A DNA stretch of 64,000 nucleotides from Bradyrhizobium sediminis. Its GTDB lineage: Bacteria > Pseudomonadota > Alphaproteobacteria > Rhizobiales > Xanthobacteraceae. The notes below the pieces were generated by a model that saw nothing but the letters and a program-made list of their open reading frames with translations, was not told the DNA's origin and did not search any database. Made by a program: the position numbers and the translations under genes. The stretch lies in contig NZ_CP076135.1 of the NCBI RefSeq assembly GCF_018736105.1, forward strand, positions 1,920,001-1,984,000, given 5' to 3'. This document shows positions 1-64,000 of the stretch, piece after piece (the stretch's first letter is position 1; every line of letters starts with the position of its first letter).

Positions 1-516
1 GATCCGCACCACGTCGCCGCGGCCGAACGACGGCAGCCAGCCCAGCACCACGGCGAACAGATAGATCAGGAGGATGCCGATCAGGAAGGTCGGCAGCGAG
101 ATTCCGATCAGCGACACCGCCTGGAATATCTTGGCCAGGAACGTGTCGCGTTTCAGCGCCGAATAGACTCCCATCAGGATGCCGAACACCATCGCGAAAA
201 TGGTGGCGCAGATAGCGAGTTCCAGCGTCGCCGGCATCCGCTCTTTCAGCAGGCTCGCGACCGGCTGGCGAAACTGATAGGAGACGCCGAATTTGAACTG
301 CGCGGCGTTGGCGAAATAGCGGGCGAACTGCAGCGGCACCGGATCGTCGAGCCCGAGCGACTTTCGCACGGCCGCGCGTTCGGCGGCCGGCGTATCCAGC
401 GAGACGATCTGGTTGACCGGATCGCCCGCGAACCGGAACATCGAGAACGAGATGATCCCGACCGCGATCATGACGCCGATGGCCTGGATGGCGCGACGAA
501 GAGTGAAAGCGAGCAT
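1..516 (-). CDS. ABC transporter permease, DppB/OppB family (C-terminus outside window)
   Basis: Reading leftwards from an ATG at 516, about 172 codons are open to the window edge, so the gene is partial. The N-terminus (MLAFTLRRAIQAIGVMIAVG) is a membrane segment. It is followed by a soluble stretch with the family pattern SLGLDDPVPLQFARYF and then further membrane segments, as in DppB-like inner-membrane permeases of peptide, nickel and opine importers. It lies 100 bp downstream of a matching periplasmic binding-protein gene on the same strand, so the two are probably co-transcribed. Remaining subunits should lie left of the window. The substrate cannot be read from this part. Confidence 0.88.
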   Translation of the reverse strand, partial: MLAFTLRRAIQAIGVMIAVGIISFSMFRFAGDPVNQIVSLDTPAAERAAVRKSLGLDDPVPLQFARYFANAAQFKFGVSYQFRQPVASLLKERMPATLELAICATIFAMVFGILMGVYSALKRDTFLAKIFQAVSLIGISLPTFLIGILLIYLFAVVLGWLPSFGRGDVVRI

Positions 517-567
517 GTGATCCTTTCACTTCTGTTCTGATGTGGACGTCGCTGTCGGGCGGAAACG

Positions 568-598
568 AAAAGTCCCGGGAGCGTGAAGCCACCGGGAC
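568..598 (-). terminator. Hairpin with short U-tract between binding protein and permease (attenuator-like)
   Basis: On the minus strand GTCCCGG pairs with CCGGGAC (572-578 and 592-598) across a 13-base loop, and four T residues follow. It sits between two genes that must be co-expressed, so partial termination that favours the binding protein is the likely role. The U-tract is short. Confidence 0.45.
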
Positions 599-616
599 CT
601 GGATGCTGCGACCGAC

Positions 617-2215
617 TTATTCCTGTTTGGTCATCCAGTAGGGCAGAACCGCGTTGTCGGCGCGCTGCACCACCTTGAGCTTTTTCGATACGCCCCATGC
701 CAGCGCCTGCTGGTGCAGCGGGATATAGCCGAAATCCTTGGCCATGATCTCGAACGCCTGCTTGATCAGCTGATCGCGTTTGGTCGTATCCGATTCAACC
801 AGCACCTTGTCGGCGAGCTCATCAAGCGTCTTGTTGCAGTAGCCGCCGAGATTGGCGTTACCGCGCGAGGATTTCGGATTGCCGCGGCAGCCCATGATGT
901 CGTAGAGCACGTTGTGGGCGTCGGAGGTGCCGGGAGTCCAGCCGAGCAAATAGAACGAGGTCTGGTAACCGCCGGCTTCCAGGACCTTGGCGAAATACTG
1001 CGCCTTGGGCTGCGCCAGCAAGTTGATCTTGACGCCGATGCGGGCCATCATGCCGACGATTGCCTGGCAGATCGCGGCGTCATTGACGTAGCGGTCGTTG
1101 GGGCAATCCATCGTGACTTCGAAACCGTCGGGATAGCCGGCCTCCGTCAGCAGCTTCTTGGCGCCGTCGGGATCAAATTTCGGACGGGTGAAGTCGCCCG
1201 ACAGCTTGAACAGTTGCGGTGCGATCATCAGCGCGGACGGCGTCGACAGGCCGCGCATCACGCGGGTCTTGATCAGCTCGACGTCCACTGCCTTGAAGAA
1301 CGCTTCGCGGACGCGGACATCCTTGAACGGGTTCTTGCCCTTGACGTTGGAATACAGCAGTTCGTCGCGGGTCTGGTCCATGCCGAGGAAGATGGTGCGC
1401 AACTCGGGGCCCTTCAGTACCTGGGCGTTCGCACTGGAGTCGACGCGGGCGATATCCTGGGTCGGAACCGGCTCGATGATGTCCACCTCGCCCGAGAGCA
1501 GCGCCGCCACACGCGTGGCGTCGGAGCCGATCGGCGTGAAGATGATCTCCTTGAGATTGTGCTGCGGCTTCTGCCACCAGTTCGGGTTGGCCTTGAACAC
1601 CGTCTTGACGCCGGGCTGGTGGCTTTCGATGGTGAAGGCGCCGGTGCCGTTGGCGTTGAGCGAGGCAAAACTCGGCGAGGTCGCGGCGGCCGGCGTCGGG
1701 GCTACCGCGTTGTTCGCCTCGGCCCATTTCTTGTCCATGATGTACCAGGTATCCCACTGCGAATGCAGAATGGGATTGGGCGACGTCAGGATGAAGTCCA
1801 CAGTGTAGTCATCGACCTTGACTACCTTGGCGTCCGCCGCAATGCGGGTTTGCAGGTTCGAGCCCTTGGCGCGAACGCGGTCGGCCGAGAACACCACGTC
1901 GTCGGCGGTGAGGGGATCGCCGTTCTGGAATTTGACGTTCTTGCGCAGGTGGAAGCGCCAGCGGGTCGGTTCCGGGGTTTCCCAGCTTTCGGCAAGCCCG
2001 GGAATGATCTTCAGATCCTTGTCGCGCGCGATCAGGCCTTCATAGACCTGCCCGAGATGTGCATGGGTGGTGGTCTCGTTGAGGGTGTAGGGGTCGAGCG
2101 ATTTGAGGTCGCCCTGGTTGGCGTAGCGCAGGGTCTGGGCCGATGCCGGGGTCATCGCGAAAGCGACGATCGAGAATGTGGTCGCTGCTGCGAACAAGGT
2201 TTGACGTACCGACAT
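617..2215 (-). CDS. ABC transporter periplasmic substrate-binding protein, family 5
   Basis: 532 residues. The N-terminus (MSVRQTLFAAATTFSIVAFA, then ASAQ) is a Sec signal peptide, giving a periplasmic product. The mature start TLRYANQGDLKSLDPY and the later WETPEPTRWRFHLRKNVKF are typical of SBP_bac_5 proteins that bind di- and oligopeptides, nickel complexes or opines. Length fits the family. It precedes a DppB-type permease on the same strand and diverges from a D-amino-acid-dehydrogenase-like gene across 201 bp, which hints at a peptide or amino-acid-derived ligand. That ligand link is inference. Confidence 0.92.
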   Translation of the reverse strand: MSVRQTLFAAATTFSIVAFAMTPASAQTLRYANQGDLKSLDPYTLNETTTHAHLGQVYEGLIARDKDLKIIPGLAESWETPEPTRWRFHLRKNVKFQNGDPLTADDVVFSADRVRAKGSNLQTRIAADAKVVKVDDYTVDFILTSPNPILHSQWDTWYIMDKKWAEANNAVAPTPAAATSPSFASLNANGTGAFTIESHQPGVKTVFKANPNWWQKPQHNLKEIIFTPIGSDATRVAALLSGEVDIIEPVPTQDIARVDSSANAQVLKGPELRTIFLGMDQTRDELLYSNVKGKNPFKDVRVREAFFKAVDVELIKTRVMRGLSTPSALMIAPQLFKLSGDFTRPKFDPDGAKKLLTEAGYPDGFEVTMDCPNDRYVNDAAICQAIVGMMARIGVKINLLAQPKAQYFAKVLEAGGYQTSFYLLGWTPGTSDAHNVLYDIMGCRGNPKSSRGNANLGGYCNKTLDELADKVLVESDTTKRDQLIKQAFEIMAKDFGYIPLHQQALAWGVSKKLKVVQRADNAVLPYWMTKQE

Positions 2216-2416
2216 TTGTTAAGGTTCTCCGCTGTGGCGCGAGGTTCATCGCTGCAATGACGGCAGCCATGGCCAATCCATTGTTGCCAGAGTTTGGCCG
2301 CTGCGCAAGGGCGATTTCAGCGAGGGCAGGTCGGTTTGCGCGCCGCTACCGCAACGGCCAGCTTCGCTGTAAGCAACGGGAACAAGAACGTAACATTCAA
2401 CTTTCGGAGTGCCGGG

Positions 2417-3670
2417 ATGGCGGATCTCAAGGCCGATGTTCTCGTATTGGGTGCGGGCATGGTCGGCGTCGGCGCTGCCCTGCACCTGCAGCAGCGGGGA
2501 CGCGACGTCATCCTGGTCGACCGGAACGAACTGGCCGGCGAAGAGACCAGTTTCGGCAATGCCGGACTGATCGAGTGTGCGTCGGTCTTTCCCTACATGT
2601 TTCCCCGGGATTTCGGCCAGATCCTGCGATACGCCATGAACCGCGCGCCGCAGGTGCGCTACAGCCTCGCCGACCTGCCGGCCTTCCTGCCGTGGATCCT
2701 GCGCTATTATCTGGCGTCCTCGCCGGAGCGGGCGCTGCACAGCGCGATGGCCGAATTGCCCCTGATCCGGGCCAGTCTCATCGAACATGAGGCCCTGATT
2801 GCCGAGGCCGGGGTTCCGGAATTGTTGCGGCGCGACGGCTGGATCAAGCTGTATCGCTCGGATGCGACGCTGGCCGATGCGTTGAGCGATTTCGAACGGG
2901 CCAGGCAGTATGGCGTCGCAGGCCATGTTCTCGACGGCAAGGCCATCGCGGCGCGCGAGCCCAATCTGAGCGGGGAGTTTTCAGGCGCGATCCATTTTCC
3001 TGCGCCCGGATTCGTTCCCGATCCGGGCGGACTGGCCAAGGCCTATGCGGCGCTGTTGGTACGCAAGGGCGGCCGCTTTCTCGTCGGCGATGCCAGGACC
3101 CTCGAACAGTCCGCCGGCGGATGGCGCATTGGCGGCTCCAGCGGTGCTGCGGTCGCGCGCGAAGTCGTGGTGGCGATGGGACCGTGGTCCGATCTGGTGT
3201 TTCGCCCGCTCGGTTATGCGATCCCGCTCAGCGTCAAGCGCGGCTATCATTTGCATGTGGCGGCGCGCGGCAATGCCGTGCTCAATCATCCCGTGCTCGA
3301 TGCGGACCAGGGTTTCGTGCTGGCGCCGATGAACCGCGGCATCCGGCTCACCACCGGGGTGGAGTTCGCCCGCCGCGACGCACCGCCGACCCCCGTTCAG
3401 CTGCAGCGCGCGCTGCCGCAGGCCCATGCGCTGTTTCCGCTGGGGGAGGCGGTCGACGCGAAACCCTGGATCGGCGCGCGGCCGTGTTTGCCGGACATGC
3501 TGCCGGTGATCGGGAGGGCGCCTCGCCACGCCGGGCTGTGGTTCGATTTCGGACACCAGCACCACGGCCTGACGCTCGGCCCCGCGACCGGCCGCCTGCT
3601 GGCTGAGATGATGACCGGCGAGACCCCGTTCGCCGATCCCACCCCCTTTGCGGTCGAGCGGTTCGGTTGA
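2417..3670 (+). CDS. FAD-dependent oxidoreductase, DadA-like (DAO family)
   Basis: 417 residues from ATG 2417. The frame is open further upstream, but this start puts the dinucleotide fold (DVLVLGAGMVGVGAAL) at residue 7, as usual in the family. The C-terminal block PCLPDMLPVIGRAP followed by GHQHHGLTLGPATG is the second FAD-contact region of the DAO/DadA family. Such enzymes oxidise D-amino acids or other secondary amines to imino acids and pass electrons to the respiratory chain. Divergent from the peptide-type binding protein. Exact substrate unknown. Confidence 0.88.
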   Translation: MADLKADVLVLGAGMVGVGAALHLQQRGRDVILVDRNELAGEETSFGNAGLIECASVFPYMFPRDFGQILRYAMNRAPQVRYSLADLPAFLPWILRYYLASSPERALHSAMAELPLIRASLIEHEALIAEAGVPELLRRDGWIKLYRSDATLADALSDFERARQYGVAGHVLDGKAIAAREPNLSGEFSGAIHFPAPGFVPDPGGLAKAYAALLVRKGGRFLVGDARTLEQSAGGWRIGGSSGAAVAREVVVAMGPWSDLVFRPLGYAIPLSVKRGYHLHVAARGNAVLNHPVLDADQGFVLAPMNRGIRLTTGVEFARRDAPPTPVQLQRALPQAHALFPLGEAVDAKPWIGARPCLPDMLPVIGRAPRHAGLWFDFGHQHHGLTLGPATGRLLAEMMTGETPFADPTPFAVERFG

Positions 3671-3785
3671 CCATATCTGGCGAATGAAGGCTCGAGGCCC
3701 GGTTTCCTCCGGTCAGGCCGCTTGCTTCGCCCAGCCTGTCGCGGCGATACTGCGACTAGCTGTCAAGAAGCAGTCAGGAGCCGAC

Positions 3786-4052
3786 ATGAAGATAAACGTT
3801 GAAATAGACTGCACGCCGCTCGAAGCCCGGCAGTTTTTCGGGCTTCCGGACGTGCAGCCGATGCAGACGGCCGTCATGGAGAATCTCCAGAAGCAGATGA
3901 TGGCCAACATCGAAAAGGTTTCGCCGGAAGCGCTGGTGCAGAGCTGGTTCACCTTCGATCCGAAAATCGCCGAGCGGTTTCAGGACATGTTCGTGACCAT
4001 GGCCGGCCTCGGCGGTGTGCGCGGCGCCGACAAGAAGTCCGGCGACAAGTAG
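3786..4052 (+). CDS. Small DUF6489-type protein
   Basis: 88 residues from ATG 3786, with AGGAG seven bases upstream. It begins MKINVEIDCTPLEARQFFGL and contains a probable amphipathic helix (QTAVMENLQKQMMANIEK). There is no signal peptide, membrane segment or Cys cluster beyond one Cys. I recognise the family as DUF6489 from its N-terminal pattern; no function is established. The next gene, a lipase-like hydrolase, starts 6 bp after its stop, so the pair is very likely co-transcribed at the head of a lipid-related run. Confidence 0.75.
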   Translation: MKINVEIDCTPLEARQFFGLPDVQPMQTAVMENLQKQMMANIEKVSPEALVQSWFTFDPKIAERFQDMFVTMAGLGGVRGADKKSGDK

Positions 4053-4057
4053 TAGCG

Positions 4058-4855
4058 ATGCCAGCCGACCGCAGCGAACCGCAGCCCACCGGCCGGCTTC
4101 GTCCGCCGTCGCTCGGCCTGCTGCTGGCCGAGGCGAGAGGGATCTTCGAACTCAACGCCAGCCTGATGCTGTCGCCGCTGTTGATGCGCGCACCGCGCGG
4201 CGACGGCCATCCGGTGCTGCTGCTGCCGGGGTTCCTCGCCAGCGACCTGTCGATGGCGCCGATGCGGCGATATCTCAGGGAACTCGGCTACGACGCCCAT
4301 GCATGGCGGATGGGCCGCAACCTCGGCGGCGTGTCGCGGATGCGAACCGCGCTGCGCGGCCGGCTTGCCGAAATTCATGCCGCCACCGGCCGCAAGGTCA
4401 GCATCGTCGGGTGGAGCCTCGGCGGCGTCTATGCGCGCGACCTGGCGCTGCAGGTCCCTGACATGGTGCGATCGGTGGTCACGTTGGGAAGCCCGTTCGC
4501 AAACGACGTGACGGCGACCAACGCCACGCGGCTCTATGAGGCGTTGTCAGGGGAGGGGGTCGAGGACGACCCGGAGCTTCGCGCCGCGATATCGGGCGAT
4601 CTGCCGGTTCCGGCTACGTCGATCTATTCGCGCACCGACGGCATCGTGAACTGGCGAACCTGCCTGCTGCGTCCCTCCGATATCGCCGAGAACATCGAGG
4701 TCCGTTTTGCCAGCCATATCGGGCTCGGCGTCAATCCGGCCGCGCTGTGGGCGGTTGTGGATCGTCTGGCCCAGGCCGAGGGCGAATTTAAGCAATTTGA
4801 CCGATCGGGGCCGTTTGCCATTGCATATGCGGCTCCGGAAAATGCACAATTGTGA
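4058..4855 (+). CDS. Alpha/beta hydrolase, lipase/PGAP1-like
   Basis: 265 residues. The strand-loop VLLLPGFLASD supplies the oxyanion region, VGWSLGG places the nucleophile at Ser120, and the candidate acid and base lie in SRTDGIVNW and ASHIGLG. No signal peptide, so cytoplasmic. It is closely similar in architecture to the protein at 16471-17241, which shares DGHxVLxLPG, GRNLG, VGWSLGG, SRTDGI and the HxGxGxxPxxxxxVxDRLAQ tail. It lies immediately upstream of a wax-ester/diacylglycerol acyltransferase, consistent with acyl-ester turnover. The substrate is not determined. Confidence 0.85.
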   Translation: MPADRSEPQPTGRLRPPSLGLLLAEARGIFELNASLMLSPLLMRAPRGDGHPVLLLPGFLASDLSMAPMRRYLRELGYDAHAWRMGRNLGGVSRMRTALRGRLAEIHAATGRKVSIVGWSLGGVYARDLALQVPDMVRSVVTLGSPFANDVTATNATRLYEALSGEGVEDDPELRAAISGDLPVPATSIYSRTDGIVNWRTCLLRPSDIAENIEVRFASHIGLGVNPAALWAVVDRLAQAEGEFKQFDRSGPFAIAYAAPENAQL

Positions 4856-4935
4856 CTAGCGTCCCGGCAACAGGGACCGCCTGAACGGCAAGAAGCGCCA
4901 AAAAAAGGCGCCGCGTGATCTGCGGGAGGGAAAAC

Positions 4936-6483
4936 ATGAGTGACGCCAAGAAACTGTCGTCGATGGACGCGTCGTTTCTGTATCTGGAAACGCCGGAAAT
5001 GCCGATGCATGTCGGGAGCATGGCGATCTTCCGCCTGCCCGACGACTACAAGGGCGACTTCTTCGAGGACTTCAAGGCGATGATCGCCTCGCGGCTGCAT
5101 ATCGCGCCGATCCTCAAGGCCCGCCTGGAAAAGGCGCCGCTCGACATCGATCACCCCTCCTGGGTCGAGGACGACCAGTTCGACATCGACCGCCACATCT
5201 TCCGCGGCAGCCTGCCGGCGCCGCACGATCGCGCGACGCTGGAACGGATCGTCGGCTGGATGCATGCCAAGTTGCTCAACCGCGCCCGCCCGCTCTGGGA
5301 GTTCTATGTCTTCGAAGGCATGAAGGACAACGAGATCGGCCTTTATTCCAAGATGCATCACGCCTGCATCGACGGCGGCGCCGGCGCGGCGCTGACCAAC
5401 ATGATCTACGACGTGACGCCGATCCCGCGGACGATCGAGCCGCCGACGGCGCGCGCCAAGGTCGGGCAGGAGCCGCGCGACATCGCCGCCAACCTGATCG
5501 ATTCCTATCAGCAGCTCTGGCGCCAGCCGTTCGACGGCGCCACTGCGCCGAAGAGCATCGACCTGCCGCGCTCGGGAAAGAGCGATCTCGGGTCGATCCT
5601 GTTCGACAACGCGATGTTCCAGATCGAAAGCGCGGTAAAGTTCGCTGGCAGTATTCCCACCATGCTGAAGAGCGTCTCCGACGTGGTCGGCAAGATTTCC
5701 GATCCGAAATCGCGCGACAGCATCGCCAGCATGGTGTCGCCGTCGACCGTCCTGAACAAGGCGATTTCGTCGGAGCGCAGCTTTGCCGGCGTTTCAATCT
5801 CGCTCTCGCGCGCCAAGGCGCTGGCCAAGCAGTCCGGCGGCAAGCTCAACGACGTGGTGCTGGCGCTCGCCTCCGGCGTGGTCCGGCGCTATCTGCTCGA
5901 GCAGGGCGCGTTGCCGACCAAATCGATGACGGCCGCGGTGCCGATCTCGCTGCGCGAGGAGGGCAATACCGACGCCAACAACCAGGTGTTCGGCATGATC
6001 TGCTCGATCGCCACCAATATCGAGGATCCCAAGGCGCGGCTGGAGGCTATCATCGCGCAATCCACCAAGTCGAAGGAGATGTCGCATCCGCTGCGGGCCC
6101 TGATGCCGCAGGTCTCCAACGTCTCGATGCTGGGCGCGCCGATCCTGGTCCAGATCCTGGCGCTGCTGTACAGCCGCTCCAACCTGTCGGACGTGCTGCC
6201 GCCGGCGGCGAACGTCACGGTGTCCAACGTGCCGGGGCCGCGGCAGACGCTGTATGCGGCAGGTGCCGAGTTGCTGCACATCTTCCCGGTGTCGATCTCG
6301 ACCCACGGCATGGCGCTCAACATCACCGTGCAGAGTTATCGCGACCAGCTCGATTTCGGCTTCATCGCCGGCGCCAACATCATCCCGCATGTGCAGGTTC
6401 TGTGCGACATGCTGCCGGGGGAATTCGCAGCACTGGAAGCGGCCTACGCGCCTCCGGCCGATCTGACCAGCGCCGCAAGCTGA
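4936..6483 (+). CDS. Wax ester synthase / diacylglycerol acyltransferase (WS/DGAT)
   Basis: 515 residues from ATG 4936, chosen because GGAGGG lies 7 bp upstream and the protein then opens with SSMDASFLYLETPEMPMHVG as in family members. The catalytic HHxxxDG motif is present (His141-His142 to Gly147, MHHACIDG). The C-terminal region with NVTVSNVPGP and the tail PHVQVLCDMLPGEF also match. These enzymes esterify fatty alcohols or diacylglycerol with acyl-CoA to make storage lipids at the membrane-cytosol face. Neighbouring lipase-like and epoxide-hydrolase genes read in the same direction; the latter follows after 28 bp. Confidence 0.93.
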   Translation: MSDAKKLSSMDASFLYLETPEMPMHVGSMAIFRLPDDYKGDFFEDFKAMIASRLHIAPILKARLEKAPLDIDHPSWVEDDQFDIDRHIFRGSLPAPHDRATLERIVGWMHAKLLNRARPLWEFYVFEGMKDNEIGLYSKMHHACIDGGAGAALTNMIYDVTPIPRTIEPPTARAKVGQEPRDIAANLIDSYQQLWRQPFDGATAPKSIDLPRSGKSDLGSILFDNAMFQIESAVKFAGSIPTMLKSVSDVVGKISDPKSRDSIASMVSPSTVLNKAISSERSFAGVSISLSRAKALAKQSGGKLNDVVLALASGVVRRYLLEQGALPTKSMTAAVPISLREEGNTDANNQVFGMICSIATNIEDPKARLEAIIAQSTKSKEMSHPLRALMPQVSNVSMLGAPILVQILALLYSRSNLSDVLPPAANVTVSNVPGPRQTLYAAGAELLHIFPVSISTHGMALNITVQSYRDQLDFGFIAGANIIPHVQVLCDMLPGEFAALEAAYAPPADLTSAAS

Positions 6484-6511
6484 AGCCCAGAACGAGAGTG
6501 AGATATCAGCG

Positions 6512-7507
6512 ATGATCGAAATGCCGCCGCTGCAATTCGCCCAGACCAACGGCATTCGCATGGGCTACTACGAAGCCGGTCCCAAGACCGACAAGCCGCC
6601 GGTGATCCTGTGCCACGGCTGGCCGGAGATCGCGTTTTCCTGGCGTCACCAGATCAAGGCTTTGAGCGAGGCCGGCATCCGGGTGATCGCGCCGGATCAA
6701 CGCGGCTATGGCGCCACCGACCGGCCTGAACCGGTCGAAGACTACGACATCGAGCACCTCACCGGCGATCTCGTCGGCCTGCTCGACCATCTCAAGATCG
6801 ACAAGGCGATCTTCGTCGGTCACGATTGGGGCGGCTTCGTCGTCTGGCAGATGCCGCTGCGTCACATCGATCGCGTCGCCGGGGTGGTCGGGATCAACAC
6901 ACCGCACACCAATCGTGCGCCGGCCGATCCGATCGAGCTGTTCCGGCAGCGCTTCGGCGAGCACATGTATATCGTGCAGTTCCAGGACCCGGCGCGCGAG
7001 CCCGACAGGATATTCGGCAGCCGTGTCGAGCAGACCTTTGATGCCTTCATGCGCAAGCCGGTGCCGCGCAGCGATACCGCGCCGGCGGAGCAGGTGGTCG
7101 CCGGCGTCGGAGCTTCACCGCGGCTCAATCTGGCATTTCCGCAAATGATTGCCGCTTACGACGCCAGGCATGACCCGCGGACGCCGATCCTGTCGCCGGA
7201 AGAGAAAAAGGTTTTCGTCGACACGTTCACAAGATCCGGCTTCACCGGCGGCATCAACTGGTACCGCAACATGTCGCGCAACTGGCGGCGCTCGGCCGGG
7301 ATCGACCACACCGTGCGGGTGCCGTCGCTGATGATCATGGCCGAAAACGACCACGTGCTGCCGCCGTCCGCGGCCGACGGCATGGAGAAGATCGTCCCCG
7401 ATCTCGAGAAGTATCTGGTCCGGGACAGCGGCCATTGGACGCAGCAGGAAAAACCGGACGAGGTCAGCGCCAAGCTGATCGAATGGCGTAGAAAGCGATT
7501 TGGGTGA
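6512..7507 (+). CDS. Alpha/beta hydrolase, soluble epoxide hydrolase type
   Basis: 331 residues. The oxyanion motif HGWP (His35-Pro38), nucleophile Asp105 in GHDWGG, the lid motif NWYRNM carrying a putative epoxide-polarising Tyr, and the catalytic His308 in SGHWTQQE make epoxide hydrolase more likely than haloalkane dehalogenase or simple esterase. It would convert epoxides to vicinal diols in the cytosol. It follows the WS/DGAT gene by 28 bp with GAGAGTGAG upstream and precedes a P450 fusion that can epoxidise fatty acids, so joint fatty-acid epoxide handling is plausible inference. Confidence 0.88.
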   Translation: MIEMPPLQFAQTNGIRMGYYEAGPKTDKPPVILCHGWPEIAFSWRHQIKALSEAGIRVIAPDQRGYGATDRPEPVEDYDIEHLTGDLVGLLDHLKIDKAIFVGHDWGGFVVWQMPLRHIDRVAGVVGINTPHTNRAPADPIELFRQRFGEHMYIVQFQDPAREPDRIFGSRVEQTFDAFMRKPVPRSDTAPAEQVVAGVGASPRLNLAFPQMIAAYDARHDPRTPILSPEEKKVFVDTFTRSGFTGGINWYRNMSRNWRRSAGIDHTVRVPSLMIMAENDHVLPPSAADGMEKIVPDLEKYLVRDSGHWTQQEKPDEVSAKLIEWRRKRFG

Positions 7508-7521
7508 CGAACGTGCACCGT

Positions 7522-7604
7522 CGTCATTGCGAGCGAAGCGAAGCAATCCATCTGGCCATAGCGAAGACTGGATTGCTTCGTCGCAAGGGCTCCTCGCAAT
7601 GACG
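7522..7604. repeat. Palindromic intergenic repeat, family A
   Basis: Starts CGTCATTGCGAGCGAAGCG and ends GCTCCTCGCAATGACG, with inner arms AAGCAATCC and GGATTGCTTC. It folds as one long imperfect hairpin. A second copy lies at 14879-14959. Confidence 0.85.
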
Positions 7605-7658
7605 AGGTAAGAGCAGGGCTCGTTGCTAGGATTAAGACAAGGCAGGGGTAATATCGCG

Positions 7659-10600
7659 ATGGCGTCCACGAATCGACTGAGCCCGATCCCGCATCCGCCC
7701 ACCAAGCCGGTGGTCGGCAACATGCTGTCGCTGGATTCCTCCGCGCCGGTGCAGAATCTGGCGCGGCTCGCCAAGGAGCTGGGGCCGATCTTCTGGCTCG
7801 ACATGATGGGCGCGCCGATCGTCATCGTTTCCGGCCACGCTCTGGTCAATGAGCTCAGCAACGAAAAACGCTTCGACAAGGCGGTGCGCGGACCCTTGCG
7901 CCGGGTGCGCGCGATCGGCGGCGACGGACTGTTCACCGCCGACACCACGGAGCCGAACTGGAGCAAGGCCCACAACATCCTGCTGCAGCCGTTCGGCAAC
8001 CGCGCCATGCAGTCCTACCACACCAGCATGGTCGATATCGCCGAACAGCTGGTGAAGAAGTGGGAGCGGTTGAACGCCGACGAGGAAATCGACGTCGTGC
8101 ACGACATGACGGCGCTGACGCTCGACACCATCGGGCTGTGCGGCTTCGACTACCGGTTCAACTCGTTCTACCGGCGCGACTACCATCCGTTCGTGGCGTC
8201 GCTGGTGCGCTCGCTCGAGACCATCATGATGATCCGCGGCCTGCCGCTGGAAAATCTCTGGATGCAGAAGCGCCGGCGCGACCTCGCCGGCGACGTCGCC
8301 TTCATGAACAAGATGGTCGACGAAATCGTCGCCGAGCGCCGCGGCAACGCCGTGGCCGCCGAGGGCAAGAAGGACATGCTCGGCGCCATGATGACCGGCG
8401 TCGACCGCTCGACCGGCGAGCAGCTCGACGACGTCAACATCCGCTACCAGATCAACACCTTCCTGATCGCGGGGCACGAGACCACCAGCGGCCTGTTGTC
8501 ATGCACGCTGTATGCGCTGCTGAAGCATCCCGAGGTTCTCAAGAAGGCGTATGAGGAGGTCGACCGGGTGCTCGGGCCGGACATCGACGCCAGGCCGACT
8601 TATCAGCAGGTCACCCAGCTCACCTACATCACGCAAATATTGAAGGAAGCGTTGCGGCTGTGGCCGCCTGCGCCGGCCTATGGCATCTCGCCGCTCCAGG
8701 ACGAGACCATCGGCGGCAAGTACAAGCTGAAGAAGAACACTTTCATCACCGTGCTGGTGCTGGCCCTGCATCGCGATCCCAGCGTCTGGGGGCCGAACCC
8801 CGATGCCTTCGATCCGGAAAATTTCAGCCGTGAGGCCGAGGCGGCGCGTCCCGTCAACGCCTGGAAGCCGTTCGGCAACGGCCAACGCGCCTGCATCGGC
8901 CGCGGCTTTGCCATGCATGAGGCGGCGCTCGCGATTGGGATGATCCTGCAGCGCTTCAAGCTGGTCGACCACCACCGCTACCAGATGCATCTGAAGGAAA
9001 CGCTGACCATCAAGCCGGACGGTTTCAAGATCAAGGTTCGGCCGCGGACCGACAAGGAGCGCGGCGCCTTTGGCGGCCGTGCAATGACGACGGCGGCGGC
9101 TTCGACCGCGGCGCCGCGGCCGGCGCGGACGCGCCCAGGGCACAACACGCCGCTTCTGGTGCTCTACGGATCGAACCTCGGCACCGCCGAGGAACTGGCG
9201 ACCCGCGTCGCCGACCTCGCCGAGGTCAACGGGTTTGCGACCAAACTCGCGCCGCTCGACGAGTACGTCGGCAAACTGCCGGAGCAGGGCGGGGTGCTGA
9301 TCTTCTCCGCCTCGTATAATGGCGCGCCGCCGGACAACGCCACCCAATTCGTCAAATGGCTGGGCCGTGGTCTGCCGAAGGATGCCTTTGCCAAGCTGCG
9401 CTATGCGGTGTTCGGCTGCGGCAACAGCGACTGGTCCGCGACCTATCAGTCGATCCCGCGCCTGATTGACGAGCAACTGGCGGCGCACGGCGCGAAGAGC
9501 GTCTATGCGCGCGGCGAGGGCGATGCCCGCAGCGATCTCGACGGCGAATTCGAAAGCTGGTTTGCAAAGCTCGCGCCAGCGGCGATGAAGGAGTTCGGCG
9601 TCGATTCCAGTTTCAGCCGCGCCGACGATACCCCGCTTTACACGATCGAGCCGGTGGCGCCGACCACGGTGAATGCGGTCGTCGCACTGGGCGGCGCCGC
9701 GCCGATGAAGGTGCTGGCCAACTACGAATTGCAGAACAAGGCGGGCGCCAATCCGTCCGACAGGTCGACCCGGCATATTGAGGTCGAGCTGCCTGCCGGC
9801 ATCAGCTACCGGGTCGGCGATCACTTGAGCGTGGTGCCGCGCAACGATCCGGCGCTGGTCGATTCCATCGCCCGCCGCTTCGGCTTTCTCCCTGCCGATC
9901 AGATCCGGCTGCAGGTCGCGGAGGGACGGCGCGCGCAGTTGCCGGCCGGCGACGTCGTGTCGGTCGGCCGGCTGTTGACCGATTTCGTCGAATTGCAGCA
10001 GGTCGCGACCCGCAAGCAGATCCAGCTCATGGCCGAGCACACGCGCTGCCCGGTGACCAAGCCGAAATTGCTGGCCTATGTCGGCGACGACGACGGCGCC
10101 ACCGAGCGCTATCGTTCCGATGTGCTCGGCAAGCGCAAATCGGTGTTCGATCTGCTGGAGGAACATCCGGCCTGCGAATTGCCGTTCCACGCCTATCTCG
10201 AAATGCTGTCGCTGCTGGCGCCGCGCTATTATTCGATTTCGTCGTCGCCCTCGGTCGATCCGGCGCGCTGCAGCGTCACCGTCGGCGTGGTCGAAGGCCC
10301 CGCGAGTTCGGGGCGCGGCGTCTACAAGGGCATCTGCTCGAATTACCTCGCCAGCCGCCGCGCCGGCGAGACCGTTCACGCCACGGTGCGCGAGACCAAG
10401 GCCGGATTCCGGTTGCCCGACGACCCCGGCGTGCCGATCATCATGATCGGGCCGGGAACGGGTCTGGCGCCGTTCCGCGGCTTCCTGCAGGAGCGCGAGG
10501 CGCGGAAAGCGCGGGGCGCCAGCCTCGGCCCGGCGATGCTGTTCTTCGGCTGCCGGCATCCCGACCAGGACTATCTCTACGCCGACGAACTGAAGGCGTG

Positions 10601-10892
10601 CGCTGCTGCCGGGATCGCCGAGCTGCACACCGCCTTCTCGCGCGCCGATGGTCCGAAGACCTATGTGCAGCACCTGGTGGCGGCGCAGAAGGACCGCGTC
10701 TGGAGCCTGATCGAGCAGGGCGCGATCATTTACGTCTGCGGCGACGGCGGCAAGATGGAGCCGGACGTCAAGGCCGCGCTGGTGGCGATCTATCGCGAGC
10801 GCAAGGGCGTCGACGCCGATGCGGGGCTGCGCTGGATCGACGAGCTCGGCACGAAGAATCGCTACGTGCTGGACGTCTGGGCGGGCGGCTAG
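7659..10892 (+). CDS. Self-sufficient cytochrome P450 : NADPH-P450 reductase fusion, CYP102 (BM3) type
   Basis: 1077 residues from ATG 7659. The P450 domain covers roughly residues 1-475, with GDGLFTAD, the oxygen-activation motif AGHETTS (about 271-277), ExxR in LKEALRLWPP and the heme loop FGNGQRACIG with ligand Cys412. An FMN flavodoxin domain follows from about 495 (LLVLYGSNLGTAEE, SASYNGAPPDN), then FAD/NADPH domains (RYYSISSSP, GPGTGLAPFRG, IYVCGDGGKM) ending in DVWAGG. Domain order and length match Bacillus P450 BM3, a fatty-acid subterminal hydroxylase/epoxidase. All electron-transfer parts are in one cytosolic chain. It follows the epoxide hydrolase after a repeat. Confidence 0.95.
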   Translation: MASTNRLSPIPHPPTKPVVGNMLSLDSSAPVQNLARLAKELGPIFWLDMMGAPIVIVSGHALVNELSNEKRFDKAVRGPLRRVRAIGGDGLFTADTTEPNWSKAHNILLQPFGNRAMQSYHTSMVDIAEQLVKKWERLNADEEIDVVHDMTALTLDTIGLCGFDYRFNSFYRRDYHPFVASLVRSLETIMMIRGLPLENLWMQKRRRDLAGDVAFMNKMVDEIVAERRGNAVAAEGKKDMLGAMMTGVDRSTGEQLDDVNIRYQINTFLIAGHETTSGLLSCTLYALLKHPEVLKKAYEEVDRVLGPDIDARPTYQQVTQLTYITQILKEALRLWPPAPAYGISPLQDETIGGKYKLKKNTFITVLVLALHRDPSVWGPNPDAFDPENFSREAEAARPVNAWKPFGNGQRACIGRGFAMHEAALAIGMILQRFKLVDHHRYQMHLKETLTIKPDGFKIKVRPRTDKERGAFGGRAMTTAAASTAAPRPARTRPGHNTPLLVLYGSNLGTAEELATRVADLAEVNGFATKLAPLDEYVGKLPEQGGVLIFSASYNGAPPDNATQFVKWLGRGLPKDAFAKLRYAVFGCGNSDWSATYQSIPRLIDEQLAAHGAKSVYARGEGDARSDLDGEFESWFAKLAPAAMKEFGVDSSFSRADDTPLYTIEPVAPTTVNAVVALGGAAPMKVLANYELQNKAGANPSDRSTRHIEVELPAGISYRVGDHLSVVPRNDPALVDSIARRFGFLPADQIRLQVAEGRRAQLPAGDVVSVGRLLTDFVELQQVATRKQIQLMAEHTRCPVTKPKLLAYVGDDDGATERYRSDVLGKRKSVFDLLEEHPACELPFHAYLEMLSLLAPRYYSISSSPSVDPARCSVTVGVVEGPASSGRGVYKGICSNYLASRRAGETVHATVRETKAGFRLPDDPGVPIIMIGPGTGLAPFRGFLQEREARKARGASLGPAMLFFGCRHPDQDYLYADELKACAAAGIAELHTAFSRADGPKTYVQHLVAAQKDRVWSLIEQGAIIYVCGDGGKMEPDVKAALVAIYRERKGVDADAGLRWIDELGTKNRYVLDVWAGG

Positions 10893-10947
10893 CGCGAATT
10901 TTCAACCTGCCGTTCCGGCGAACGCCGGGACGACGACAACCAAGGCG

Positions 10948-11868
10948 CTACGCCGCCTTCGCCGCCGCGCCATGGGCATGCTTGTCGATCGCGTCGATGA
11001 TCTGCGGCCACATCGGGATCGGCAGCGCGTGGCCCATGCCCTCGATCATCAGGAGCCTGGCGCCGTGGATCGAGGCCGCGGTGTCCTTGCCGCCCTCGGG
11101 GCGCACCAGCGGATCGACGGTGCCGTGAATGACCAGCGTCGGCGCCTTCACAGCATGCAGCCGTTCCTTGCGGCTGCCGGAGGCGAGGATGGCGCGGAGC
11201 TGCCGGCCGACGCCGTTGGGATTGAGGCCGCGGGCGAAGGTGCGTTCGGCGCGTTCGAGGTCCTTGGCTTCGTCGAGCGGGAAGCTGCCGACGCGCAGCA
11301 CCTTCCAGGTCTGGGCGAAGCGCTTGAGATATTCTTCCCTGGTGGTCGGGGGTGGCGCCATCAGCATCGCTGCGGCCTCGCGGGTCGGCGGCGGCACTTT
11401 CGGATTGCCGGTCGTCGACATGATCGAGGTGAGCGAGCGGACCCGGTGCGGAAACGAGATCGCGACTTCCTGGGCGATCATGCCGCCCATCGACGCGCCG
11501 ACCAGGTGGGCCGACTTGATGCCGAGCGCATCCATCAGCCCGGTGGTGTCCTCGGCCATGTCGCGGAGCTTGTAGGGCGCCTGGACCGGGATCTTCAGGA
11601 ACCGCAGCTTGAGCAATTCGAGCGGGGTCAGGCGCTTGCCGCCCGACAGGTGACTGGACTTGCCGATGTCACGGTTGTCGAAGCGGATGACGCGGAATCC
11701 GCGGCCTGCAAGCTCGCGGCAGAATTCGTCGTCCCACAGGATCATCTGGGCGCCCAGCCCCATGATCAGTAGCATCGGCTCGGCCCCGGCGTCGCCGAAG
11801 CTCTCGTAGCAAATATCGATGCCGTTGGCGCGGGCGATCTGCGGCGGCTGGTGGGCGAGTGAAGTCAC
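10948..11868 (-). CDS. Alpha/beta hydrolase
   Basis: 306 residues if translation begins at GTG 11868, preceded by GAGG. The upstream extension of the open frame is low-complexity and unlike a hydrolase N-terminus. Core motifs are LLIMGLGAQM (oxyanion strand), FDNRDIGKS, nucleophile Ser in GASMGG, the acid in HGTVDPLV and the base in GMGHALP. This is the pattern of aclacinomycin-methylesterase-like alpha/beta hydrolases, but substrate is unknown. It is divergent from phaE-phaC across 187 bp, so it could share regulation with polyester synthesis and act as a depolymerase or thioesterase; that role is inference. Confidence 0.82.
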   Translation of the reverse strand: MTSLAHQPPQIARANGIDICYESFGDAGAEPMLLIMGLGAQMILWDDEFCRELAGRGFRVIRFDNRDIGKSSHLSGGKRLTPLELLKLRFLKIPVQAPYKLRDMAEDTTGLMDALGIKSAHLVGASMGGMIAQEVAISFPHRVRSLTSIMSTTGNPKVPPPTREAAAMLMAPPPTTREEYLKRFAQTWKVLRVGSFPLDEAKDLERAERTFARGLNPNGVGRQLRAILASGSRKERLHAVKAPTLVIHGTVDPLVRPEGGKDTAASIHGARLLMIEGMGHALPIPMWPQIIDAIDKHAHGAAAKAA

Positions 11869-11973
11869 CTGCGTAATCCTCGAATGGCAATGCAATGGGA
11901 AACCTATGGCACGGTTTTTCGCGCTGCAGAAGGCTCCGGTGCGGCAGAAAGACTGACAAATCGGCCGGCGATG

Positions 11974-12002
11974 TTGACCGTGCTGTCGCAACAGTGTGGT
12001 AT
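11974..12002 (+). promoter_or_regulatory. Candidate phaE-phaC promoter with GTCGCAACA motif
   Basis: TTGACC (11974-11979), a 17-base spacer and TGGTAT (11997-12002) form a sigma70-like promoter 54 bp before phaE. The spacer contains GTCGCAACA (11985-11993), which recurs on the reverse strand of the palindrome ahead of the phasin gene. Confidence 0.4.
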
Positions 12003-12055
12003 GCCAAAAACAGGCGAGGCGCAAAAGGCCCGCGAGATGATGCTGGAGGGCGCCA

Positions 12056-12442
12056 ATGGCAGACAAGAGCAACGATCCGGTCGCGATCTGGCAGAACATG
12101 ATCGGCGAGATGGAGAAGGGATTCAATTCCTTCGCCAATCAGGCGATGGCGTCGCCGGAGTTTTCCAAGGTCGTCAATCAGGTCGGCGGGGTCACGGCGG
12201 GCGCGCAGAAGCAGCTCGGCGACCTCATGGAGAAATATCTCGTCAGCATGAACCTGCCGAGCCGGGCGCAGATGGCCAGTATGGCCGAGCGGCTGCAGTC
12301 GATCGAAGGCCAGCTCAACGAGATCAAGGCGCTCTTGCACCAGGTCCACAACAATTCCGGCGCGCCGGACAGCGGATATCCGGCGGCGCCGAAGCCGCCG
12401 CGGACCAAACGACCGCCTTCATCAGGCGGAGAGCAGAAATGA
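12056..12442 (+). CDS. phaE: PhaE-like subunit of class III polyhydroxyalkanoate synthase (short form)
   Basis: 128 residues starting MADKSNDPVAIWQNMIGEME. The N-terminal part has the W-containing helix and the central LPSRAQMASMAERLQSIEGQ matches the conserved LPTRxEVdxlxxRl-type segment of PhaE proteins, followed by a Pro/Lys-rich tail. Classical PhaE is about 350 residues, so this is a much reduced version. Its stop overlaps the phaC start by four bases (ATGA), which implies translational coupling and a stoichiometric complex at the granule surface. Identity rests mainly on this motif and on phaC adjacency. Confidence 0.72.
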   Translation: MADKSNDPVAIWQNMIGEMEKGFNSFANQAMASPEFSKVVNQVGGVTAGAQKQLGDLMEKYLVSMNLPSRAQMASMAERLQSIEGQLNEIKALLHQVHNNSGAPDSGYPAAPKPPRTKRPPSSGGEQK

Positions 12443-13536
12443 ACGCCAGTGCCGGCTTGAATGCCGCGGGCCTCGATCTGGCCTCGATCCCGGACCGGAT
12501 CCAGTCCGAGGTGCAGCGCGCGATCCAGCGCAGCATCAAGGGCGTCGAATACATTTCCTCCTCGGGGCCGTCGCTCGGCTCGACGCCGAAGGACATCCTG
12601 GCCGTCCGCGGCACCATGAACCTCTATCACTATCGCCCCGTCGCGGACGAGATCTACCGGGTGCCGATCCTGATCGTGATGGCGACCACCAACCGCGGCT
12701 ACATCCTCGACATGGTGCCGGGCCAGAGCTTCATCGAGTTTCTCCTGAAGCGCGGCTACGACGTCTACATGCTGGATTGGACCGCACCGAAGCCGGAAGA
12801 GAAGAACCTGCGGATGGAGGACTACGTCCTCGACTTCATTCCGGACTGCGTCCGCCGCGTGCAGCAGGATTCCGGCGAGACCGACGTCACCGTGATCGGC
12901 TATTGCTTCGGCGGCGTGCTGTCGCTGCTGTACGGATCGATCTTCAACGAAGGACCGATGAAGAACCTGATCTGCTTCACCACGCCGGTCGATTTCCGCG
13001 AGATGAAGTTGTTCCAGAATTTCTCCGACAAGCGCTATTTCGACGTCGACCGCCTGATCGACAGCGTCGGCAACGTCCCGCCCGAGATGATCCTGTCGTC
13101 GTTCGAGATGCTGCGACCGGCGTCGCGCGCCGCCAGCCAAGTGCAGTTGTGGGAAAACATCTGGAACGACGAATATGTCAAGTCGTACCGCATGTTCGAC
13201 CGCTGGGCGACCGATACGCTGCCACTGGCCGGCGAATATTTCCGCACCATTGCCAGGGACCTGATGTGGGACAACAAGCTCTACAACGACGCGATGTCGG
13301 TCGGCGGGCGCAAAGCGGATATTTCGAAAATCAAGGTGCCGATCCTGCACGCGGTCGCCGAGCACGATCACATCGTGCCTTATGACGCGGCCAAGCCCCT
13401 GATTCAGAAGATCGGCTCGACCGACAAGGAAGAGGTGATCCTGAAGGGCGGCCATGTCAGCCTGGTCGCCGGCGCCAACGCCATCAAGCGGCTATGGCCG
13501 AAACTCGATTCATGGTTATGCGAGAGATCGATATGA
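12439..13536 (+). CDS. phaC: Class III poly(R)-hydroxyalkanoate synthase PhaC
   Basis: 365 residues from ATG 12439, overlapping phaE. The lipase-like box reads GYCFGG with nucleophile Cys156; Asp310 (AEHDHIV) and His339 (KGGHVSL) complete the Cys-Asp-His triad at spacing matching the Allochromatium enzyme. Length (about 355-365) and absence of the long N-terminal domain of class I enzymes indicate class III. It polymerises 3-hydroxyacyl-CoA into storage polyester on cytoplasmic granules. Downstream GNAT starts within its stop codon (ATGA), and a phasin gene follows at 14312. Confidence 0.93.
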   Translation: MNASAGLNAAGLDLASIPDRIQSEVQRAIQRSIKGVEYISSSGPSLGSTPKDILAVRGTMNLYHYRPVADEIYRVPILIVMATTNRGYILDMVPGQSFIEFLLKRGYDVYMLDWTAPKPEEKNLRMEDYVLDFIPDCVRRVQQDSGETDVTVIGYCFGGVLSLLYGSIFNEGPMKNLICFTTPVDFREMKLFQNFSDKRYFDVDRLIDSVGNVPPEMILSSFEMLRPASRAASQVQLWENIWNDEYVKSYRMFDRWATDTLPLAGEYFRTIARDLMWDNKLYNDAMSVGGRKADISKIKVPILHAVAEHDHIVPYDAAKPLIQKIGSTDKEEVILKGGHVSLVAGANAIKRLWPKLDSWLCERSI

Positions 13537-14129
13537 GCAGCGATATCAGAACCTATCCGCGCCGCGTGCAGACCGAGGCCGGCGAGATCGAATTCCGCCT
13601 GATGTCGCAGGCGGACGAAGCCGCCGTGCTCGACTTTGCGCAGAAGCTGCCGGTGCACGATCTGTTGTTCCTGCCGCGCAACATCAGCGAGCCCAAGGTG
13701 CTGTCAGCCTGGATCAAGGAGATCGAGCGCGGCGCCATCACCAGCATCCTCGCGGTGAAGGCGGGCAGGGTGGTCGGATGCGGCACCTTGGTGCGCGATC
13801 CCTGGTCGTGGTCGCCGCATGTCGGCGAAATCCGCAACGTGGTCTCCTCGGAGGTGCGCGGCCAAGGGGTCGGCCGGGCGCTGTCGCAGGAGACCTTTGC
13901 GCTGGCGCTGAGCGCCGGCCTGGAGAAGCTGGTGGTGCAGATGACGGTGGATCAATCCGGCGCCATCGCGATCTTCGAGGGCCTGGGCTTCAAGGCCGAG
14001 GCGCTGCTGCGCGACCATGTGAAGGACAAGGATGGCAAGACCCACGATATCGTGGTGCTCGGCCACAACGTGGCCCAGGTCCGGGCCCAGCTGGAAGCCT
14101 ACGGGCTGCCGGGCGCCGTGCAGCACTAA
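13533..14129 (+). CDS. GNAT-family N-acyltransferase in the phaEC operon
   Basis: 198 residues if it starts at ATG 13533, which overlaps the phaC stop by four bases; an earlier in-frame ATG at 13494 is inside phaC and less likely. The acetyl-CoA-binding motif A region is NVVSSEVRGQGVGRALSQE (R/QxxGxG/A), followed by a GLGFKAEALLRDHV motif B. The substrate is unknown. Tight coupling to phaC makes a regulatory or metabolic role in polyester formation plausible, but I know of no characterised example. Confidence 0.85.
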   Translation: MSSDIRTYPRRVQTEAGEIEFRLMSQADEAAVLDFAQKLPVHDLLFLPRNISEPKVLSAWIKEIERGAITSILAVKAGRVVGCGTLVRDPWSWSPHVGEIRNVVSSEVRGQGVGRALSQETFALALSAGLEKLVVQMTVDQSGAIAIFEGLGFKAEALLRDHVKDKDGKTHDIVVLGHNVAQVRAQLEAYGLPGAVQH

Positions 14130-14178
14130 ATACCGTTGCCGGGCGCTTTACCGGGCAAAACGCCCAATCCCGAGGCCG

Positions 14179-14245
14179 ATCACGAGTTCGTGATATCGCA
14201 CCGCAACATTGATGTTGCGACGCACCATTAACCGTGTCATATAGA
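14179..14245 (+). promoter_or_regulatory. Phasin promoter region with two palindromes (candidate PhaR operator)
   Basis: Two inverted repeats stand side by side: ATCACGA-GT-TCGTGAT (14179-14194) and a perfect 8-base CGCAACAT-TG-ATGTTGCG (14202-14219). A TTGCGA (14215-14220) and TATAGA (14240-14245) pair 19 bases apart could be the promoter, so a repressor on the second palindrome would block the -35 element. PhaR-type repressors are known to control phasin genes; binding here is inferred. Confidence 0.45.
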
Positions 14246-14311
14246 CCTTGCCCCGGGCCAAATCCGGACGGGGTGAGCCCATAGCTCAAACCCTGAGGAT
14301 GGAGAAACCCC

Positions 14312-14788
14312 ATGACCACCGAAACCAATTCCGTGCTGAACACCGTCAAGGAAGCCTTCGCGCCCGTCACCGAGGCGTTCACCAAGCTCCAGAACATGGA
14401 AGTTCCGGAAGCCGCCCGTGAGTTCGTGAAGAAGCAGACCGAGACCGCCAAGGAACGCGCTGCCGACCTTCATGCCGGCTCCGAGAAGGTGACCGCCGCG
14501 ATCGAGACCGCCGTTGCCGGTTCGGTTTCCGAGGCCGCCAAGATCAGCCGCAACATCCAGGACGCGATCTACCAGGACGCCCAGGAGTTCTTCGCCGGCA
14601 TCGACAAGCTGGCTTCCGCCAAGTCGCTCAACGAAGCGGTCCAGATCCAGTCCGACATGGTCCGTGCGCGCGGCGAAGTGCTGGTGTCGCGGGCGAAGGC
14701 CTCGACCGAATATCTCGGCAAGCTCGTCGCCGACGGCGCCAAGACCGCTCAGGACAACTTCGCCAAGGTCTACAACAAGACCGCCTGA
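14312..14788 (+). CDS. Phasin family protein
   Basis: 158 residues, GGAG upstream, almost wholly amphipathic helix: SVLNTVKEAFAPVTEAFTKL at the start and repeated Ala/Lys/Glu-rich heptads such as AKISRNIQDAIYQDAQEF. This is the pattern of phasins, which coat polyhydroxyalkanoate granules and set their size. It contains no Cys or membrane segment. It has its own promoter region with palindromes and a strong terminator, so it is a single-gene transcription unit suited to high expression beside phaEC. Confidence 0.92.
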   Translation: MTTETNSVLNTVKEAFAPVTEAFTKLQNMEVPEAAREFVKKQTETAKERAADLHAGSEKVTAAIETAVAGSVSEAAKISRNIQDAIYQDAQEFFAGIDKLASAKSLNEAVQIQSDMVRARGEVLVSRAKASTEYLGKLVADGAKTAQDNFAKVYNKTA

Positions 14789-14815
14789 TCGATATCGAGT
14801 CAGTAGCGTCAGTTC

Positions 14816-14844
14816 GAAGGCCCGCTTAGGCGGGCCTTCTTTTT
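14816..14844 (+). terminator. Rho-independent terminator of the phasin gene
   Basis: A perfect ten-base stem GAAGGCCCGC / GCGGGCCTTC around the loop TTAG is followed by TTTTT. It begins 28 bp after the phasin stop. Confidence 0.93.
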
Positions 14845-14878
14845 GACGGGCACGTCAATAGATCATCATTGCATCCTC

Positions 14879-14959
14879 CGTCATTGCGAGGAGCGTAAGC
14901 GACGAAGCAATCCAGTTTTGCTCGGCGAGATGGATTGCTTCGCTTCGCTCGCAATGACG
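14879..14959. repeat. Palindromic intergenic repeat, family A
   Basis: CGTCATTGCGAGGAGCG at the left and CGCTTCGCTCGCAATGACG at the right, with inner AAGCAATCC and GGATTGCTT arms. Second copy of the element at 7522-7604; here it separates the phasin terminator from the DUF445 gene. Confidence 0.85.
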
Positions 14960-14999
14960 GATGCTGCTATCGTCGGGCCCCGACACCGCGAAAGCCATC

Positions 15000-16286
15000 A
15001 TGATCGTCCCCGGCACCTTCTCTTTCGACGCACCCGGCGACGCCGCGCGCGCGGCCGAGCTGCGGCGCGTCAAGGCGCTGGCGACGCTGGTGCTGGCGGC
15101 CACGCTGGCGCTGTTCATTACGGCGAAGTCGCTGCTGCACGTGCATCCGGCGTTCGGCTTCGTCGCCGCGTTCGCGGAGGCCGCCACTATCGGCGGCCTC
15201 GCCGACTGGTACGCGGTGGTGGCGTTGTTCAAGAGGCCGCTGGGACTGCCGATCCCGCACACCGCGATCATCCAGAGCAACCAGCACCGCATCGCCGACA
15301 AGCTCGGCGAATTCATCGAGGTGCACTTCCTCGAAGCCGCACCCGTCGAAGCCAAGCTGCGCCAGATCGATTTCGGCTCGTTCATCGCCGACTGGCTGCG
15401 CGACCGCAAGCGCAGCGACGATCTCGCCCGCTTTGCGCTGCGGCTGTTGCCGGAAGCGGTGTCGGCGACCGAGACCTCGGGCCTGATGACGTTCATCACC
15501 CGGCGCATCGCCACCCAGTTGCAGGGGATCGATCTGGCGCCGCTCGCCGCCGGCACGCTGCGCGGCTTCGTGCAGGAGGGCAGGCATCAGGGCCTGCTCG
15601 ACGACATCCTGCGCGTGGTGCATCAGTCGCTGACCCAACCGGAAACCATGGCTGTGATCCGTGAGAAGATCCGCGACGAATTGCCGACGCTGTTGAAGCT
15701 CTACCGCGCCGACAAGTTCCTGGTGAAACGTATAGTGGCGTCCGCGACCACGTTTTTCGAGGAAGTGCGCGACGATCCGCAGCATCCGTTCCGCGGCGAA
15801 TTCAATCGCATGCTGCTGTCGTTCGTTGACCGGCTCGGCAGCGACAAGGCCTTCGCCGATCGCCTCGACGGATTGAAGCGCGACCTCCTGGCGCGCCCCG
15901 AACTCGGCGACCTCGCGCGCAACATCTGGTCGAACGCGCGATCCTTCATCGAACGCAGCGCCAGCGGCGAAACCCAGGTGCTGCAGCAGCATCTTGCCGG
16001 AATGTTCGTGAAAGCGGGCGAGGCGCTCGCGGCCGATGCCGAGCTGCGCGCTGAGATCAACCAGGGTCTCGTCGCCGTGCTCAGGAGTTTCATCGCCGAT
16101 CAGAAGAGCGGCGTGTCGAGCTTCATCTCCGATCAGGTCAAGGCCTGGGATATGGGGCAGCTGATAGCGCTGATCGAAATCAACATCGGCAAGGACCTGC
16201 AATACATCCGTTTCAATGGCGCGCTGATCGGCGGATTGGCCGGGCTGGGGCTGTACACCGTGGAATTACTGCTGCGCCTGCTGTGA
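15000..16286 (+). CDS. DUF445 family membrane protein
   Basis: 428 residues from ATG 15000; a start 39 bp upstream would fall in repeat-derived sequence. One or two membrane segments lie near the N-terminus (ALATLVLAATLALFITAKSL and the following Phe/Ala-rich stretch) and one at the extreme C-terminus (GALIGGLAGLGLYTVELLLR). Between them is a large helical domain with EAATIGGLADWYAVVALFKR, the conserved DUF445 signature. This family is anchored in the inner membrane and has no firm function. It stands alone between a repeat and a weak hairpin at 16302-16320. Confidence 0.85.
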   Translation: MIVPGTFSFDAPGDAARAAELRRVKALATLVLAATLALFITAKSLLHVHPAFGFVAAFAEAATIGGLADWYAVVALFKRPLGLPIPHTAIIQSNQHRIADKLGEFIEVHFLEAAPVEAKLRQIDFGSFIADWLRDRKRSDDLARFALRLLPEAVSATETSGLMTFITRRIATQLQGIDLAPLAAGTLRGFVQEGRHQGLLDDILRVVHQSLTQPETMAVIREKIRDELPTLLKLYRADKFLVKRIVASATTFFEEVRDDPQHPFRGEFNRMLLSFVDRLGSDKAFADRLDGLKRDLLARPELGDLARNIWSNARSFIERSASGETQVLQQHLAGMFVKAGEALAADAELRAEINQGLVAVLRSFIADQKSGVSSFISDQVKAWDMGQLIALIEINIGKDLQYIRFNGALIGGLAGLGLYTVELLLRLL

Positions 16287-16470
16287 CTTTTAGATCACGG
16301 CGCCCGCATTAAGTGCGGGCACCTATTGTCCCATCGGCAGGCAGCCGCTTGAATGAAGGAATCGGTGCCATAGCTTCCTTCAAGAGATTGCTGCACTGCG
16401 AAACGAATGTGCGTGAGCCGCGTTTTCAATTGACCGATTGGGTCGATGCCGACCCTGAAGAGGAAACCTG

Positions 16471-17241
16471 ATGTCCGCCACTGCCCAGACACTGCGCCCG
16501 CCGTCCAGAACCCTGATGTTTCTGGAAGGGCGCGCCCTTCACGAGTTCGGCGCATTTCTCGGCGCATTGCCGCTGCTCAGCCTCGCGCCGAAGGGCGACG
16601 GCCATGCCGTGCTGGTGTTGCCCGGCCTCGTCGCCTCGGACACCTCGACGCGGCCGTTGCGCAGCTTCCTGAAGAACCGTGGCTACGCCGTCAGCGGCTG
16701 GCGGCAAGGCCGCAATCTCGGCCTGCGCCATGGCGTGCAGCACGCGATGGTCGACCTCGTGCATGAATTGAACGATACCCATGGCCGCAAGATCAGCCTG
16801 GTCGGCTGGAGCCTCGGCGGTCTCTATGCGCGCCAGCTCGCCAAGATGATGCCCGATCGCGTGCGCTCGGTGATCACGCTCGGCAGTCCGTTCGCGGGCA
16901 GCCCGAAGGCGACCAACGCGTGGCGGGTCTACGAGATGGCGAGCGGCCGCAGCGCCGAGGAAGAGGATCACCGCTTCGGCGGGGCGCTTTCCGAAACGCC
17001 GCCGGTGCCGACCACCGCGATCTTCAGCCGTACCGACGGCATCTGCGCGTGGCAGGGCTGCATGGAAAAGACCTCCGCGACCTCCGAAAGCATCGAGGTC
17101 GAAAGCAGCCATTGCGGCATGGGCCATCATCCCGCGGTGGTCTACGCCGTGGCCGATCGCCTGGCCCAGCCCGAAGGCACATGGGCGCCGTTCGACCGCA
17201 ACGGCTGGCGCAGCCTCGTCTATCCCGATCCGCACCGCTAG
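16471..17241 (+). CDS. Alpha/beta hydrolase, lipase/PGAP1-like (paralogue of 4058-4855)
   Basis: 256 residues, with GAGG upstream of ATG 16471. VLVLPGLVASD forms the oxyanion region, VGWSLGG holds nucleophile Ser114, the acid is probably in SRTDGICAW and the base in HCGMGHHP. The shared series of motifs with the hydrolase at 4058-4855 shows they are paralogues. There is no signal peptide. The cargo is probably an acyl ester or thioester. The gene stands alone, separated by a repeat from paaX, so there is no reason to link it to phenylacetate. Confidence 0.85.
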   Translation: MSATAQTLRPPSRTLMFLEGRALHEFGAFLGALPLLSLAPKGDGHAVLVLPGLVASDTSTRPLRSFLKNRGYAVSGWRQGRNLGLRHGVQHAMVDLVHELNDTHGRKISLVGWSLGGLYARQLAKMMPDRVRSVITLGSPFAGSPKATNAWRVYEMASGRSAEEEDHRFGGALSETPPVPTTAIFSRTDGICAWQGCMEKTSATSESIEVESSHCGMGHHPAVVYAVADRLAQPEGTWAPFDRNGWRSLVYPDPHR

Positions 17242-17253
17242 GCGCGTGGTGGC

Positions 17254-17354
17254 TTCATCCTTCGAGACGCATCGCCGTTGGCGATGCTCCTCAGGATGAG
17301 GTCTCAGACCCTCATGGTGAGGAGCGTGGCACTGCCACGCGTCTCGAACCATGA
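17254..17354. repeat. Palindromic intergenic repeat, family B
   Basis: Contains CATCCTTCGAGACGC, CTCCTCAGGATGAGG, CTCATGGTGAGGAGCG and GCGTCTCGAACCATGAG, two nested hairpins. Copies occur at 19678, 27627, 32131, 34657 and 36821, with a decayed one at 46811. Confidence 0.85.
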
Positions 17355-17408
17355 GAGTCCGGGTCGTGAGCGTTGTCGCGACTCCCGAAAACGCGGTATG
17401 CGTGGCAC

Positions 17409-18278
17409 ATGCCGCAGCCGCTTGCCCGCATCATCTCTCAGCTCAAGCGTGAACCGTCGCGCACCGGCTCCATCGTCATCACGGTGTTCGGCGACGCCAT
17501 CGTGCCGCGCGGCGGCTCGGTCTGGCTCGGCACGCTGCTGAAATTCTTCGAGGTGCTCGACATCGACAGCGGCGTGGTGCGCACCGCGATGTCGCGGCTC
17601 GCTGCCGATGGCTGGCTCGAGCGCCACAAGGTCGGCCGCAACAGCTTCTACCGGCTGGCGCGGAAAGGGCGTCAGACCTTCGACGCCGCGACCCGGCACA
17701 TCTACGATCCGCAGCCGTCCGACTGGACCGGACGCTTCGAGCTGCTCTTGATCGGCAATGGTGAGGATCGCGACGCCTCGCGCGAGGCGCTGAAGAATGC
17801 CGGCTTCGGCAGTCCGCTGCCGGGCGTCTGGGTCGCGCCGTCGGGCGTTCCCATTCCAGAGGAAGCCGCAACCGCGATTCGCCTGGAAGTCTCCGCCGAG
17901 GATGACAGCGGCCGCCGCCTGCTGACCGAAAGCTGGCCGCTCGAGCGCACCGCCGACGCCTATCTGAAGTTCATCAAGACCTTCGAGCCGCTGCGGGGCT
18001 GGGCCGGCCGCCGCGAACGCTTGTCGGAGGCTGACGCCTTCACCGCGCGGATCCTGCTGATCCATCATTACCGGCGGGTGGTGCTGCGCGACCCGCTATT
18101 GCCGACGGCGCTGCTCCCTGTGGACTGGCCGGGCCGGGCCGCCCGAACGCTCTGCGGCGAGATCTATCGGGGGGTGCTTGCCGCGTCCGAACAATGGCTT
18201 GAGCGGAACGGAACCTGCGAGACCGGACCGCTGCCCGGCGCCGCCAAGGACCTGGCGCGCCGCTTTACCGGCGTGTAA
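17409..18278 (+). CDS. paaX: Phenylacetic acid degradation repressor PaaX
   Basis: 289 residues from ATG 17409, giving the typical start PQPLARIISQLKREPSRTGS. An N-terminal winged-helix DNA-binding part (TVFGDAIVPRGGSVWLGTLL, then DIDSGVVRTAMSRLAADGWL) is followed by the PaaX central and C-terminal domains. PaaX represses paa genes and is released by phenylacetyl-CoA. It reads in the same direction as paaABCDE, ending 68 bp before paaA. A half-palindrome shared by the paaA and paaI promoters is a candidate binding site. Confidence 0.93.
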   Translation: MPQPLARIISQLKREPSRTGSIVITVFGDAIVPRGGSVWLGTLLKFFEVLDIDSGVVRTAMSRLAADGWLERHKVGRNSFYRLARKGRQTFDAATRHIYDPQPSDWTGRFELLLIGNGEDRDASREALKNAGFGSPLPGVWVAPSGVPIPEEAATAIRLEVSAEDDSGRRLLTESWPLERTADAYLKFIKTFEPLRGWAGRRERLSEADAFTARILLIHHYRRVVLRDPLLPTALLPVDWPGRAARTLCGEIYRGVLAASEQWLERNGTCETGPLPGAAKDLARRFTGV

Positions 18279-18281
18279 TTA

Positions 18282-18322
18282 TGTTACAAGAATTGCTTGA
18301 GTTACGTTTATTCTGATATATG
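18282..18322 (+). promoter_or_regulatory. paaA promoter with candidate PaaX operator
   Basis: TGTTACAAG-AATTG-CTTGA (18282-18300) contains CAAG/CTTG arms five bases apart. TTGCTT (18293-18298) and GATATA (18315-18320), 16 bases apart, could be -35 and -10, so the arms overlap the -35. The same TGTWACAAG...CTTGA arrangement occurs ahead of paaI. The region is unusually AT-rich for this genome. Confidence 0.42.
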
Positions 18323-18346
18323 TTAATTATCTTCCGGGAGACGGCC

Positions 18347-19342
18347 ATGTACACGCAGGCGCTCAACACGTCCGACGCTGATGACCGCAATATCGAGGAC
18401 GCCGCGCACGCGACGGCGTTTCAGGCGCGCATCGATGCCGAGGAGCGCATCGAGCCGAACGACTGGATGCCGGCGGCCTATCGCAAGACGCTGACGCGGC
18501 AGATCTCGCAGCACGCCCATTCCGAAATCGTCGGCATGCTGCCGGAAGGCAACTGGATCACGCGCGCGCCGTCGCTGCGCCGCAAGGCGGCGCTGCTCGC
18601 CAAGGTGCAGGACGAGTGCGGCCACGGTCTCTATCTCTATGCCGCGGCGGAGACATTAGGGGCCTCGCGCGAGGAACTGGTCGATCAGATGCTGGCCGGC
18701 AAGGCCAAGTATTCCTCGATCTTCAACTATCCGACCCTGACCTGGGCCGACATCGGCGTGATCGGCTGGCTGGTCGATGGCGCGGCGATCATGAACCAGA
18801 TCCCGCTGTGCCGCTGCTCCTATGGTCCCTATGCGCGCGCGATGATCCGCGTCTGCAAGGAGGAATCCTTTCACCAGCGGCAGGGTTACGAGATCATGCT
18901 GACGCTGGCGCGCGGCTCCGAGGAGCAGAAGGCGATGGCGCAGGACGCGCTGAACCGCTGGTGGTGGCCGGTGCTGATGATGTTCGGGCCGCCCGACCAG
19001 GTGAGCCAGCACAGCGACACCTCGACCAGATGGAAGATCAAGCGCTTCTCCAATGACGAACTGCGCCAGAAATTCGTCGATGCCACGGTGCCGCAGGCGC
19101 AGTATCTCGGCCTGACCATTCCCGATCCCGGCATGAAGCAGAACGCGGCGACCGGGCATTGGGAATACAGCGCGATCGACTGGGAAGAATTCAAGCAGGT
19201 GCTGGCCGGCAACGGCCCCTGCAACCGCGACCGGATGGCGGCGCGGCGCAAGGCGCATGACGACGGCGCCTGGGTCCGAGAGACGGCCCAGGCCTATGCC
19301 GAGAAACGCAAGCGCCGGCAAGTCGCGCAAGCTGCCGAATAG
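18347..19342 (+). CDS. paaA: 1,2-phenylacetyl-CoA epoxidase, catalytic subunit PaaA
   Basis: 331 residues from ATG 18347, preceded by GGGAG. Di-iron carboxylate ligands are visible as [11 protein letters not shown] and [12 protein letters not shown] (two ExxH-type pairs). It catalyses the O2-dependent epoxidation of the phenylacetyl-CoA ring in the cytosol, working with PaaB, PaaC and the reductase PaaE. First gene of paaABCDE; paaB follows after 17 bp. Conservation is high over the full length. Confidence 0.96.
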
Positions 19343-19359
19343 AGTTGAGGGAGATCGTC

Positions 19360-19647
19360 ATGTCCACGCCCAATACCCCGCTGTGGGAAGTCTTCATTCG
19401 CAGCCGCAACGGGCTCGCGCACAAGCATGTCGGCTCGCTGCATGCTTCAGATGCGACCATGGCGGTGCAGGCCGCGCGCGACCTCTACACCCGTCGCGGC
19501 GAGGGGCTGTCGATCTGGGTGGTGCCGTCGAGCGCGATCACTGCGTCCGATCCGGCCGACAAGGCCATGATGTTCGAGCCGGCTGAATCCAAGATCTACC
19601 GCCATCCGACGTTTTACGAGGTGCCCGAGGAAGTCGGGCATATGTGA
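19360..19647 (+). CDS. paaB: 1,2-phenylacetyl-CoA epoxidase subunit PaaB
   Basis: 95 residues with GAGG upstream of ATG 19360. The opening LWEVFIRSRNGLAHKHVGSL and the later YRHPTFYEVPEEVGHM are diagnostic. PaaB is a small accessory subunit that bridges epoxidase PaaA-PaaC assemblies. It is separated from paaC by 163 bp holding a repeat, an unusually large gap for this operon. Confidence 0.96.
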   Translation: MSTPNTPLWEVFIRSRNGLAHKHVGSLHASDATMAVQAARDLYTRRGEGLSIWVVPSSAITASDPADKAMMFEPAESKIYRHPTFYEVPEEVGHM

Positions 19648-19677
19648 TGCTCTCCCTGAGAGCTCACTAATACGGAC

Positions 19678-19784
19678 CTCATCCTGAGGAGCTTGCGAAG
19701 CGAGCGTCTCGAAGGATGGGAGCAACACCGAATTCGCGGCCATCCTTCGAGACGCGCGCAAGGGCGCGCTCCTCAGGATAAGGC
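19678..19784. repeat. Palindromic repeat, family B, inside the paa operon
   Basis: CTCATCCTGAGGAGC..GCGTCTCGAAGGATGG on the left half mirrors CCATCCTTCGAGACGC..GCTCCTCAGGATAAGG on the right half. It lies between paaB and paaC, so a transcript would carry a large hairpin. Confidence 0.85.
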
Positions 19785-19810
19785 TGGAGATTGATGAGCG
19801 AGTGGAAAGA

Positions 19811-20587
19811 ATGGCTGTCGCGTCCATAACCGTCTCCGAAACCCCGCTGCTGCTGTACACGCTGCGCCGCGCCGACGATGCGTTGATTCTCGGGCACCGG
19901 CTGTCGGAATGGTGCGGCCATGCGCCGATCCTCGAGGAAGACATGGCGCTCGCGAATATGGCGCTCGATCTGCTCGGCCAGGCGCGCGAACTCTATACCT
20001 ATGCGGCCGAGGTCGAGGGCAGGGGTAACGACGAAGACAAGCTGGCCTATCTGCGCGACGTCAGGCAGTACCGCAACCTGCTGCTGCTGGAGCAGCCCAA
20101 CGGCGATTTCGCGCGCAGCATGGTGCGGCAGCTGTTCTACTCGGCCTTCGCCGACCTCTATTGGCGCGCGATGATGATATCGAGCGACGCCACGCTGGCG
20201 GCGATCGCGGCAAAGTCCGAGAAGGAAAGCGCCTATCATTTGCGGCATTCGTCGGAATGGATCGTCCGGCTCGGCGACGGCACCGAGGAGAGCCACGCCC
20301 GCGCGCAAGGCGCGATCGATGACCTCTGGGCCTTCACCGGCGAGATGTTCGAGGTGGATGCCGGCGAGCGCGCCTTGATTGATGCCGGCATTGCCGTCGA
20401 TCCCGCGGGCCTGCGTTCGCAATGGCTCGACACGGTCTCCGGTGTCGTGGGTGAGGCGACGCTGGTTCTGCCCAGCAACGACTGGATGCAGCAGGGCGGC
20501 CGCGACGGCAGGCACAGTGAGCATCTCGGGCATTTGCTCAGCGAGCTGCAATCGATGCAGCGGACCTTTCCGGGGGTCGCATGGTGA
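19811..20587 (+). CDS. paaC: 1,2-phenylacetyl-CoA epoxidase structural subunit PaaC
   Basis: 258 residues from ATG 19811 (GGAAAG upstream). It has the ferritin-like fold sequence of PaaC, including LSEWCGHAPILEEDMALANM and FYSAFADLYWRAM, and resembles PaaA but serves a structural role in the epoxidase core. The stop overlaps the paaD start (ATGGTGA), so the two are translationally coupled. Confidence 0.95.
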   Translation: MAVASITVSETPLLLYTLRRADDALILGHRLSEWCGHAPILEEDMALANMALDLLGQARELYTYAAEVEGRGNDEDKLAYLRDVRQYRNLLLLEQPNGDFARSMVRQLFYSAFADLYWRAMMISSDATLAAIAAKSEKESAYHLRHSSEWIVRLGDGTEESHARAQGAIDDLWAFTGEMFEVDAGERALIDAGIAVDPAGLRSQWLDTVSGVVGEATLVLPSNDWMQQGGRDGRHSEHLGHLLSELQSMQRTFPGVAW

Positions 20588-21084
20588 GCACTGTATTCAG
20601 CGATGCCGGGTTGCGGCAACACGCGTGGGATACCGCGGCGACCGTGGTCGATCCTGAAATTCCCGTGCTGACCATCGCCGATCTCGGCGTGCTCCGCGAT
20701 GTCGCGATCAACGATGGCCGGGTCGAAGTCGCGATCACGCCGACCTATTCCGGTTGTCCCGCGATGAACATGATCACGCTCGAAATCGAGATGGCGCTGG
20801 AACGCGAAGGCTTCCGCAATACGAAGGTGCGCACCGTGCTTTCGCCGGCCTGGACCACCGACTGGATGAGCGAGGACGGCCGCCGCAAGCTCAGGGAATA
20901 CGGCATCGCGCCGCCACAAGCCGCAGGCTCCCGTCGCGCGCTGTTCGGGGTGCAGCAGGTGGCGTGCCCGCAATGCGGCTCCGGCGATACCGAAGTGCTG
21001 TCCGAATTCGGCTCGACCTCCTGCAAGGCGCTGTGGCGCTGCAAGAGCTGCCGCGAACCGTTCGACTATTTCAAATGTCACTGA
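20581..21084 (+). CDS. paaD: Phenylacetate pathway metal-cluster assembly protein PaaD
   Basis: 167 residues. The N-terminal two thirds form a DUF59/MIP18-like domain (VVDPEIPVLTIADLGVLRDV, YSGCPAMNMI). The C-terminus is a zinc-ribbon type segment with CPQCGSGDT and CKSCREPF. PaaD is needed for maturation of the epoxidase system. It overlaps both neighbours: paaC by 7 bp and paaE by 10 bp. Confidence 0.94.
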   Translation: MVSTVFSDAGLRQHAWDTAATVVDPEIPVLTIADLGVLRDVAINDGRVEVAITPTYSGCPAMNMITLEIEMALEREGFRNTKVRTVLSPAWTTDWMSEDGRRKLREYGIAPPQAAGSRRALFGVQQVACPQCGSGDTEVLSEFGSTSCKALWRCKSCREPFDYFKCH

Positions 21085-22178
21085 TCGTTGAGGCGTCATT
21101 GTCCCACACACCCCGTTTTCACCGTCTCGCCGTCAACGATCTGCGCCGCGAATCGTCCGACGCGGTGTCGCTGACCTTTGCGATCCCGAAGGAGTTTGCC
21201 GGCGACTATCATTTTTCACCGGGCCAGTATCTGACCTTGCGCACGATGATGGATGGCGAGGAAGTGCGCCGCTCCTATTCGATCTGCTCGGGGCCCGACG
21301 ATGGCGAATTGCGCATTGCGGTGAAGAAGGTCGACGGCGGCGCGTTCTCGAGCTGGGCCGCCGACGAATTGAAGACCGGTGATGAACTCGACGTCATGAC
21401 CCCGACCGGCCGCTTCGGCGTTGCGCCCGCGCCCGGCGAGGCAAGGGTCTATGTCGGCTTCGCCGCCGGCTCCGGCATCACGCCGATCCTGTCCATCGTC
21501 AAGGGCGTGCTGGCGCGCGAGCCGGACAGCCGCTTTTTTCTGTTCTACGGCAATCGCTCCACCGGCGGCATGCTGTTTCGCGAGGCGCTGGAGGAACTGA
21601 AGGATCGCTATCTGCAGCGGCTCTCGGTGTTCCATGTGATCTCGGGCGAAGAGCAGGATATCCCGATCCTGCATGGCCGGCTCGACGGCGACAAGGTGAG
21701 GGTGCTGCTGCGCTCGCTGGTCCCGGCCGCCTCGGTCGATCACGTCTTCATCTGCGGTCCGACCGGCATGAGCGAGGATGTCGAGGCGACCTGCCGCGAC
21801 ATCGGCATTTCAGCCGACCGCATCCATGTCGAGCGTTTCGTCTCCGGACTCGGCGGCAAACCACGCCCCAAGACGGCGGTGCCGGCAAGCGCGCCGCCGA
21901 AGGCGCATGCCGCGCTCATCATCGACGGCAAGCGCCGCGAGGTGCCGGTCGCCGAAGGCGAGGCTATTCTCGACGCCGCCTTGCGCGGCGGCGTGGACCT
22001 GCCGTTCGCCTGCAAGGGCGGCATGTGTTCGACCTGCCGCGCCAAGCTGGTCGAGGGCAAGGCCGAGATGGAAGTGAATTACTCGCTGGAGCCGTGGGAG
22101 CTCGAGGCGGGCTTCATCCTCACCTGCCAGGCGCGGCCGACCACGGACAAGGTCGTGGTGGATTACGATCACGTTTAG
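21075..22178 (+). CDS. paaE: 1,2-phenylacetyl-CoA epoxidase reductase PaaE
   Basis: 367 residues from ATG 21075 within the end of paaD. A ferredoxin-reductase FAD domain (FSPGQYLTL, RSYSICSGP), an NADPH domain (GFAAGSGITPILSIVKGVL, FICGPTGM) and a C-terminal plant-type 2Fe-2S domain (CKGGMCSTCRAKL with a later Cys in LTCQARP) appear in that order. It transfers electrons from NADPH to the PaaA di-iron centre. Last gene of paaABCDE, followed by a repeat and the convergent paaK. Confidence 0.95.
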   Translation: MSLIVEASLSHTPRFHRLAVNDLRRESSDAVSLTFAIPKEFAGDYHFSPGQYLTLRTMMDGEEVRRSYSICSGPDDGELRIAVKKVDGGAFSSWAADELKTGDELDVMTPTGRFGVAPAPGEARVYVGFAAGSGITPILSIVKGVLAREPDSRFFLFYGNRSTGGMLFREALEELKDRYLQRLSVFHVISGEEQDIPILHGRLDGDKVRVLLRSLVPAASVDHVFICGPTGMSEDVEATCRDIGISADRIHVERFVSGLGGKPRPKTAVPASAPPKAHAALIIDGKRREVPVAEGEAILDAALRGGVDLPFACKGGMCSTCRAKLVEGKAEMEVNYSLEPWELEAGFILTCQARPTTDKVVVDYDHV

Positions 22179-22192
22179 CGTGTGCTCATCCC

Positions 22193-22287
22193 CGTCATTC
22201 CGGGGCGCGCGTTAGCGCGAACCCGGAATCCGGAAGTTATTGCCGCGAGATTCCGGGTTCAGCCCTGCGGGCTGCCCCGGAATGACG
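22193..22287. repeat. Palindromic intergenic repeat, family C
   Basis: CGTCATTCCGGGGCGCGCG at the left pairs with GGGCTGCCCCGGAATGACG at the right, with inner AACCCGGAATC and GATTCCGGGTT arms. It lies between the convergent paaE and paaK ends and may act as a bidirectional terminator, though no T-tract is present. Confidence 0.83.
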
Positions 22288-22299
22288 GCGGTGGGTGGA

Positions 22300-23631
22300 C
22301 TAATCCTTCGGCCGCTTGTCGAATATGCGCCTGGCCTTGCCGAGCGAGCGCTCCAGCGTTTCCGGCGCCACGGCGCGGATCCGGGCGGTGATGCCGATGG
22401 TGTTCTTGATATAGGCGGTGACCCGCTCGGTATGCTCGACCAATCCGCTCTCGTCCCAGTGTTCGGGGCGGGCTTCCGCCACCACCGTCATCTCGTCCAT
22501 CCGTCCCTCGCGGGTCAGTTCGATGATGAAGTGGCCGCCGCACCAGTCGGCGCCGAGCAGCACTTCCTCGATCTGGGTCGGGAACACGTTGACGCCGCGC
22601 AGGATGATCATGTCATCGGAGCGCCCGGTGACCTTCTCCATCCGCCGCATGCCCGGCCGCGCCGTGCCCGGCAACAGCCGGGTCAGGTCACGGGTGCGAT
22701 AGCGGATGATCGGGAACGCTTGCTTGGTCAGCGAGGTGAAAACCAGTTCACCCTTTTCGCCGGCGGGCAATACCGCGCCGGTCTCGGGGTCGATCACTTC
22801 GGGATAGAAATGATCCTCCCAGATGTGCAGGCCGTCCTTGGTCTCGATGCATTCCTGCGCCACGCCGGGGCCGATTACCTCGGACAGTCCGTAAATGTCG
22901 GTGGCGTCCATGTCGAACGACTGCTCGATCTCGGTGCGCATCGCATTGGTCCAGGGTTCGGCGCCGAAGATGCCGACCTTTAGGGATGACTTGCGCGGGT
23001 CGAGGCCCTGGCGCTTGAACTCGTCCAGGATCGCCAGCATGTAGCTCGGCGTCACCGTGATGATGTCGGGCCGGAAGTCGTTGATCAGCTGCACCTGCCG
23101 TTCGGTCATGCCGCCGGACACCGGCACCACGGTGCAGCCGAGCTTTTCGGCGCCGTAATGCACGCCGAGGCCGCCGGTGAACAGGCCATAGCCGTAGGCG
23201 TTGTGGATGATCATGCCGCTGCGGCCGCCTGCGGCGCGGATCGAGCGCGCCATCACGTCCGCCCACATGTCGATGTCGGCCTGGGTATAGCCGACCACGA
23301 TCGGCTTGCCCGTGGTGCCGGAGGAGGCGTGGACCCGGACCAGTTTCTCGCGCGGTACCGCAAACATGTTGAACGGGTAATTGTCGCGCAGGTCGGTCTT
23401 CACCGTGAACGGGAAGTTCGCAAGATCCGACAATTGCCGGAAATCCGCCGGCTTCACCCCGGCCTGGTCGAAGGCCTTTTTGTAATGCGGGACATTGTCG
23501 TAGGCATGCGCCAGCGTCCACGCCATGCGCCTGGTCTGCAGCGCCGTCATCTCGTCGCGCGATGCCCGCTCGGCCTGGTCCAGCTCGGCGCTGTAACCGC
23601 TGCTGTTGGATTGAGTATTGGTCGAAGCCAT
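22300..23631 (-). CDS. paaK: Phenylacetate-CoA ligase PaaK
   Basis: 443 residues. The adenylation motif ASSGTTGKPIVVGYTQAD and the later YRTRDLTRLLPG with GRSDDMIILRGVNVFPTQIE identify the phenylacetate-CoA ligase clade of ANL enzymes. It activates phenylacetate to phenylacetyl-CoA, the substrate of PaaABCE and the inducer of PaaX. It lies 36 bp after paaI on the same strand and is convergent with paaABCDE. Confidence 0.95.
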   Translation of the reverse strand: MASTNTQSNSSGYSAELDQAERASRDEMTALQTRRMAWTLAHAYDNVPHYKKAFDQAGVKPADFRQLSDLANFPFTVKTDLRDNYPFNMFAVPREKLVRVHASSGTTGKPIVVGYTQADIDMWADVMARSIRAAGGRSGMIIHNAYGYGLFTGGLGVHYGAEKLGCTVVPVSGGMTERQVQLINDFRPDIITVTPSYMLAILDEFKRQGLDPRKSSLKVGIFGAEPWTNAMRTEIEQSFDMDATDIYGLSEVIGPGVAQECIETKDGLHIWEDHFYPEVIDPETGAVLPAGEKGELVFTSLTKQAFPIIRYRTRDLTRLLPGTARPGMRRMEKVTGRSDDMIILRGVNVFPTQIEEVLLGADWCGGHFIIELTREGRMDEMTVVAEARPEHWDESGLVEHTERVTAYIKNTIGITARIRAVAPETLERSLGKARRIFDKRPKD

Positions 23632-23667
23632 CGCAAGTTTCCTGGCAGGTTTCCTGAAATCGGCGCT

Positions 23668-24132
23668 CTATCGCGCCTTGGCGTCCGTTCCGGCGGCCGG
23701 CACCCAGGCGCCGCCGATGGTGCGGGAATGGCCGCGCAACTCGGCAATCGCTGTGTCATCGACGGTGACGCGCACGTCGTAGATTCCGGAACGGCCGGTT
23801 CGCGAGATTTCCCGCGCCGTCGCCACCAGCCGGTCGCCGAGCTTGCCCGGCCGGATGAAGGTGATGTTGCACTGCGCCGCCACGGCGCGCTCGTTGTGGG
23901 AGTTGCAGGCAAAGGCGAAGGTCGAATCCGCCAGCAGGAAAATGAAACCGCCATGGGCGATGCCGTGGCCGTTGACCATATGCGGCTTGACCGTCATCGA
24001 CATGACGGCTTCGCCGGCCCTGATCTGCAGGATCTCCATGCCGAGACCCTGGCTGGCGTCGTCTTCCTTCCACATCGCGTCGGCGCAGGCGCGAGCGAGA
24101 TCGTCCGCCGACAGCGTGGCCTTGACGTTCAC
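23668..24132 (-). CDS. paaI: Hydroxyphenylacetyl-CoA thioesterase PaaI
   Basis: 154 residues from GTG 24132. It is a hot-dog fold thioesterase with the signature NGHGIAHGGFIFLLADSTFA and the conserved ITFIRPGKLGDRLVATA stretch. PaaI hydrolyses stalled hydroxyphenylacetyl-CoA and other acyl-CoAs to release CoA. First gene of a paaI-paaK unit; its upstream region at 24207-24223 contains arms like those of the paaA promoter. Confidence 0.92.
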   Translation of the reverse strand: MNVKATLSADDLARACADAMWKEDDASQGLGMEILQIRAGEAVMSMTVKPHMVNGHGIAHGGFIFLLADSTFAFACNSHNERAVAAQCNITFIRPGKLGDRLVATAREISRTGRSGIYDVRVTVDDTAIAELRGHSRTIGGAWVPAAGTDAKAR

Positions 24133-24206
24133 TGCGGGTTCCCCGCGAGCAGGATCGGATGCAAGAGCGTTCTCCCCAAGACCGGTTCAGGCCGCTGTGG
24201 GCCTGT

Positions 24207-24223
24207 TGTAACAAGCCTCTTGA
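24207..24223 (-). promoter_or_regulatory. Candidate PaaX operator ahead of paaI-paaK
   Basis: TGTAACAAG-CCT-CTTGA, read on the plus strand, has CAAG/CTTG arms three bases apart, 75 bp before the paaI start. The paaA promoter has TGTTACAAG-AATTG-CTTGA. Spacer length differs, which weakens the match. Confidence 0.35.
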
Positions 24224-24324
24224 ACTCAGCGATCAGTCGGTTAGTCATGATGCGAAGCCACCATGGTGTCAACGATCCCTGCGGGCGTCAAATCGCTGGA
24301 AACCGCCACAAATCGGGAAGACCC

Positions 24325-25350
24325 ATGATACCCGCCCCTCCAAAACCAAATGGCCCGCCGGTTGCCGTCGAGGCGCGCTGCGTGCGCCTGCTGGCGAAGG
24401 CTGTCGATCCGGCCTCGCTGGCGCCGGTGGTCGAGCGGCGCACGCTGTCGCGGGCCTTGAACGAGCTGCTGATCGAGGTCAAGGCGGCGGCGGTCAATCC
24501 GTCCGACGTGAAGGCCGCCACCGGCCTGATGGCTTATGCGGTGTTTCCGCGCACGCCCGGCCGTGACTATGCCGGCGTCGTGATCGACGGGCCGGCCGAC
24601 TGGATCGGGCGCGAAGTGTTCGGCTCCTCGGGCGACCTCGGGATCCGGCGCGACGGCAGCCATGCCACGCATCTCCAGGTGGAAACCGAGGCCGTGGTCG
24701 ACAAACCCCGCAATATCTCGTGGGAGGAGGCGGCCGGGATCGGCGTGCCCTTCGTCACCGCGATCGAAGGATTCCGCCGCGCCGGCATGCCGAAGCAGGG
24801 CGACACCGTGCTGGTGATGGGCGTCAACGGCAAGGTCGGCCAGGCCGCGGTGCAGATCGCCAGCTGGAACGGCGCCCGCGTGATCGGCGTGGTGCGCAAG
24901 AGCGAGCCGTATGAAGGCCATGCCAACGGCAAGGTCGAAGTGATCGACGCCTCGGTGAGCGATGTTGCCGCGCGCGTCCGCGAGCTGACGGACGGCAAGG
25001 GCGCCGACATCGTCTTCAACACCGTCGGCGATCCCTATTTTCAGGCGGCGCACAAATCGCTGGCGTTGCGCGGACGTCAAATCCTGATCGCCGCAGTCGA
25101 CCGCATCGTGCAGTTCAACATCCTCGAATTCTATCGCGGACAGCACACTTATGTCGGCATCGATACGCTGGCGCTGTCATCGATCGCGACCGGGACGGTG
25201 CTCCGGGAACTCGGTCCCGGTTTCGCCAGCGGGCATCTGAAGCCGTTCCCGATTCTGGCGAGTGCGATCTATCCGCTGGAGCAGGCCAAGGCAGCCTATA
25301 TTGCGGTGGCCGGCTCCTCGCGCGACCGCGTCATCCTGCGGCCGGTATAA
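24325..25350 (+). CDS. Zinc-type alcohol dehydrogenase / quinone oxidoreductase-like (MDR) protein
   Basis: 341 residues from ATG 24325. The open frame continues far upstream but that part is antisense to paaI and paaK. A GroES-like part (LIEVKAAAVNPSDVKAATG, GRDYAGVV) precedes a Rossmann domain with VLVMGVNGKVGQAAVQIA. Zinc-binding residues of the classical enzymes are not evident, so a QOR-type NADPH reductase is more likely than a zinc alcohol dehydrogenase. Divergent from paaI across 192 bp; a link to phenylacetate is not shown. Confidence 0.85.
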   Translation: MIPAPPKPNGPPVAVEARCVRLLAKAVDPASLAPVVERRTLSRALNELLIEVKAAAVNPSDVKAATGLMAYAVFPRTPGRDYAGVVIDGPADWIGREVFGSSGDLGIRRDGSHATHLQVETEAVVDKPRNISWEEAAGIGVPFVTAIEGFRRAGMPKQGDTVLVMGVNGKVGQAAVQIASWNGARVIGVVRKSEPYEGHANGKVEVIDASVSDVAARVRELTDGKGADIVFNTVGDPYFQAAHKSLALRGRQILIAAVDRIVQFNILEFYRGQHTYVGIDTLALSSIATGTVLRELGPGFASGHLKPFPILASAIYPLEQAKAAYIAVAGSSRDRVILRPV

Positions 25351-25578
25351 GCCATTCGATCCCTTCATTTCGCGCTTCCGCAGCGGGAACGAAACCATTC
25401 GCATTTCGATCGGGAGCGAAGGTTTTATTCTCTCTGCGCGGCGGCGCGCGATAGCTTCATTCTTTGCTGTCGCAGACCGTGGACGGTCCCATGCGGGAAA
25501 CGTTATAGCTGTGCTGATTTTGCAGCATATTTGAGCCGTGCCGGCCGTCGTTGGCCGAGAAAGCCAAGGGAAAAACCA

Positions 25579-26658
25579 GTGCAGGGCGTGGACAATATTG
25601 TCGTGGTGAGCGGACTTCTGATCGGCCTCGCCTATGGCGCGGTCGGCCTGTTGAGCGGCTTCTGTCTGCTCAGTAGCCTGCGCGGCTGGTGGGCCGACGG
25701 CGACAGCCGGCTGGTCCGGACCTACGCGCTGGCGCTCGGCGTCGCGATCGCGGCAACGCAGCTGCTCGCCGCCGGCGGCCTCGTCGATCTCGGCAAGACG
25801 ATCTATCTGCAGCCGTCGTTTTCCGCACCGCTGATGTTCGCCGGCGGATTGCTGTTCGGTTACGGCATGGTGCTGTCGAACGGCTGCGGCTCGCGCGCGC
25901 TGGTGCTGCTCGGGCGCGGCAATCTGCGTTCGTTCGTCGTGGTGATCGTGCTCGGCATCGCCGCGCAGATGACGCTGAAAGGCCTGATCGCGCCGCCGCG
26001 CGTCGCGGCGCTGCAGCTGTCGCAGACGGCGCCGAAGATCATCTCGTTGCCGGCGCTGCTGTCGGCGTTCGGCCTCAGTGAGACGTTCGCCCGCATGCTG
26101 GCGGCGTCCGCCATCTCGGGCGCCCTCATCATCTTCGCGTTCGCGCATGCCCCGTTCCAGCGCGCCTGGGGGCAGATCGCCGCGGGGCTCGCGGTCGGCC
26201 TGCTGGCCACCGCGGGATGGTTCGCGACCGGCTTTCTCGGCGCCGACGATTTCAATCCCGCCGCGGTGACGTCGCTGACCTTCATCGCGCCGATCGCCGA
26301 TGGCGTGCAGTACGTCATGCTGTCGACCGGGCTGACGCTGAATTTCGGCGTCGTCATGGTGGCCGGCGTGTTCGCCGGAAGCCTGCTGACGGCGTTGGCG
26401 ACGCGTCGCTTCCAGTGGGAAGGCTTCAACTCGCCGCGCCACATGCTGCGCTCGATCGCCGGCGCGGCGCTGATGGGCGCGGGCGGCGCGATGGCCTATG
26501 GCTGCTCGATCGGGCAGGGCCTGACCGGCCTGTCGACACTGGCGCTGGCGTCATTCGTCGCGGTCGCCGGGATTCTGTTAGGGACGGCAGCAGGCCTGCG
26601 CGGCGCGCTTCGCGTGCAGCCGCTGGTGCCGGCGCAGGAATCAGCCCCGCGGACCTGA
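25579..26658 (+). CDS. YeeE/YedE family membrane transporter (sulfur-compound uptake type)
   Basis: 359 residues starting from GTG 25579, preceded by AAGGGA; a TTG 48 bp upstream gives a basic, unlikely leader. About nine or ten hydrophobic helices run through the inner membrane. The two family Cys motifs are present: LSNGCGSRALVLLGRGN in the first half and YGCSIGQGLTGLS in the second. Characterised members (TsuA) import thiosulfate by way of these cysteines. No TusA-like partner gene is adjacent, so the cargo is uncertain. The 3' end overlaps the convergent desaturase gene by 18 bp. Confidence 0.88.
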   Translation: MQGVDNIVVVSGLLIGLAYGAVGLLSGFCLLSSLRGWWADGDSRLVRTYALALGVAIAATQLLAAGGLVDLGKTIYLQPSFSAPLMFAGGLLFGYGMVLSNGCGSRALVLLGRGNLRSFVVVIVLGIAAQMTLKGLIAPPRVAALQLSQTAPKIISLPALLSAFGLSETFARMLAASAISGALIIFAFAHAPFQRAWGQIAAGLAVGLLATAGWFATGFLGADDFNPAAVTSLTFIAPIADGVQYVMLSTGLTLNFGVVMVAGVFAGSLLTALATRRFQWEGFNSPRHMLRSIAGAALMGAGGAMAYGCSIGQGLTGLSTLALASFVAVAGILLGTAAGLRGALRVQPLVPAQESAPRT

Positions 26659-27594
26659 GGTCGCCAGCCGCATCACGTCGAGATAACCGGGGCGCACTTC
26701 CATCCGCTTGATCAGGCCTTTCTCGGCCAATAGCCGATGTGCTTCCGGCAGCCGGTAGCACGGCAGGTACATGAACAGATGGTGCTCGGCGTGATAGTTC
26801 ACCCAATAGGGCGCGATCAGTAGCCGCTCGATCGGACCCGCGAGCGTGGTGCGGGCGTGGCTGAACGGGTCTTCGCCGGTCGAGGTGCAGGCGTGCTCGG
26901 CGATGTTGCGGATCCGCGTCACCAGCGGCAGCCAGGTCGCCATCCCGACCACCCAGACGGCCCAGTACCAGATGCCGGCGCCCGCCAGCCAGAACAGTGC
27001 GAACATCACCGCGTTGACGCCGAGAAATCTTGCCATCTTGTCGGCGCCGCTGGAGACGAAGCTCTCGTGCGACACCTTGCCGTCGCCGTCCTTGCGCCGG
27101 AACAGCGACAGGAACAGCGGCAGCCGCTGCTTGACGAAAGTTTGCCCTGTGAGATCCCGGATCGCCTTGCGGGTGTAGCTCTCCTTGGTGATAGGAAACG
27201 GTGCCGACAGCGACAGGTCGGGGTCCTCCGGCTGCTGGGTGAATTTGTGATGCTGCAAATGGTACGAGCGATAGCTGGCGAGGTCGGCACCGACAGGCAC
27301 CGCGCACAGCCATTGCCCGACCCATTCATTGACCGCCTTGTTGCTGTGCAGTCCGCCATGCGCGGCTTCATGCATCAGGATCGCCAATCCCAGCTGGCGC
27401 GTGCCGACCACCATCACCGCGATCAGCCAGGTCAGCGGATTGGGCCACAGCATCACCAGCGCGATGGCGGCTGCGATGGTGCCCCAGGCGTGAAGCACCA
27501 GCCACATGCCGCGCAGCGAACTGCGCGACGTCAGCCGGCTCCACTCCTCCGGCGTAAAGACCGTCTTGGGGTCGACACGGGCCACCATCGGCAT
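26641..27594 (-). CDS. Fatty acid desaturase family protein
   Basis: 317 residues from ATG 27594. The frame is open to 27726, but those extra 44 codons translate a family B repeat and should not be annotated. The three histidine boxes of membrane di-iron desaturases are visible: HEAAHGG, HLQHH and HAEHH. Hydrophobic stretches (ITAAAIALVMLWP-like and FALFWLAGAGIWYWAVWVVG) make it an inner-membrane enzyme. It would introduce double bonds or hydroxyls into acyl or isoprenoid chains; the exact substrate is unknown. Confidence 0.88.
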   Translation of the reverse strand: MPMVARVDPKTVFTPEEWSRLTSRSSLRGMWLVLHAWGTIAAAIALVMLWPNPLTWLIAVMVVGTRQLGLAILMHEAAHGGLHSNKAVNEWVGQWLCAVPVGADLASYRSYHLQHHKFTQQPEDPDLSLSAPFPITKESYTRKAIRDLTGQTFVKQRLPLFLSLFRRKDGDGKVSHESFVSSGADKMARFLGVNAVMFALFWLAGAGIWYWAVWVVGMATWLPLVTRIRNIAEHACTSTGEDPFSHARTTLAGPIERLLIAPYWVNYHAEHHLFMYLPCYRLPEAHRLLAEKGLIKRMEVRPGYLDVMRLATSGPRG

Positions 27595-27626
27595 GGGCAG
27601 TTCTCTCAATGCAATTTTCGGCTCGG

Positions 27627-27730
27627 GGGCTTCATCCTTCGAGACGGCTTCGCGTCGCGCCTCCTCTGGATGAGGTTTGAAACCCTCGTGGTGGGGAGCG
27701 CGGCAACGCCGCGCGTCTCGAACCATGAGG
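27627..27730. repeat. Palindromic intergenic repeat, family B
   Basis: CTTCATCCTTCGAGACGGC, CTCCTCTGGATGAGG and GCGTCTCGAACCATGAGG are in family order. Read on the minus strand it is open in frame with the desaturase and yields a false N-terminal extension. Confidence 0.83.
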
Positions 27731-27760
27731 CCATCGATGATACGCCCGCTCGACTGTTCG

Positions 27761-28984
27761 TCAATCGGCCGCTGATGTCACGATATGGATCTCCGAGGTG
27801 AGGGTGCGGTGCACCGGGCACTTGTCGGCGATTTCCATCAATTTTCTGCGCTGTTCGGCGTCGAGCGCGCCTTCCATTGAAATCACCCGGTCGAACCGGT
27901 CGAGCATGCCGGCCCTGGTCTCGCACTCGGCGCAATCTTCCGCATGAATCTTGCTGTGGTTCAGCGTCACCGTGACGCGTTCCAGCGGCAGCGATTTGCG
28001 GTCGGCATACATCCGCAGGGTCATCGAGGTGCAGGCGCCGAGGCCGGCCAGCACGAGATCGTAGGGTCCCGGTCCGGTGTCGTCGCCGCCGGCGGCAATG
28101 GGTTCGTCGGCGATCATCCGATGCGGCCCGACCGAAATGGTCTGCTGGAACTTGCCGCTGCCGGTCTCGCGCACCACCACGCTGCGCGGCGCGTCGCCTG
28201 AAACGGACGGCTGCTCGGGCAGGGCAAGATCGACATAGCGTTCCGCCCAGGCGGCGATGACGCCGGCGACATAGGAGGCGTCGCGCTTGCCGGAAAGCAG
28301 GTGATCGGCGCCCGCCAGCGAAACGAAACTCTTGGGATGCCTGGCCGCCACGAAGATATGCGTGGCGTTGTCGATGCCGACGGTGTCGTCGGTCGGCGAA
28401 TGCATGATCAAGAGCGCCTTGTGCAAATTCGTCACCTCCGCCATCAGGCTGTGCCCGGCGATATCGTCGAGAAATTCGCTGGTGATGTGGAATGGCCGCC
28501 CGGCGAGCTGGACTTCCACCTTGCCGTGCTTGCGGATGTCCTCGATGCGTTCCCTGAACAGGCCGGTGACGTGGGCGGGATCGGACGGCGCCGCAATGGT
28601 GACGACCGCTTTCGCGTCGGGAATTTGCCCGGCGGCGGCGAGGATGGCGGCGCCGCCGAGGCTGTGGCCGATCAGGATCGTCGGCGCTTTTCGTGTTTCG
28701 CGCAGATGGTCGGCGGCCCGCACCAGGTCGGCAACGTTCGAGGAGAAGTTCGAGTTGGCAAAATCGCCTTCGCTGGAACCGAGGCCGGTGAAGTCGAAGC
28801 GCAACACCGCGATGCCCCTGGCGGCCAGCGCCGCCGCGATGCGCCTGGCCGCGAGCACGTCCTTGCCGCAGGTGAAGCAATGCGCGAACAGCGCATAGGC
28901 GAGCGGAGTGCCTTCCGGCAAATCCAGCGATGCCGCCAACTGGTGGCCCCCCTCACTGGTGAATTGGAAGCGTTCAGTGGGCAC
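27761..28984 (-). CDS. Fused alpha/beta hydrolase - OsmC domain protein
   Basis: 407 residues from GTG 28984, which has GGAG seven bases upstream; a TTG at 28990 is only one base from that site. Residues 1 to about 255 form an alpha/beta hydrolase (LFAHCFTCGKD, nucleophile Ser108 in GHSLGG, LIMHSPTDD, GADHLLSGK). Residues 275-407 are an OsmC/Ohr-type domain with the reactive Cys in LGACTSMT and the second Cys in DKCPVHRTL. Such fusions may remove acyl or organic hydroperoxides after ester hydrolysis. The molybdopterin enzyme is 33 bp upstream on the same strand. Confidence 0.9.
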   Translation of the reverse strand: MPTERFQFTSEGGHQLAASLDLPEGTPLAYALFAHCFTCGKDVLAARRIAAALAARGIAVLRFDFTGLGSSEGDFANSNFSSNVADLVRAADHLRETRKAPTILIGHSLGGAAILAAAGQIPDAKAVVTIAAPSDPAHVTGLFRERIEDIRKHGKVEVQLAGRPFHITSEFLDDIAGHSLMAEVTNLHKALLIMHSPTDDTVGIDNATHIFVAARHPKSFVSLAGADHLLSGKRDASYVAGVIAAWAERYVDLALPEQPSVSGDAPRSVVVRETGSGKFQQTISVGPHRMIADEPIAAGGDDTGPGPYDLVLAGLGACTSMTLRMYADRKSLPLERVTVTLNHSKIHAEDCAECETRAGMLDRFDRVISMEGALDAEQRRKLMEIADKCPVHRTLTSEIHIVTSAAD

Positions 28985-29017
28985 GTTCAAGCTCCATGGT
29001 TCGGATCGGCCAAAGCA

Positions 29018-29683
29018 TCAACCCCTGGAATAGCGCTCTTCCTTCCACGGGTCGCCGCGATTGTGATAGCCGCGGACTTCCCAGTAGCCCGGCTTGTCTT
29101 CGGCCAGGAATTCGATGCTCTGCAGCCACTTCGCGCTCTTCCAGAAATAGAGATGCGGCACCACCAGCCGCACCGGGCCGCCATGCTCCTGCTCCAGCGG
29201 CGCGCCGGACCAGCCATGCGCGAGCAGGGCATCTTCGGCGGCGAAATCTTCCAGCGTTAGATTGGTGGTGTAGCCGTCATGACAATGCAGCACCACGAAG
29301 CGCGCCTCCGCGCGCGGCCGGCAGGCGTCGAGCAGATCGCGGGTTGAAAGCCCCTCCCACCGGTTGTCGTAGCGCGACCAGGTGGTGACGCAATGGATGT
29401 CGGATATGAAATTGACCTGCGGCTGCGCGGTGAACTGCGCAAAATTCCAGAACAGCGGCTCCTCGACTGCGCCGTAGACATCGAGGCGCCAGCGCTCGCG
29501 GGAAATATTCGGGGTGACGCCGAGGTCGAGCGTCGGCCAGTCCCTTGTGAGATGCTGCCCGGGCGGCAGGCGCTGCTCCGCGGGACGGGACGTCCTGCCG
29601 GTAAGGAAGCGGCCCTGCTGCGCCCAGCGCTGCTTGCTGCGCGTCAGCTTTGAGTCCGGAGGCGGTTCGTCCTGTTCGGCCAT
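29018..29683 (-). CDS. Sulfite-oxidase-like molybdopterin oxidoreductase
   Basis: 221 residues of a single oxidoreductase molybdopterin-binding domain, without the dimerisation domain of sulfite oxidase. SDIHCVTTWSRYD carries the conserved Cys that ligates molybdenum, and LEQEHGGPVRLVVPHLYFWK matches the cofactor pocket. There is no signal peptide, so cytosolic, unlike periplasmic MsrP/SorA. It resembles the YuiH-type group of unknown substrate. It probably shares a transcript with the downstream hydrolase-OsmC gene. Confidence 0.88.
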   Translation of the reverse strand: MAEQDEPPPDSKLTRSKQRWAQQGRFLTGRTSRPAEQRLPPGQHLTRDWPTLDLGVTPNISRERWRLDVYGAVEEPLFWNFAQFTAQPQVNFISDIHCVTTWSRYDNRWEGLSTRDLLDACRPRAEARFVVLHCHDGYTTNLTLEDFAAEDALLAHGWSGAPLEQEHGGPVRLVVPHLYFWKSAKWLQSIEFLAEDKPGYWEVRGYHNRGDPWKEERYSRG

Positions 29684-29753
29684 TCCAGACCTTCGGTTCC
29701 GACTTGATCAGAACCGAAAGTCTAGCATGGAGCCATCACGAGAAGCGAACGCC

Positions 29754-30995
29754 TCAGGCCGATTTCCCGAACAGCACCGGAAGCTGCCGCGGCCCGCGCA
29801 CGGTGCCTTCCGACCATTTGACCTGACCGGCCGGGTCGAGCTTGAAGTCCGGAATCCGCTTCAGCCATTCCTCGATCGCGACCGTCATTTCCATGCGTGC
29901 GAGGTTGGAGCCGACGCAGCGGTGAATGCCGAGTCCGAAGGCGACATGGCGATTCTCCTTGCGGTCGATCACGACCTTGTCGGCATCGGGGAACACGGCC
30001 GGATCGCGGTTGGCGGCGGGAAACGACAGCAGCACCATGTTGTCGTGCTTCACCGGGCAGCCGCTGATCACGGTGTCCTTCATCACCTCGCGCGCCATCG
30101 TCACCGGCGCATAGGCGCGCAGCAATTCCTCGATCGCGGTCGGCATCAGTTCCGGCTCGGCGATCAGGCGGTCGCGATCCGCGGGCGTCTTCGCCAGATG
30201 CCACAATGAGGCGCCGATCGCGCTCCAGGTGGTGTCGATGCCGGCGATCAATAACAGCCGCAGCGAACCCAGCACGTGTCCGTCGGCCAGCGGCTGGCCG
30301 TTCTTGTCGCGGGCGTTCATCATCGTCATGATCAGGTCGTCGGTCGGGTTCTTCTTGCGCGCCTCGATATGACCATGGAAGTAGCCGGTCATCTCCTGGA
30401 CCGCGCGCATCATGGTGGCGTCGTCCTTGATGCCGAGCTCGAGAATTTCGTGGATCCACTTGATGAATTGGTCGCTGTCCTTTTCGGGGATGCCGAGCAT
30501 GTGGGCGATGGCGCGGACCGGAATGTGCTTGGTGTAGCGCGCCGCGGCGTCGCATTTGCCGTCGGCGATGAACTCGTCGATCAGCTCGTTGCAGATCGCG
30601 CGAACCCGGGGCTCGAGCTTCTTCATCGCGTCGGGCGTGAACGGCGGCAGCAACAGCTGCTTGGCGGGCTTGTGCTCGGGCGGATCGGAGGTGATCGGCG
30701 GCGCGGTGTTGGTAATCGGCGGCCGCACGTCGCGCACGATGACACGGCGCGAGGAGAAATGCGTGGTGTCGTAGGCGATTTCCTTCACTGCCTCATAGGT
30801 GGTCGGCATGTAGCAGCCGAGAAAGCGGTCGGTATGAACCACCGGCGATGCCGCCCGCAATTCGTCCCAGATTGGATACGGATTTTCCGTCCAGTGCGGA
30901 TCGGTATGGTCGAAATCGTGCACCCAATCTTTCACGGGAGGATGCTCGGGCATCGCGGGGGCGGCGTCGGGAATGGCGCGGGCGGGATCGGACAT
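29754..30995 (-). CDS. Cytochrome P450 (class I)
   Basis: 413 residues, soluble. The I-helix motif is LLIAGIDTTWSAIG, ExxR lies in IEELLRAYAP, and the heme loop FGLGIHRCVGSNLARMEM gives thiolate ligand Cys360. It is a typical bacterial class I P450 needing ferredoxin and reductase. A small ferredoxin gene lies 94 bp upstream on the same strand; no ferredoxin reductase is nearby. The CYP family and substrate cannot be assigned from sequence alone. Confidence 0.92.
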   Translation of the reverse strand: MSDPARAIPDAAPAMPEHPPVKDWVHDFDHTDPHWTENPYPIWDELRAASPVVHTDRFLGCYMPTTYEAVKEIAYDTTHFSSRRVIVRDVRPPITNTAPPITSDPPEHKPAKQLLLPPFTPDAMKKLEPRVRAICNELIDEFIADGKCDAAARYTKHIPVRAIAHMLGIPEKDSDQFIKWIHEILELGIKDDATMMRAVQEMTGYFHGHIEARKKNPTDDLIMTMMNARDKNGQPLADGHVLGSLRLLLIAGIDTTWSAIGASLWHLAKTPADRDRLIAEPELMPTAIEELLRAYAPVTMAREVMKDTVISGCPVKHDNMVLLSFPAANRDPAVFPDADKVVIDRKENRHVAFGLGIHRCVGSNLARMEMTVAIEEWLKRIPDFKLDPAGQVKWSEGTVRGPRQLPVLFGKSA

Positions 30996-31089
30996 CAGGG
31001 TAAATTCCTCTGGTTCGTTCGCTGGATCTACGATTGCGCTAAAAGAAATCGGTCAGCAGATTCGAATCGGCGGCACAGGGGTGACGCGG

Positions 31090-31299
31090 TTACTCTTCGG
31101 TGACTTCGATCGCGATCTCAGGGCAATTGGCCCGGGCGAGCCAGGCCTTTTCCTCCATCCCTGCAGGCACGGAGCCGTCGCCGACCTCGTGCGCATTGCC
31201 GAACTCGTCGAGCTCGAACAGTTCGGGCGCCAGCGCTTTGCAGCGGGCGTGTCCCTGACACTTGTCCTGATCGACGTGGATCTTGAGTTTTCCGGCCAT
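31090..31299 (-). CDS. Ferredoxin, 3Fe-4S / P450 partner type
   Basis: 69 residues. The motif CQGHARC followed by a distant NCPE gives a CxxHxxCxnCP arrangement: one cysteine of the usual 4Fe-4S set is replaced by His. This pattern is standard for ferredoxins that feed class I P450s. It heads the ferredoxin-P450 unit and is divergent from a TetR regulator across 172 bp. Confidence 0.92.
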   Translation of the reverse strand: MAGKLKIHVDQDKCQGHARCKALAPELFELDEFGNAHEVGDGSVPAGMEEKAWLARANCPEIAIEVTEE

Positions 31300-31372
31300 C
31301 TGACGCGCTTCTCCCCGAACTCACCTGCAGCCTTGCTGCCGTGTTGCGTTTCCACTTGCTGTCTTATTATTC

Positions 31373-31404
31373 TAACGGCGCTGACCGTATTGGCTGCGTC
31401 GTTA
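31373..31404. promoter_or_regulatory. Candidate TetR operator between ferredoxin-P450 and tetR
   Basis: TAACGGCGC (31373-31381) and GCGTCGTTA (31396-31404) form an inverted repeat with one mismatch in nine and a 14-base spacer, in an otherwise AT-rich divergent intergenic region. Binding is inferred from position and symmetry. Confidence 0.38.
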
Positions 31405-31471
31405 AATTATAGCATATTACATTCGTGCCGCGGTTGTGGTGTCAAGTGAAAAGTCAGGGATCAGGACGCAG

Positions 31472-32119
31472 ATGCCGCCTCGGTTAGCCCGCAAACCGCT
31501 CAATACCTACCACCATGGCGATCTCCGCGACGCCCTGGTTCGGGCCGCATTGGCCGAGGCGGAGCAGGGCGGCCCGGAAGCCATCAGCCTCAAGGCGCTG
31601 GCAAAAAAGCTCGGCGTCTCGCAACCGGCGCCGTACCGGCATTTCGCCGACCGCGAGGCCTTGCTGGCGGCGGTCACGGCGGAGGCCTTCCGGCAATTTT
31701 CCGCCATGCTGCGGGAGTCGATCAGCGGACCGTCGAAACAATCGAAGCTGTCGCGCCTCGCGCAGGCCACGCTTTCTTTCGGTCTTCGCCGCAACGGGAT
31801 CTACCGCCTGATGTTCGCGTCGCGAACCATGGCCTGCGCATCGAAAGGCAGCGAGCTGCACAACGCGGCCTTTGAGACGTTCGGCCTCGTGCTGGAAGCG
31901 CTGGAAGCGCCCGCCGTCGGATTGTTGCGCGAGCGGCAGGCCCTGCAAATCTGGGCCGCGCTGCACGGCGTGGTGATGCTGGCCGAGCAGGGACTGCTCA
32001 CCGGCCAGGTTGCCCAGATCAGCCGGGAAGAACTGGTCGAGGAGATCGTGGAGCAGAGCAAGCTGGCGCTCTCGGTCGCTATCAAGGCCGCCGGTACCGG
32101 CGCGCGCGTGGCGGGCTAG
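31472..32119 (+). CDS. TetR/AcrR family transcriptional regulator
   Basis: 215 residues from ATG 31472. The N-terminal helix-turn-helix is YHHGDLRDALVRAALAEA with SLKALAKKLGVSQPAPYRHF, and the rest is a helical ligand-binding domain close to TetR_C_33-like members. Divergent from the ferredoxin-P450 pair, so it most likely represses that pair and itself; the inverted repeat between them is a plausible site. Confidence 0.9.
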   Translation: MPPRLARKPLNTYHHGDLRDALVRAALAEAEQGGPEAISLKALAKKLGVSQPAPYRHFADREALLAAVTAEAFRQFSAMLRESISGPSKQSKLSRLAQATLSFGLRRNGIYRLMFASRTMACASKGSELHNAAFETFGLVLEALEAPAVGLLRERQALQIWAALHGVVMLAEQGLLTGQVAQISREELVEEIVEQSKLALSVAIKAAGTGARVAG

Positions 32120-32130
32120 GACTAGACATG

Positions 32131-32255
32131 GGGGCTTCATCCTTCGAGACGCGCGCGAGTGCGCGCTCCTCCAGCGATAACGGCTTTGCCGTTACGCGGG
32201 GATGAGGTCTCAGACCCTCATGGTGAGGAGCGCGTCGCGCGTCTCGAGCCATGAG
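32131..32255. repeat. Palindromic intergenic repeat, family B (with insertion)
   Basis: The usual CATCCTTCGAGACGC, GATGAGGTCTCAGACCCTCA and GCGTCTCGAGCCATGAGG blocks are present, but an extra small hairpin GATAACGGCTTTGCCGTTA interrupts the CTCCT..GGATGAGG block. Confidence 0.82.
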
Positions 32256-32275
32256 GCTGCGGGCGAGCCGCGGCG

Positions 32276-33697
32276 TTACTTCGGCGGCCTCGGATCGATC
32301 GGCGTGGTGCCGCGTACACCGAGAATATCCTCCAGCACTTTGGCGCCGGCGAGAAGCCTTGCCTCGCCGCGCGGCGGCGCCACCATCTGCAGGCCGACCG
32401 GCAAGCCGGACGCGGTGAACCCGCACGGCAGCGACAGCGCCGGGCAGCACACCAGCGTGATCGCATAGACGATGCCGAGCCATTCGACGTAGTTGTCGAA
32501 TTTCTTGCCGGCGCATTCGGCGACATAGCGGTTCTCGACCGGAAACGGTGCGACGATGGTCGCCGGCGTCAGCAGCAGATCGTAGCTGTTGAAAAATTCC
32601 AGCGTGCGCGCGGTCATCGCCACCCGCTGGGCCTCGGCGCGCTCGAGCTGCTCGACCGTGAGCTTGAGACCTTCCTCGATGTTCCAGATCACCTCGGGCT
32701 TGAGCTGATCGCGCTTCTCGCGCAGCAGCGCCGCCTTGCTGAGCGCGAAGTCGAAGGCGCGCAGCACGTGGAAGCATTCATGGGCCTCGCGCAGGTCCGG
32801 ATGCGCGTCCTCGACGATGGCGCCGGCCTCGGCGAAACGCTGCGCCGCCTTGCGGGTGATGGCGGCAACCTCGGGATCGACCGGGGTGATGCCGAGATCC
32901 GGCGAATAGGCGATGCGCTTCGGCTTGTTGCCGGAACGTGCGGCGGACAGGAACGAGGTCGGCAGCGCCGGCAGCGACAGCGGATCGGCCGCATGCTCGC
33001 CGCTCATGGCGTCGAGCAGCAGCGCGAGATCCTCGACATTGCGCGCCATCGGGCCCTGCACGCCGAGATTGCGGTCGATCGCGGCGGCCGGCGTATGCGC
33101 GACGCGGCCGATGCTCGGGCGCAGACCGACGATGCCGCAGAAGCTGGCGGGATTACGCAGCGAGCCGCCCATGTCGGAACCATGCGCCAGCCAGGCCATG
33201 CCGGTGGCGAGCGCCACCGCAGCTCCCCCGGAGGAGCCGGCGGCCGAGCGCGACGTATCCCAGGGATTGCGGGTCGCGCCGAACACCTCGTTGAACGTGT
33301 TGGCGCCGGCGCCGAATTCCGGCGTGTTGGATTTGGCGTAGATCACGCCGCCATTGCTTTCGAGATGTTCGACCAGGATATCGGAACGTGCGGGGATATT
33401 GTCCTTGTAGATCGGGGAGCCCTGCGTCGTCAGTACACCCGCGACATTGGTGAGGTCCTTGATCGGAACCGGCATGCCCGCCAGCAGGCCGCGGCTCCCG
33501 GCCGGCTTCTTCATCAGTTCTTTGGCATGCGCCCGGGCGCGGTCGAAGCACAGCGTCGGCAGCGCGTTCACCTTGCCGTCGACCTCGGCGATGCGCTTCT
33601 CCAGCACGTCGAGCAGATCGAGCGGGGTGACTTCGCCCTTGTTCAGTTTGTCGACGATGGCGCACGCCGTCGCATTTACCAGTCCCTGATCAGCCAC
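32276..33697 (-). CDS. Amidase signature family protein
   Basis: 473 residues from GTG 33697, with GGGAG upstream. The glycine/serine-rich signature SAAGSSGGAAVALATGMA and the oxyanion part SDMGGSLRNPASFCG carry the Ser-cisSer-Lys triad, with the Lys in PVPIKDLTNV. It hydrolyses a carboxylic amide in the cytosol; the substrate is not evident. Residues VAPPRGEARLL near the end match the C-terminal family motif. Divergent from an arylformamidase-like hydrolase. Confidence 0.92.
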   Translation of the reverse strand: MADQGLVNATACAIVDKLNKGEVTPLDLLDVLEKRIAEVDGKVNALPTLCFDRARAHAKELMKKPAGSRGLLAGMPVPIKDLTNVAGVLTTQGSPIYKDNIPARSDILVEHLESNGGVIYAKSNTPEFGAGANTFNEVFGATRNPWDTSRSAAGSSGGAAVALATGMAWLAHGSDMGGSLRNPASFCGIVGLRPSIGRVAHTPAAAIDRNLGVQGPMARNVEDLALLLDAMSGEHAADPLSLPALPTSFLSAARSGNKPKRIAYSPDLGITPVDPEVAAITRKAAQRFAEAGAIVEDAHPDLREAHECFHVLRAFDFALSKAALLREKRDQLKPEVIWNIEEGLKLTVEQLERAEAQRVAMTARTLEFFNSYDLLLTPATIVAPFPVENRYVAECAGKKFDNYVEWLGIVYAITLVCCPALSLPCGFTASGLPVGLQMVAPPRGEARLLAGAKVLEDILGVRGTTPIDPRPPK

Positions 33698-33802
33698 TCG
33701 TATTTCTCCCGTTCATTCCGGCTCGAAGCCACGGATTGCCTAGTGCTGTAAAACATTTTCCGGCAAAGTGGAAATACCCGCCGCCGTCCCGGAGATTCCC
33801 GC

Positions 33803-34654
33803 ATGTTGACGCCTTCAGATACGCCCGACTGGCGCAAGATGAGCCAGGAGGAGCGCGACCTCGGCCTCAACAACGGCGTTGCGGTTGCCGGCAGCGCCGA
33901 GATGGTCGCCGGCTGGGAGCAGCGCTCCGCCGAAATACGCAAGCGGCACCCCACGCATCTCGACCTCCGCTACGGCCCGCGCGACCGCAACCGGATCGAT
34001 TTCCTCAAGGCCGCGGAGAAGGTGCCGACGCTGCTGTTCATCCACGGCGGCTACTGGCAGAACCGGGCGAAGGAAGTCTTTGCGCTGTTTGCCGAAGGCC
34101 CGATGGCGCATGGCATTAATGTCGCGCTGATCGGCTACACGCTGGCGCCGGATGCGACGCTCGACCAGATCGTAGGTGAAATTCATCAGGGGATCGACTA
34201 CCTCGCCGGGCAATTGCCCGCGCTCGGCGCCGACGCGCGCGGGATCGTGGTGTCGGGCTGGTCGGCGGGCGGCCACCTCACCGCGATGGCGCTGTCGAAT
34301 CCGAATGTGCGGGCAGGCATGGCGATCTCGGGCGTCTATGATCTCGAGCCGATCCGGCACTCCTATCTCAACGTCAAGCTCGGGCTGGATGAAGCGATGT
34401 CGCGCCGTAACTCGCCCATGATGCAGGCCGGCGGCGCGCCAAAACCGCTGTCGCTGGTGGTGGGCGACGCCGAATTGCCGCTGCTGCGCCGGCAGACTTC
34501 GGATTTTGCCGGGCACCGCGCCAAATATGGATTGCCGGTGACCTATGAAGAGATCCCGGGCGCCAATCACTTTACGATCATGAACGAAATGCTGTCGCCG
34601 GCGGGGCGGGTAACGACGCTGATACGGCAGCTGTTCGAGAGGACGGCTATTTGA
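33803..34654 (+). CDS. Alpha/beta hydrolase, kynurenine-formamidase-like
   Basis: 283 residues. The motif HGGYW (in LLFIHGGYWQNR) is the oxyanion signature of alpha/beta-fold kynurenine formamidases; the nucleophile lies in SGWSAGGH, with Asp in VVGDAELPLL and His in PGANHFTI. The N-terminal PDWRKMSQEERDLGLNNG also fits. Tryptophan-pathway neighbours are absent, so other arylamide or ester substrates are possible. It is divergent from the amidase with a 105 bp gap. Confidence 0.82.
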   Translation: MLTPSDTPDWRKMSQEERDLGLNNGVAVAGSAEMVAGWEQRSAEIRKRHPTHLDLRYGPRDRNRIDFLKAAEKVPTLLFIHGGYWQNRAKEVFALFAEGPMAHGINVALIGYTLAPDATLDQIVGEIHQGIDYLAGQLPALGADARGIVVSGWSAGGHLTAMALSNPNVRAGMAISGVYDLEPIRHSYLNVKLGLDEAMSRRNSPMMQAGGAPKPLSLVVGDAELPLLRRQTSDFAGHRAKYGLPVTYEEIPGANHFTIMNEMLSPAGRVTTLIRQLFERTAI

Positions 34655-34656
34655 CC

Positions 34657-34760
34657 TCTTCCTGAGGAGCGGCGTCTTCGCCGCGTCTCGAAGGATGAGG
34701 GAGCGAGGTGCCAGCGTCCCATCCTTCGAGACGCCACTTCGCGGCTCCTCAGGATGAGGT
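34657..34760. repeat. Palindromic intergenic repeat, family B
   Basis: CTCTTCCTGAGGAGC..GCGTCTCGAAGGATGAGG faces CCATCCTTCGAGACGCC..GGCTCCTCAGGATGAGG, forming two mirrored halves. It fills the convergent gap between the formamidase-like gene and the SDR gene. Confidence 0.83.
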
Positions 34761-34779
34761 TGAGCTTGCGTCTATACCA

Positions 34780-35556
34780 CTACCCCCAGCCCGACGTGTG
34801 CCCGCCATCGACCGTAAAGATCACGCCCGAGGTATAGCCGGAGCGGTCGGAGGCGAGGAACGCCATCAGATCGCCGATCTCGCGGGTATGGGCGGGGCGG
34901 CCGAGCGGCATGCCCTTCTGAAATTCCTTGTAGCGGTTTTCGTCGCCGAACTGGTTCCTGGCGCGGGTCTTCAAGAGCGTGACGTGGCGATCGGTACCGA
35001 CCGGCCCGGGATTGATGCCGACCACGCGGATGTTGTCGGCAAGGCTTTTTCCCCCGAGCGCGCGGGTCAACGCCATCAGCGCGGCGTTGCCGGCGCTGCC
35101 GCAGATATAATTGGCGTCGAACTTCTCGCCGGCGGCGCCGATGTCGTTGATGATGACGCCGTGGCCGCGCGCCTTCATCTGCGCGTAGATGGCGCGGGTG
35201 AGGTTGATGTAGCCGAACACTTTCAGCTCCCAGGCATGACGCCAGGTCGCCTCGTCGATCTTGTCGATCGAGCCGCCGGGAATGTCGCCGGCATTGTTGA
35301 CGAGGATGTCGATATCGGCGGCGTCCTTCACCAGTTTCGCAATGTCCGCAGGGTTGCGCAGGTCGACGAGGGCAGTGGCGGCGTCGATCTGGTGCGCCGA
35401 GCGCAGCCGCTCGGCCAGCGCCTTCAACTGATCGCCGCTGCGGGCCGCAAGCAGCAGGTGGCAGCCCTCTTCGGCGAAGGCTTCGGCGGCGGCCGCGCCG
35501 ATGCCCTTCGATGCGCCCGTGATCAGGACGCGCTTGCCGCGCAAATGCAGGTCCAT
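34780..35556 (-). CDS. SDR-family protein with altered active site
   Basis: 258 residues from ATG 35556; upstream codons are not SDR-like. The cofactor motif TGASKGIG and NNAGD are normal. The catalytic region is not: the usual Ser is replaced in NDIGAAG, and the YxxxK motif reads YICGS, so the lysine is missing. The C-terminal INPGPVGTDR is intact. It may be a weak or non-classical dehydrogenase, or an isomerase/hydratase-like relative. It is not obviously in an operon. Confidence 0.85.
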   Translation of the reverse strand: MDLHLRGKRVLITGASKGIGAAAAEAFAEEGCHLLLAARSGDQLKALAERLRSAHQIDAATALVDLRNPADIAKLVKDAADIDILVNNAGDIPGGSIDKIDEATWRHAWELKVFGYINLTRAIYAQMKARGHGVIINDIGAAGEKFDANYICGSAGNAALMALTRALGGKSLADNIRVVGINPGPVGTDRHVTLLKTRARNQFGDENRYKEFQKGMPLGRPAHTREIGDLMAFLASDRSGYTSGVIFTVDGGHTSGWG

Positions 35557-35732
35557 GGCGATTTCTCTCTGTGATTGGGGGCCGGTCATCGGGTGGGACC
35601 GGATTGTTAGGCCGCCGCCGCTGAGACGGTCAACATTGCACTGCAGCGTTGCACCGCAGCCGACTTTGGTCCATTGCAATCCGATCCAGCAAACGGCGTT
35701 AGCGGCCCTTCAAGACCATAAGGAAATCCCCG

Positions 35733-36812
35733 ATGAGCAACGAAAAAAAGCAATACCGGATCGCGGTCATTCCCGGCGACGGCATCGGCAAGGAAGTGGC
35801 GCCGGAAGGGTTGCGGGTGCTGGAACAGGCCGCGAAAAAGCACGGAGTATCGGTGCATTTCGATCATTTCGATTTCGCCTCCTGGGACTATTACGAGAAG
35901 CACGGCGAGATGATGCCGGAGGACTGGAAGGCGAAGATCGGCAAGCATGACGCGATCTATTTCGGCGCGGTCGGCTGGCCCGCGAAGATCCCCGATCATG
36001 TTTCCCTGTGGGGATCGCTGATCAAGTTCCGCCGGGAGTTCGACCAGTACGTCAATTTGCGTCCGGTGCGGCTGATGCCGGGGGTGCCGTCGCCGCTCGC
36101 CAACCGCAAGCCCGGCGACATCGATTTCTGGGTGGTGCGCGAGAACACCGAGGGCGAATATTCATCGGTCGGCGGGCGGATGTTCCCGGATACCGACCGC
36201 GAATTCGTCACCCAGCAGACCGTGATGACCCGGATCGGCGTCGACCGCATCCTGAAATTCGCATTCGAGCTGGCGCAGTCGCGGCCGAAGAAGCACCTGA
36301 CCTCGGCGACCAAATCCAACGGCATCTCCATCACCATGCCGTATTGGGACGAGCGCGTGGAGGCGATGGCGAAAAACTATCCCAAGGTGAAGTGGGACAA
36401 GTACCACATCGACATTCTCACCGCGAACTTCGTGCTGCATCCGGATTGGTTCGACGTCGTGGTCGGTTCCAATTTGTTCGGCGACATCCTGTCCGATCTC
36501 GGTCCGGCCTGCACCGGCACCATCGGCATCGCGCCATCGGGCAACATCAACCCGGAAGGCCATTTCCCGTCGGTGTTCGAGCCGGTGCACGGCTCGGCGC
36601 CCGACATCGCGGGGCAGGGCATCGCCAACCCGATCGGCATGATCTGGTCGGGTGCGATGATGCTGGAGCACCTCGGCGAGAAGCAGGCGGCGGCCTCGAT
36701 CGTGGCTGCGATCGAACGCACGCTCGGCGAACGGACGCTGCGGACCCGCGATCTCGGCGGCAATGCCGATACGGTCGCGTGCGGCAAGGCGGTCGCGGAG
36801 ATGGTGGAGTAG
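35733..36812 (+). CDS. Tartrate / D-malate dehydrogenase family protein
   Basis: 359 residues, with AAGGA before ATG 35733. It is a member of the isocitrate/isopropylmalate dehydrogenase fold with VIPGDGIGKEV, RENTEGEYSSVGG, the metal-binding segment GSNLFGDILSDLG and FEPVHGSAPDIAG. The segment LWGSLIKFRREFDQYVNLRP is typical of tartrate dehydrogenase/D-malate decarboxylating dehydrogenase rather than LeuB. It oxidises tartrate or D-malate with NAD and a divalent metal. Stand-alone gene. Confidence 0.87.
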   Translation: MSNEKKQYRIAVIPGDGIGKEVAPEGLRVLEQAAKKHGVSVHFDHFDFASWDYYEKHGEMMPEDWKAKIGKHDAIYFGAVGWPAKIPDHVSLWGSLIKFRREFDQYVNLRPVRLMPGVPSPLANRKPGDIDFWVVRENTEGEYSSVGGRMFPDTDREFVTQQTVMTRIGVDRILKFAFELAQSRPKKHLTSATKSNGISITMPYWDERVEAMAKNYPKVKWDKYHIDILTANFVLHPDWFDVVVGSNLFGDILSDLGPACTGTIGIAPSGNINPEGHFPSVFEPVHGSAPDIAGQGIANPIGMIWSGAMMLEHLGEKQAAASIVAAIERTLGERTLRTRDLGGNADTVACGKAVAEMVE

Positions 36813-36820
36813 GGAAGCCG

Positions 36821-36948
36821 GACCCTCATGGTGAGGAGGCGCGATAGCGCCGTCTCGAACCATGAGGCCGGGCAATATCCACATCATCCACATCCTTCAT
36901 CCTCATCCCTCGAGACGCGGCCAAGTGGCCGCTCCTCGGGATGAGGCG
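36821..36948. repeat. Palindromic intergenic repeat, family B
   Basis: GACCCTCATGGTGAGGAGGC..CGTCTCGAACCATGAGG is followed by CTTCATCCTCATCCCTCGAGACGCGG..GCTCCTCGGGATGAGG. The remainder of the 480 bp gap to ompW (36949-37292) shows no gene apart from the FNR-like box below. Confidence 0.83.
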
Positions 36949-37200
36949 CCATGTGCGGCGGTTCAGGTTGTCGCCGCGATCCGTTTGCAATACTTCCACG
37001 CAGCCGCGATCTGGTTCTAGCTCGCTTCGTCGGAGCACAACGCCGAATGCGCCAACTGCGTTGACTATGCAGAATAGTTCCCACTCGAACGCGGTCCTCT
37101 GCAGATAGCAATCATTCGCGGACGTGCGATTCAGTTGCATTCGTGAGTTCCGTGTCGGCGCGGCAACAGTCGCGCGCGGTTTGTGCGGAGCACACACGAA

Positions 37201-37214
37201 TTGACGCAGATCAA
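37201..37214 (+). promoter_or_regulatory. FNR/FixK-type box upstream of ompW
   Basis: TTGACGCAGATCAA fits TTGA-N6-TCAA exactly and lies 78 bp before the ompW start codon. A class II position (-41.5) would put the transcript start near 37249. FixK2 of Bradyrhizobium and FNR of enteric bacteria use this symmetry. Confidence 0.55.
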
Positions 37215-37292
37215 TTTTTCGGATCGCGCGAAGGCATTTGTGAAGGTCAGTCGATGCGGAATCATTCGTACCGGCAAATATTGGGGATTTTC

Positions 37293-38003
37293 ATGAAGAC
37301 AAGAACAAGAACTGCGATCCCGTCGCTCGCTTTGGCTGCCGGGATCTTTGGACTCGCGACAGCCGCTTCAGCCGCTGATTTGCCGGTCTACACCAAGGCG
37401 CCGGCGGTCGAAGCCTGGAATCCCTGGATGATCCGCCTGCGCGCGCTCGGCGTCGTCACCCGTGATTCGGGCTGGGTCGACCAGGTGCCGGGATCGGGCC
37501 TGAAGACCTCGGATGCGATCATTCCGGAGCTCGACATCTCCTACTTCTTCACCCGCAACATCGCGGCCGAACTCATTCTCGGCGTCACCCGTCACGAAGT
37601 GACCGGTACCGGCGTCCCCGCCACGGCCGGCCTCGACGTGGGCAGGGCCTGGCTGCTGCCGCCGACGCTGACGCTGCAGTATCACTTCACCGATCTCGGC
37701 GCGTTCAAGCCCTATATCGGCGCCGGCGTGAACTATACGGTGTTCTTCAATCAGTCGGCCGGCAACACCTTCAACAATGCGGGCGTGATCGTCACCAACA
37801 GCCACCTGCAGAATACGTGGGCACCGGCCGCGCAGATCGGATTCGACTACATGATCAACAAGCATGTCGGCCTGAACGTCGACGTCAAGAAGATCTGGCT
37901 GCGTCCGAACTGGGACGGCACGCTCGGCGGCGGTGTGCCGGTCACCGGCAAGGTCAATCTCGATCCGTGGCTGATCGGAACCGGTCTGACCTACAAGTTC
38001 TGA
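37293..38003 (+). CDS. OmpW family outer membrane protein
   Basis: 236 residues from ATG 37293. A Sec signal peptide (ALAAGIFGLATAASA) ends before ADLPVYTKAP. The body has alternating beta-strand pattern, the OmpW signatures PPTLTLQYHF and FKPYIGAGVNYTVFF, and ends in LTYKF with the C-terminal Phe needed by the BAM machinery. OmpW is an eight-strand barrel for small hydrophobic molecules. An FNR/FixK-like site in its upstream region suggests low-oxygen control. Confidence 0.93.
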   Translation: MKTRTRTAIPSLALAAGIFGLATAASAADLPVYTKAPAVEAWNPWMIRLRALGVVTRDSGWVDQVPGSGLKTSDAIIPELDISYFFTRNIAAELILGVTRHEVTGTGVPATAGLDVGRAWLLPPTLTLQYHFTDLGAFKPYIGAGVNYTVFFNQSAGNTFNNAGVIVTNSHLQNTWAPAAQIGFDYMINKHVGLNVDVKKIWLRPNWDGTLGGGVPVTGKVNLDPWLIGTGLTYKF

Positions 38004-38058
38004 TATCCGACCGGATCTCGGTGGGGGCCGATGCGGCGGGGAGACCGGGCGAAGCCGC

Positions 38059-38973
38059 TCAGGTTCCCGCCGCGATCCTTCGGCAATGCTCCCACGCGGC
38101 GCCAATCAGGTTCTCGCTCGCCTCCGGCGTGCGGAACGCCGAATGCGCCGACAGCGTCACGTTGCGCAGCTTGTTCAGCGGGTGATCCTTCGGCAGCGGC
38201 TCGATGTTGAAGACGTCGAGGCCGGCGTGCCGGATCTGGCCCGACTTCAGCGCGTCGATCATCGCTTGCTCATCCACCATCGCTCCGCGCGCGGTGTTGA
38301 CGAGGATCACGCCCGGCTTCATCGCCGCGATGCGTTCTGCCGAGAGAAAGCCGCGGGTTTCGTCGTTCAGCAACAGGTGAAGCGAGACCACGTCGCTTTC
38401 GGCCAGCAATTTTTCCAGCGTCACGAAGTCGACGCCGGCAGAACTCTTCGGCGACCGGTTCCAGGCGATCACGCGCATGCCGCTGCCGCGCGCGATCCGC
38501 GCCACTTCCGCGGCGATGCCGCCGAAGCCGATCAGGCCGAGCGTCTTGCCGGTCAGCTGCATGCCGTCCTCGCGCAGCCAGTTGCCGGCGCGCATTTCGC
38601 GGTCCATCTCGGCGATGCCGCGCGCTGCCGCCCACATCAGCGCGATGGCGCATTCGGCCACCGCGGTATCGCCATAGCCCTTGATCAGGTGCACTTCGAT
38701 GCCGAGCCCGGCGAGTTCCTCCGGATTCATGTAGCTGCGCGCGCCGGTGCCCAGAAACACCACGTGCTTCAGGCCGGTGCATTTTTTCGCGATTTCGGTC
38801 GGCAGCGCGGTGTGATCGACGATGGCGATCTCGGCGCCGCCGAGCACCTCGGGGTACTGCTCCGGGGTGATATCGGGGTCGCGATGGATGCGGACCTTGG
38901 GATCGCCCGGTTTTTCCAGCCGCTCGAAGATGACGGCGAGCGATTCGTTGGCGTCGACAAAAACTCCGCGCAC
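38059..38973 (-). CDS. D-2-hydroxyacid dehydrogenase family protein
   Basis: 304 residues from GTG 38973 (GGAG upstream). The NAD-binding motif is GKTLGLIGFGGIAAEVARIA, the substrate Arg lies in VNTARGAMVDE, Glu in DVFNIEPLP and His in LSAHSAF. It interconverts 2-hydroxy and 2-keto acids in the cytosol. It follows the M20 amidohydrolase by 26 bp and lysR lies at the head of the same strand run, so a common transcript is likely. Confidence 0.88.
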   Translation of the reverse strand: MRGVFVDANESLAVIFERLEKPGDPKVRIHRDPDITPEQYPEVLGGAEIAIVDHTALPTEIAKKCTGLKHVVFLGTGARSYMNPEELAGLGIEVHLIKGYGDTAVAECAIALMWAAARGIAEMDREMRAGNWLREDGMQLTGKTLGLIGFGGIAAEVARIARGSGMRVIAWNRSPKSSAGVDFVTLEKLLAESDVVSLHLLLNDETRGFLSAERIAAMKPGVILVNTARGAMVDEQAMIDALKSGQIRHAGLDVFNIEPLPKDHPLNKLRNVTLSAHSAFRTPEASENLIGAAWEHCRRIAAGT

Positions 38974-38999
38974 TGAATTCTCCGGTGGTTGGCTGACGA

Positions 39000-40250
39000 T
39001 CAGGAAGCGACGCCGGCAAGCGCCAGCACGGTATGCATCAACACATTGGCGCCCGCGGCGCAATCGGCCTGCGTGGCGTCCTCGAGTTCGTTGTGGCTGA
39101 CGCCATCCTTGCAGGGCACGAACACCATCGCGGTGGGAATGCGGGTGTTGAGGTTGCAGGCATCATGGCCCGCGCCCGAGGTGATGCGCCGGTTGGAATA
39201 GCCGAGCGCCTGGGCCGCGTTCTCCACCGCATCGACCAGTTTGGGGTCGAAATGGGTCGGAGGCTTGCGCCAGACCAGATCGAGCTTGACGTTGACCTTG
39301 CGCCGCGCGGCGATCTCGGCCACCGCCACGCGCAAATCCCTGTCGAGCGCGTCCATGATCGCGGCGTCGGCGCTGCGGCAATCCACGGTGAAGGCGATTT
39401 CGCCGGGAATGACATTGCGCGAGGGGTTGGCAATCACGGCTTCGCCGATGGTGCCGACTGCCTTGGGTCCGTGCTTCCTCGCGATGCTCTCCATCGCCAG
39501 CACGATTTCCGACAGAGTGGCGAGCGCGTCGCGGCGCAGCGGCATCGGCGTCGAGCCGGCATGGCTTTCGAAGCCGGTGATCTTGCCGTCGTACCACAGC
39601 ACGCCCTGGCCGGAATCGACCACGCCGATGGTCTTGTGCTCGGCTTCCAGAATCGGACCCTGTTCGATGTGCAGCTCGACAAAGCTTGCGAATTTCTGCG
39701 TGCCGACCGGGGCTTCGCCGCGATAGCCGATGCTGTCCAGCGCCTCAGCCACGGTGACACCGTCGGCGTCCTTGCGCGACAGGATATCGTCGGTGGTGAA
39801 GTCGCCGACATACGCCGCCGAGGCCATCATCGCCGGGGCAAAGCGCGAGCCTTCCTCATTGGTCCAGTTGACGATGCAGATCGGCGCCTCGGTCTCGATC
39901 CCGGCATCGTTGAGCGTACGCACCACTTCGAGCGCCGCCAGCGTGCCGAGCACGCCGTCGAACTTGCCCCCCGTGGGCTGGGTATCGAGATGCGAGCCCA
40001 AGCCGACCGGCGGCTTCGACATGTCGCGGCCCTTGCGCAGGCCGAACATCGAGCCGAGCGCGTCGACGTGCACGTCGAGGCCCGCGGCCTCGCACGCCCG
40101 GCGGAACCAGTCGCGCACCTGCTTGTCTTCGGGGCCCAGCGTCAGCCGCCGCACCCCGCCTTTGGGGGTGCCGCCGAATTTCGCGGTTTCGTGAATCGTA
40201 TCCCAGAGCCGGGCGGAGTCGATCTGCAGGTTGGAAGCGATCTTGGTCAT
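39000..40250 (-). CDS. M20-family Zn-dependent amidohydrolase (allantoate / N-carbamoyl amino acid type)
   Basis: 416 residues. Metal ligands appear as GLGSHLDTQPTGGKFDG, NEEGSRFAP and HIEQGP, with the late SGAGHDACN His. This pattern is shared by allantoate amidohydrolases, beta-ureidopropionases and N-carbamoyl-L-amino-acid hydrolases, all of which release ammonia and CO2 from ureido groups. Gene follows lysR by 45 bp and precedes a 2-hydroxyacid dehydrogenase; the substrate is probably a ureido or hydantoin-derived acid, but this is inference. Confidence 0.9.
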   Translation of the reverse strand: MTKIASNLQIDSARLWDTIHETAKFGGTPKGGVRRLTLGPEDKQVRDWFRRACEAAGLDVHVDALGSMFGLRKGRDMSKPPVGLGSHLDTQPTGGKFDGVLGTLAALEVVRTLNDAGIETEAPICIVNWTNEEGSRFAPAMMASAAYVGDFTTDDILSRKDADGVTVAEALDSIGYRGEAPVGTQKFASFVELHIEQGPILEAEHKTIGVVDSGQGVLWYDGKITGFESHAGSTPMPLRRDALATLSEIVLAMESIARKHGPKAVGTIGEAVIANPSRNVIPGEIAFTVDCRSADAAIMDALDRDLRVAVAEIAARRKVNVKLDLVWRKPPTHFDPKLVDAVENAAQALGYSNRRITSGAGHDACNLNTRIPTAMVFVPCKDGVSHNELEDATQADCAAGANVLMHTVLALAGVAS

Positions 40251-40295
40251 GGAGCCATTTCCGGAAATTCAGGAGCCGCGCGCATTCGAGGGTTT

Positions 40296-41213
40296 TCAAT
40301 GACGCGCCTGCAGCGGCGCGTCAATGACAGTGCTGCCCTGCGCGAGGTTGGCGGCGAGTTCGGCCACGCGTTCGACCGCGACGGTGTCGGGGGAAGTGAG
40401 CCAGCTTGCCGCAAATGTCAGCAGCGGCATCTGCAGATTGGTCGACAGCAGTTGCAGCCGCCCATCCGCCATTTCGCTTTCGACGATCGCGGTTGGAATG
40501 ACCGCAATGCCGAGGCCTTCGATGGCCATGTGTACGACGGTGGCGATCGAAGCGCTGGCGTGCAGGCGCATCGGCGGCAAGTCCGGGCGATTGAACAGCG
40601 AGCGCACCAGTTCATAGGGTGGGGTCTTGCGCGGAAACGTGATCATGGGGAATTTCGCCAGATCGTGCACCGTCAGCCTGCGCTGGCCCAGCCCAAGCGA
40701 AGGGCTGGCGAGAAAGCCTACGGGATAGTCGCACAGCACCCGGTTGCTGACGGTCGGCGCCGTTATCGGCCCGAGCAGGAAGGCGAGCTCGATTTCCTGC
40801 GCCAAGAGCCGCGTCCGCAAGTTCGAGGTGATGTCGACCTCGATTTCGAGCGAGAGATTGGGATAGGTGCGATTGACGCTCTTGACCAGTTGCGACAGCC
40901 AGGTGTGGACGATGGTTTCGGCGACGCCGAGCCGCAGCACGCCACGCATCGCCGAGCGATCGCCGACCGCGGCCAGCATCTCCGAGCGCAGCCCGATCAG
41001 CTTCTCGGCATACACCATCATCTGCCGCCCGCTCGGTGTCGGCAGCACCATGCGCCGGTCGCGCTGCAGGAGCCTGACCCCGACCTCGTGCTCGAGCTGC
41101 GCGATCCGCTGCGAGATCGCAGGCTGGGTGGTGTTGAGCTTTTGCGCGGCGCCGCGAAAGCTGCCGAGCGTCACCACCCACATGAAGGTCTCGATTGCCT
41201 TGAAATCGACCAT
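40296..41213 (-). CDS. LysR-type transcriptional regulator
   Basis: 305 residues. The N-terminal helix-turn-helix is FRGAAQKLNTTQPAISQRIA, followed by a periplasmic-binding-protein-like effector domain. It is divergent from the DUF1445-ABC transporter genes and leads the M20-dehydrogenase genes on its own strand. A perfect palindrome with a T-N11-A core lies just upstream and probably is its operator for both sides. Confidence 0.92.
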   Translation of the reverse strand: MVDFKAIETFMWVVTLGSFRGAAQKLNTTQPAISQRIAQLEHEVGVRLLQRDRRMVLPTPSGRQMMVYAEKLIGLRSEMLAAVGDRSAMRGVLRLGVAETIVHTWLSQLVKSVNRTYPNLSLEIEVDITSNLRTRLLAQEIELAFLLGPITAPTVSNRVLCDYPVGFLASPSLGLGQRRLTVHDLAKFPMITFPRKTPPYELVRSLFNRPDLPPMRLHASASIATVVHMAIEGLGIAVIPTAIVESEMADGRLQLLSTNLQMPLLTFAASWLTSPDTVAVERVAELAANLAQGSTVIDAPLQARH

Positions 41214-41232
41214 GCTTCCAAAGCTCCCAGTT

Positions 41233-41282
41233 CGATAAATTCAATTTATCGATTTTGATCAAAAACAACGATTAGACATTAT
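41233..41282 (+). promoter_or_regulatory. LysR box and divergent promoter
   Basis: CGATAAAT-TCA-ATTTATCG (41233-41251) is a perfect eight-base inverted repeat and contains the LysR core T-N11-A (41236-41248). It lies 20 bp ahead of lysR. On the other side TTGATC (41255-41260) and CATTAT (41277-41282), 16 bases apart, may drive the DUF1445-ABC operon. Confidence 0.62.
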
Positions 41283-41332
41283 GCTAGCTCTATGGCCCAT
41301 TGGCTGTCGAGCTAATTTGGGCGGGATCGACG

Positions 41333-42157
41333 ATGACCGGCTTGGCAAGAACGGAACGGCTGTTGGACGACAAGGCGGCCGATCTGTCGCCAAGCGTGGC
41401 GGCCCGGCGGGCCTGCCGCACCGGCGCCGTCACCAGCACCGCCGGCATGGCCAATGGTTTCGTGCAGGGCAATCTGGTGATCCTGCCGGAGAATCTCGCA
41501 GCTTCGTTTCACCGGTTCTGCCAGCTCAATCCCAAACCCTGCCCGATCATCGGCATGTCCGACGTCGGCGACCCCCATATTCCCTCGCTCGGGATCGATC
41601 TCGACATCCGCACCGATCTGCCGCGCTACCGGGTCTGGCGCGACGGCGAGGTGGTGGAAGAGCCGACCGAGATCATGGCGCATTGGCGCGACGATCTGGT
41701 CGCCTTCGTGATCGGCTGCTCATTCTCGTTCGAAGAGGCGCTGATGGCGGACGATCTGCCGATCCGTCACATCGAGCGCAAGGTGCGCGTGCCGATGTAT
41801 CGCACCAACATTGCATGCAACCCGGCAGGGCCGTTCGCGGGTCCGATGGTGGTGTCGATGCGGCCGTTCAAGCCGGCGGATGCGATCCGCGCGGTGCAGA
41901 TCACCTCGCGGTTTCCTTCCGTGCATGGCGCGCCGGTTCATCTTGGCCATCCGCATTCGATCGGGATCGCCGATATCGCCAAGCCCGACTACGGCGATCC
42001 GGTGCCGGTGGAAGCCGATGAAATTCCGGTGTTCTGGGCCTGCGGCGTGACACCGCAAGCGGTGATCGCAGCGGCGAAGCTGCCGTTCGCGATCACGCAT
42101 GCGCCGGGATTGATGCTGGTGACCGATCTCAAGAACAAGCAATTGGCGGTGCTTTGA
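41333..42157 (+). CDS. DUF1445 / putative hydro-lyase (D-glutamate cyclase-like) protein
   Basis: 274 residues from ATG 41333. Family features are [20 protein letters not shown] near the start, [36 protein letters not shown] and the late [12 protein letters not shown]. Bacterial members are annotated as putative hydro-lyases; the mitochondrial relative DGLUCY turns D-glutamate into 5-oxo-D-proline. It leads a five-gene ABC transporter operon (gap 84 bp) and faces lysR, so its substrate is probably what the transporter imports. Confidence 0.85.
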
Positions 42158-42241
42158 TGGGCAGCCTTTGCCGCTCATTGAGGCTTTACCGCAACGTTCT
42201 GCCGTTTCATCGATAACTGCGATCAACAGGGGGTATCTGCA

Positions 42242-43486
42242 ATGACCATCACTCGCCGCAATGTATTGCTCGGAGCCACCGCTGCCGCAGCCTTCTCGCC
42301 GATCGCGAGTCGCGCGCAAACGTCCGAAGTGGTGATCGGTGTCACCTATCCGCTGTCCGGCTCCAACGCGCAGATCGGCGTCGACGCGCAGCATGCCTAC
42401 GGAACGGCGGCGGACGTCATCAACAGCAAACATGATTTCGATCTGCCGCTGGCAAAGGACGTTGGGCTGCCCGGCCTCGGCGGCGCCAAGGTTCGGCTCG
42501 TATTCGCCGACCACCAGGGCGATCCCCAGAAGGGCCGCGCCGAGGCCGAGCGCCTGATCACGCAGGAAAAGGTCTGCGCCGTCATCGGCACCTACCAGAG
42601 TTCTGTGGCTGTCACCGTCAGCCAGATCTGCGAGCGCTACCAGGTTCCGTTCATTTCGGCCGACAATTCGTCGCCTAGCCTGCATCGCCGCGGCCTCAAA
42701 TTCTACTTCCGCCCCGCGGCCCACGACGAAATGTTCTCGGCTGCGATGTTCGACTTCTTCGACGCCCTGAAGAAGAAGGGCACCAAGATCGAGACCTTGT
42801 CGCTGTTCCACGAAGACACCATTTTCGGCACCGATTCCGGCAACGCCCAGCTCAAGCTCGCCAAGGAGCGCGGCTACAAGATCGTCGCCGACATCAAATA
42901 CCGCTCCAATTCGCCGTCGCTGTCCGCGGAAGTTCAGCAGCTCAAAGCCGCCAACGCCGACGTGCTGATGCCCTCGAGCTACACCACCGACGGCATTCTC
43001 CTGGTGAAGACCATGGCGGAGCTCGGCTACAAGCCGAAGGCGATCGTCGCACAGGACGCCGGCTTCTCCGAGAAGGCGCTGTACGACGCGGTCGGCGACA
43101 AGCTCGAAGGCGTGATCTCGCGCGGCAGCTTCTCGCTCGACCTCGCAAAGAAGCGGCCGGTCGTCGGCACCATCAACGCCATGTACAAGGCAAAGTCGGG
43201 TAAGGATTTCAACGATCTGACGTCGCGGCAGTTCATGGGCCTGATCGTGATGGCCGACGCCATCAACCGTGCCAAGTCCACCGATGGCGAAAAGATTCGT
43301 GCGGCGCTGGCGACCACCGACATGCCGGGCGAGCAGACCATCATGCCGTGGAAGCGCGTCAAGTTCGACGACATGGGCCAGAACAACGACGCCGATCCGG
43401 TGCTGCTGCAATATGTCGGCGGCAAGTTCGTCACCGTCTTCCCGGCGCAGGCGGCCATCGCCGAAGCGCTCTGGCCGATGAAGTAA
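42242..43486 (+). CDS. Branched-chain amino acid-type ABC transporter, periplasmic binding protein
   Basis: 414 residues. The leader TITRRNVLLGATAAAAF has twin arginines, so Tat export is possible, ending near ASRAQ. The mature protein opens with VVIGVTYPLSGSNAQIGVDA and has VIGTYQSSVAVTVSQI, as in Peripla_BP_6/LivK proteins. It binds amino-acid-like or aromatic ligands. It is followed 23 bp later by the permease genes. Confidence 0.92.
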   Translation: MTITRRNVLLGATAAAAFSPIASRAQTSEVVIGVTYPLSGSNAQIGVDAQHAYGTAADVINSKHDFDLPLAKDVGLPGLGGAKVRLVFADHQGDPQKGRAEAERLITQEKVCAVIGTYQSSVAVTVSQICERYQVPFISADNSSPSLHRRGLKFYFRPAAHDEMFSAAMFDFFDALKKKGTKIETLSLFHEDTIFGTDSGNAQLKLAKERGYKIVADIKYRSNSPSLSAEVQQLKAANADVLMPSSYTTDGILLVKTMAELGYKPKAIVAQDAGFSEKALYDAVGDKLEGVISRGSFSLDLAKKRPVVGTINAMYKAKSGKDFNDLTSRQFMGLIVMADAINRAKSTDGEKIRAALATTDMPGEQTIMPWKRVKFDDMGQNNDADPVLLQYVGGKFVTVFPAQAAIAEALWPMK

Positions 43487-43509
43487 GCGGCAGGACAGGG
43501 GCGGGGGCC

Positions 43510-44388
43510 GTGACAGCCGAAACCATCATCCAGAGTCTTGCCAGCGGCCTGCTGATGGGGTTGCTCTACGGCCTGATCGCCGTGGGGCTGGCGCTGATCT
43601 TCGGCCTGATGGACGTGGTGAACTTCGCCCACGGCGAGTTCCTCATGATCGCGATGTACGCGACGTTCTTCCTGTTCGCCTTCTTCGCGATAGACCCCTT
43701 GCTGTCGGCGCCGCTGGTCGCGGCCGCGCTGTTCGTATTCGGGGCGGTGGTCTATCTCGTGATCGTCCGCTTTGCGGTCAGGGCCAAAGCCAATGCCGGC
43801 ATGGTGCAGATTTTCTCCACCTTCGGCCTCGCCATCGTCATGCGCGGCCTGGCGCAGTTCTTCTTCACGCCGGACTATCGCAGCGTCACCCATTCATGGT
43901 TCGGCGGCAAAACCATATCGGTCGGCGGCATCTTCCTGCCTCAGCCGCAACTGATTGGCGCCTTGGTGGCGATCACAGCGTTCGTCGCGCTGTATTTCTT
44001 CATCAACCGCACCGATTTCGGCCGCGCGCTCGAGGCGACGCGCGAGGACGCCGGCGCGGTGGCGCTGGTCGGCATCGACAAGAACAGGGTGTTCGCGCTG
44101 GGCTGGGGCCTCGGCGCGGCGCTGGTCGGCCTGGCCGGTGCCATCATGGCAATGTTCTTCTACATCTATCCCGACGTCGGCGCCTCGTTCGCGCTGATCG
44201 CCTATGTCACGGTGGCGTTGGGCGGTTTCGGCAGCGTGTTCGGCGCCTTCGCCGGCGGCATCATCGTCGGTCTCGTTGAAGCCACCACCGCATTGATCAT
44301 GCCGCCGTCGCTGAAATCGGTCGGCATCTACGCGGTCTACCTGCTGGTGGTCTTTGTCCGGCCGCGCGGCCTGTTCGGATCGATGTGA
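43510..44388 (+). CDS. Liv-type ABC transporter permease (LivH family)
   Basis: 292 residues from GTG 43510, with GGGGCGGGGG upstream and no better start. Multiple inner-membrane helices and the motif GLALIFGLMDVVNFAHGEFL are diagnostic of LivH. The later DFGRALEATREDAGAVALVG contacts the ATPase. Its stop overlaps the LivM start (TGATG). Confidence 0.93.
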   Translation: MTAETIIQSLASGLLMGLLYGLIAVGLALIFGLMDVVNFAHGEFLMIAMYATFFLFAFFAIDPLLSAPLVAAALFVFGAVVYLVIVRFAVRAKANAGMVQIFSTFGLAIVMRGLAQFFFTPDYRSVTHSWFGGKTISVGGIFLPQPQLIGALVAITAFVALYFFINRTDFGRALEATREDAGAVALVGIDKNRVFALGWGLGAALVGLAGAIMAMFFYIYPDVGASFALIAYVTVALGGFGSVFGAFAGGIIVGLVEATTALIMPPSLKSVGIYAVYLLVVFVRPRGLFGSM

Positions 44389-45368
44389 TGGATACCGCCT
44401 TCGCCCAGCGCCGCCGCCGCGACCTGATCGTCGCCGCCTGTCTCGCCTTCGTCGCGGCGCTGGTGCCGCTGTTCGTAAAGGACGTCTACGTCCAGAACAT
44501 CATGGTTCTGACGCTGATGTATGCGGCGCTGTCGCAGAGCTGGAATATCCTTTCCGGCTATTGCGGGCAGATCTCGCTCGGCCACGCGCTGTATTTCGGG
44601 CTCGGCGCCTACACGACCGCGATCCTCTTCACCAAATTCGGCGTGCTGCCGTGGTTCGGCATGGTCGGCGGCGGGTTGATATCGGCCGTGATCGCGATGG
44701 CGCTCGGCTATCCCTGTTTCCGCCTGCGTGGCCATTACTTCGTCATCGCCACCATCGTGATCGCCGAGATCGCGCTGTTGCTGATTCAGAACTGGGATTG
44801 GGCCGGCGCCGCGCTCGGCATCGATATTCCCGTCCGCACCGACAGCTGGCTGACGTTCCAGTTCACCCGCAGCAAGCTGCCTTACTTCTACTTCGCGCTG
44901 GCGCTGGCCTGCATCGCCTGGTTCGTCACCTGGTGGCTGGAAGATTCCAAATGGGGCTACTGGTGGCGCGCGGTGAAGGACAATCCGGACGCCGCCGAAA
45001 GCCTCGGCGTGGTGGTGTTCAATTCCAAGATGGGCGCCGCGGCGGTCTCGGCATTCCTCACCGCGGTCGGCGGCAGCTTCTATGCGCAGTTCGTTTCCTA
45101 CATCGATCCCGAGAGCGTGATGGGTTTCCAGTACTCGCTGCTGATGGCGCTACCCGCCGTGCTCGGCGGCATCGGAACGCTGTGGGGACCGGCGCTCGGC
45201 GCCGTGATCCTGATCCCGCTCACCGAACTGACGCGGTCCTTCATCGGCGGCTCCGGCCGCGGCGTCGATCTGATCGTCTACGGCACCCTGATCGTGCTGA
45301 TCTCGCTGGCGCGGCCGGAGGGCCTGGTCGGACTGTTCTCGCGCCGTCGCAAGGGAGCGACCCGATGA
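44388..45368 (+). CDS. Liv-type ABC transporter permease (LivM family)
   Basis: 326 residues from ATG 44388; a GTG at 44385 would add one residue. LivM signatures are LSQSWNILSGYCGQISLGHA and RAVKDNPDAAESLGV. Hydrophobic helices along its length place it in the inner membrane as the partner of the LivH protein. The ATPase gene starts within its stop (ATGA). Confidence 0.93.
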   Translation: MDTAFAQRRRRDLIVAACLAFVAALVPLFVKDVYVQNIMVLTLMYAALSQSWNILSGYCGQISLGHALYFGLGAYTTAILFTKFGVLPWFGMVGGGLISAVIAMALGYPCFRLRGHYFVIATIVIAEIALLLIQNWDWAGAALGIDIPVRTDSWLTFQFTRSKLPYFYFALALACIAWFVTWWLEDSKWGYWWRAVKDNPDAAESLGVVVFNSKMGAAAVSAFLTAVGGSFYAQFVSYIDPESVMGFQYSLLMALPAVLGGIGTLWGPALGAVILIPLTELTRSFIGGSGRGVDLIVYGTLIVLISLARPEGLVGLFSRRRKGATR

Positions 45369-46096
45369 CAGCCTTGCTGGAAACCCGCGGCGTCTGGCAA
45401 CGATTCAGCGGCCTGATCGCCAACAGCGACATCTCTATTTCCGTCGGGCGCGGCGAGATCGTCGGACTGATCGGTCCCAACGGCGCCGGCAAGTCGACGC
45501 TGTTCAACCTGATCGCGGGCGTGCTGCCGCCCACCCAGGGCTCGATCTGGTTTGACGGCGAGGACGTCACCAGGCTGCCGGCAGCCGAGCGCTGCGTGCG
45601 CGGAATCGGCCGCACCTTCCAGGTCGTCAAGAGCTTCGAGACCATGACCGTGATCGACAACGTCATCGTCGGCGCGCTGGTCCGCACCACGGTGATGCGC
45701 GAGGCGCGCCGCAAGGCCCATGAGGTATTGGAATTCGCCGGCCTCGCCGCCCGCGCCGATGTGATGGCCAGCGAGTTGATCCCGTCGGAAAAACGCCGGC
45801 TCGAGGTCGCGCGTGCGCTGGCGACCGAGCCCAAATTGCTGCTGCTGGATGAAGTGCTCACGGGCCTGACCCCGATCGAGGCGCAAACCGGAGTGGAACT
45901 GGTGCGCCAGGTACGCGACACCGGCGTCACCGTGTTGATGGTCGAGCATGTCATGGAGATCGTGATGCCGCTGGTCGACCGCGCCATCGTGCTCGACCTC
46001 GGCAAGGTGCTGGTCGAGGGTAAGCCTGCCGACATCGTTCGCGATCCGAAAGTCATCAGCGCCTACCTTGGGGATCGTCATGCTGTCGGTGCATGA
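45365..46096 (+). CDS. Liv-type ABC transporter ATP-binding protein (LivG family)
   Basis: 243 residues. Walker A is GLIGPNGAGKSTLF, Q-loop region RTFQVVKSFETMTV, Walker B LLLLDEVLTGL and the switch His in MVEHVMEI. The ABC signature, normally LSGGQ or LxYGxQ, reads ELIPSEKRRLEVARAL, so its glycines are absent, a variation I recall in part of the LivG family. The 3' end overlaps livF by 17 bp. Confidence 0.92.
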   Translation: MTALLETRGVWQRFSGLIANSDISISVGRGEIVGLIGPNGAGKSTLFNLIAGVLPPTQGSIWFDGEDVTRLPAAERCVRGIGRTFQVVKSFETMTVIDNVIVGALVRTTVMREARRKAHEVLEFAGLAARADVMASELIPSEKRRLEVARALATEPKLLLLDEVLTGLTPIEAQTGVELVRQVRDTGVTVLMVEHVMEIVMPLVDRAIVLDLGKVLVEGKPADIVRDPKVISAYLGDRHAVGA

Positions 46097-46784
46097 AGTC
46101 ACCACCGCCTATCAGGGCCTCGTCGCCATCTCGGCCGTCAGCCTCGATGTCGCCAAGGGCGAAATCGTCTGCGTCGCCGGCGCCAACGGTGCCGGCAAAT
46201 CGACGCTGCTGAAATCCATCGCCGGCGCCGAACGTCCGCGCTCCGGCGCCGTCACCTTCGATGGTGCGCGTATCGACGGCCTGGCGCAGCATGCGATCAC
46301 CGCGCGCGGCATCGCCTATGTGCCGGAAAACCGCCGGCTGTTTCCGCGGCTGTCGGTGCGCGACAATTTGCGGCTCGGCAGCTATCTCTATCGCCACGAG
46401 GCGGATCGCGACCAACCGCTGGCGCTGGTGTTCCAGCTGTTTCCGCGGCTGTCGGAGCGCCTGGAGCAGCGCGCCGAAACGCTCTCCGGCGGCGAGCAGC
46501 AGATGCTGGCGATCGGCCGCGCGCTGATGACGCGGCCGCGGCTGTTGATGCTGGATGAACCGTCGCAGGGCATCATGCCGAAACTGGTCGACGAAATCTT
46601 TGCCGCGGTGAAGCGAATCCGCGACGCCGGCATGACCGTGCTGATCGTCGAGCAGCGTATGGCCGAATGCCTCGACATCGCCGACCGCGCCTACATCCTG
46701 CAGACCGGCCGCGTGTTGATGCAGGGCCTTGCGGCCGACATCAAGGGCAATCCCGACGTGCGCAAGGCGTATCTGGGGCTATGA
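46080..46784 (+). CDS. Liv-type ABC transporter ATP-binding protein (LivF family)
   Basis: 234 residues from ATG 46080, preceded by TTGGGGAT. It has Walker A GANGAGKSTLLKSI, an intact signature LSGGEQQMLAIGRALM, Walker B RLLMLDEPSQG and the switch His replaced by Gln in LIVEQRM, as is normal for LivF. Last gene of the DUF1445-transporter operon. Confidence 0.93.
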   Translation: MLSVHEVTTAYQGLVAISAVSLDVAKGEIVCVAGANGAGKSTLLKSIAGAERPRSGAVTFDGARIDGLAQHAITARGIAYVPENRRLFPRLSVRDNLRLGSYLYRHEADRDQPLALVFQLFPRLSERLEQRAETLSGGEQQMLAIGRALMTRPRLLMLDEPSQGIMPKLVDEIFAAVKRIRDAGMTVLIVEQRMAECLDIADRAYILQTGRVLMQGLAADIKGNPDVRKAYLGL

Positions 46785-46810
46785 CCACTACGGTTTCTCC
46801 GCGCGTGTAC

Positions 46811-46908
46811 CCCTCATCCCGAGGAGCCGCGAAGCAGCGTCTCCAAGGATGTGTCGCAAGTTCTTTCCTTGTGCGCAGCATAGACGTGGATGGCCGGGAC
46901 AAGCCCGG
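46811..46908. repeat. Decayed family B and family D repeats
   Basis: 46811-46851 holds CCTCATCCCGAGGAGC..GCGTCTCCAAGGATG, a worn family B half. 46886-46908 (GTGGATGGCCGGGACAAGCC and the following CGG) matches the inverse of the element at the right window edge. They fill the convergent gap between the livF-like gene and otnC. Confidence 0.65.
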
Positions 46909-46923
46909 CTAGGACAAGCAGAG

Positions 46924-47583
46924 TTACTCGTGCTCGTGTTCCGGCAGCGTCAGGCCGAAGGTCTTTGACAGGTCGGCGATCTGCGCTGGCGTCAGGAAAC
47001 GCGGGTTCAGCCCGCGCAGCAGCAGATAGAGCTTTGCGGTTTCTTCCAGTTCTTCCATCGCATAGACCGCGGCTTCCAGCGTTTCGCCCGCGACCACCGG
47101 GCCGTGATTGGCTAGAAGCACTGACGAATACTTTCCGGCGAGACCCTTGATTGCGTCCGCCACGGCCGGATCGCCGGGCCGATAATACGGCACCAGTGCG
47201 GTCAAGCCGCATTTCATCAAGTAATAGGCCGTCATCGGCGGCAGCGCGGCGCGCGGATCGATCTCCGGCAGCATCGACATCGCCACCGAATGGGTCGAAT
47301 GCAGGTGCACCACCGCGCGTGCGGTGCGGCGGGTCTGGTACAGCGCGGTATGCAGCGGCACTTCCTTGGTCGGGGCATCGCCGGAGGCGAGCCGACCGTC
47401 GGCATCGAGCCGCGACAACCGCGCCGGGTCCAGCGAGCCGAGCGACGCATTGGTCGGCGACACCAGCCAGCCGCCGTCGTCAAGCCGCACGCTGATATTG
47501 CCAGAAGAGCCCGGCGTCAGCCCGCGCTCGAACAGCGAGCGCCCGAGGCGGCAGATTTCCTCGCGAACCCTGGTTTCGGTCAT
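46924..47583 (-). CDS. otnC: 3-oxo-tetronate 4-phosphate decarboxylase OtnC (class II aldolase family)
   Basis: 219 residues from ATG 47583. It is a class II aldolase/adducin domain with TPGSSGNISVRLDDG, the zinc ligands in VVHLHSTHSVAM and LLANHGPVVAGE. In tetronate catabolism OtnC decarboxylates 3-oxo-tetronate 4-phosphate to dihydroxyacetone phosphate. The symbol rests on its position beside ltnD, otnI and otnK; on sequence alone an L-fuculose-phosphate aldolase cannot be excluded. Divergent from ltnD across 115 bp. Confidence 0.88.
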   Translation of the reverse strand: MTETRVREEICRLGRSLFERGLTPGSSGNISVRLDDGGWLVSPTNASLGSLDPARLSRLDADGRLASGDAPTKEVPLHTALYQTRRTARAVVHLHSTHSVAMSMLPEIDPRAALPPMTAYYLMKCGLTALVPYYRPGDPAVADAIKGLAGKYSSVLLANHGPVVAGETLEAAVYAMEELEETAKLYLLLRGLNPRFLTPAQIADLSKTFGLTLPEHEHE

Positions 47584-47615
47584 GGCAGCACCTCTCTGCC
47601 GCCTTGTCTCATGCT

Positions 47616-47631
47616 TTGGCAGCGCGGCCAA
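47616..47631. promoter_or_regulatory. Imperfect palindrome in the otnC/ltnD divergent promoter
   Basis: TTGGCAGCGCGGCCAA is a 16-base palindrome with one mismatched pair (positions 6 and 11). No regulator gene lies within the cluster; a distant GntR, DeoR or LacI-type protein could bind. Confidence 0.35.
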
Positions 47632-47698
47632 GCCGTGATACCCAGAGGCAAAGCTGGCCATCGATGCCGGCCAAAGAGGAAGCCGAGGGGACTGCCGC

Positions 47699-48613
47699 AT
47701 GCCTGAAACCGCAAAACCGCGTATCGCCGTCATCGGGCTCGGCTCGATGGGTTTTGGCATGGCGACCTCGCTGCGGCGCGCGGGCTTTGACGTGACCGGC
47801 TGCGACGTCTCGGCGGACAGCGTGGCGAGGTTCGTCGCCGACGGCGGCAAGGGCGCGAAGACGCCGGCCGAGGCCGCCAGGGGCGCCGATATCGCCGTCA
47901 GCGTTGTCGTCAACGCCGCCCAGACCGAGACCATCCTGTTCGGCAAGGACGGGGTGGCCGAAACGCTGGCCAAGGGTGGCGTGTTCATCTCCTCCGCTAC
48001 CATGGATCCGGATGTCGCGCGGCGGCTGGCCAAGCAGCTGGAAGCCGGCGGCCGGCATTATCTCGATGCGCCGATCTCGGGCGGCGCGCAGCGCGCGGCG
48101 CAGGGCGAACTCACCATTCTGGCCTCGGGCAGTCCCGCCGCCTTCGCCAAGGCAAGGCCGGCGCTCGATGCGATGGCAGCCAAGCTCTACGAACTCGGCG
48201 ATGCCGCCGGCCAGGGCGCAGCGTTCAAGATGATCAACCAGTTGCTGGCCGGCGTGCATATCGCCGCCGCCTCGGAAGCGATGGCGTTCGCCGCCAAGCA
48301 GGGGCTCGATATCCGCAAGGTCTATGAAGTCATCACGGCGTCGGCCGGCAATTCCTGGATGTTCGAGAACCGCATGCCGCATGTGCTTGACGGCGATTAC
48401 ACCCCGCGCAGTGCGGTCGACATCTTCGTCAAGGACCTCGGCATCATCCAGGACATGGCGCGCACGGCGAAGTTTCCGGTGCCGGTGTCGGCCGCGGCGC
48501 TGCAGATGTTCCTGATGACATCGGCTTCCGGCATGGGCCGCGACGACGACGCCTCGGTGGCGCGGATGTATGCCCGGGTCACCGGCACGCATTTGCCGGG
48601 CGAGCCGAAGTAG
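47699..48613 (+). CDS. ltnD: L-threonate dehydrogenase LtnD (beta-hydroxyacid dehydrogenase family)
   Basis: 304 residues. The Rossmann motif GLGSMGFGMATSLRRAG, the substrate motif DAPISGGAQRAAQGEL and the catalytic Lys in AFKMINQLLAGVHIA identify the beta-hydroxyacid dehydrogenase family. The neighbours make it the L-threonate (or related) 2-dehydrogenase giving 2-oxo-tetronate. otnI follows after 25 bp. Confidence 0.9.
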   Translation: MPETAKPRIAVIGLGSMGFGMATSLRRAGFDVTGCDVSADSVARFVADGGKGAKTPAEAARGADIAVSVVVNAAQTETILFGKDGVAETLAKGGVFISSATMDPDVARRLAKQLEAGGRHYLDAPISGGAQRAAQGELTILASGSPAAFAKARPALDAMAAKLYELGDAAGQGAAFKMINQLLAGVHIAAASEAMAFAAKQGLDIRKVYEVITASAGNSWMFENRMPHVLDGDYTPRSAVDIFVKDLGIIQDMARTAKFPVPVSAAALQMFLMTSASGMGRDDDASVARMYARVTGTHLPGEPK

Positions 48614-48638
48614 AATTCAAGGAACCAGAGGACAGTCG

Positions 48639-49421
48639 ATGCCCCGCTTCGCCGCCAATCTCTCGATGATGTTCAACGAGGTCCCGTTCCTCGACCGCTT
48701 CGAGGCGGCGGCGAAAGCGGGATTTACCGCCGTCGAATTCCTGTTCCCCTATGACCATCCGGCCGAAGAGGTCGGCAAGCGGCTGCGTGCCAATGGCCTG
48801 ACCCAAGCGCTGTTCAACCTGCCGCCGGGCAATTGGGATGCCGGCGAAAAAGGATTTGCGGCGCTGCCCGAGCGCTTCGCCGATCTGCAGCAGAGCCTGC
48901 GCACCGCACTTCCCTACGCCCAGGCGACCGGCGTCAACCGGCTGCATCTGATGGCGGGCATTGCCAGCCGCAGCAATGCCAAGGCGGTGGAGGCGTTCTA
49001 CAAATCGGTGGCCTGGACGGCCGAGTTCTTCGCGCCGCATGGCCTCGATGTGGTGATCGAGCCGATCAATTCGCGCAACGTGCCCGGCTATTTCCTCAAC
49101 GATTTCTCGTTCGCGCGCGACCTGATCAATGAGCTGAAAATCCCCAATCTGAAACTGCAGTTCGATATCTATCACTGCCAGATCATCCATGGCGACGTCA
49201 CCATGCGGCTGCGCGAGATGATGCCGATCATCGGTCATGTCCAGATTGCCAGCATCCCGTCGCGCAACGAGCCTGATGGCGAGGAACTGAATTATCCGTT
49301 CCTGTTCGCCGAGCTCGACCGGCTCGGCTATAGCGGTTTTGTCGGCTGCGAATACAACCCGCGGGCCAGGACGACCGATGGCCTCGGCTGGTTCAAGCCT
49401 TACGCCGGAGCAAAGCCGTGA
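48639..49421 (+). CDS. otnI: 2-oxo-tetronate isomerase OtnI (hydroxypyruvate isomerase family)
   Basis: 260 residues from ATG 48639, with AGAGGAC upstream. A TIM-barrel AP-endonuclease-2-like protein beginning PRFAANLSMMFNEVPFLDRF. Metal and catalytic acids are visible in DVVIEPINSRNVPG and LQFDIYHCQII. It isomerises 2-oxo- to 3-oxo-tetronate. Its stop overlaps the otnK start (GTGA). Confidence 0.9.
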   Translation: MPRFAANLSMMFNEVPFLDRFEAAAKAGFTAVEFLFPYDHPAEEVGKRLRANGLTQALFNLPPGNWDAGEKGFAALPERFADLQQSLRTALPYAQATGVNRLHLMAGIASRSNAKAVEAFYKSVAWTAEFFAPHGLDVVIEPINSRNVPGYFLNDFSFARDLINELKIPNLKLQFDIYHCQIIHGDVTMRLREMMPIIGHVQIASIPSRNEPDGEELNYPFLFAELDRLGYSGFVGCEYNPRARTTDGLGWFKPYAGAKP

Positions 49422-50695
49422 CCCTGGCGCTGGGCTGCATTGCCGACGACTACACCGGCGCTTCCGATCTCGCCAACACGCTGACCCGCTGCGGTCTGCG
49501 TACGGTGCAGACCATCGGCGTCCCGTCCAACGATCTGGCATTGCCCGAGGTCGACGCGGTGGTGGTGTCGCTGAAGAGCCGCTCGATCGAGGCCGGGCTT
49601 GCGGTGTCGCGCTCGCGCGCCGCCGAAAAATGGCTGCGTGACCGGGGCGCTGGTCATGTGCTGTTCAAGATCTGCTCGACCTTCGATTCCACCGACGCCG
49701 GCAACATCGGCCCGGTCATGGACGCGCTGCGTGCCGATTCCGGCGACGCGATCGTGCTGGTGACGCCGGCCTTTCCCGAGACCGGCCGCACCGTCTATCA
49801 GGGCAATCTGTTCGTGGGCTCCGTGCCGCTGAACGAAAGCCCGCTCAAGGACCATCCGCTCAACCCGATGCATGATTCCAACCTGGTGCGGGTGCTGGCG
49901 CGGCAGAGCAGGACCAGGATCGGCCTGGTCGAACTGGCGGTGCTGACGCGTGGTCCCGATGCGGTCCGGGCGCGGCTGGCCGATCTTGCCGGCAAGGGCT
50001 TTGGGGCTGCCATCGTCGATGCCGTATTCGACCGCGACCTCGAAACCATCGGCGCGGTGGCGCTGGATCACCGGCTCTCCGTCGGCGCCTCCGGCATCGG
50101 GCTTGGTCTCGCCCGTGCGCTGGTCGCCTCGGGCCGCGTCAAGTCGAGCGCGTCGAATGCGGTTGCCGGCGCGCCGGTCGGCGGACCGGCGGCGTGCCTT
50201 GCCGGCAGTTGTTCGCAGGCGACCCTGCAGCAGATCGCAAGCGCCGAAGCTGTCATGCCGGTGCTGCGCCTCGATCCCGCTCAGGTGGTTGCGGGCAAGG
50301 ATGAAGTCCGGCGCGCGCTGGCCTGGGCCGGCGAGCGTCTCGCTCGTGGCCCGATCCTCATTGCCAGCAGTTCGACGCCGGATCAGGTTGCGGCTCTGCA
50401 GTCTCGTCATGGCCGCGATGCAACTGGACATGCCATCGAGCAGGCGATGGCCGACATTGCGGAAGGATTGGTCCAGTCCGGCGTGCGGCGACTGGTCGTT
50501 GCCGGTGGCGAAACTTCAGGCGCCGTGGTCGATCGCTTGCGGATTCCCGGCTTCCTGGTTGGCGAGGAAATTGCTGCAGGAGTGCCGGTTTTGCGCGCTG
50601 TCGGTGCCGCGGGCGGCGACATGCTGCTTGCGCTCAAATCGGGCAATTTCGGCGGTACGGAATTTTTCTCCGACGCGCTCAAGCTGATGCGTTAG
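49418..50695 (+). CDS. otnK: 3-oxo-tetronate kinase OtnK (four-carbon acid sugar kinase, DUF1537)
   Basis: 425 residues from GTG 49418. The N-terminal ALGCIADDYTGASDLANTLT and the internal KICSTFDSTDAGNIGPVMDA are diagnostic of the four-carbon acid sugar kinases; the C-terminal part holds VVAGGETSGAVVDRL, the nucleotide-binding segment. It phosphorylates 3-oxo-tetronate at O4, the substrate of OtnC. It ends the ltnD-otnI-otnK operon. Confidence 0.93.
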   Translation: MTLALGCIADDYTGASDLANTLTRCGLRTVQTIGVPSNDLALPEVDAVVVSLKSRSIEAGLAVSRSRAAEKWLRDRGAGHVLFKICSTFDSTDAGNIGPVMDALRADSGDAIVLVTPAFPETGRTVYQGNLFVGSVPLNESPLKDHPLNPMHDSNLVRVLARQSRTRIGLVELAVLTRGPDAVRARLADLAGKGFGAAIVDAVFDRDLETIGAVALDHRLSVGASGIGLGLARALVASGRVKSSASNAVAGAPVGGPAACLAGSCSQATLQQIASAEAVMPVLRLDPAQVVAGKDEVRRALAWAGERLARGPILIASSSTPDQVAALQSRHGRDATGHAIEQAMADIAEGLVQSGVRRLVVAGGETSGAVVDRLRIPGFLVGEEIAAGVPVLRAVGAAGGDMLLALKSGNFGGTEFFSDALKLMR

Positions 50696-50891
50696 GCGCT
50701 GACATGAAGCTCTGCGCGCGGTTCGCCCCGATCAGGCGAGGCTCGATCGGATGGTCCCTAGTTTCACGGAAATTTAAACTAACCGAACCTAACAACCTTG
50801 AGCGGTATTCGCGTCACAGCGCCGGCCGCGCGCGGGATTTGATTCGCCAGGGCAAATCCCGATTCCAAGAAGAAAAAGAAGGTTGGATGAA

Positions 50892-52922
50892 ATGATCAAG
50901 CTCAATCGCATCGGCAACAAGCTCGGTCTCGCCGGCGCTATCGGCGTTTTGCTGGCGATCGGCATGGTCGCCAATCAGATGGTGACGGAGTCCACGGTGG
51001 CCGGAGCGAGCGATCGCGCTGATCGATCCCAACGCGTGGCCGAAAGCACCCTCACGGCGCACCTCAACATGCGGCAGGTGCAACTCGCCGCCCGCGGCAT
51101 CAGGTTGGCAAGCACCCGGTCCGAAGTGGACAGGGGCGTCGCCGAGATGCGCCAGTTTGGCGCGGTCGAAATGAAGGAGATCGAAGCCGCATTGGCGAGC
51201 GCGCAAAGGCCCGAGACCAGGCAGCGGTTACAGAACATCAAGTCGCTGATGACCGACTACGCCGCCGGCACCGAGGAGCTTGCGAAAGCCCAAGGTGATC
51301 TGCTGGCGCAGATCGGCAAGCGGTCGGTGATCTCCGATGAGTGGACCAAGGCCATCGAATCCGAATTGGCATCGCCGGCGCTGGCTGACTTGCCGAACCG
51401 TCCGGAAATAGAAAAGCTGCTGTACCAGGCGGACGGCGGCGTGAACGCGATACGGGCGGCGGCATGGCGGTTCGGGGGCACTGGTGACGTCGAACAGCTG
51501 GGGGCGATCGCGATTGCCGAAGGGACGGTCAAGGATGCCTTGAAATCCGCGCGCAAGCAGACCGATGACAAGGAATTCCACGGCAGGATCGACTCGCTGG
51601 AATCCATTATCAAGAAATTTCTCGTTGCCAATGGCGATGTCGTCAGGTCCGAGGAATTGAAGGCCGAGATCACGACCAATCGGACGATCAAGGTCGTCAA
51701 CGAGGCCGGCGAATTGATGGAAGCGGCCGTTGCGAGCGCGCAGAAGGATATGAACACCTCGAAGGAGGAGGTCGTGGCCGCGACTGCGCAGGCCAACCGG
51801 ATCAGCATGGCGATGGCAGTCGTGGTGGTGATTTCGCTGATCGGGTCGGTGATCTTCTCTTTCCTCGGCATTGCGCGTCCGATGACCCGGCTGAACGGTG
51901 CGCTGGGTGAGATGGCCGGTGGCAATCTCGACATCGAGATTCCAGGTGCCAACCGCGGCGACGAGATCGGCGACCTCGCCAAGACCGTGACCGTCATCCG
52001 CGAGAACGCCGAGCAGAAGGCCCGCGACGAAGCGGAAGCCAAGATCGAGCAGGATCAGATCGCGGCCCAACGGCGCAAGGCCGACATGATCAAGCTCGCC
52101 GACGACTTCGAAGGCGCCGTCGGCGAGATCGTCGAGACCGTGTCTTCGGCTTCATCCGAACTCGAAACCTCTGCCGGCACGCTGACCTCGACTGCGGAAC
52201 GGGCGCAGGAGCTGACCACGGCGGTCGCGGCGGCCTCCGAGGAAGCCTCCACCAACGTTCAGTCGGTGGCTTCCGCGACCGAGGAAATGGCGTCGTCCGT
52301 CAACGAGATCAGCCGTCAGGTCCAGGAATCGGCGCGGATGGCCAATGAGGCCGTCGACCAGACGCGCAGGACCAACGATCGCGTCAGCGCGTTGTCGAAG
52401 GCCGCGGCCCGCATCGGCGACGTGGTCGAACTGATCAATACCATCGCGGAACAGACCAACCTGCTGGCGCTCAACGCCACCATCGAGGCGGCGCGCGCCG
52501 GCGAAGCCGGCCGCGGCTTCGCGGTGGTGGCTTCCGAGGTCAAGGCACTGGCCGAACAGACCGCGAAGGCGACCGGCGAGATCGGCCAGCAGATCGCCGG
52601 CATTCAGGCGGCGACCCAGGAGTCGGTCGGCGCCATCCAGGAAATCAGCAGCACCATCGAGAAGCTGTCGGAGATCTCGTCGACCATCGCGGCGGCGGTG
52701 GAAGAGCAGGGTGCGGCGACGCAGGAGATTTCCCGCAACGTGCAGCAGGCGGCGCACGGCACCCAGCAGGTCTCGTCGAACATCACCGACGTGCAGCGCG
52801 GCGCCAGCGAGACCGGATCGGCGTCCTCGCAGGTTCTTTCCGCTGCGCAGTCGCTGTCCGGCGATAGCAACCGCCTCAAGCTCGAGGTCAGCAAATTCCT
52901 GAGTTCGGTACGGGCGGCCTGA
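50892..52922 (+). CDS. Methyl-accepting chemotaxis protein (first of tandem pair)
   Basis: 676 residues from ATG 50892. One membrane helix (about 12-31) leads to a long all-helical periplasmic domain, HBM-like in length, then a second helix near 305-325 ([19 protein letters not shown]), HAMP ([20 protein letters not shown]) and a cytoplasmic signalling domain with hairpin tip [20 protein letters not shown]. Glu520 occupies the position of Tsr Phe373. It ends SVRAA, with no CheR/CheB tether pentapeptide. From HAMP onward it is nearly identical to the next gene, whereas sensor domains differ. Confidence 0.95.
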
Positions 52923-52947
52923 CGATAACCGCTGACGGCAATCGAAC

Positions 52948-52980
52948 AGCCCGGCCCCCAAGAGGGACCGGGCTTCTTGT
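52948..52980 (+). terminator. Terminator-like hairpin after the first chemoreceptor gene
   Basis: AGCCCGG (52948-52954) pairs with CCGGGCT (52968-52974) and is followed by TCTTGTGTT, a T-rich but interrupted tract. It would separate the two chemoreceptor transcripts. Confidence 0.55.
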
Positions 52981-53125
52981 GTTGGGCAAGTTTGCCCGGC
53001 CAATCGGTGTGACTCCGAAGTTCCACGAAACCCGGAATTAACCAGCCCCAGGTTAAGGCTCGGGTCGCTGGTTTCTGTTTGCCATCGCCAATTGCAGATT
53101 TGGGCACACTGGAGGGATCCCTGAC

Positions 53126-55156
53126 ATGATCAAGCTCAATCGCATCGGAAACAAGCTGGGTCTGGCCGGTGTCGTCGGCGTACTGCTGGCGGTCGGCATG
53201 GCGGCCAACCAGATGATGACCGAATCGGTTGTAGCCGGATCAACCGAACGCGCCGACCGGTCGCAACGGGTGGCCGACAATGCGCTCGGGGCGAATCTGG
53301 ATCTGCGCAAGATGCAGCTCACCGCCCGCGAGGTCAGATTGGCAAGGACCCCCGCAGACGTCGAAAAGATCGTCGCCGACCTGCAACGCTTCAAGGCATC
53401 CGAAGCCCAGGAACTGGATGCCGCGCTGACGAGCGCGCAGAAGCCGGAGACCAGGGAACGACTTGGGAAGATCAAGTCCTTGATGGACAGCTTCGCGTCC
53501 GCCGTGGAAGATCTGGCGAAAACCCAAACCACGCTGCTCGCGCAGATCGACAAGCGCTCGGAGATATCCGTTGAATGGACCAAGGCCATCGATGCCGAAC
53601 TGGCTTCACCGGCGCTGGCCAAGCTGGACAATCGCACCGAGATCGAAAAGCTGCTGCATAAGGCCGACGCCAAGGTGAACGCGCTGCAGGCCATGGTCTG
53701 GCGGCTGGGCGCGACCGGCGATTCAAGCTTGAGCGCCTTAATTGCGAAGACCCAGGCCGCGCTCAAGGCCAATTTCAATGAGTTGCGGGGCGAGGCTGAC
53801 GACAGGGACTTGCTGGTCGTGATCAGCTCCATGGACAAGATCGTGAAACGCTTCCTGGCCGCCAATGACGAGGTCGTCAAGAGCGAGGAATTGAAGGCCG
53901 ATATCATTACAAATCGCACGGTCAAGGTTGTCGCCGACGCTGCCGAGTTGATGGAATTGACGGTCGCCAACGCGCAAAAGAATGCGAAAGCTTCCAAGGA
54001 CGAGGTCGTTGCCGAAACGGTGCAGGCCAACCGGATCAACCTGATCATGACCGTCGTCGTTGTCCTGTCGCTGATCGTGTCGGTGATGTTCTCCTTCCTG
54101 GGGATTGCGCGTCCGATGATGCGGCTGAACGGTGCGCTGGGCGAGATGGCCGGCGGCAATCTCGACATCGAGATTCCAGGTGCCAACCGCGGCGACGAGA
54201 TCGGCGACCTCGCCAAGACCGTGACCGTCATCCGCGAGAACGCCGAGCAGAAGGCGCGCGACGAAGCGGAAGCCAAGATCGAGCAGGATCAGATCGCAGC
54301 CCAACGGCGCAAGGCCGACATGATCAAGCTCGCAGACGACTTTGAAGGCGCGGTCGGTGAGATCGTCGAGACCGTGTCTTCGGCTTCAACCGAACTCGAA
54401 GCTTCCGCCGGCACGCTGACCTCGACCGCGGAACGGGCGCAGGAGCTGACCACGGCGGTCGCGGCCGCCTCCGAGGAAGCCTCCACCAATGTGCAGTCGG
54501 TGGCATCCGCGACCGAGGAAATGGCGTCGTCCGTCAACGAGATCAGCCGTCAGGTCCAGGAATCGGCGCGGATGGCCAATGAGGCGGTCGGCCAGGCCCG
54601 CACCACGACCGATCGGGTCAGCGAATTGTCGAAGGCGGCCGCGCGGATCGGCGACGTGGTCGAACTGATCAATACCATCGCCGGGCAGACCAATCTGCTG
54701 GCGCTCAACGCTACCATCGAAGCGGCACGCGCCGGCGAAGCCGGCCGCGGATTCGCGGTGGTGGCCTCCGAGGTCAAGGCACTGGCCGAGCAGACCGCGA
54801 AGGCGACCGGCGAGATCGGCCAGCAGATCACCGGCATTCAGGCGGCGACCCAGGACTCGGTCAACGCCATCAAGGAAATCAGCGGCACCATCGAGAAGCT
54901 GTCGGAGATCTCGTCGACCATCGCGGCGGCGGTGGAAGAGCAGGGCGCGGCGACGCAGGAGATTTCCCGCAACGTGCAGCAGGCGGCGCACGGGACCCAG
55001 CAGGTCTCGTCGAACATCACCGACGTGCAGCGCGGCGCCAGCGAGACCGGATCGGCCTCTTCGCAGGTTCTTTCAGCGGCGCAGTCGCTGTCTGGTGACA
55101 GCAACCGCCTCAAGCTCGAGGTCGGAAGATTCCTCGACTCGGTGCGGGCGGCCTGA
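53126..55156 (+). CDS. Methyl-accepting chemotaxis protein (second of tandem pair)
   Basis: 676 residues, GGAGGG upstream of ATG 53126. Same architecture as its neighbour: TM1, long helical sensor, TM2 (IMTVVVVLSLIVSVMFSFLG), HAMP and signalling hairpin. The hairpin tip reads [20 protein letters not shown], so residue 520 is Gly where the sister and most homologues of this class have Glu. The sensor half is clearly diverged, which implies a different ligand. A TTAACC/GGTTAA inverted repeat lies upstream at 53038-53056. Confidence 0.95.
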   Translation: MIKLNRIGNKLGLAGVVGVLLAVGMAANQMMTESVVAGSTERADRSQRVADNALGANLDLRKMQLTAREVRLARTPADVEKIVADLQRFKASEAQELDAALTSAQKPETRERLGKIKSLMDSFASAVEDLAKTQTTLLAQIDKRSEISVEWTKAIDAELASPALAKLDNRTEIEKLLHKADAKVNALQAMVWRLGATGDSSLSALIAKTQAALKANFNELRGEADDRDLLVVISSMDKIVKRFLAANDEVVKSEELKADIITNRTVKVVADAAELMELTVANAQKNAKASKDEVVAETVQANRINLIMTVVVVLSLIVSVMFSFLGIARPMMRLNGALGEMAGGNLDIEIPGANRGDEIGDLAKTVTVIRENAEQKARDEAEAKIEQDQIAAQRRKADMIKLADDFEGAVGEIVETVSSASTELEASAGTLTSTAERAQELTTAVAAASEEASTNVQSVASATEEMASSVNEISRQVQESARMANEAVGQARTTTDRVSELSKAAARIGDVVELINTIAGQTNLLALNATIEAARAGEAGRGFAVVASEVKALAEQTAKATGEIGQQITGIQAATQDSVNAIKEISGTIEKLSEISSTIAAAVEEQGAATQEISRNVQQAAHGTQQVSSNITDVQRGASETGSASSQVLSAAQSLSGDSNRLKLEVGRFLDSVRAA

Positions 55157-55190
55157 CGAGGCCGGCGGCAGCGGGATACGGCGGACTCTG

Positions 55191-56705
55191 TTACGTCACT
55201 CGCCACTCCAGCACGCCGTCTTCGGCCGTGGCGATATCGCCAAGCGAGCCCACCGGCGTGCGGTCCATGTTCGTTAGATGCGCCAGCGTCGCGCCGTCGT
55301 TGGCGGGCACCCGCGCCAGCGCGCGGCAATCATTGGCCGTCCGCATCATCACCACGCCGTGCTCGACCTCGCCGCTGCGGCCATAGAGCACGGTAAAGCT
55401 TTCGACCTTGCCCTTGCCGCTGGCCTCGGTGACGAATTCGGGCACCTTGCCGCGATGCCGGTCGGCTTCCGCCTGCACGCTGGTATCCTGCGCCAGCGCG
55501 TGCCCAGGCGCCTGCCGCGACAACACCAGTCCGTGATGCTTGGTGACGAAGCCGCCCTGGCCGTAGAGCAGGCCGAGCTTCGCGCCGCCGCGCAAGCGGC
55601 GCACCATCGCGCAGGCCGCATGCGTCATGTAGGTGTTGAGCGGCGCGCCGAAGAAGGTGAGACCGCCGGTCACCGTCGGCTGCACCTCGGGGCCGAGGCC
55701 CAGCGTCCGCCGCGCCATTTTCGGCACGCAGGGAAAGCAGCTGTAGAGTTCGATCGCGTCGAACTTCCTGCCGTCGCCGCCGGCCAGCTCCATCACCGAC
55801 TTGAGCACGGCATTCTGGGGATGGCTCTCGTAGAACTGGTCGCGGATGAGATAATCCCGCGGCTCCTCCGCCGAAGCGCCGCCCCAGACGTGAACGATGC
55901 GATCCTCGGGCACGCCCGAGGCCCGCGCCTTGGCAAGGCTGGTCAGGAGAACGGCCCCGCCCATATTGACGGTCGGATTGGCCACCATCAGCTTGTTGTA
56001 GGGCCACGCGATCAGACGGTTGTCCGGCGTCGGCGTCGTGATCTCCTCAGGGCTGAAGCGCCGCTTCAGCCAGGCATTGGGGTTTTCCGACGCCACCTTT
56101 GAATAGACCGACCAGAGCGCGCCCGATTCCGCCATCGCCTCGCGCGGAGTCTGGCCCCAATGCGCCGAGGTCGCGGTCTCGTAGAGCGGATAGACGGTGA
56201 TCGGCCTGAACACGCCGAGCTTCACGGCCATCGGTTTCTGGAACGCGGCGCCGCGCTTCGGCTCTTCCACGTCATGGGCGAAGGGCGTCCATGGCAGTTC
56301 GATCTTGGCGCGCTCGGCCTTGGTTGCGGTCGACTGCGCTTCGGCGCCGCAGACCGCGGCGACGCTGCATTCGCCGCGCGCGATGCGTTGCGCGGCCTCG
56401 TGTAGATAGCGGATCGGGCTTTCGCCGCCGACCGGGCCGTAATAGAGGTGTGCCGGCTTGATGCCGAGACGGCCGGCAAGCTGTTTCTCCGGATCGCGGT
56501 AGCGCCAGCTCAGGAAATTGACGACGTCGAGCGAGCCGATGTCACCGAGCATTTTGCCGCCTGAGTCAGCTTCCGCGCGCTTCAGCGCTTGTTCCAGCAA
56601 GGCGAGCGGCTCGAGGCCATCGGCGATTTCCTTCGGTCGATCGGTGATTTCGCCGACGCCGACAATGACGGGGATGCGGTCGTCGGATTGCGCTGCGTTT
56701 GCCAT
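55191..56705 (-). CDS. Thiolase-like protein without catalytic residues (TLP1-like)
   Basis: 504 residues. The fold follows thiolase (IPVIVGVGEITDRP, IARGECSVAAVCGAEAQST, FDAIELYSCFPCVP). However, the position of the nucleophilic Cys is Gly94 in YYGPVGGESPIR, the GHP motif reads GAP (353-355) and the C-terminal CxG is replaced by YGQGG. Residues from about 405 form an extra C-terminal domain ending VLEWRVT, as in mycobacterial thiolase-like protein type 1. It is usually labelled acetyl-CoA acetyltransferase, but that activity is doubtful. Divergent from the Baeyer-Villiger monooxygenase. Confidence 0.85.
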   Translation of the reverse strand: MANAAQSDDRIPVIVGVGEITDRPKEIADGLEPLALLEQALKRAEADSGGKMLGDIGSLDVVNFLSWRYRDPEKQLAGRLGIKPAHLYYGPVGGESPIRYLHEAAQRIARGECSVAAVCGAEAQSTATKAERAKIELPWTPFAHDVEEPKRGAAFQKPMAVKLGVFRPITVYPLYETATSAHWGQTPREAMAESGALWSVYSKVASENPNAWLKRRFSPEEITTPTPDNRLIAWPYNKLMVANPTVNMGGAVLLTSLAKARASGVPEDRIVHVWGGASAEEPRDYLIRDQFYESHPQNAVLKSVMELAGGDGRKFDAIELYSCFPCVPKMARRTLGLGPEVQPTVTGGLTFFGAPLNTYMTHAACAMVRRLRGGAKLGLLYGQGGFVTKHHGLVLSRQAPGHALAQDTSVQAEADRHRGKVPEFVTEASGKGKVESFTVLYGRSGEVEHGVVMMRTANDCRALARVPANDGATLAHLTNMDRTPVGSLGDIATAEDGVLEWRVT

Positions 56706-57023
56706 TGTTCTTCTTGATACCTTCCTAAAACGCGGAACTCATCGGAGGGGCGGCTTGGGCGCGTCTTGAGCAACGCTGTTCATCCCAGGTTTGGATGGGT
56801 GCATGTTCCGGCGACGCTAGCGCATCGGGGGCATCGAAGCCAAGCGGGTCGGTCCGGTCTTGCGTCGAGGCGCCGGGCAGAGCCGATGCGGCGAAGGCCG
56901 TTTGTCGCGTATTCCGTGAGGCAAAATATGCAGCCCGGAACGGCGGTTTTGGCTCTTGCGCTTTCGCGCCGCGGGTAGAATGCTGATTCCAACATAAAGA
57001 AAATCTCGAGGGAGTTCGCACCA
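56706..57023. other. 318 bp divergent intergenic region, no gene
   Basis: Separates the thiolase-like gene and the monooxygenase gene. I found no convincing coding frame, RNA gene or perfect palindrome. The last 25 bases carry GAGGGAG as the ribosome-binding site of the monooxygenase. Promoters for both flanking genes should lie here. Confidence 0.6.
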
Positions 57024-58697
57024 ATGTCCGCCGTGCAATCCATTTCAGGCAAAGGCCAGCCCGCAGGCACCGAGGTTTACGACGTCGTCGTGGTCGGCGC
57101 GGGTTTTGCCGGCATGTACGCGCTGCATAAGCTGCGCGGGCAGGGATTGTCGGTTCGGGTCTATGAGCAGGGCGGCGACGTCGGCGGCACCTGGTACTGG
57201 AACCGTTACCCCGGGGCGCGCTGCGATGTCGAAAGCATGCAGTATTCCTATTCGTTCTCGGACGAACTGCAGCAGGAATGGAACTGGAGCGAGCGCTACG
57301 CGCCGCAGCCCGAGATTCTGAAATACGCCAACCATGTCGCCGACCGTTTCAAGCTGCGCAGCGACATTCAGCTGAATACCCGCGTCGATTGGGCGGCCTT
57401 CCACGAAAGTTCAAACACATGGTCGGTGACGACCTCCGACGGCAAGACGGTAATGGCGAAACACGTCGTGCTCGCCACCGGCTGCCTGTCGAACGCGCGC
57501 GTGCCCGATATCAAGGGTCTGTCGGATTTCAAGGGCAAGGTTTACCACACCGGCAACTGGCCGCATGAACGGATAGATTTCACCGGCCTGCGCGTCGGCG
57601 TCATCGGCACGGGATCGTCGGCGATCCAGTCGGTGCCCATCATTGCCGAGCAGGCGAACCAGCTCACGGTGTTCCAGCGCACGGCCAACTTCAGCGTGCC
57701 CGCCCGCAACGCCGCGCTGACGGCGGAGGAGCGCGAGGCGTTTCGCGCAAAATACCCGGAAATCAGGCGCTTTGCGCGGGAAGAGGCGCGTAACGGCATC
57801 TATACCGAGATGCCTGACAAGGGCGCGCTCGACGACGGCGATAACGAGCGGCGCTCGAAATACGAATCGCGCTGGAGCCGCGGCGGCCTGACCTTCATGA
57901 TGGCCTACAACAATCTGGCGCTCGACAAGGCCGCCAACGACACCGCCGCCGATTTCGTCCGCGACAAGATCGCCGAGATCGTCAAGGATCCGAAAACCGC
58001 AAAGTTGCTGCAGCCCGACAACCATCCGATCGGGTCGAAGCGCATCTGCGTCGATACTGATTACTACGCGACCTTCAATCGTCCGAACGTGACGCTGGTC
58101 GACATCAGGTCGAATCCGATTCAGGAGATCCTGCCCAACGCGGTGCGGACCGCGGATAAGGATTACGAAGTCGACGCGCTGGTCCTCGCAACCGGCTTCG
58201 ACGCCATGACGGGTTCAGTTGCAAAGATCGACATCCGCGGACGTAACGGGCAGACGCTGAATCAGAAATGGGCCGAGGGCCCCAAGACCTATCTCGGCCT
58301 GATGAGCGCTGGCTTCCCCAATCTGTTCATCATCACCGGTCCCGGCAGTCCGTCGGTACTCTCCAACATGATCGTTTCGATCGAGCAGCATGTCGACTGG
58401 ATCACCGACTGCATCGCCCATATGCGCGACCGCGGCATCGACACCATCGAAGCTAACAAGGCCGCCGAGGACAAGTGGGTGGCGCACGTCAACGAAGTCG
58501 CCCAGGGCACGCTCTATCCGCAGGCCAATTCCTGGTATATGGGCGCCAACATCCCCGGCAAGCCACAGGTCTTCATGCCCTATATCGGCGGCGTCGGGGT
58601 TTACAGGCAGATTTGCAGCGACGTCGCGGCCAGGGGCTATGAAGGCTTTACGATGACGGCGGCAGAGCAGCCGCAAAGAGCGGTGGCGCTATCGTAG
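57024..58697 (+). CDS. Type I Baeyer-Villiger monooxygenase (cyclohexanone monooxygenase-like)
   Basis: 557 residues. FAD site GAGFAG (25-30) with GGTWYWNRYPGARCD, the Baeyer-Villiger fingerprint FKGKVYHTGNWP (169-180), second nucleotide fold VIGTGSSAIQ and ATGFDAMTG are all present. It inserts oxygen next to a ketone, using NADPH and O2, to make esters or lactones in the cytosol. Length matches cyclohexanone monooxygenase (about 540). A flavin reductase and acyl-CoA genes follow on the other strand. The natural ketone is unknown. Confidence 0.94.
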   Translation: MSAVQSISGKGQPAGTEVYDVVVVGAGFAGMYALHKLRGQGLSVRVYEQGGDVGGTWYWNRYPGARCDVESMQYSYSFSDELQQEWNWSERYAPQPEILKYANHVADRFKLRSDIQLNTRVDWAAFHESSNTWSVTTSDGKTVMAKHVVLATGCLSNARVPDIKGLSDFKGKVYHTGNWPHERIDFTGLRVGVIGTGSSAIQSVPIIAEQANQLTVFQRTANFSVPARNAALTAEEREAFRAKYPEIRRFAREEARNGIYTEMPDKGALDDGDNERRSKYESRWSRGGLTFMMAYNNLALDKAANDTAADFVRDKIAEIVKDPKTAKLLQPDNHPIGSKRICVDTDYYATFNRPNVTLVDIRSNPIQEILPNAVRTADKDYEVDALVLATGFDAMTGSVAKIDIRGRNGQTLNQKWAEGPKTYLGLMSAGFPNLFIITGPGSPSVLSNMIVSIEQHVDWITDCIAHMRDRGIDTIEANKAAEDKWVAHVNEVAQGTLYPQANSWYMGANIPGKPQVFMPYIGGVGVYRQICSDVAARGYEGFTMTAAEQPQRAVALS

Positions 58698-58714
58698 CGT
58701 GCGGTCGGCGCTCC

Positions 58715-59332
58715 TCACGCGGCAGGTCCCCCTTCGGCCGGCGGGAACACGATTCGGTCGTCGGTGCGGCAGTAGCGGTCGGCGAACATACGGCCGACCG
58801 GGTGATAGCGGTCCATGTTAACCCGCATCGAGGCGGCATCCCACAATTCGTCGCGGATGTGGAAATGGATGCCTTCGCCCATGATCAGCTGCCGGTTTCC
58901 GTTCACATCGATCGTCTTCCAGGTCCTGCACTCCATCGCCCACGGCGCGCCGGCCAGTCGCGGCACACCGACTTTTGTCGATGGCGCGAGTTTCAGGCCG
59001 AGGTAATCGGGCTCGCCGATTTCAGGCGGAAAGTCGCCGCTGGAATCGTGCATCGCGCGCGCCAGCGGTTCATCCGTGAGGTTGACCACGAACTCGCCGG
59101 TGCGCTGGATGTTGACCACCGTGTCCTTGACGCGACCGTCGGGCCGCGGGTTGGCGGCGAACATGCAGAGCGGCGGATCCTCGCAGAACACGTTGAAGAA
59201 GCTGAACGGCGCGGCGTTGACCACGCCTGTCGGTCCGATCGTCGTTACCCAGGCGATCGGCCGCGGCAGGACGAACCCCGTCAGCACCTTGTAGCGTTCA
59301 CGGGACGTCAGATCCTCTGGGGCGTATTCCAT
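58715..59332 (-). CDS. Flavin reductase family protein (FMN-binding split barrel)
   Basis: 205 residues. LTGFVLPRPIAWVTTIGPTG and VNAAPFSFFNVFCEDPPLCM are the flavin-binding signature of the DIM6/NTAB flavin reductases. It supplies reduced FMN or acts on its own as a small oxidoreductase. The adjacent monooxygenase carries its own NADPH site and does not need it. It ends the SDR-acyl-CoA dehydrogenase-flavin reductase strand run, 78 bp after the dehydrogenase. Confidence 0.9.
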   Translation of the reverse strand: MEYAPEDLTSRERYKVLTGFVLPRPIAWVTTIGPTGVVNAAPFSFFNVFCEDPPLCMFAANPRPDGRVKDTVVNIQRTGEFVVNLTDEPLARAMHDSSGDFPPEIGEPDYLGLKLAPSTKVGVPRLAGAPWAMECRTWKTIDVNGNRQLIMGEGIHFHIRDELWDAASMRVNMDRYHPVGRMFADRYCRTDDRIVFPPAEGGPAA

Positions 59333-59410
59333 CCCGCATTCCCTGTTTGGCGGAATTTTACCGGTTTAGGCACCCTCTCCCCGCAAGCGGAGAGAGGGCG
59401 AAGGTTGAGC

Positions 59411-60685
59411 CTACGGCATGCTCAACTCGTGGCGGCCGACCACCATCCAGTGCACTTCGTCGGGACCGTCGGCGAAGCGGAGGTGGCGCACGTCGGTGTA
59501 CATTTCGGCCAGCGGCGTCCATTGCGAAATGCCGGTGGCGCCGTGCATCTGGATCGCCTGGTCGATGATCCTGGCGGCGCGCTCGGGCACCATGGCCTTG
59601 ACCATGCTGACCCAGATGCGCGCGTCCTTGTTGCCGAGCACGTCCATCGCCTTGGCGGCCTTCAGCACCATCAGCCGCATCGCCTCGATTTCGCAACGCG
59701 CCTGCGCGATAATCTGCAGATTGCCGCCGAGATGCGCGATCTTCTTGCCGAAGGCCTCGCGCGTCAGGCCGCGTGAAACCATCAGGTCGAGCGCCTTTTC
59801 CGCCTTGCCGATCGTCCGCATGCAGTGATGGATCCGGCCCGGCCCGAGGCGGACCTGCGAGATCTCGAAACCGCGGCCTTCGCCGAGCAGCATGTTGTCC
59901 TTGGGAACCCTGACATTGTTGAAGCGCAGATGCATGTGACCGCGCGGGGCATGGTCGTGGCCGAACACGTGCATCGGCCCAATGATCTCGACGCCGGGCG
60001 TGTCCTTCGGCACCAGAATCTGCGACTGTTGCTTGCTCGGCGGCGCGTCCGGATTGGTCTTCACCATCACGATCATGATCTTGCAGCGGGGGTCGCCGAG
60101 ACCGGAGATGTAGTATTTTTCACCGTTGATCACCCATTCGTCGCCGACGAGCTTTGCCGTGGTCGAGATGTTCTTGGCGTCGGACGACGCGACGTTCGGC
60201 TCGGTCATCGCATAGGCGGAGCGGATTTCACCGTTCAACAGCGGCTTCAGCCACTTCTCCTTCTGCGCCTTGGTGCCGACGCGCTCAAGCACTTCCATGT
60301 TGCCGGTGTCCGGCGCCGAGCAGTTCATGGTCTCCGAGGCCAGCGGGCTCTTGCCCAGTTCGGCGGCGATATAGGCGTAGTCGAGATTCTTCAGGCCTTC
60401 GCCGGTCTCCGCATCGGGCAGGAAGAAGTTCCACAGTCCGACTTCCTTGGCCTTGTCCTTGGCTTTTCCCAACACCTCGAGCTGCTGGGGCGTGAAGCTC
60501 CAGCGATCGGTTTTCTTCTCGCCATGCCGATAAAACTCGACCGACATCGGCTCGACCGTTTCCCGGATGAACTTTCGCACATGATCGTAAAGAGGCCGGA
60601 CCCGATCCGACATTCTGAGATCGTTGAGTTCGTCCTCCGGATTGAGGGTGTAGGACGTCATTCGGGGCACGTAGTCATGTTTCAT
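59411..60685 (-). CDS. Acyl-CoA dehydrogenase family protein, ACAD10/11 (LvaC-like) type
   Basis: 424 residues. The FAD/acyl-CoA motifs are YAMTEPNVASSDAKNI, INGEKYYISGLGDPR and the C-terminal MHGATGISQWTPLAEMYTDV with LRFADGPDEVH. The ADGPDEVH ending is typical of ACAD10/ACAD11-type dehydrogenases, which act on phosphorylated 4-hydroxyacyl-CoAs rather than plain acyl-CoAs. An APH-type kinase and DUF6285 partner lie in the facing operon. The assignment is by motif and context; ordinary acyl-CoA dehydrogenation remains possible. Confidence 0.88.
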   Translation of the reverse strand: MKHDYVPRMTSYTLNPEDELNDLRMSDRVRPLYDHVRKFIRETVEPMSVEFYRHGEKKTDRWSFTPQQLEVLGKAKDKAKEVGLWNFFLPDAETGEGLKNLDYAYIAAELGKSPLASETMNCSAPDTGNMEVLERVGTKAQKEKWLKPLLNGEIRSAYAMTEPNVASSDAKNISTTAKLVGDEWVINGEKYYISGLGDPRCKIMIVMVKTNPDAPPSKQQSQILVPKDTPGVEIIGPMHVFGHDHAPRGHMHLRFNNVRVPKDNMLLGEGRGFEISQVRLGPGRIHHCMRTIGKAEKALDLMVSRGLTREAFGKKIAHLGGNLQIIAQARCEIEAMRLMVLKAAKAMDVLGNKDARIWVSMVKAMVPERAARIIDQAIQMHGATGISQWTPLAEMYTDVRHLRFADGPDEVHWMVVGRHELSMP

Positions 60686-60842
60686 CTGGTGATCCTCCCA
60701 TTCGTGCAGATCGTTGCTGCCCCATTGCCGGGCGATCTGTCTGAAGCGCTCTTGCTGGATAGTCTAGACGCCCGCCCGGCCTTTACAAGCAGGCGGAGCA
60801 GGCGAGTTCTTCAGGTGCCGGGTTTGTCCGCGTCGCGGAAAA

Positions 60843-61622
60843 TCAGAACGCGGTATAGCCGCCGTCGATCACGAAACAGTCGGCGGTGTGGTAGGACGAC
60901 GCCTTGCTCATCAGATAGACGGCAATGCCGCCGAAATCCGAGGGCTCGCCGAACCGCCGCACCGGGATCCGCGGCATCACATTGGCGACGAACTTGTCGT
61001 TGGCCATGATGCCCGCGGTCATGTCGCTCTTGATCCAGCCGGGCAGGATGGCGTTGGCGGTGACGCCGTAGCGGGCCAGTTCGACCGCGAGCGCGCGGCA
61101 TAGCGCGTTGATGCCGGCCTTGGTCGCGGCGTAGTGCTCGTTGCGCGCGGTGCCGAACAGCGAGGCGAGGCTCGAGGTCGCGACCAGCCGGCCGAAGGCA
61201 TCGCCCGATGCGGCGCGCTCGGTCATGTGCCGGGCGGCGGCCTGAAACACGTGGAATACGCCGTCGAGGTTGGTGGCGAACATCGTGCGCCATTCTTCCT
61301 CACTGCGATCGATGAAGGCCCGCCTGCCGCCGCCGCCGATGCCGGCATTGGCGAAGCAGCCGTCGACCCGGCCGAAGCTGTCCAGCGTCGCGGCCATGGC
61401 AGCCTTGACCGAAGCGGCGTCGCTGACATCGCAGACACGGGTATCGATCTTGCCCTTCGCACCCGCCATGGTCGCCGCAGCGGCCTTGTTCTTGTCGGCG
61501 TTGCGGCCCCAGATCGAGACGTTGCAGCCGGCGGCGGCCAGCGCCTGCGCGATGCCAAGTCCGATGCCGCCGTTACCGCCGGTGATGACGGCGACGCGGC
61601 CGGTGAGGTCGAAAATGCTCAT
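60843..61622 (-). CDS. Short-chain dehydrogenase/reductase
   Basis: 259 residues from ATG 61622 (GAAACTCTC region; preceding codons are not SDR-like). Classical motifs are complete: TGGNGGIG, NAGIG, Ser in ATSSLASLFG, YAATK and LPGWIKSDM. It probably oxidises or reduces a 3-hydroxyacyl intermediate with NAD(P). It heads the minus-strand unit with the acyl-CoA dehydrogenase (157 bp gap), in the place of LvaD in the levulinate operon. Confidence 0.9.
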   Translation of the reverse strand: MSIFDLTGRVAVITGGNGGIGLGIAQALAAAGCNVSIWGRNADKNKAAAATMAGAKGKIDTRVCDVSDAASVKAAMAATLDSFGRVDGCFANAGIGGGGRRAFIDRSEEEWRTMFATNLDGVFHVFQAAARHMTERAASGDAFGRLVATSSLASLFGTARNEHYAATKAGINALCRALAVELARYGVTANAILPGWIKSDMTAGIMANDKFVANVMPRIPVRRFGEPSDFGGIAVYLMSKASSYHTADCFVIDGGYTAF

Positions 61623-61697
61623 GAGAGTTTCCTTTGGGGTGTTTTCATTTGGTCTGGCGCGCTTTAGATGTGCGTCCGATGGCGGGCAGGTGTTCTG

Positions 61698-61711
61698 GTC
61701 CAACCATGGAC
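61698..61711. promoter_or_regulatory. Short inverted repeat in the SDR / enoyl-CoA hydratase divergent promoter
   Basis: GTCCA-ACCA-TGGAC, perfect five-base arms, is central in the 177 bp divergent region of the two acyl-CoA units. It could be a shared operator, but such short repeats occur by chance. Confidence 0.22.
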
Positions 61712-61799
61712 AAGGCCGCACAGAAAATCAAATATGGCCCGAGAGTTCAGATCCGGCCCACCGCGGCTTACAACGCGGGCTACAACGCACGAGGAAACA

Positions 61800-62591
61800 A
61801 TGCAATTCAAGCACGTCACGCTCGATTTCGATGGACCGGTCGCGGTTCTCAAGCTCGACCATCAGGAGGTCATGAACGCGGTCTCCATCGATATGCTGGG
61901 CGGTCTCGGCGAGGCGCTCGACGCCATCGACGAGAAGAAGGCGGAGGTGCGTTGCCTCGTTCTGACCGGCGCGGGCCGCGCATTCTGCACCGGCGCCAAT
62001 CTGCAGGGCCGCAACAACCAGAAGCCGGGCAGGAGCAATGCGGGTTCTTCGCTCGAAACCGCATTCCATCCGTTCCTGCGCCGTCTGCGCAACCTGCATT
62101 GCCCGATCGTCACCTCGGTCAACGGTCCGGCCGCCGGCGCCGGCATGAGCTTCGCGCTGATGGGCGACATCATCCTGTGCGCGCGCTCGTCGTATTTCCT
62201 GCAGGCGTTCCGCCGCATCGGCCTGGTGCCGGATTGCGGCTCGACCTGGCTGTTGCCGCGGCTGATCGGCAAGGCGCGCTCGGTGGAGCTGTCGCTGCTC
62301 GGCGAACGGCTGCCGGCCGAGAAGGCGCTGGAATGGGGGCTGGTCAACCGGGTCTGTGACGACGCGGCCCTGACGGAAGAGACCATGAAGCTCGCCCATG
62401 AGCTGGCGAACGGCCCGACTATCGCGCTGTCGCTGATCCGCAAGATGTACTGGGAGAGCCCCGACAACTCGTTCGAGGAGCAGCTCAACCTCGAATTCGA
62501 ATCGCAGCGGCTGGCGGGTTCGGCGGAAGATTTCAAGGAGGGCGTCACCGCGTTCCTCGAGAAGCGCCCCGCAAAGTTCAAGGGCAAATGA
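61800..62591 (+). CDS. Enoyl-CoA hydratase/isomerase family protein
   Basis: 263 residues from ATG 61800 (ACGAGGAAACA upstream). Crotonase motifs are GAGRAFCTGANLQG, NGPAAGAGMSFALMGD and FRRIGLVPDCGSTWLLPR. The acid at FRRIGLVPD is as in PaaG/ECHA-like isomerase-hydratases. It would hydrate or isomerise enoyl-CoAs formed by the dehydrogenase. Its stop overlaps the kinase start (ATGATGG). Confidence 0.92.
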   Translation: MQFKHVTLDFDGPVAVLKLDHQEVMNAVSIDMLGGLGEALDAIDEKKAEVRCLVLTGAGRAFCTGANLQGRNNQKPGRSNAGSSLETAFHPFLRRLRNLHCPIVTSVNGPAAGAGMSFALMGDIILCARSSYFLQAFRRIGLVPDCGSTWLLPRLIGKARSVELSLLGERLPAEKALEWGLVNRVCDDAALTEETMKLAHELANGPTIALSLIRKMYWESPDNSFEEQLNLEFESQRLAGSAEDFKEGVTAFLEKRPAKFKGK

Positions 62592-63577
62592 TGGAGCAAG
62601 CGCTCGGGCGTTGCGTCACGACGTGGTGTGCGGGCGCGACCGGCGTGATCAACGCGGCCCGGCTCTCCGGCGGCGCCAGCCAGGAGACCTGGTCGTTCGA
62701 CATCGTCCATCCCGGCGGCAACATCGGCGCGATCCTGCGCCGCGCGCCGCCGGGCTATGGGGCGGCGCCCTCGCGTGCGGCCGGGCTCGATGCCGAGGCC
62801 ATCCTGATGCAGCGCGCCTACGACGCGGGCGTGCCGTCGCCGCGGGTGCTGCATGTGCTGCAGCCGCAGGACGAACTCGGCACCGGCTTCATCATGGCGC
62901 GGGTCGAGGGCGAAACCATCCCGCGCAAGATTTTGCGCGACACCGAGTTTGCATCGGCACGTCCGATCCTGGCGCGCCAGATCGGCAAGGTGCTGGCCGG
63001 CATCCACGGCCTGGGGCTGGCGCAACTGCCGGAACTGCGCCGCATGACGGCGGCCAGGGAAATCGACGAGTTCGAACGCGACTACCGCAGCCTCGATTGG
63101 CCGCGGCCGGTGTTCGAACTGGCGCTGCGCTGGCTGCGCGACCACGATCCCGGACCATCCGGGGAAGTGACGCTGGTGCACGGCGATTTCCGCCACGGCA
63201 ATCTCATCATCGGCCCCGACGGCGTGCGAGCGGTGCTGGACTGGGAGCTTGCGCATTTCGGCGATCCGATGGAGGACCTCGGCTGGGTCTGCGTCAATTC
63301 GTGGCGCTTCGGCGAGATCGACAAGCCCGTCGGCGGTTTCGGCACGCGCGAGGAACTGTTTGCCGGCTACGAACAGGCCGGTCACCGCGTCGATCCCGAT
63401 CGCGTCAAATTCTGGGAAGTGATGGGCACGCTGCGCTGGGGCATCATGTGCTGCGGCATGATGCAGCGCTTTCGCCTCTCGCCCGAGCACTCCATCGAGC
63501 GCGCCATGATCGGCCGCCGCTCCTCGGAAACCGAGATCGATTTGTTGCGGTTGCTTGCGCCGAGAGAGCGAGGCTGA
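62588..63577 (+). CDS. APH-type phosphotransferase, 4-hydroxyacyl-CoA kinase-like (LvaA / ACAD10-11 kinase domain)
   Basis: 329 residues from ATG 62588 or 62591. ATP-binding glycine-type LSGGASQETWSFD, catalytic loop VHGDFRHGNLIIGPDG and metal motif VLDWELAHFGDPMEDLGWVC are complete, so it should be active. The DWELAxxGDPxxDL pattern is that of ACAD10/11 kinase domains and of P. putida LvaA, which phosphorylates 4-hydroxyvaleryl-CoA. The DUF6285 gene follows directly (1 bp gap). Confidence 0.88.
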   Translation: MMEQALGRCVTTWCAGATGVINAARLSGGASQETWSFDIVHPGGNIGAILRRAPPGYGAAPSRAAGLDAEAILMQRAYDAGVPSPRVLHVLQPQDELGTGFIMARVEGETIPRKILRDTEFASARPILARQIGKVLAGIHGLGLAQLPELRRMTAAREIDEFERDYRSLDWPRPVFELALRWLRDHDPGPSGEVTLVHGDFRHGNLIIGPDGVRAVLDWELAHFGDPMEDLGWVCVNSWRFGEIDKPVGGFGTREELFAGYEQAGHRVDPDRVKFWEVMGTLRWGIMCCGMMQRFRLSPEHSIERAMIGRRSSETEIDLLRLLAPRERG

Positions 63578-63578
63578 G

Positions 63579-63953
63579 ATGCAGGACGAACCGACACCGG
63601 AAGAACTTGTCAAGGCGGTTGCGGATTTTCTGCGCAACGACATCTCGCCGCTGATCAGCGGACACAACGCGTTCAAGCTGCGGGTTTCGATCAACGCGCT
63701 GGATCTGGTGACGCGGCAACTCGAGCTGGAAGCGGGCAGCGATACGGCGGAACTCGCCCGGCTCTCGCAACTGCTCGGCCAGCAGGGCTTGCTCGGCGAA
63801 CTCAACCGCATGCTTGCCGATCGCATCGCCAGCGGCGAGGCCGATCTGCAAACGCCGGGGTTAGCCGAGCACCTCTGGCAGACCACGATGGACAAGCTCG
63901 CGGTCGACCAGCCGAACTACGGCTCGTACAAGCGGGAGTTGGGGACGAAGTAG
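63579..63953 (+). CDS. DUF6285 protein (LvaB-like kinase partner)
   Basis: 124 residues from ATG 63579, immediately after the kinase stop. It is all-helical: DEPTPEELVKAVADFLRNDI, FKLRVSINALDLVTRQLELE and a conserved ending DKLAVDQPNYGSYKREL. It has no membrane segment or metal motif. It normally sits beside APH-type kinases; LvaB of P. putida, a similar-sized protein, is required for LvaA activity. Equating it to LvaB is inference from size and context. Confidence 0.85.
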   Translation: MQDEPTPEELVKAVADFLRNDISPLISGHNAFKLRVSINALDLVTRQLELEAGSDTAELARLSQLLGQQGLLGELNRMLADRIASGEADLQTPGLAEHLWQTTMDKLAVDQPNYGSYKRELGTK

Positions 63954-63967
63954 TGCACACTCTCCGT

Positions 63968-64000
63968 CGTCATGGCCGGGCTTGACCCGGCCATCCACGC
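63968..64000. repeat. Intergenic repeat, family D (cut by window end)
   Basis: GTCATGGCCGGGCTTGACCC followed by GGCCATCCACGC, a GC-rich hairpin GGCCGGG/CCCGGCC, runs to the window edge. An inverse, partly decayed copy is at 46886-46908. Confidence 0.65.

Follow-up and report, generated by a model that had tools for sequence, protein, structure and literature searches.

On balance, we favour the view that the genes at positions 59411 to 63953 of the window (the whole 64,000-nucleotide stretch of DNA that was analysed) form part of an ATP-dependent hydroxyacyl-CoA kinase module of a second lineage, separate from LvaA; its kinase, composed of an APH catalytic subunit and a DUF6285 subunit, would act on a predicted substrate with its hydroxyl most likely at C4. 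This view is based on gene families, active-site signatures, clade positions, synteny within the genus, genome-wide co-occurrence and natural fusions. In the proposed route, a CoA ligase encoded just beyond the window would make the acyl-CoA, and the kinase-DUF6285 pair would phosphorylate a hydroxyl of this putative substrate, most likely the one at C4. The phosphate would then be eliminated by acyl-CoA dehydrogenase (ACAD) chemistry, yielding an enoyl-CoA for beta-oxidation. The eliminating enzyme in this genus would be the ACAD10/11-type dehydrogenase of the window (ACADw), which has a complete signature, while a second dehydrogenase, ACAD2, and a PaaG-like crotonase may be the most constant co-workers of the lineage; how ACADw and ACAD2 share the work, and which way each step runs, are as we infer them.

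In the levulinate (Lva) pathway, the hydroxyl group of a fatty-acid CoA ester is phosphorylated, which enables its removal (described in parts of PMC6692424, PMC11342911 and PMC12440821). Such ATP-driven hydroxyl removal from acyl-CoAs was assigned to bacterial and mammalian genes only recently (2017 and 2024-2025; work cited in parts of PMC11342911 and PMC12440821). As judged from sequence, the kinase branch considered here differs from LvaA and travels with a different, unstudied dehydrogenase, ACAD2. Should this lineage prove to be a second module served by a dehydrogenase of its own, the reaction would extend beyond LvaA-C and ACAD10/11, DUF6285 could be recognised as a kinase subunit, and the unassigned ACAD2 genes would have a role open to testing. 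Such a module would also reveal which parts of the chemistry are essential, those of a closed flavin cycle or those of an open series of dehydrogenation, elimination and reduction.

Gene layout and the kinase-DUF6285 pair

The five gene types named in a preliminary description of this DNA were all confirmed by family matches and as open frames ending at the coordinates given below, and their divergent layout was as described. Encoded on the minus strand are ACADw (59411..60685), which carries the R626/H634/R637/D753 signature, and an SDR-family oxidoreductase assigned by family match (60843..61622). The plus strand encodes a crotonase-family protein (61800..62591), PaaG-like and likely an enoyl-CoA isomerase, followed by an APH-family kinase of 329 aa (62588..63577; PF01636, 122 bits) and the DUF6285 protein (63579..63953; PF19802, 108 bits with a cut-off of 28.1), which are the LvaA-like catalytic subunit and its LvaB-type partner, respectively. 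The crotonase end and the kinase start overlap by 4 bases, and the starts given for the crotonase, SDR and DUF6285 genes sit inside somewhat longer open frames. Downstream of ACADw lies a gene for a flavin-reductase-domain protein (58715..59332, minus strand; domain match), which adjoins ACADw also in genomes G001, G015 and G022; in G015, where ACADw is 4.2 Mb from the pair by contig coordinates, this copy is far from the kinase. The cluster continues past the window edge: ACAD2 starts approximately 1 kb beyond it, which is why the preliminary description missed this gene, and two AMP-dependent CoA ligases, encoded outside the window at 3.2 and 7.0 kb from its end, contradict its statement that a CoA ligase is lacking. 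At 3.497 Mb the genome additionally encodes a separate kinase and ACAD of ACAD10 type.

Gene order was kept across the genus. In the 20 kb read for each of 19 primary loci, the kinase, DUF6285 and crotonase genes were present in 19/19, the SDR in 18/19 and ACADw in 17/19, with at least one CoA ligase in 17/19. Genes for a thiolase-like protein and for a monooxygenase of Baeyer-Villiger type also lie near the module, and the monooxygenase was seen in 6/19 genus loci only.

On family evidence, the kinase and the DUF6285 protein are assigned as an LvaA/LvaB-type pair, as had been proposed. In a Pseudomonas lva operon, a protein annotated as LvaB likewise matches PF19802 (85 bits), and the window kinase matched LvaA of that operon with 35% identity (152 bits), compared with 28% identity (70 bits) for the ACAD10-type kinase of its own genome. 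Among the LvaA-like loci (80 kept of 114 found), the stretch around each locus contained DUF6285 in 79 and a signature ACAD in 70. The catalytic HGDxxxxN, the DWE motif and the alpha-C Glu are all in place in the window kinase. An alignment comprised 33 non-LvaA rows and 20 from the LvaA clade; catalytic H, D, R and N, like D and E in the DWE motif, were invariant throughout, and the alpha-C Glu was kept in 32 of the 33 non-LvaA rows, the exception being Asp. As for the CoA contacts of the ACAD11 kinase, R86 is replaced by Ala in the window kinase and R176 is Arg; neither is conserved among DUF6285-partnered kinases, and R86 is absent from the LvaA-clade rows too. The LvaA clade, with 100% bootstrap, excluded the window kinase in both trees. 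By this kinase lineage we mean all that is left once the LvaA clade is set aside; this remainder has weakly supported inner nodes and may be paraphyletic.

Eight natural kinase-DUF6285 fusions were found, and an AlphaFold2 model of one of them reached pLDDT 94.8 and pTM 0.93. AlphaFold2 models the DUF6285 protein of the window as all-helical. A known fold for DUF6285 was rejected since no PDB match fell under E 3.6, and a text search found no paper on this family in the literature collection that was used. Assignment of the window kinase as an antibiotic APH was likewise rejected, its NCBIfam matches being far below cut-off.

Relation of the locus to known systems

ACADw matched mouse ACAD11 (8v3u) with 390 bits, compared with 138 bits for its best match outside the ACAD11-like group. 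Alignment to 8v3u and 8v3v showed that it keeps all five tested ACAD10/11-type active-site positions (RRHRD); the roles of R626, H634, R637 and D753 in mouse ACAD11 are covered in part of PMC12440821. Its earlier designation as an ACAD10/11-type dehydrogenase thus holds. ACADw is 31% identical to LvaC versus 55% to the ACAD10-type protein of the same genome. Identities of 62% and 56% between LvaC and the ACAD domains of ACAD10/11 are given in part of PMC11342911; our values of 31-35%, which differ from these figures, are for LvaC-type proteins of Pseudomonas lva operons other than that of P. putida KT2440, compared with the ACAD10-type protein of this genome in place of ACAD10. The SDR showed 33% identity to LvaD and, in neighbour clustering, fell outside the cluster that contained the SDRs of 13/15 LvaA-clade loci. 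Because the kinase is not a member of the LvaA clade, ACADw is of ACAD10/11 type and the SDR is not LvaD-like, the correspondence to LvaA-D that had been proposed stands as one of type and fails as one of orthology. The LvaA/LvaB-type pair together with the ACAD10/11/LvaC signature in ACADw nevertheless makes an Lva-like route of phosphorylation and elimination plausible.

Like LvaABCDE of Pseudomonas putida, the locus combines an APH kinase and its DUF6285 subunit with an ACAD of R/H/R/D signature, an SDR and nearby CoA ligases. Unlike Lva, it adds ACAD2, the PaaG-like crotonase and a DECR1-like reductase. In agreement with the preliminary description, no levulinate regulator (LvaR-/PrpR-like) was matched within C1:1970000-1989999, nor was an LvaG-/ActP-like transporter. 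The resemblance of ACADw to mammalian ACAD10/ACAD11 contrasts with the gene arrangement, since kinase and ACAD are fused in the mammalian proteins and are separate genes on opposite strands in the window; moreover, the window kinase has a DUF6285 partner and no R86. An APH-fold kinase is also found in 25-HSK, the 25-hydroxysteroid kinase of Sterolibacterium denitrificans, which serves ATP-dependent dehydration (part of PMC8449060). Its substrate, however, is a sterol with a tertiary C25 hydroxyl. 25-HSK is not known to have a DUF6285 or ACAD partner.

ACAD2 and co-occurrence across genomes

We considered a class sample of 190 alphaproteobacterial genomes, comprising 30 with a pair outside the LvaA clade, 15 with an LvaA-clade pair and 145 without a pair; Fisher tests on co-occurrence treat these genomes as independent. 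ACAD2 was present in 28/30, 0/15 and 1/145 of them, respectively, and the PaaG-like crotonase in 23/30, 0/15 and 5/145. ACADw orthologues (at least 72% identity) were found in 12/30, 0/15 and 1/145, so that the pair was present in 12 of the 13 genomes with such an orthologue; at this cut-off, ACADw was absent from 18 of the 30 lineage genomes. Some ACAD10/11-type match at E 1e-120, a criterion of score and not of per-genome signature, occurred in 29/30 lineage genomes, and such matches were seen in 29/145 pairless genomes. ACAD2 is the most constant partner of this kinase lineage found here. It was encoded within 7.5 kb of the pair in 9/30 non-LvaA loci versus 4/30 for a signature ACAD (the window locus is in both counts, and at L045 a signature ACAD lies slightly beyond 7.5 kb), and no ACADw beside the pair was seen in the 8 stretches read outside the genus.

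The active-site alignment showed that ACAD2 lacks the phosphate-binding residues. An invariant basic block, HI[YF]RHHRRYRIT, precedes its catalytic Glu. Beyond the alphaproteobacteria, ACAD2 also adjoins kinases of this type in Nocardia and in haloarchaea. In Nonomuraea such a kinase adjoins a signature ACAD, with no ACAD2 at 1e-80 in the 11.85-Mb record; this locus, the 18 lineage genomes without ACADw, its distance from the pair in G015, the possible paraphyly of the lineage and the resemblance of the kinase to 25-HSK weigh against the favoured view. A 159-aa haloarchaeal ORF beside ACAD2 was rejected as a proven DUF6285 (no Pfam match, hhalign probability 3.8).

We regard it as a tentative possibility that, in this kinase lineage, the ACAD10/11 reaction runs in an open form through ACAD2. 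ACAD2 would then stand for a new family of phospho-acyl-CoA dehydrogenases, with members in alphaproteobacteria, in an actinobacterium and in haloarchaea. In such a version ACAD2, a dehydrogenase that has a Glu base and lacks the known pocket for phosphate, would dehydrogenate the 4-phosphoacyl-CoA, and loss of the phosphate would give a 2,4-dienoyl-CoA. The DECR1-like reductase would reduce this product, after which the PaaG-like isomerase would restore a 2-enoyl-CoA. Electrons would pass to ETF and hydride would come from NADPH, rather than both cycling on a single flavin.

Alternative readings of the cluster

That the cluster is simply an Lva-like module, as originally read, is consistent with its parts by type, the complete signature of ACADw, the gene order conserved in the genus and the tracking of the pair by ACADw orthologues. 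We nevertheless consider this reading rather unlikely, because the kinase, ACAD and SDR all fall outside the Lva groups, the LvaR-like regulator and ActP-like transporter were unmatched in the interval searched, ACADw leaves the pair's side in the extra-genus stretches, and ACAD2 is near the pair more often than a signature ACAD is. An ordinary beta-oxidation island, with co-occurrence arising from lipid-rich lifestyles and the kinase and ACAD2 acting in unrelated steps, appears unlikely. Genomes do carry many ACADs (29 matches in G000) and the co-occurring genes are often unlinked, but ACAD2 is far more specific among pairless and LvaA-clade genomes than ACAD10/11-type matches are among pairless ones, and its company with the kinase extends to Nocardia and haloarchaea.

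It is quite improbable that the kinase, in the manner of 25-HSK, serves an ATP-dependent dehydration by phosphorylating some non-fatty acyl chain, such as a hydroxylated terpenoid or a steroid-like one. When the fusion model was compared with known folds, structure 9ft5 of 25-HSK ranked second (5.6e-11, 20% identity in the fold alignment), the window kinase matches 25-HSK in sequence with 43 bits, the monooxygenase and thiolase-like protein lie nearby, and the phosphate-eliminating lyase acting after 25-HSK was reported as unknown in 2021 (part of PMC8449060). The kinase is, however, closer to LvaA and ACAD10-type kinases, the monooxygenase is confined to a minority of genus loci and the cluster is dominated by CoA-ester enzymes. 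In addition, the 1.4-Mb genomes G089 and G214, which are unlikely to belong to steroid degraders, retain both the pair and ACAD2.

Gene content and conservation of the cluster

The window spans C1:1920001-1984000 of a single-contig genome of 5.45 Mb, whose gene content suggests Bradyrhizobium or a close relative. Family matches on its forward strand place a crotonase-family gene (61800-62591), an APH-family kinase (62588-63577) and a DUF6285 gene (63579-63953) in a row, the last being the single DUF6285 match in a search of this genome. On the reverse strand they identify an SDR (60843-61622), the acyl-CoA dehydrogenase ACADw (59411-60685) and a flavin-reductase-domain gene (58715-59332). The preliminary description had proposed a phosphorylation module of the type found in the levulinate (Lva) pathway of Pseudomonas putida, and such a module indeed exists in the form of the kinase and DUF6285 pair; the protein annotated LvaB in a Pseudomonas plasmid lva operon (L043) is also PF19802. 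It had further reported no CoA ligase, which had to be revised, as two lie just past the window end. There the cluster continues with a crotonase, a second dehydrogenase (ACAD2; frame C1:1984893-1986335, contig coordinates), a CoA ligase, a 2,4-dienoyl-CoA-reductase-like SDR (DECR1-like; Decr1 7ucw, 7e-60), another crotonase and the second CoA ligase. The window crotonase is PaaG-like (4fzw_C, 3e-67), PaaG being an isomerase of enoyl-CoAs.

Conservation was assessed in 20 stretches of 20 kb from 19 same-genus genomes (19 primary loci plus L070, a second copy). Kinase, DUF6285 and crotonase were present in 19/19 primary loci, the SDR, ACAD2 and the DECR1-like reductase in 18 each, ACADw and the second CoA ligase in 17 each, and the first CoA ligase in 16. 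ACADw lay apart in two genomes, at ~12 kb in G001 and at 4.2 Mb (contig coordinates) in G015, and in G006 ACAD2 was found ~60 kb away, next to the same crotonase. A Baeyer-Villiger-type flavin monooxygenase (57024-58697) adjoins the module and is probably outside its core, because only 6/19 genus loci have it. Also nearby are a thiolase-like protein with the TLP1 extra C-terminal domain (55191-56705; PRK08257.1-5, above cut-off) and, upstream of the cluster, two similar tandem genes for methyl-accepting chemotaxis proteins (50883-52922 and 53126-55156); a similar gene adjoins the cluster in L051, L065 and L069. Elsewhere in the genome, L005 (5873-11954; C1:3.493-3.499 Mb) carries a separate ACAD10-type kinase and signature ACAD, accompanied by histidine phosphatase-like and SDR genes, a predicted second hydroxyacyl-CoA phosphorylation set.

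Kinase lineages and the DUF6285 partner

A scan for relatives with LvaA of L043 found 114, of which 80 were kept; within the stretch examined per locus, DUF6285 accompanied 79 of these and a signature ACAD (with the phosphoacyl-CoA residues R626, H634, R637 and D753, mouse ACAD11 numbering) 70. A first tree was built from 59 of the 74 kinases collected, after 15 copies from the genus had been set aside. In it, a long branch parted DUF6285-partnered kinases from ACAD10-type kinases, and the window kinase fell outside an LvaA clade with 100% support. The identical clade, again at 100%, was recovered from a second tree of 47 kinases (one locus per genome for the 45 genomes in the class sample that carry the pair) and seven references. 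Judged from these sequences, the module is not an Lva module and belongs instead to a sister lineage. Since the nodes among kinases outside the LvaA clade were weak in the second tree, what we call this lineage is the remainder and may be paraphyletic.

Eight natural kinase-DUF6285 fusions occurred among the loci read, and L285 looks like a ninth. The AlphaFold2 model of one fusion (105 rows; pLDDT 94.8, pTM 0.93) suggests that DUF6285 packs against the kinase. Modeled alone (57 rows; pLDDT 87.8, pTM 0.58), the window DUF6285 was all helical and had no fold match in the PDB. In seven loci (L117, 5850-7952; L116, L120, L122, L131, L133, L136) a large gene, which we take from the L117 sequence for recG, is found close to the pair; six of these loci share a second large gene of ~1200 aa, perhaps mfd as a guess from length. 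Some LvaA-clade operons have a histidine phosphatase family gene after DUF6285 (L044, 9301-10062; L046, 8318-8971), which possibly clears stray phosphoesters.

The two dehydrogenases

ACADw keeps R626, R631, H634, R637 and D753 of mouse ACAD11 (roles as given in section 7 of PMC12440821). Its identity is 55% with the ACAD10-type protein encoded at 3.497 Mb of this genome and 31% with LvaC. The five ACAD11 positions are occupied in ACAD2 by F, R, Q, S and E, so that its sequence predicts a Glu base without the phosphate-binding set; the block HI[YF]RHHRRYRIT precedes this catalytic Glu in 30/30 orthologue sequences. A signature ACAD lay within 7.5 kb of the pair in 15/15 LvaA-clade loci versus 4/30 others, and ACAD2 in 0/15 versus 9/30, where the window's own locus scored under both among the 30. 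This comparison omitted the near-duplicates L121, L123, L144 and L147, as well as the remaining 19 genus loci, and retained L070.

For ACAD10/11 it has been proposed that a 4-phosphoacyl-CoA is dehydrogenated and loses phosphate to give a 2,4-dienoyl-CoA, to which hydride returns from the flavin (PMC11342911, section 13; PMC12440821). ACADw can be expected to follow such a sequence here, with substrate and hydroxyl position putative. An open version of the reaction would run through ACAD2, the DECR1-like reductase and the PaaG-like protein, all of which are encoded in the genus cluster; for the reductase, the evidence comes from that cluster only. The portions considered of PMC11342911, PMC12440821, PMC6692424 and PMC8449060 give no phospho-acyl-CoA role for the ACAD2 family.

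Distribution in the class and beyond

One set of 190 alphaproteobacterial genomes was used for DUF6285, ACADw, ACAD2 and the crotonase. DUF6285 was present in 45, 15 with LvaA-clade kinases and 30 with other kinases. ACAD2 occurred in 28/30 genomes of this lineage, 0/15 LvaA-clade genomes and 1/145 pairless genomes (G165), and its family is the most constant partner found for the window's kinase lineage. The corresponding counts were 12, 0 and 1 (G177, 83% complete) for ACADw orthologues, delimited by the gap between 72% and 58% identity; 29, 0 and 29 for ACAD10/11-type matches (E 1e-120 or better); and 23, 0 and 5 for the crotonase (E 1e-70 or better). Fisher p values for the 30 against all other genomes ranged from 3e-10 to 5e-30; they take no account of shared ancestry and should not be read as probabilities of function. 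The two within-family contrasts examined agreed in direction (f30, G185 versus G052; f36, G058 versus G190). The two lineage genomes lacking ACAD2, G047 and G084, have kinases in a group adjoining the LvaA clade; the kinase of G041, a genome with ACAD2, is in that group too.

Two findings speak against an exclusive link: a Nonomuraea kinase 51% identical to the window's adjoins a signature ACAD, while the 11.85-Mb record that holds it gave no ACAD2 match at 1e-80, and Variovorax and Cupriavidus pairs adjoin other dehydrogenases. Of 72,556 plasmid records, 12 have ACAD2-family genes at E 1e-80 or better, the next match being 35% identical. Rhodobacteraceae QY30 has ACAD2 and no kinase within 7 kb. 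By coordinates, the kinase lies 0.45 kb from ACAD2 in five Sulfitobacter records, and in Nocardia farcinica DUF6285, kinase and ACAD2 are consecutive. In haloarchaea, ACAD2, a 159-aa ORF and a kinase occur together in three records read (of five); in two haloarchaea an acetoacetate-decarboxylase-family gene is divergent from ACAD2 (L413, 5994-6779; L414, 6044-6841).
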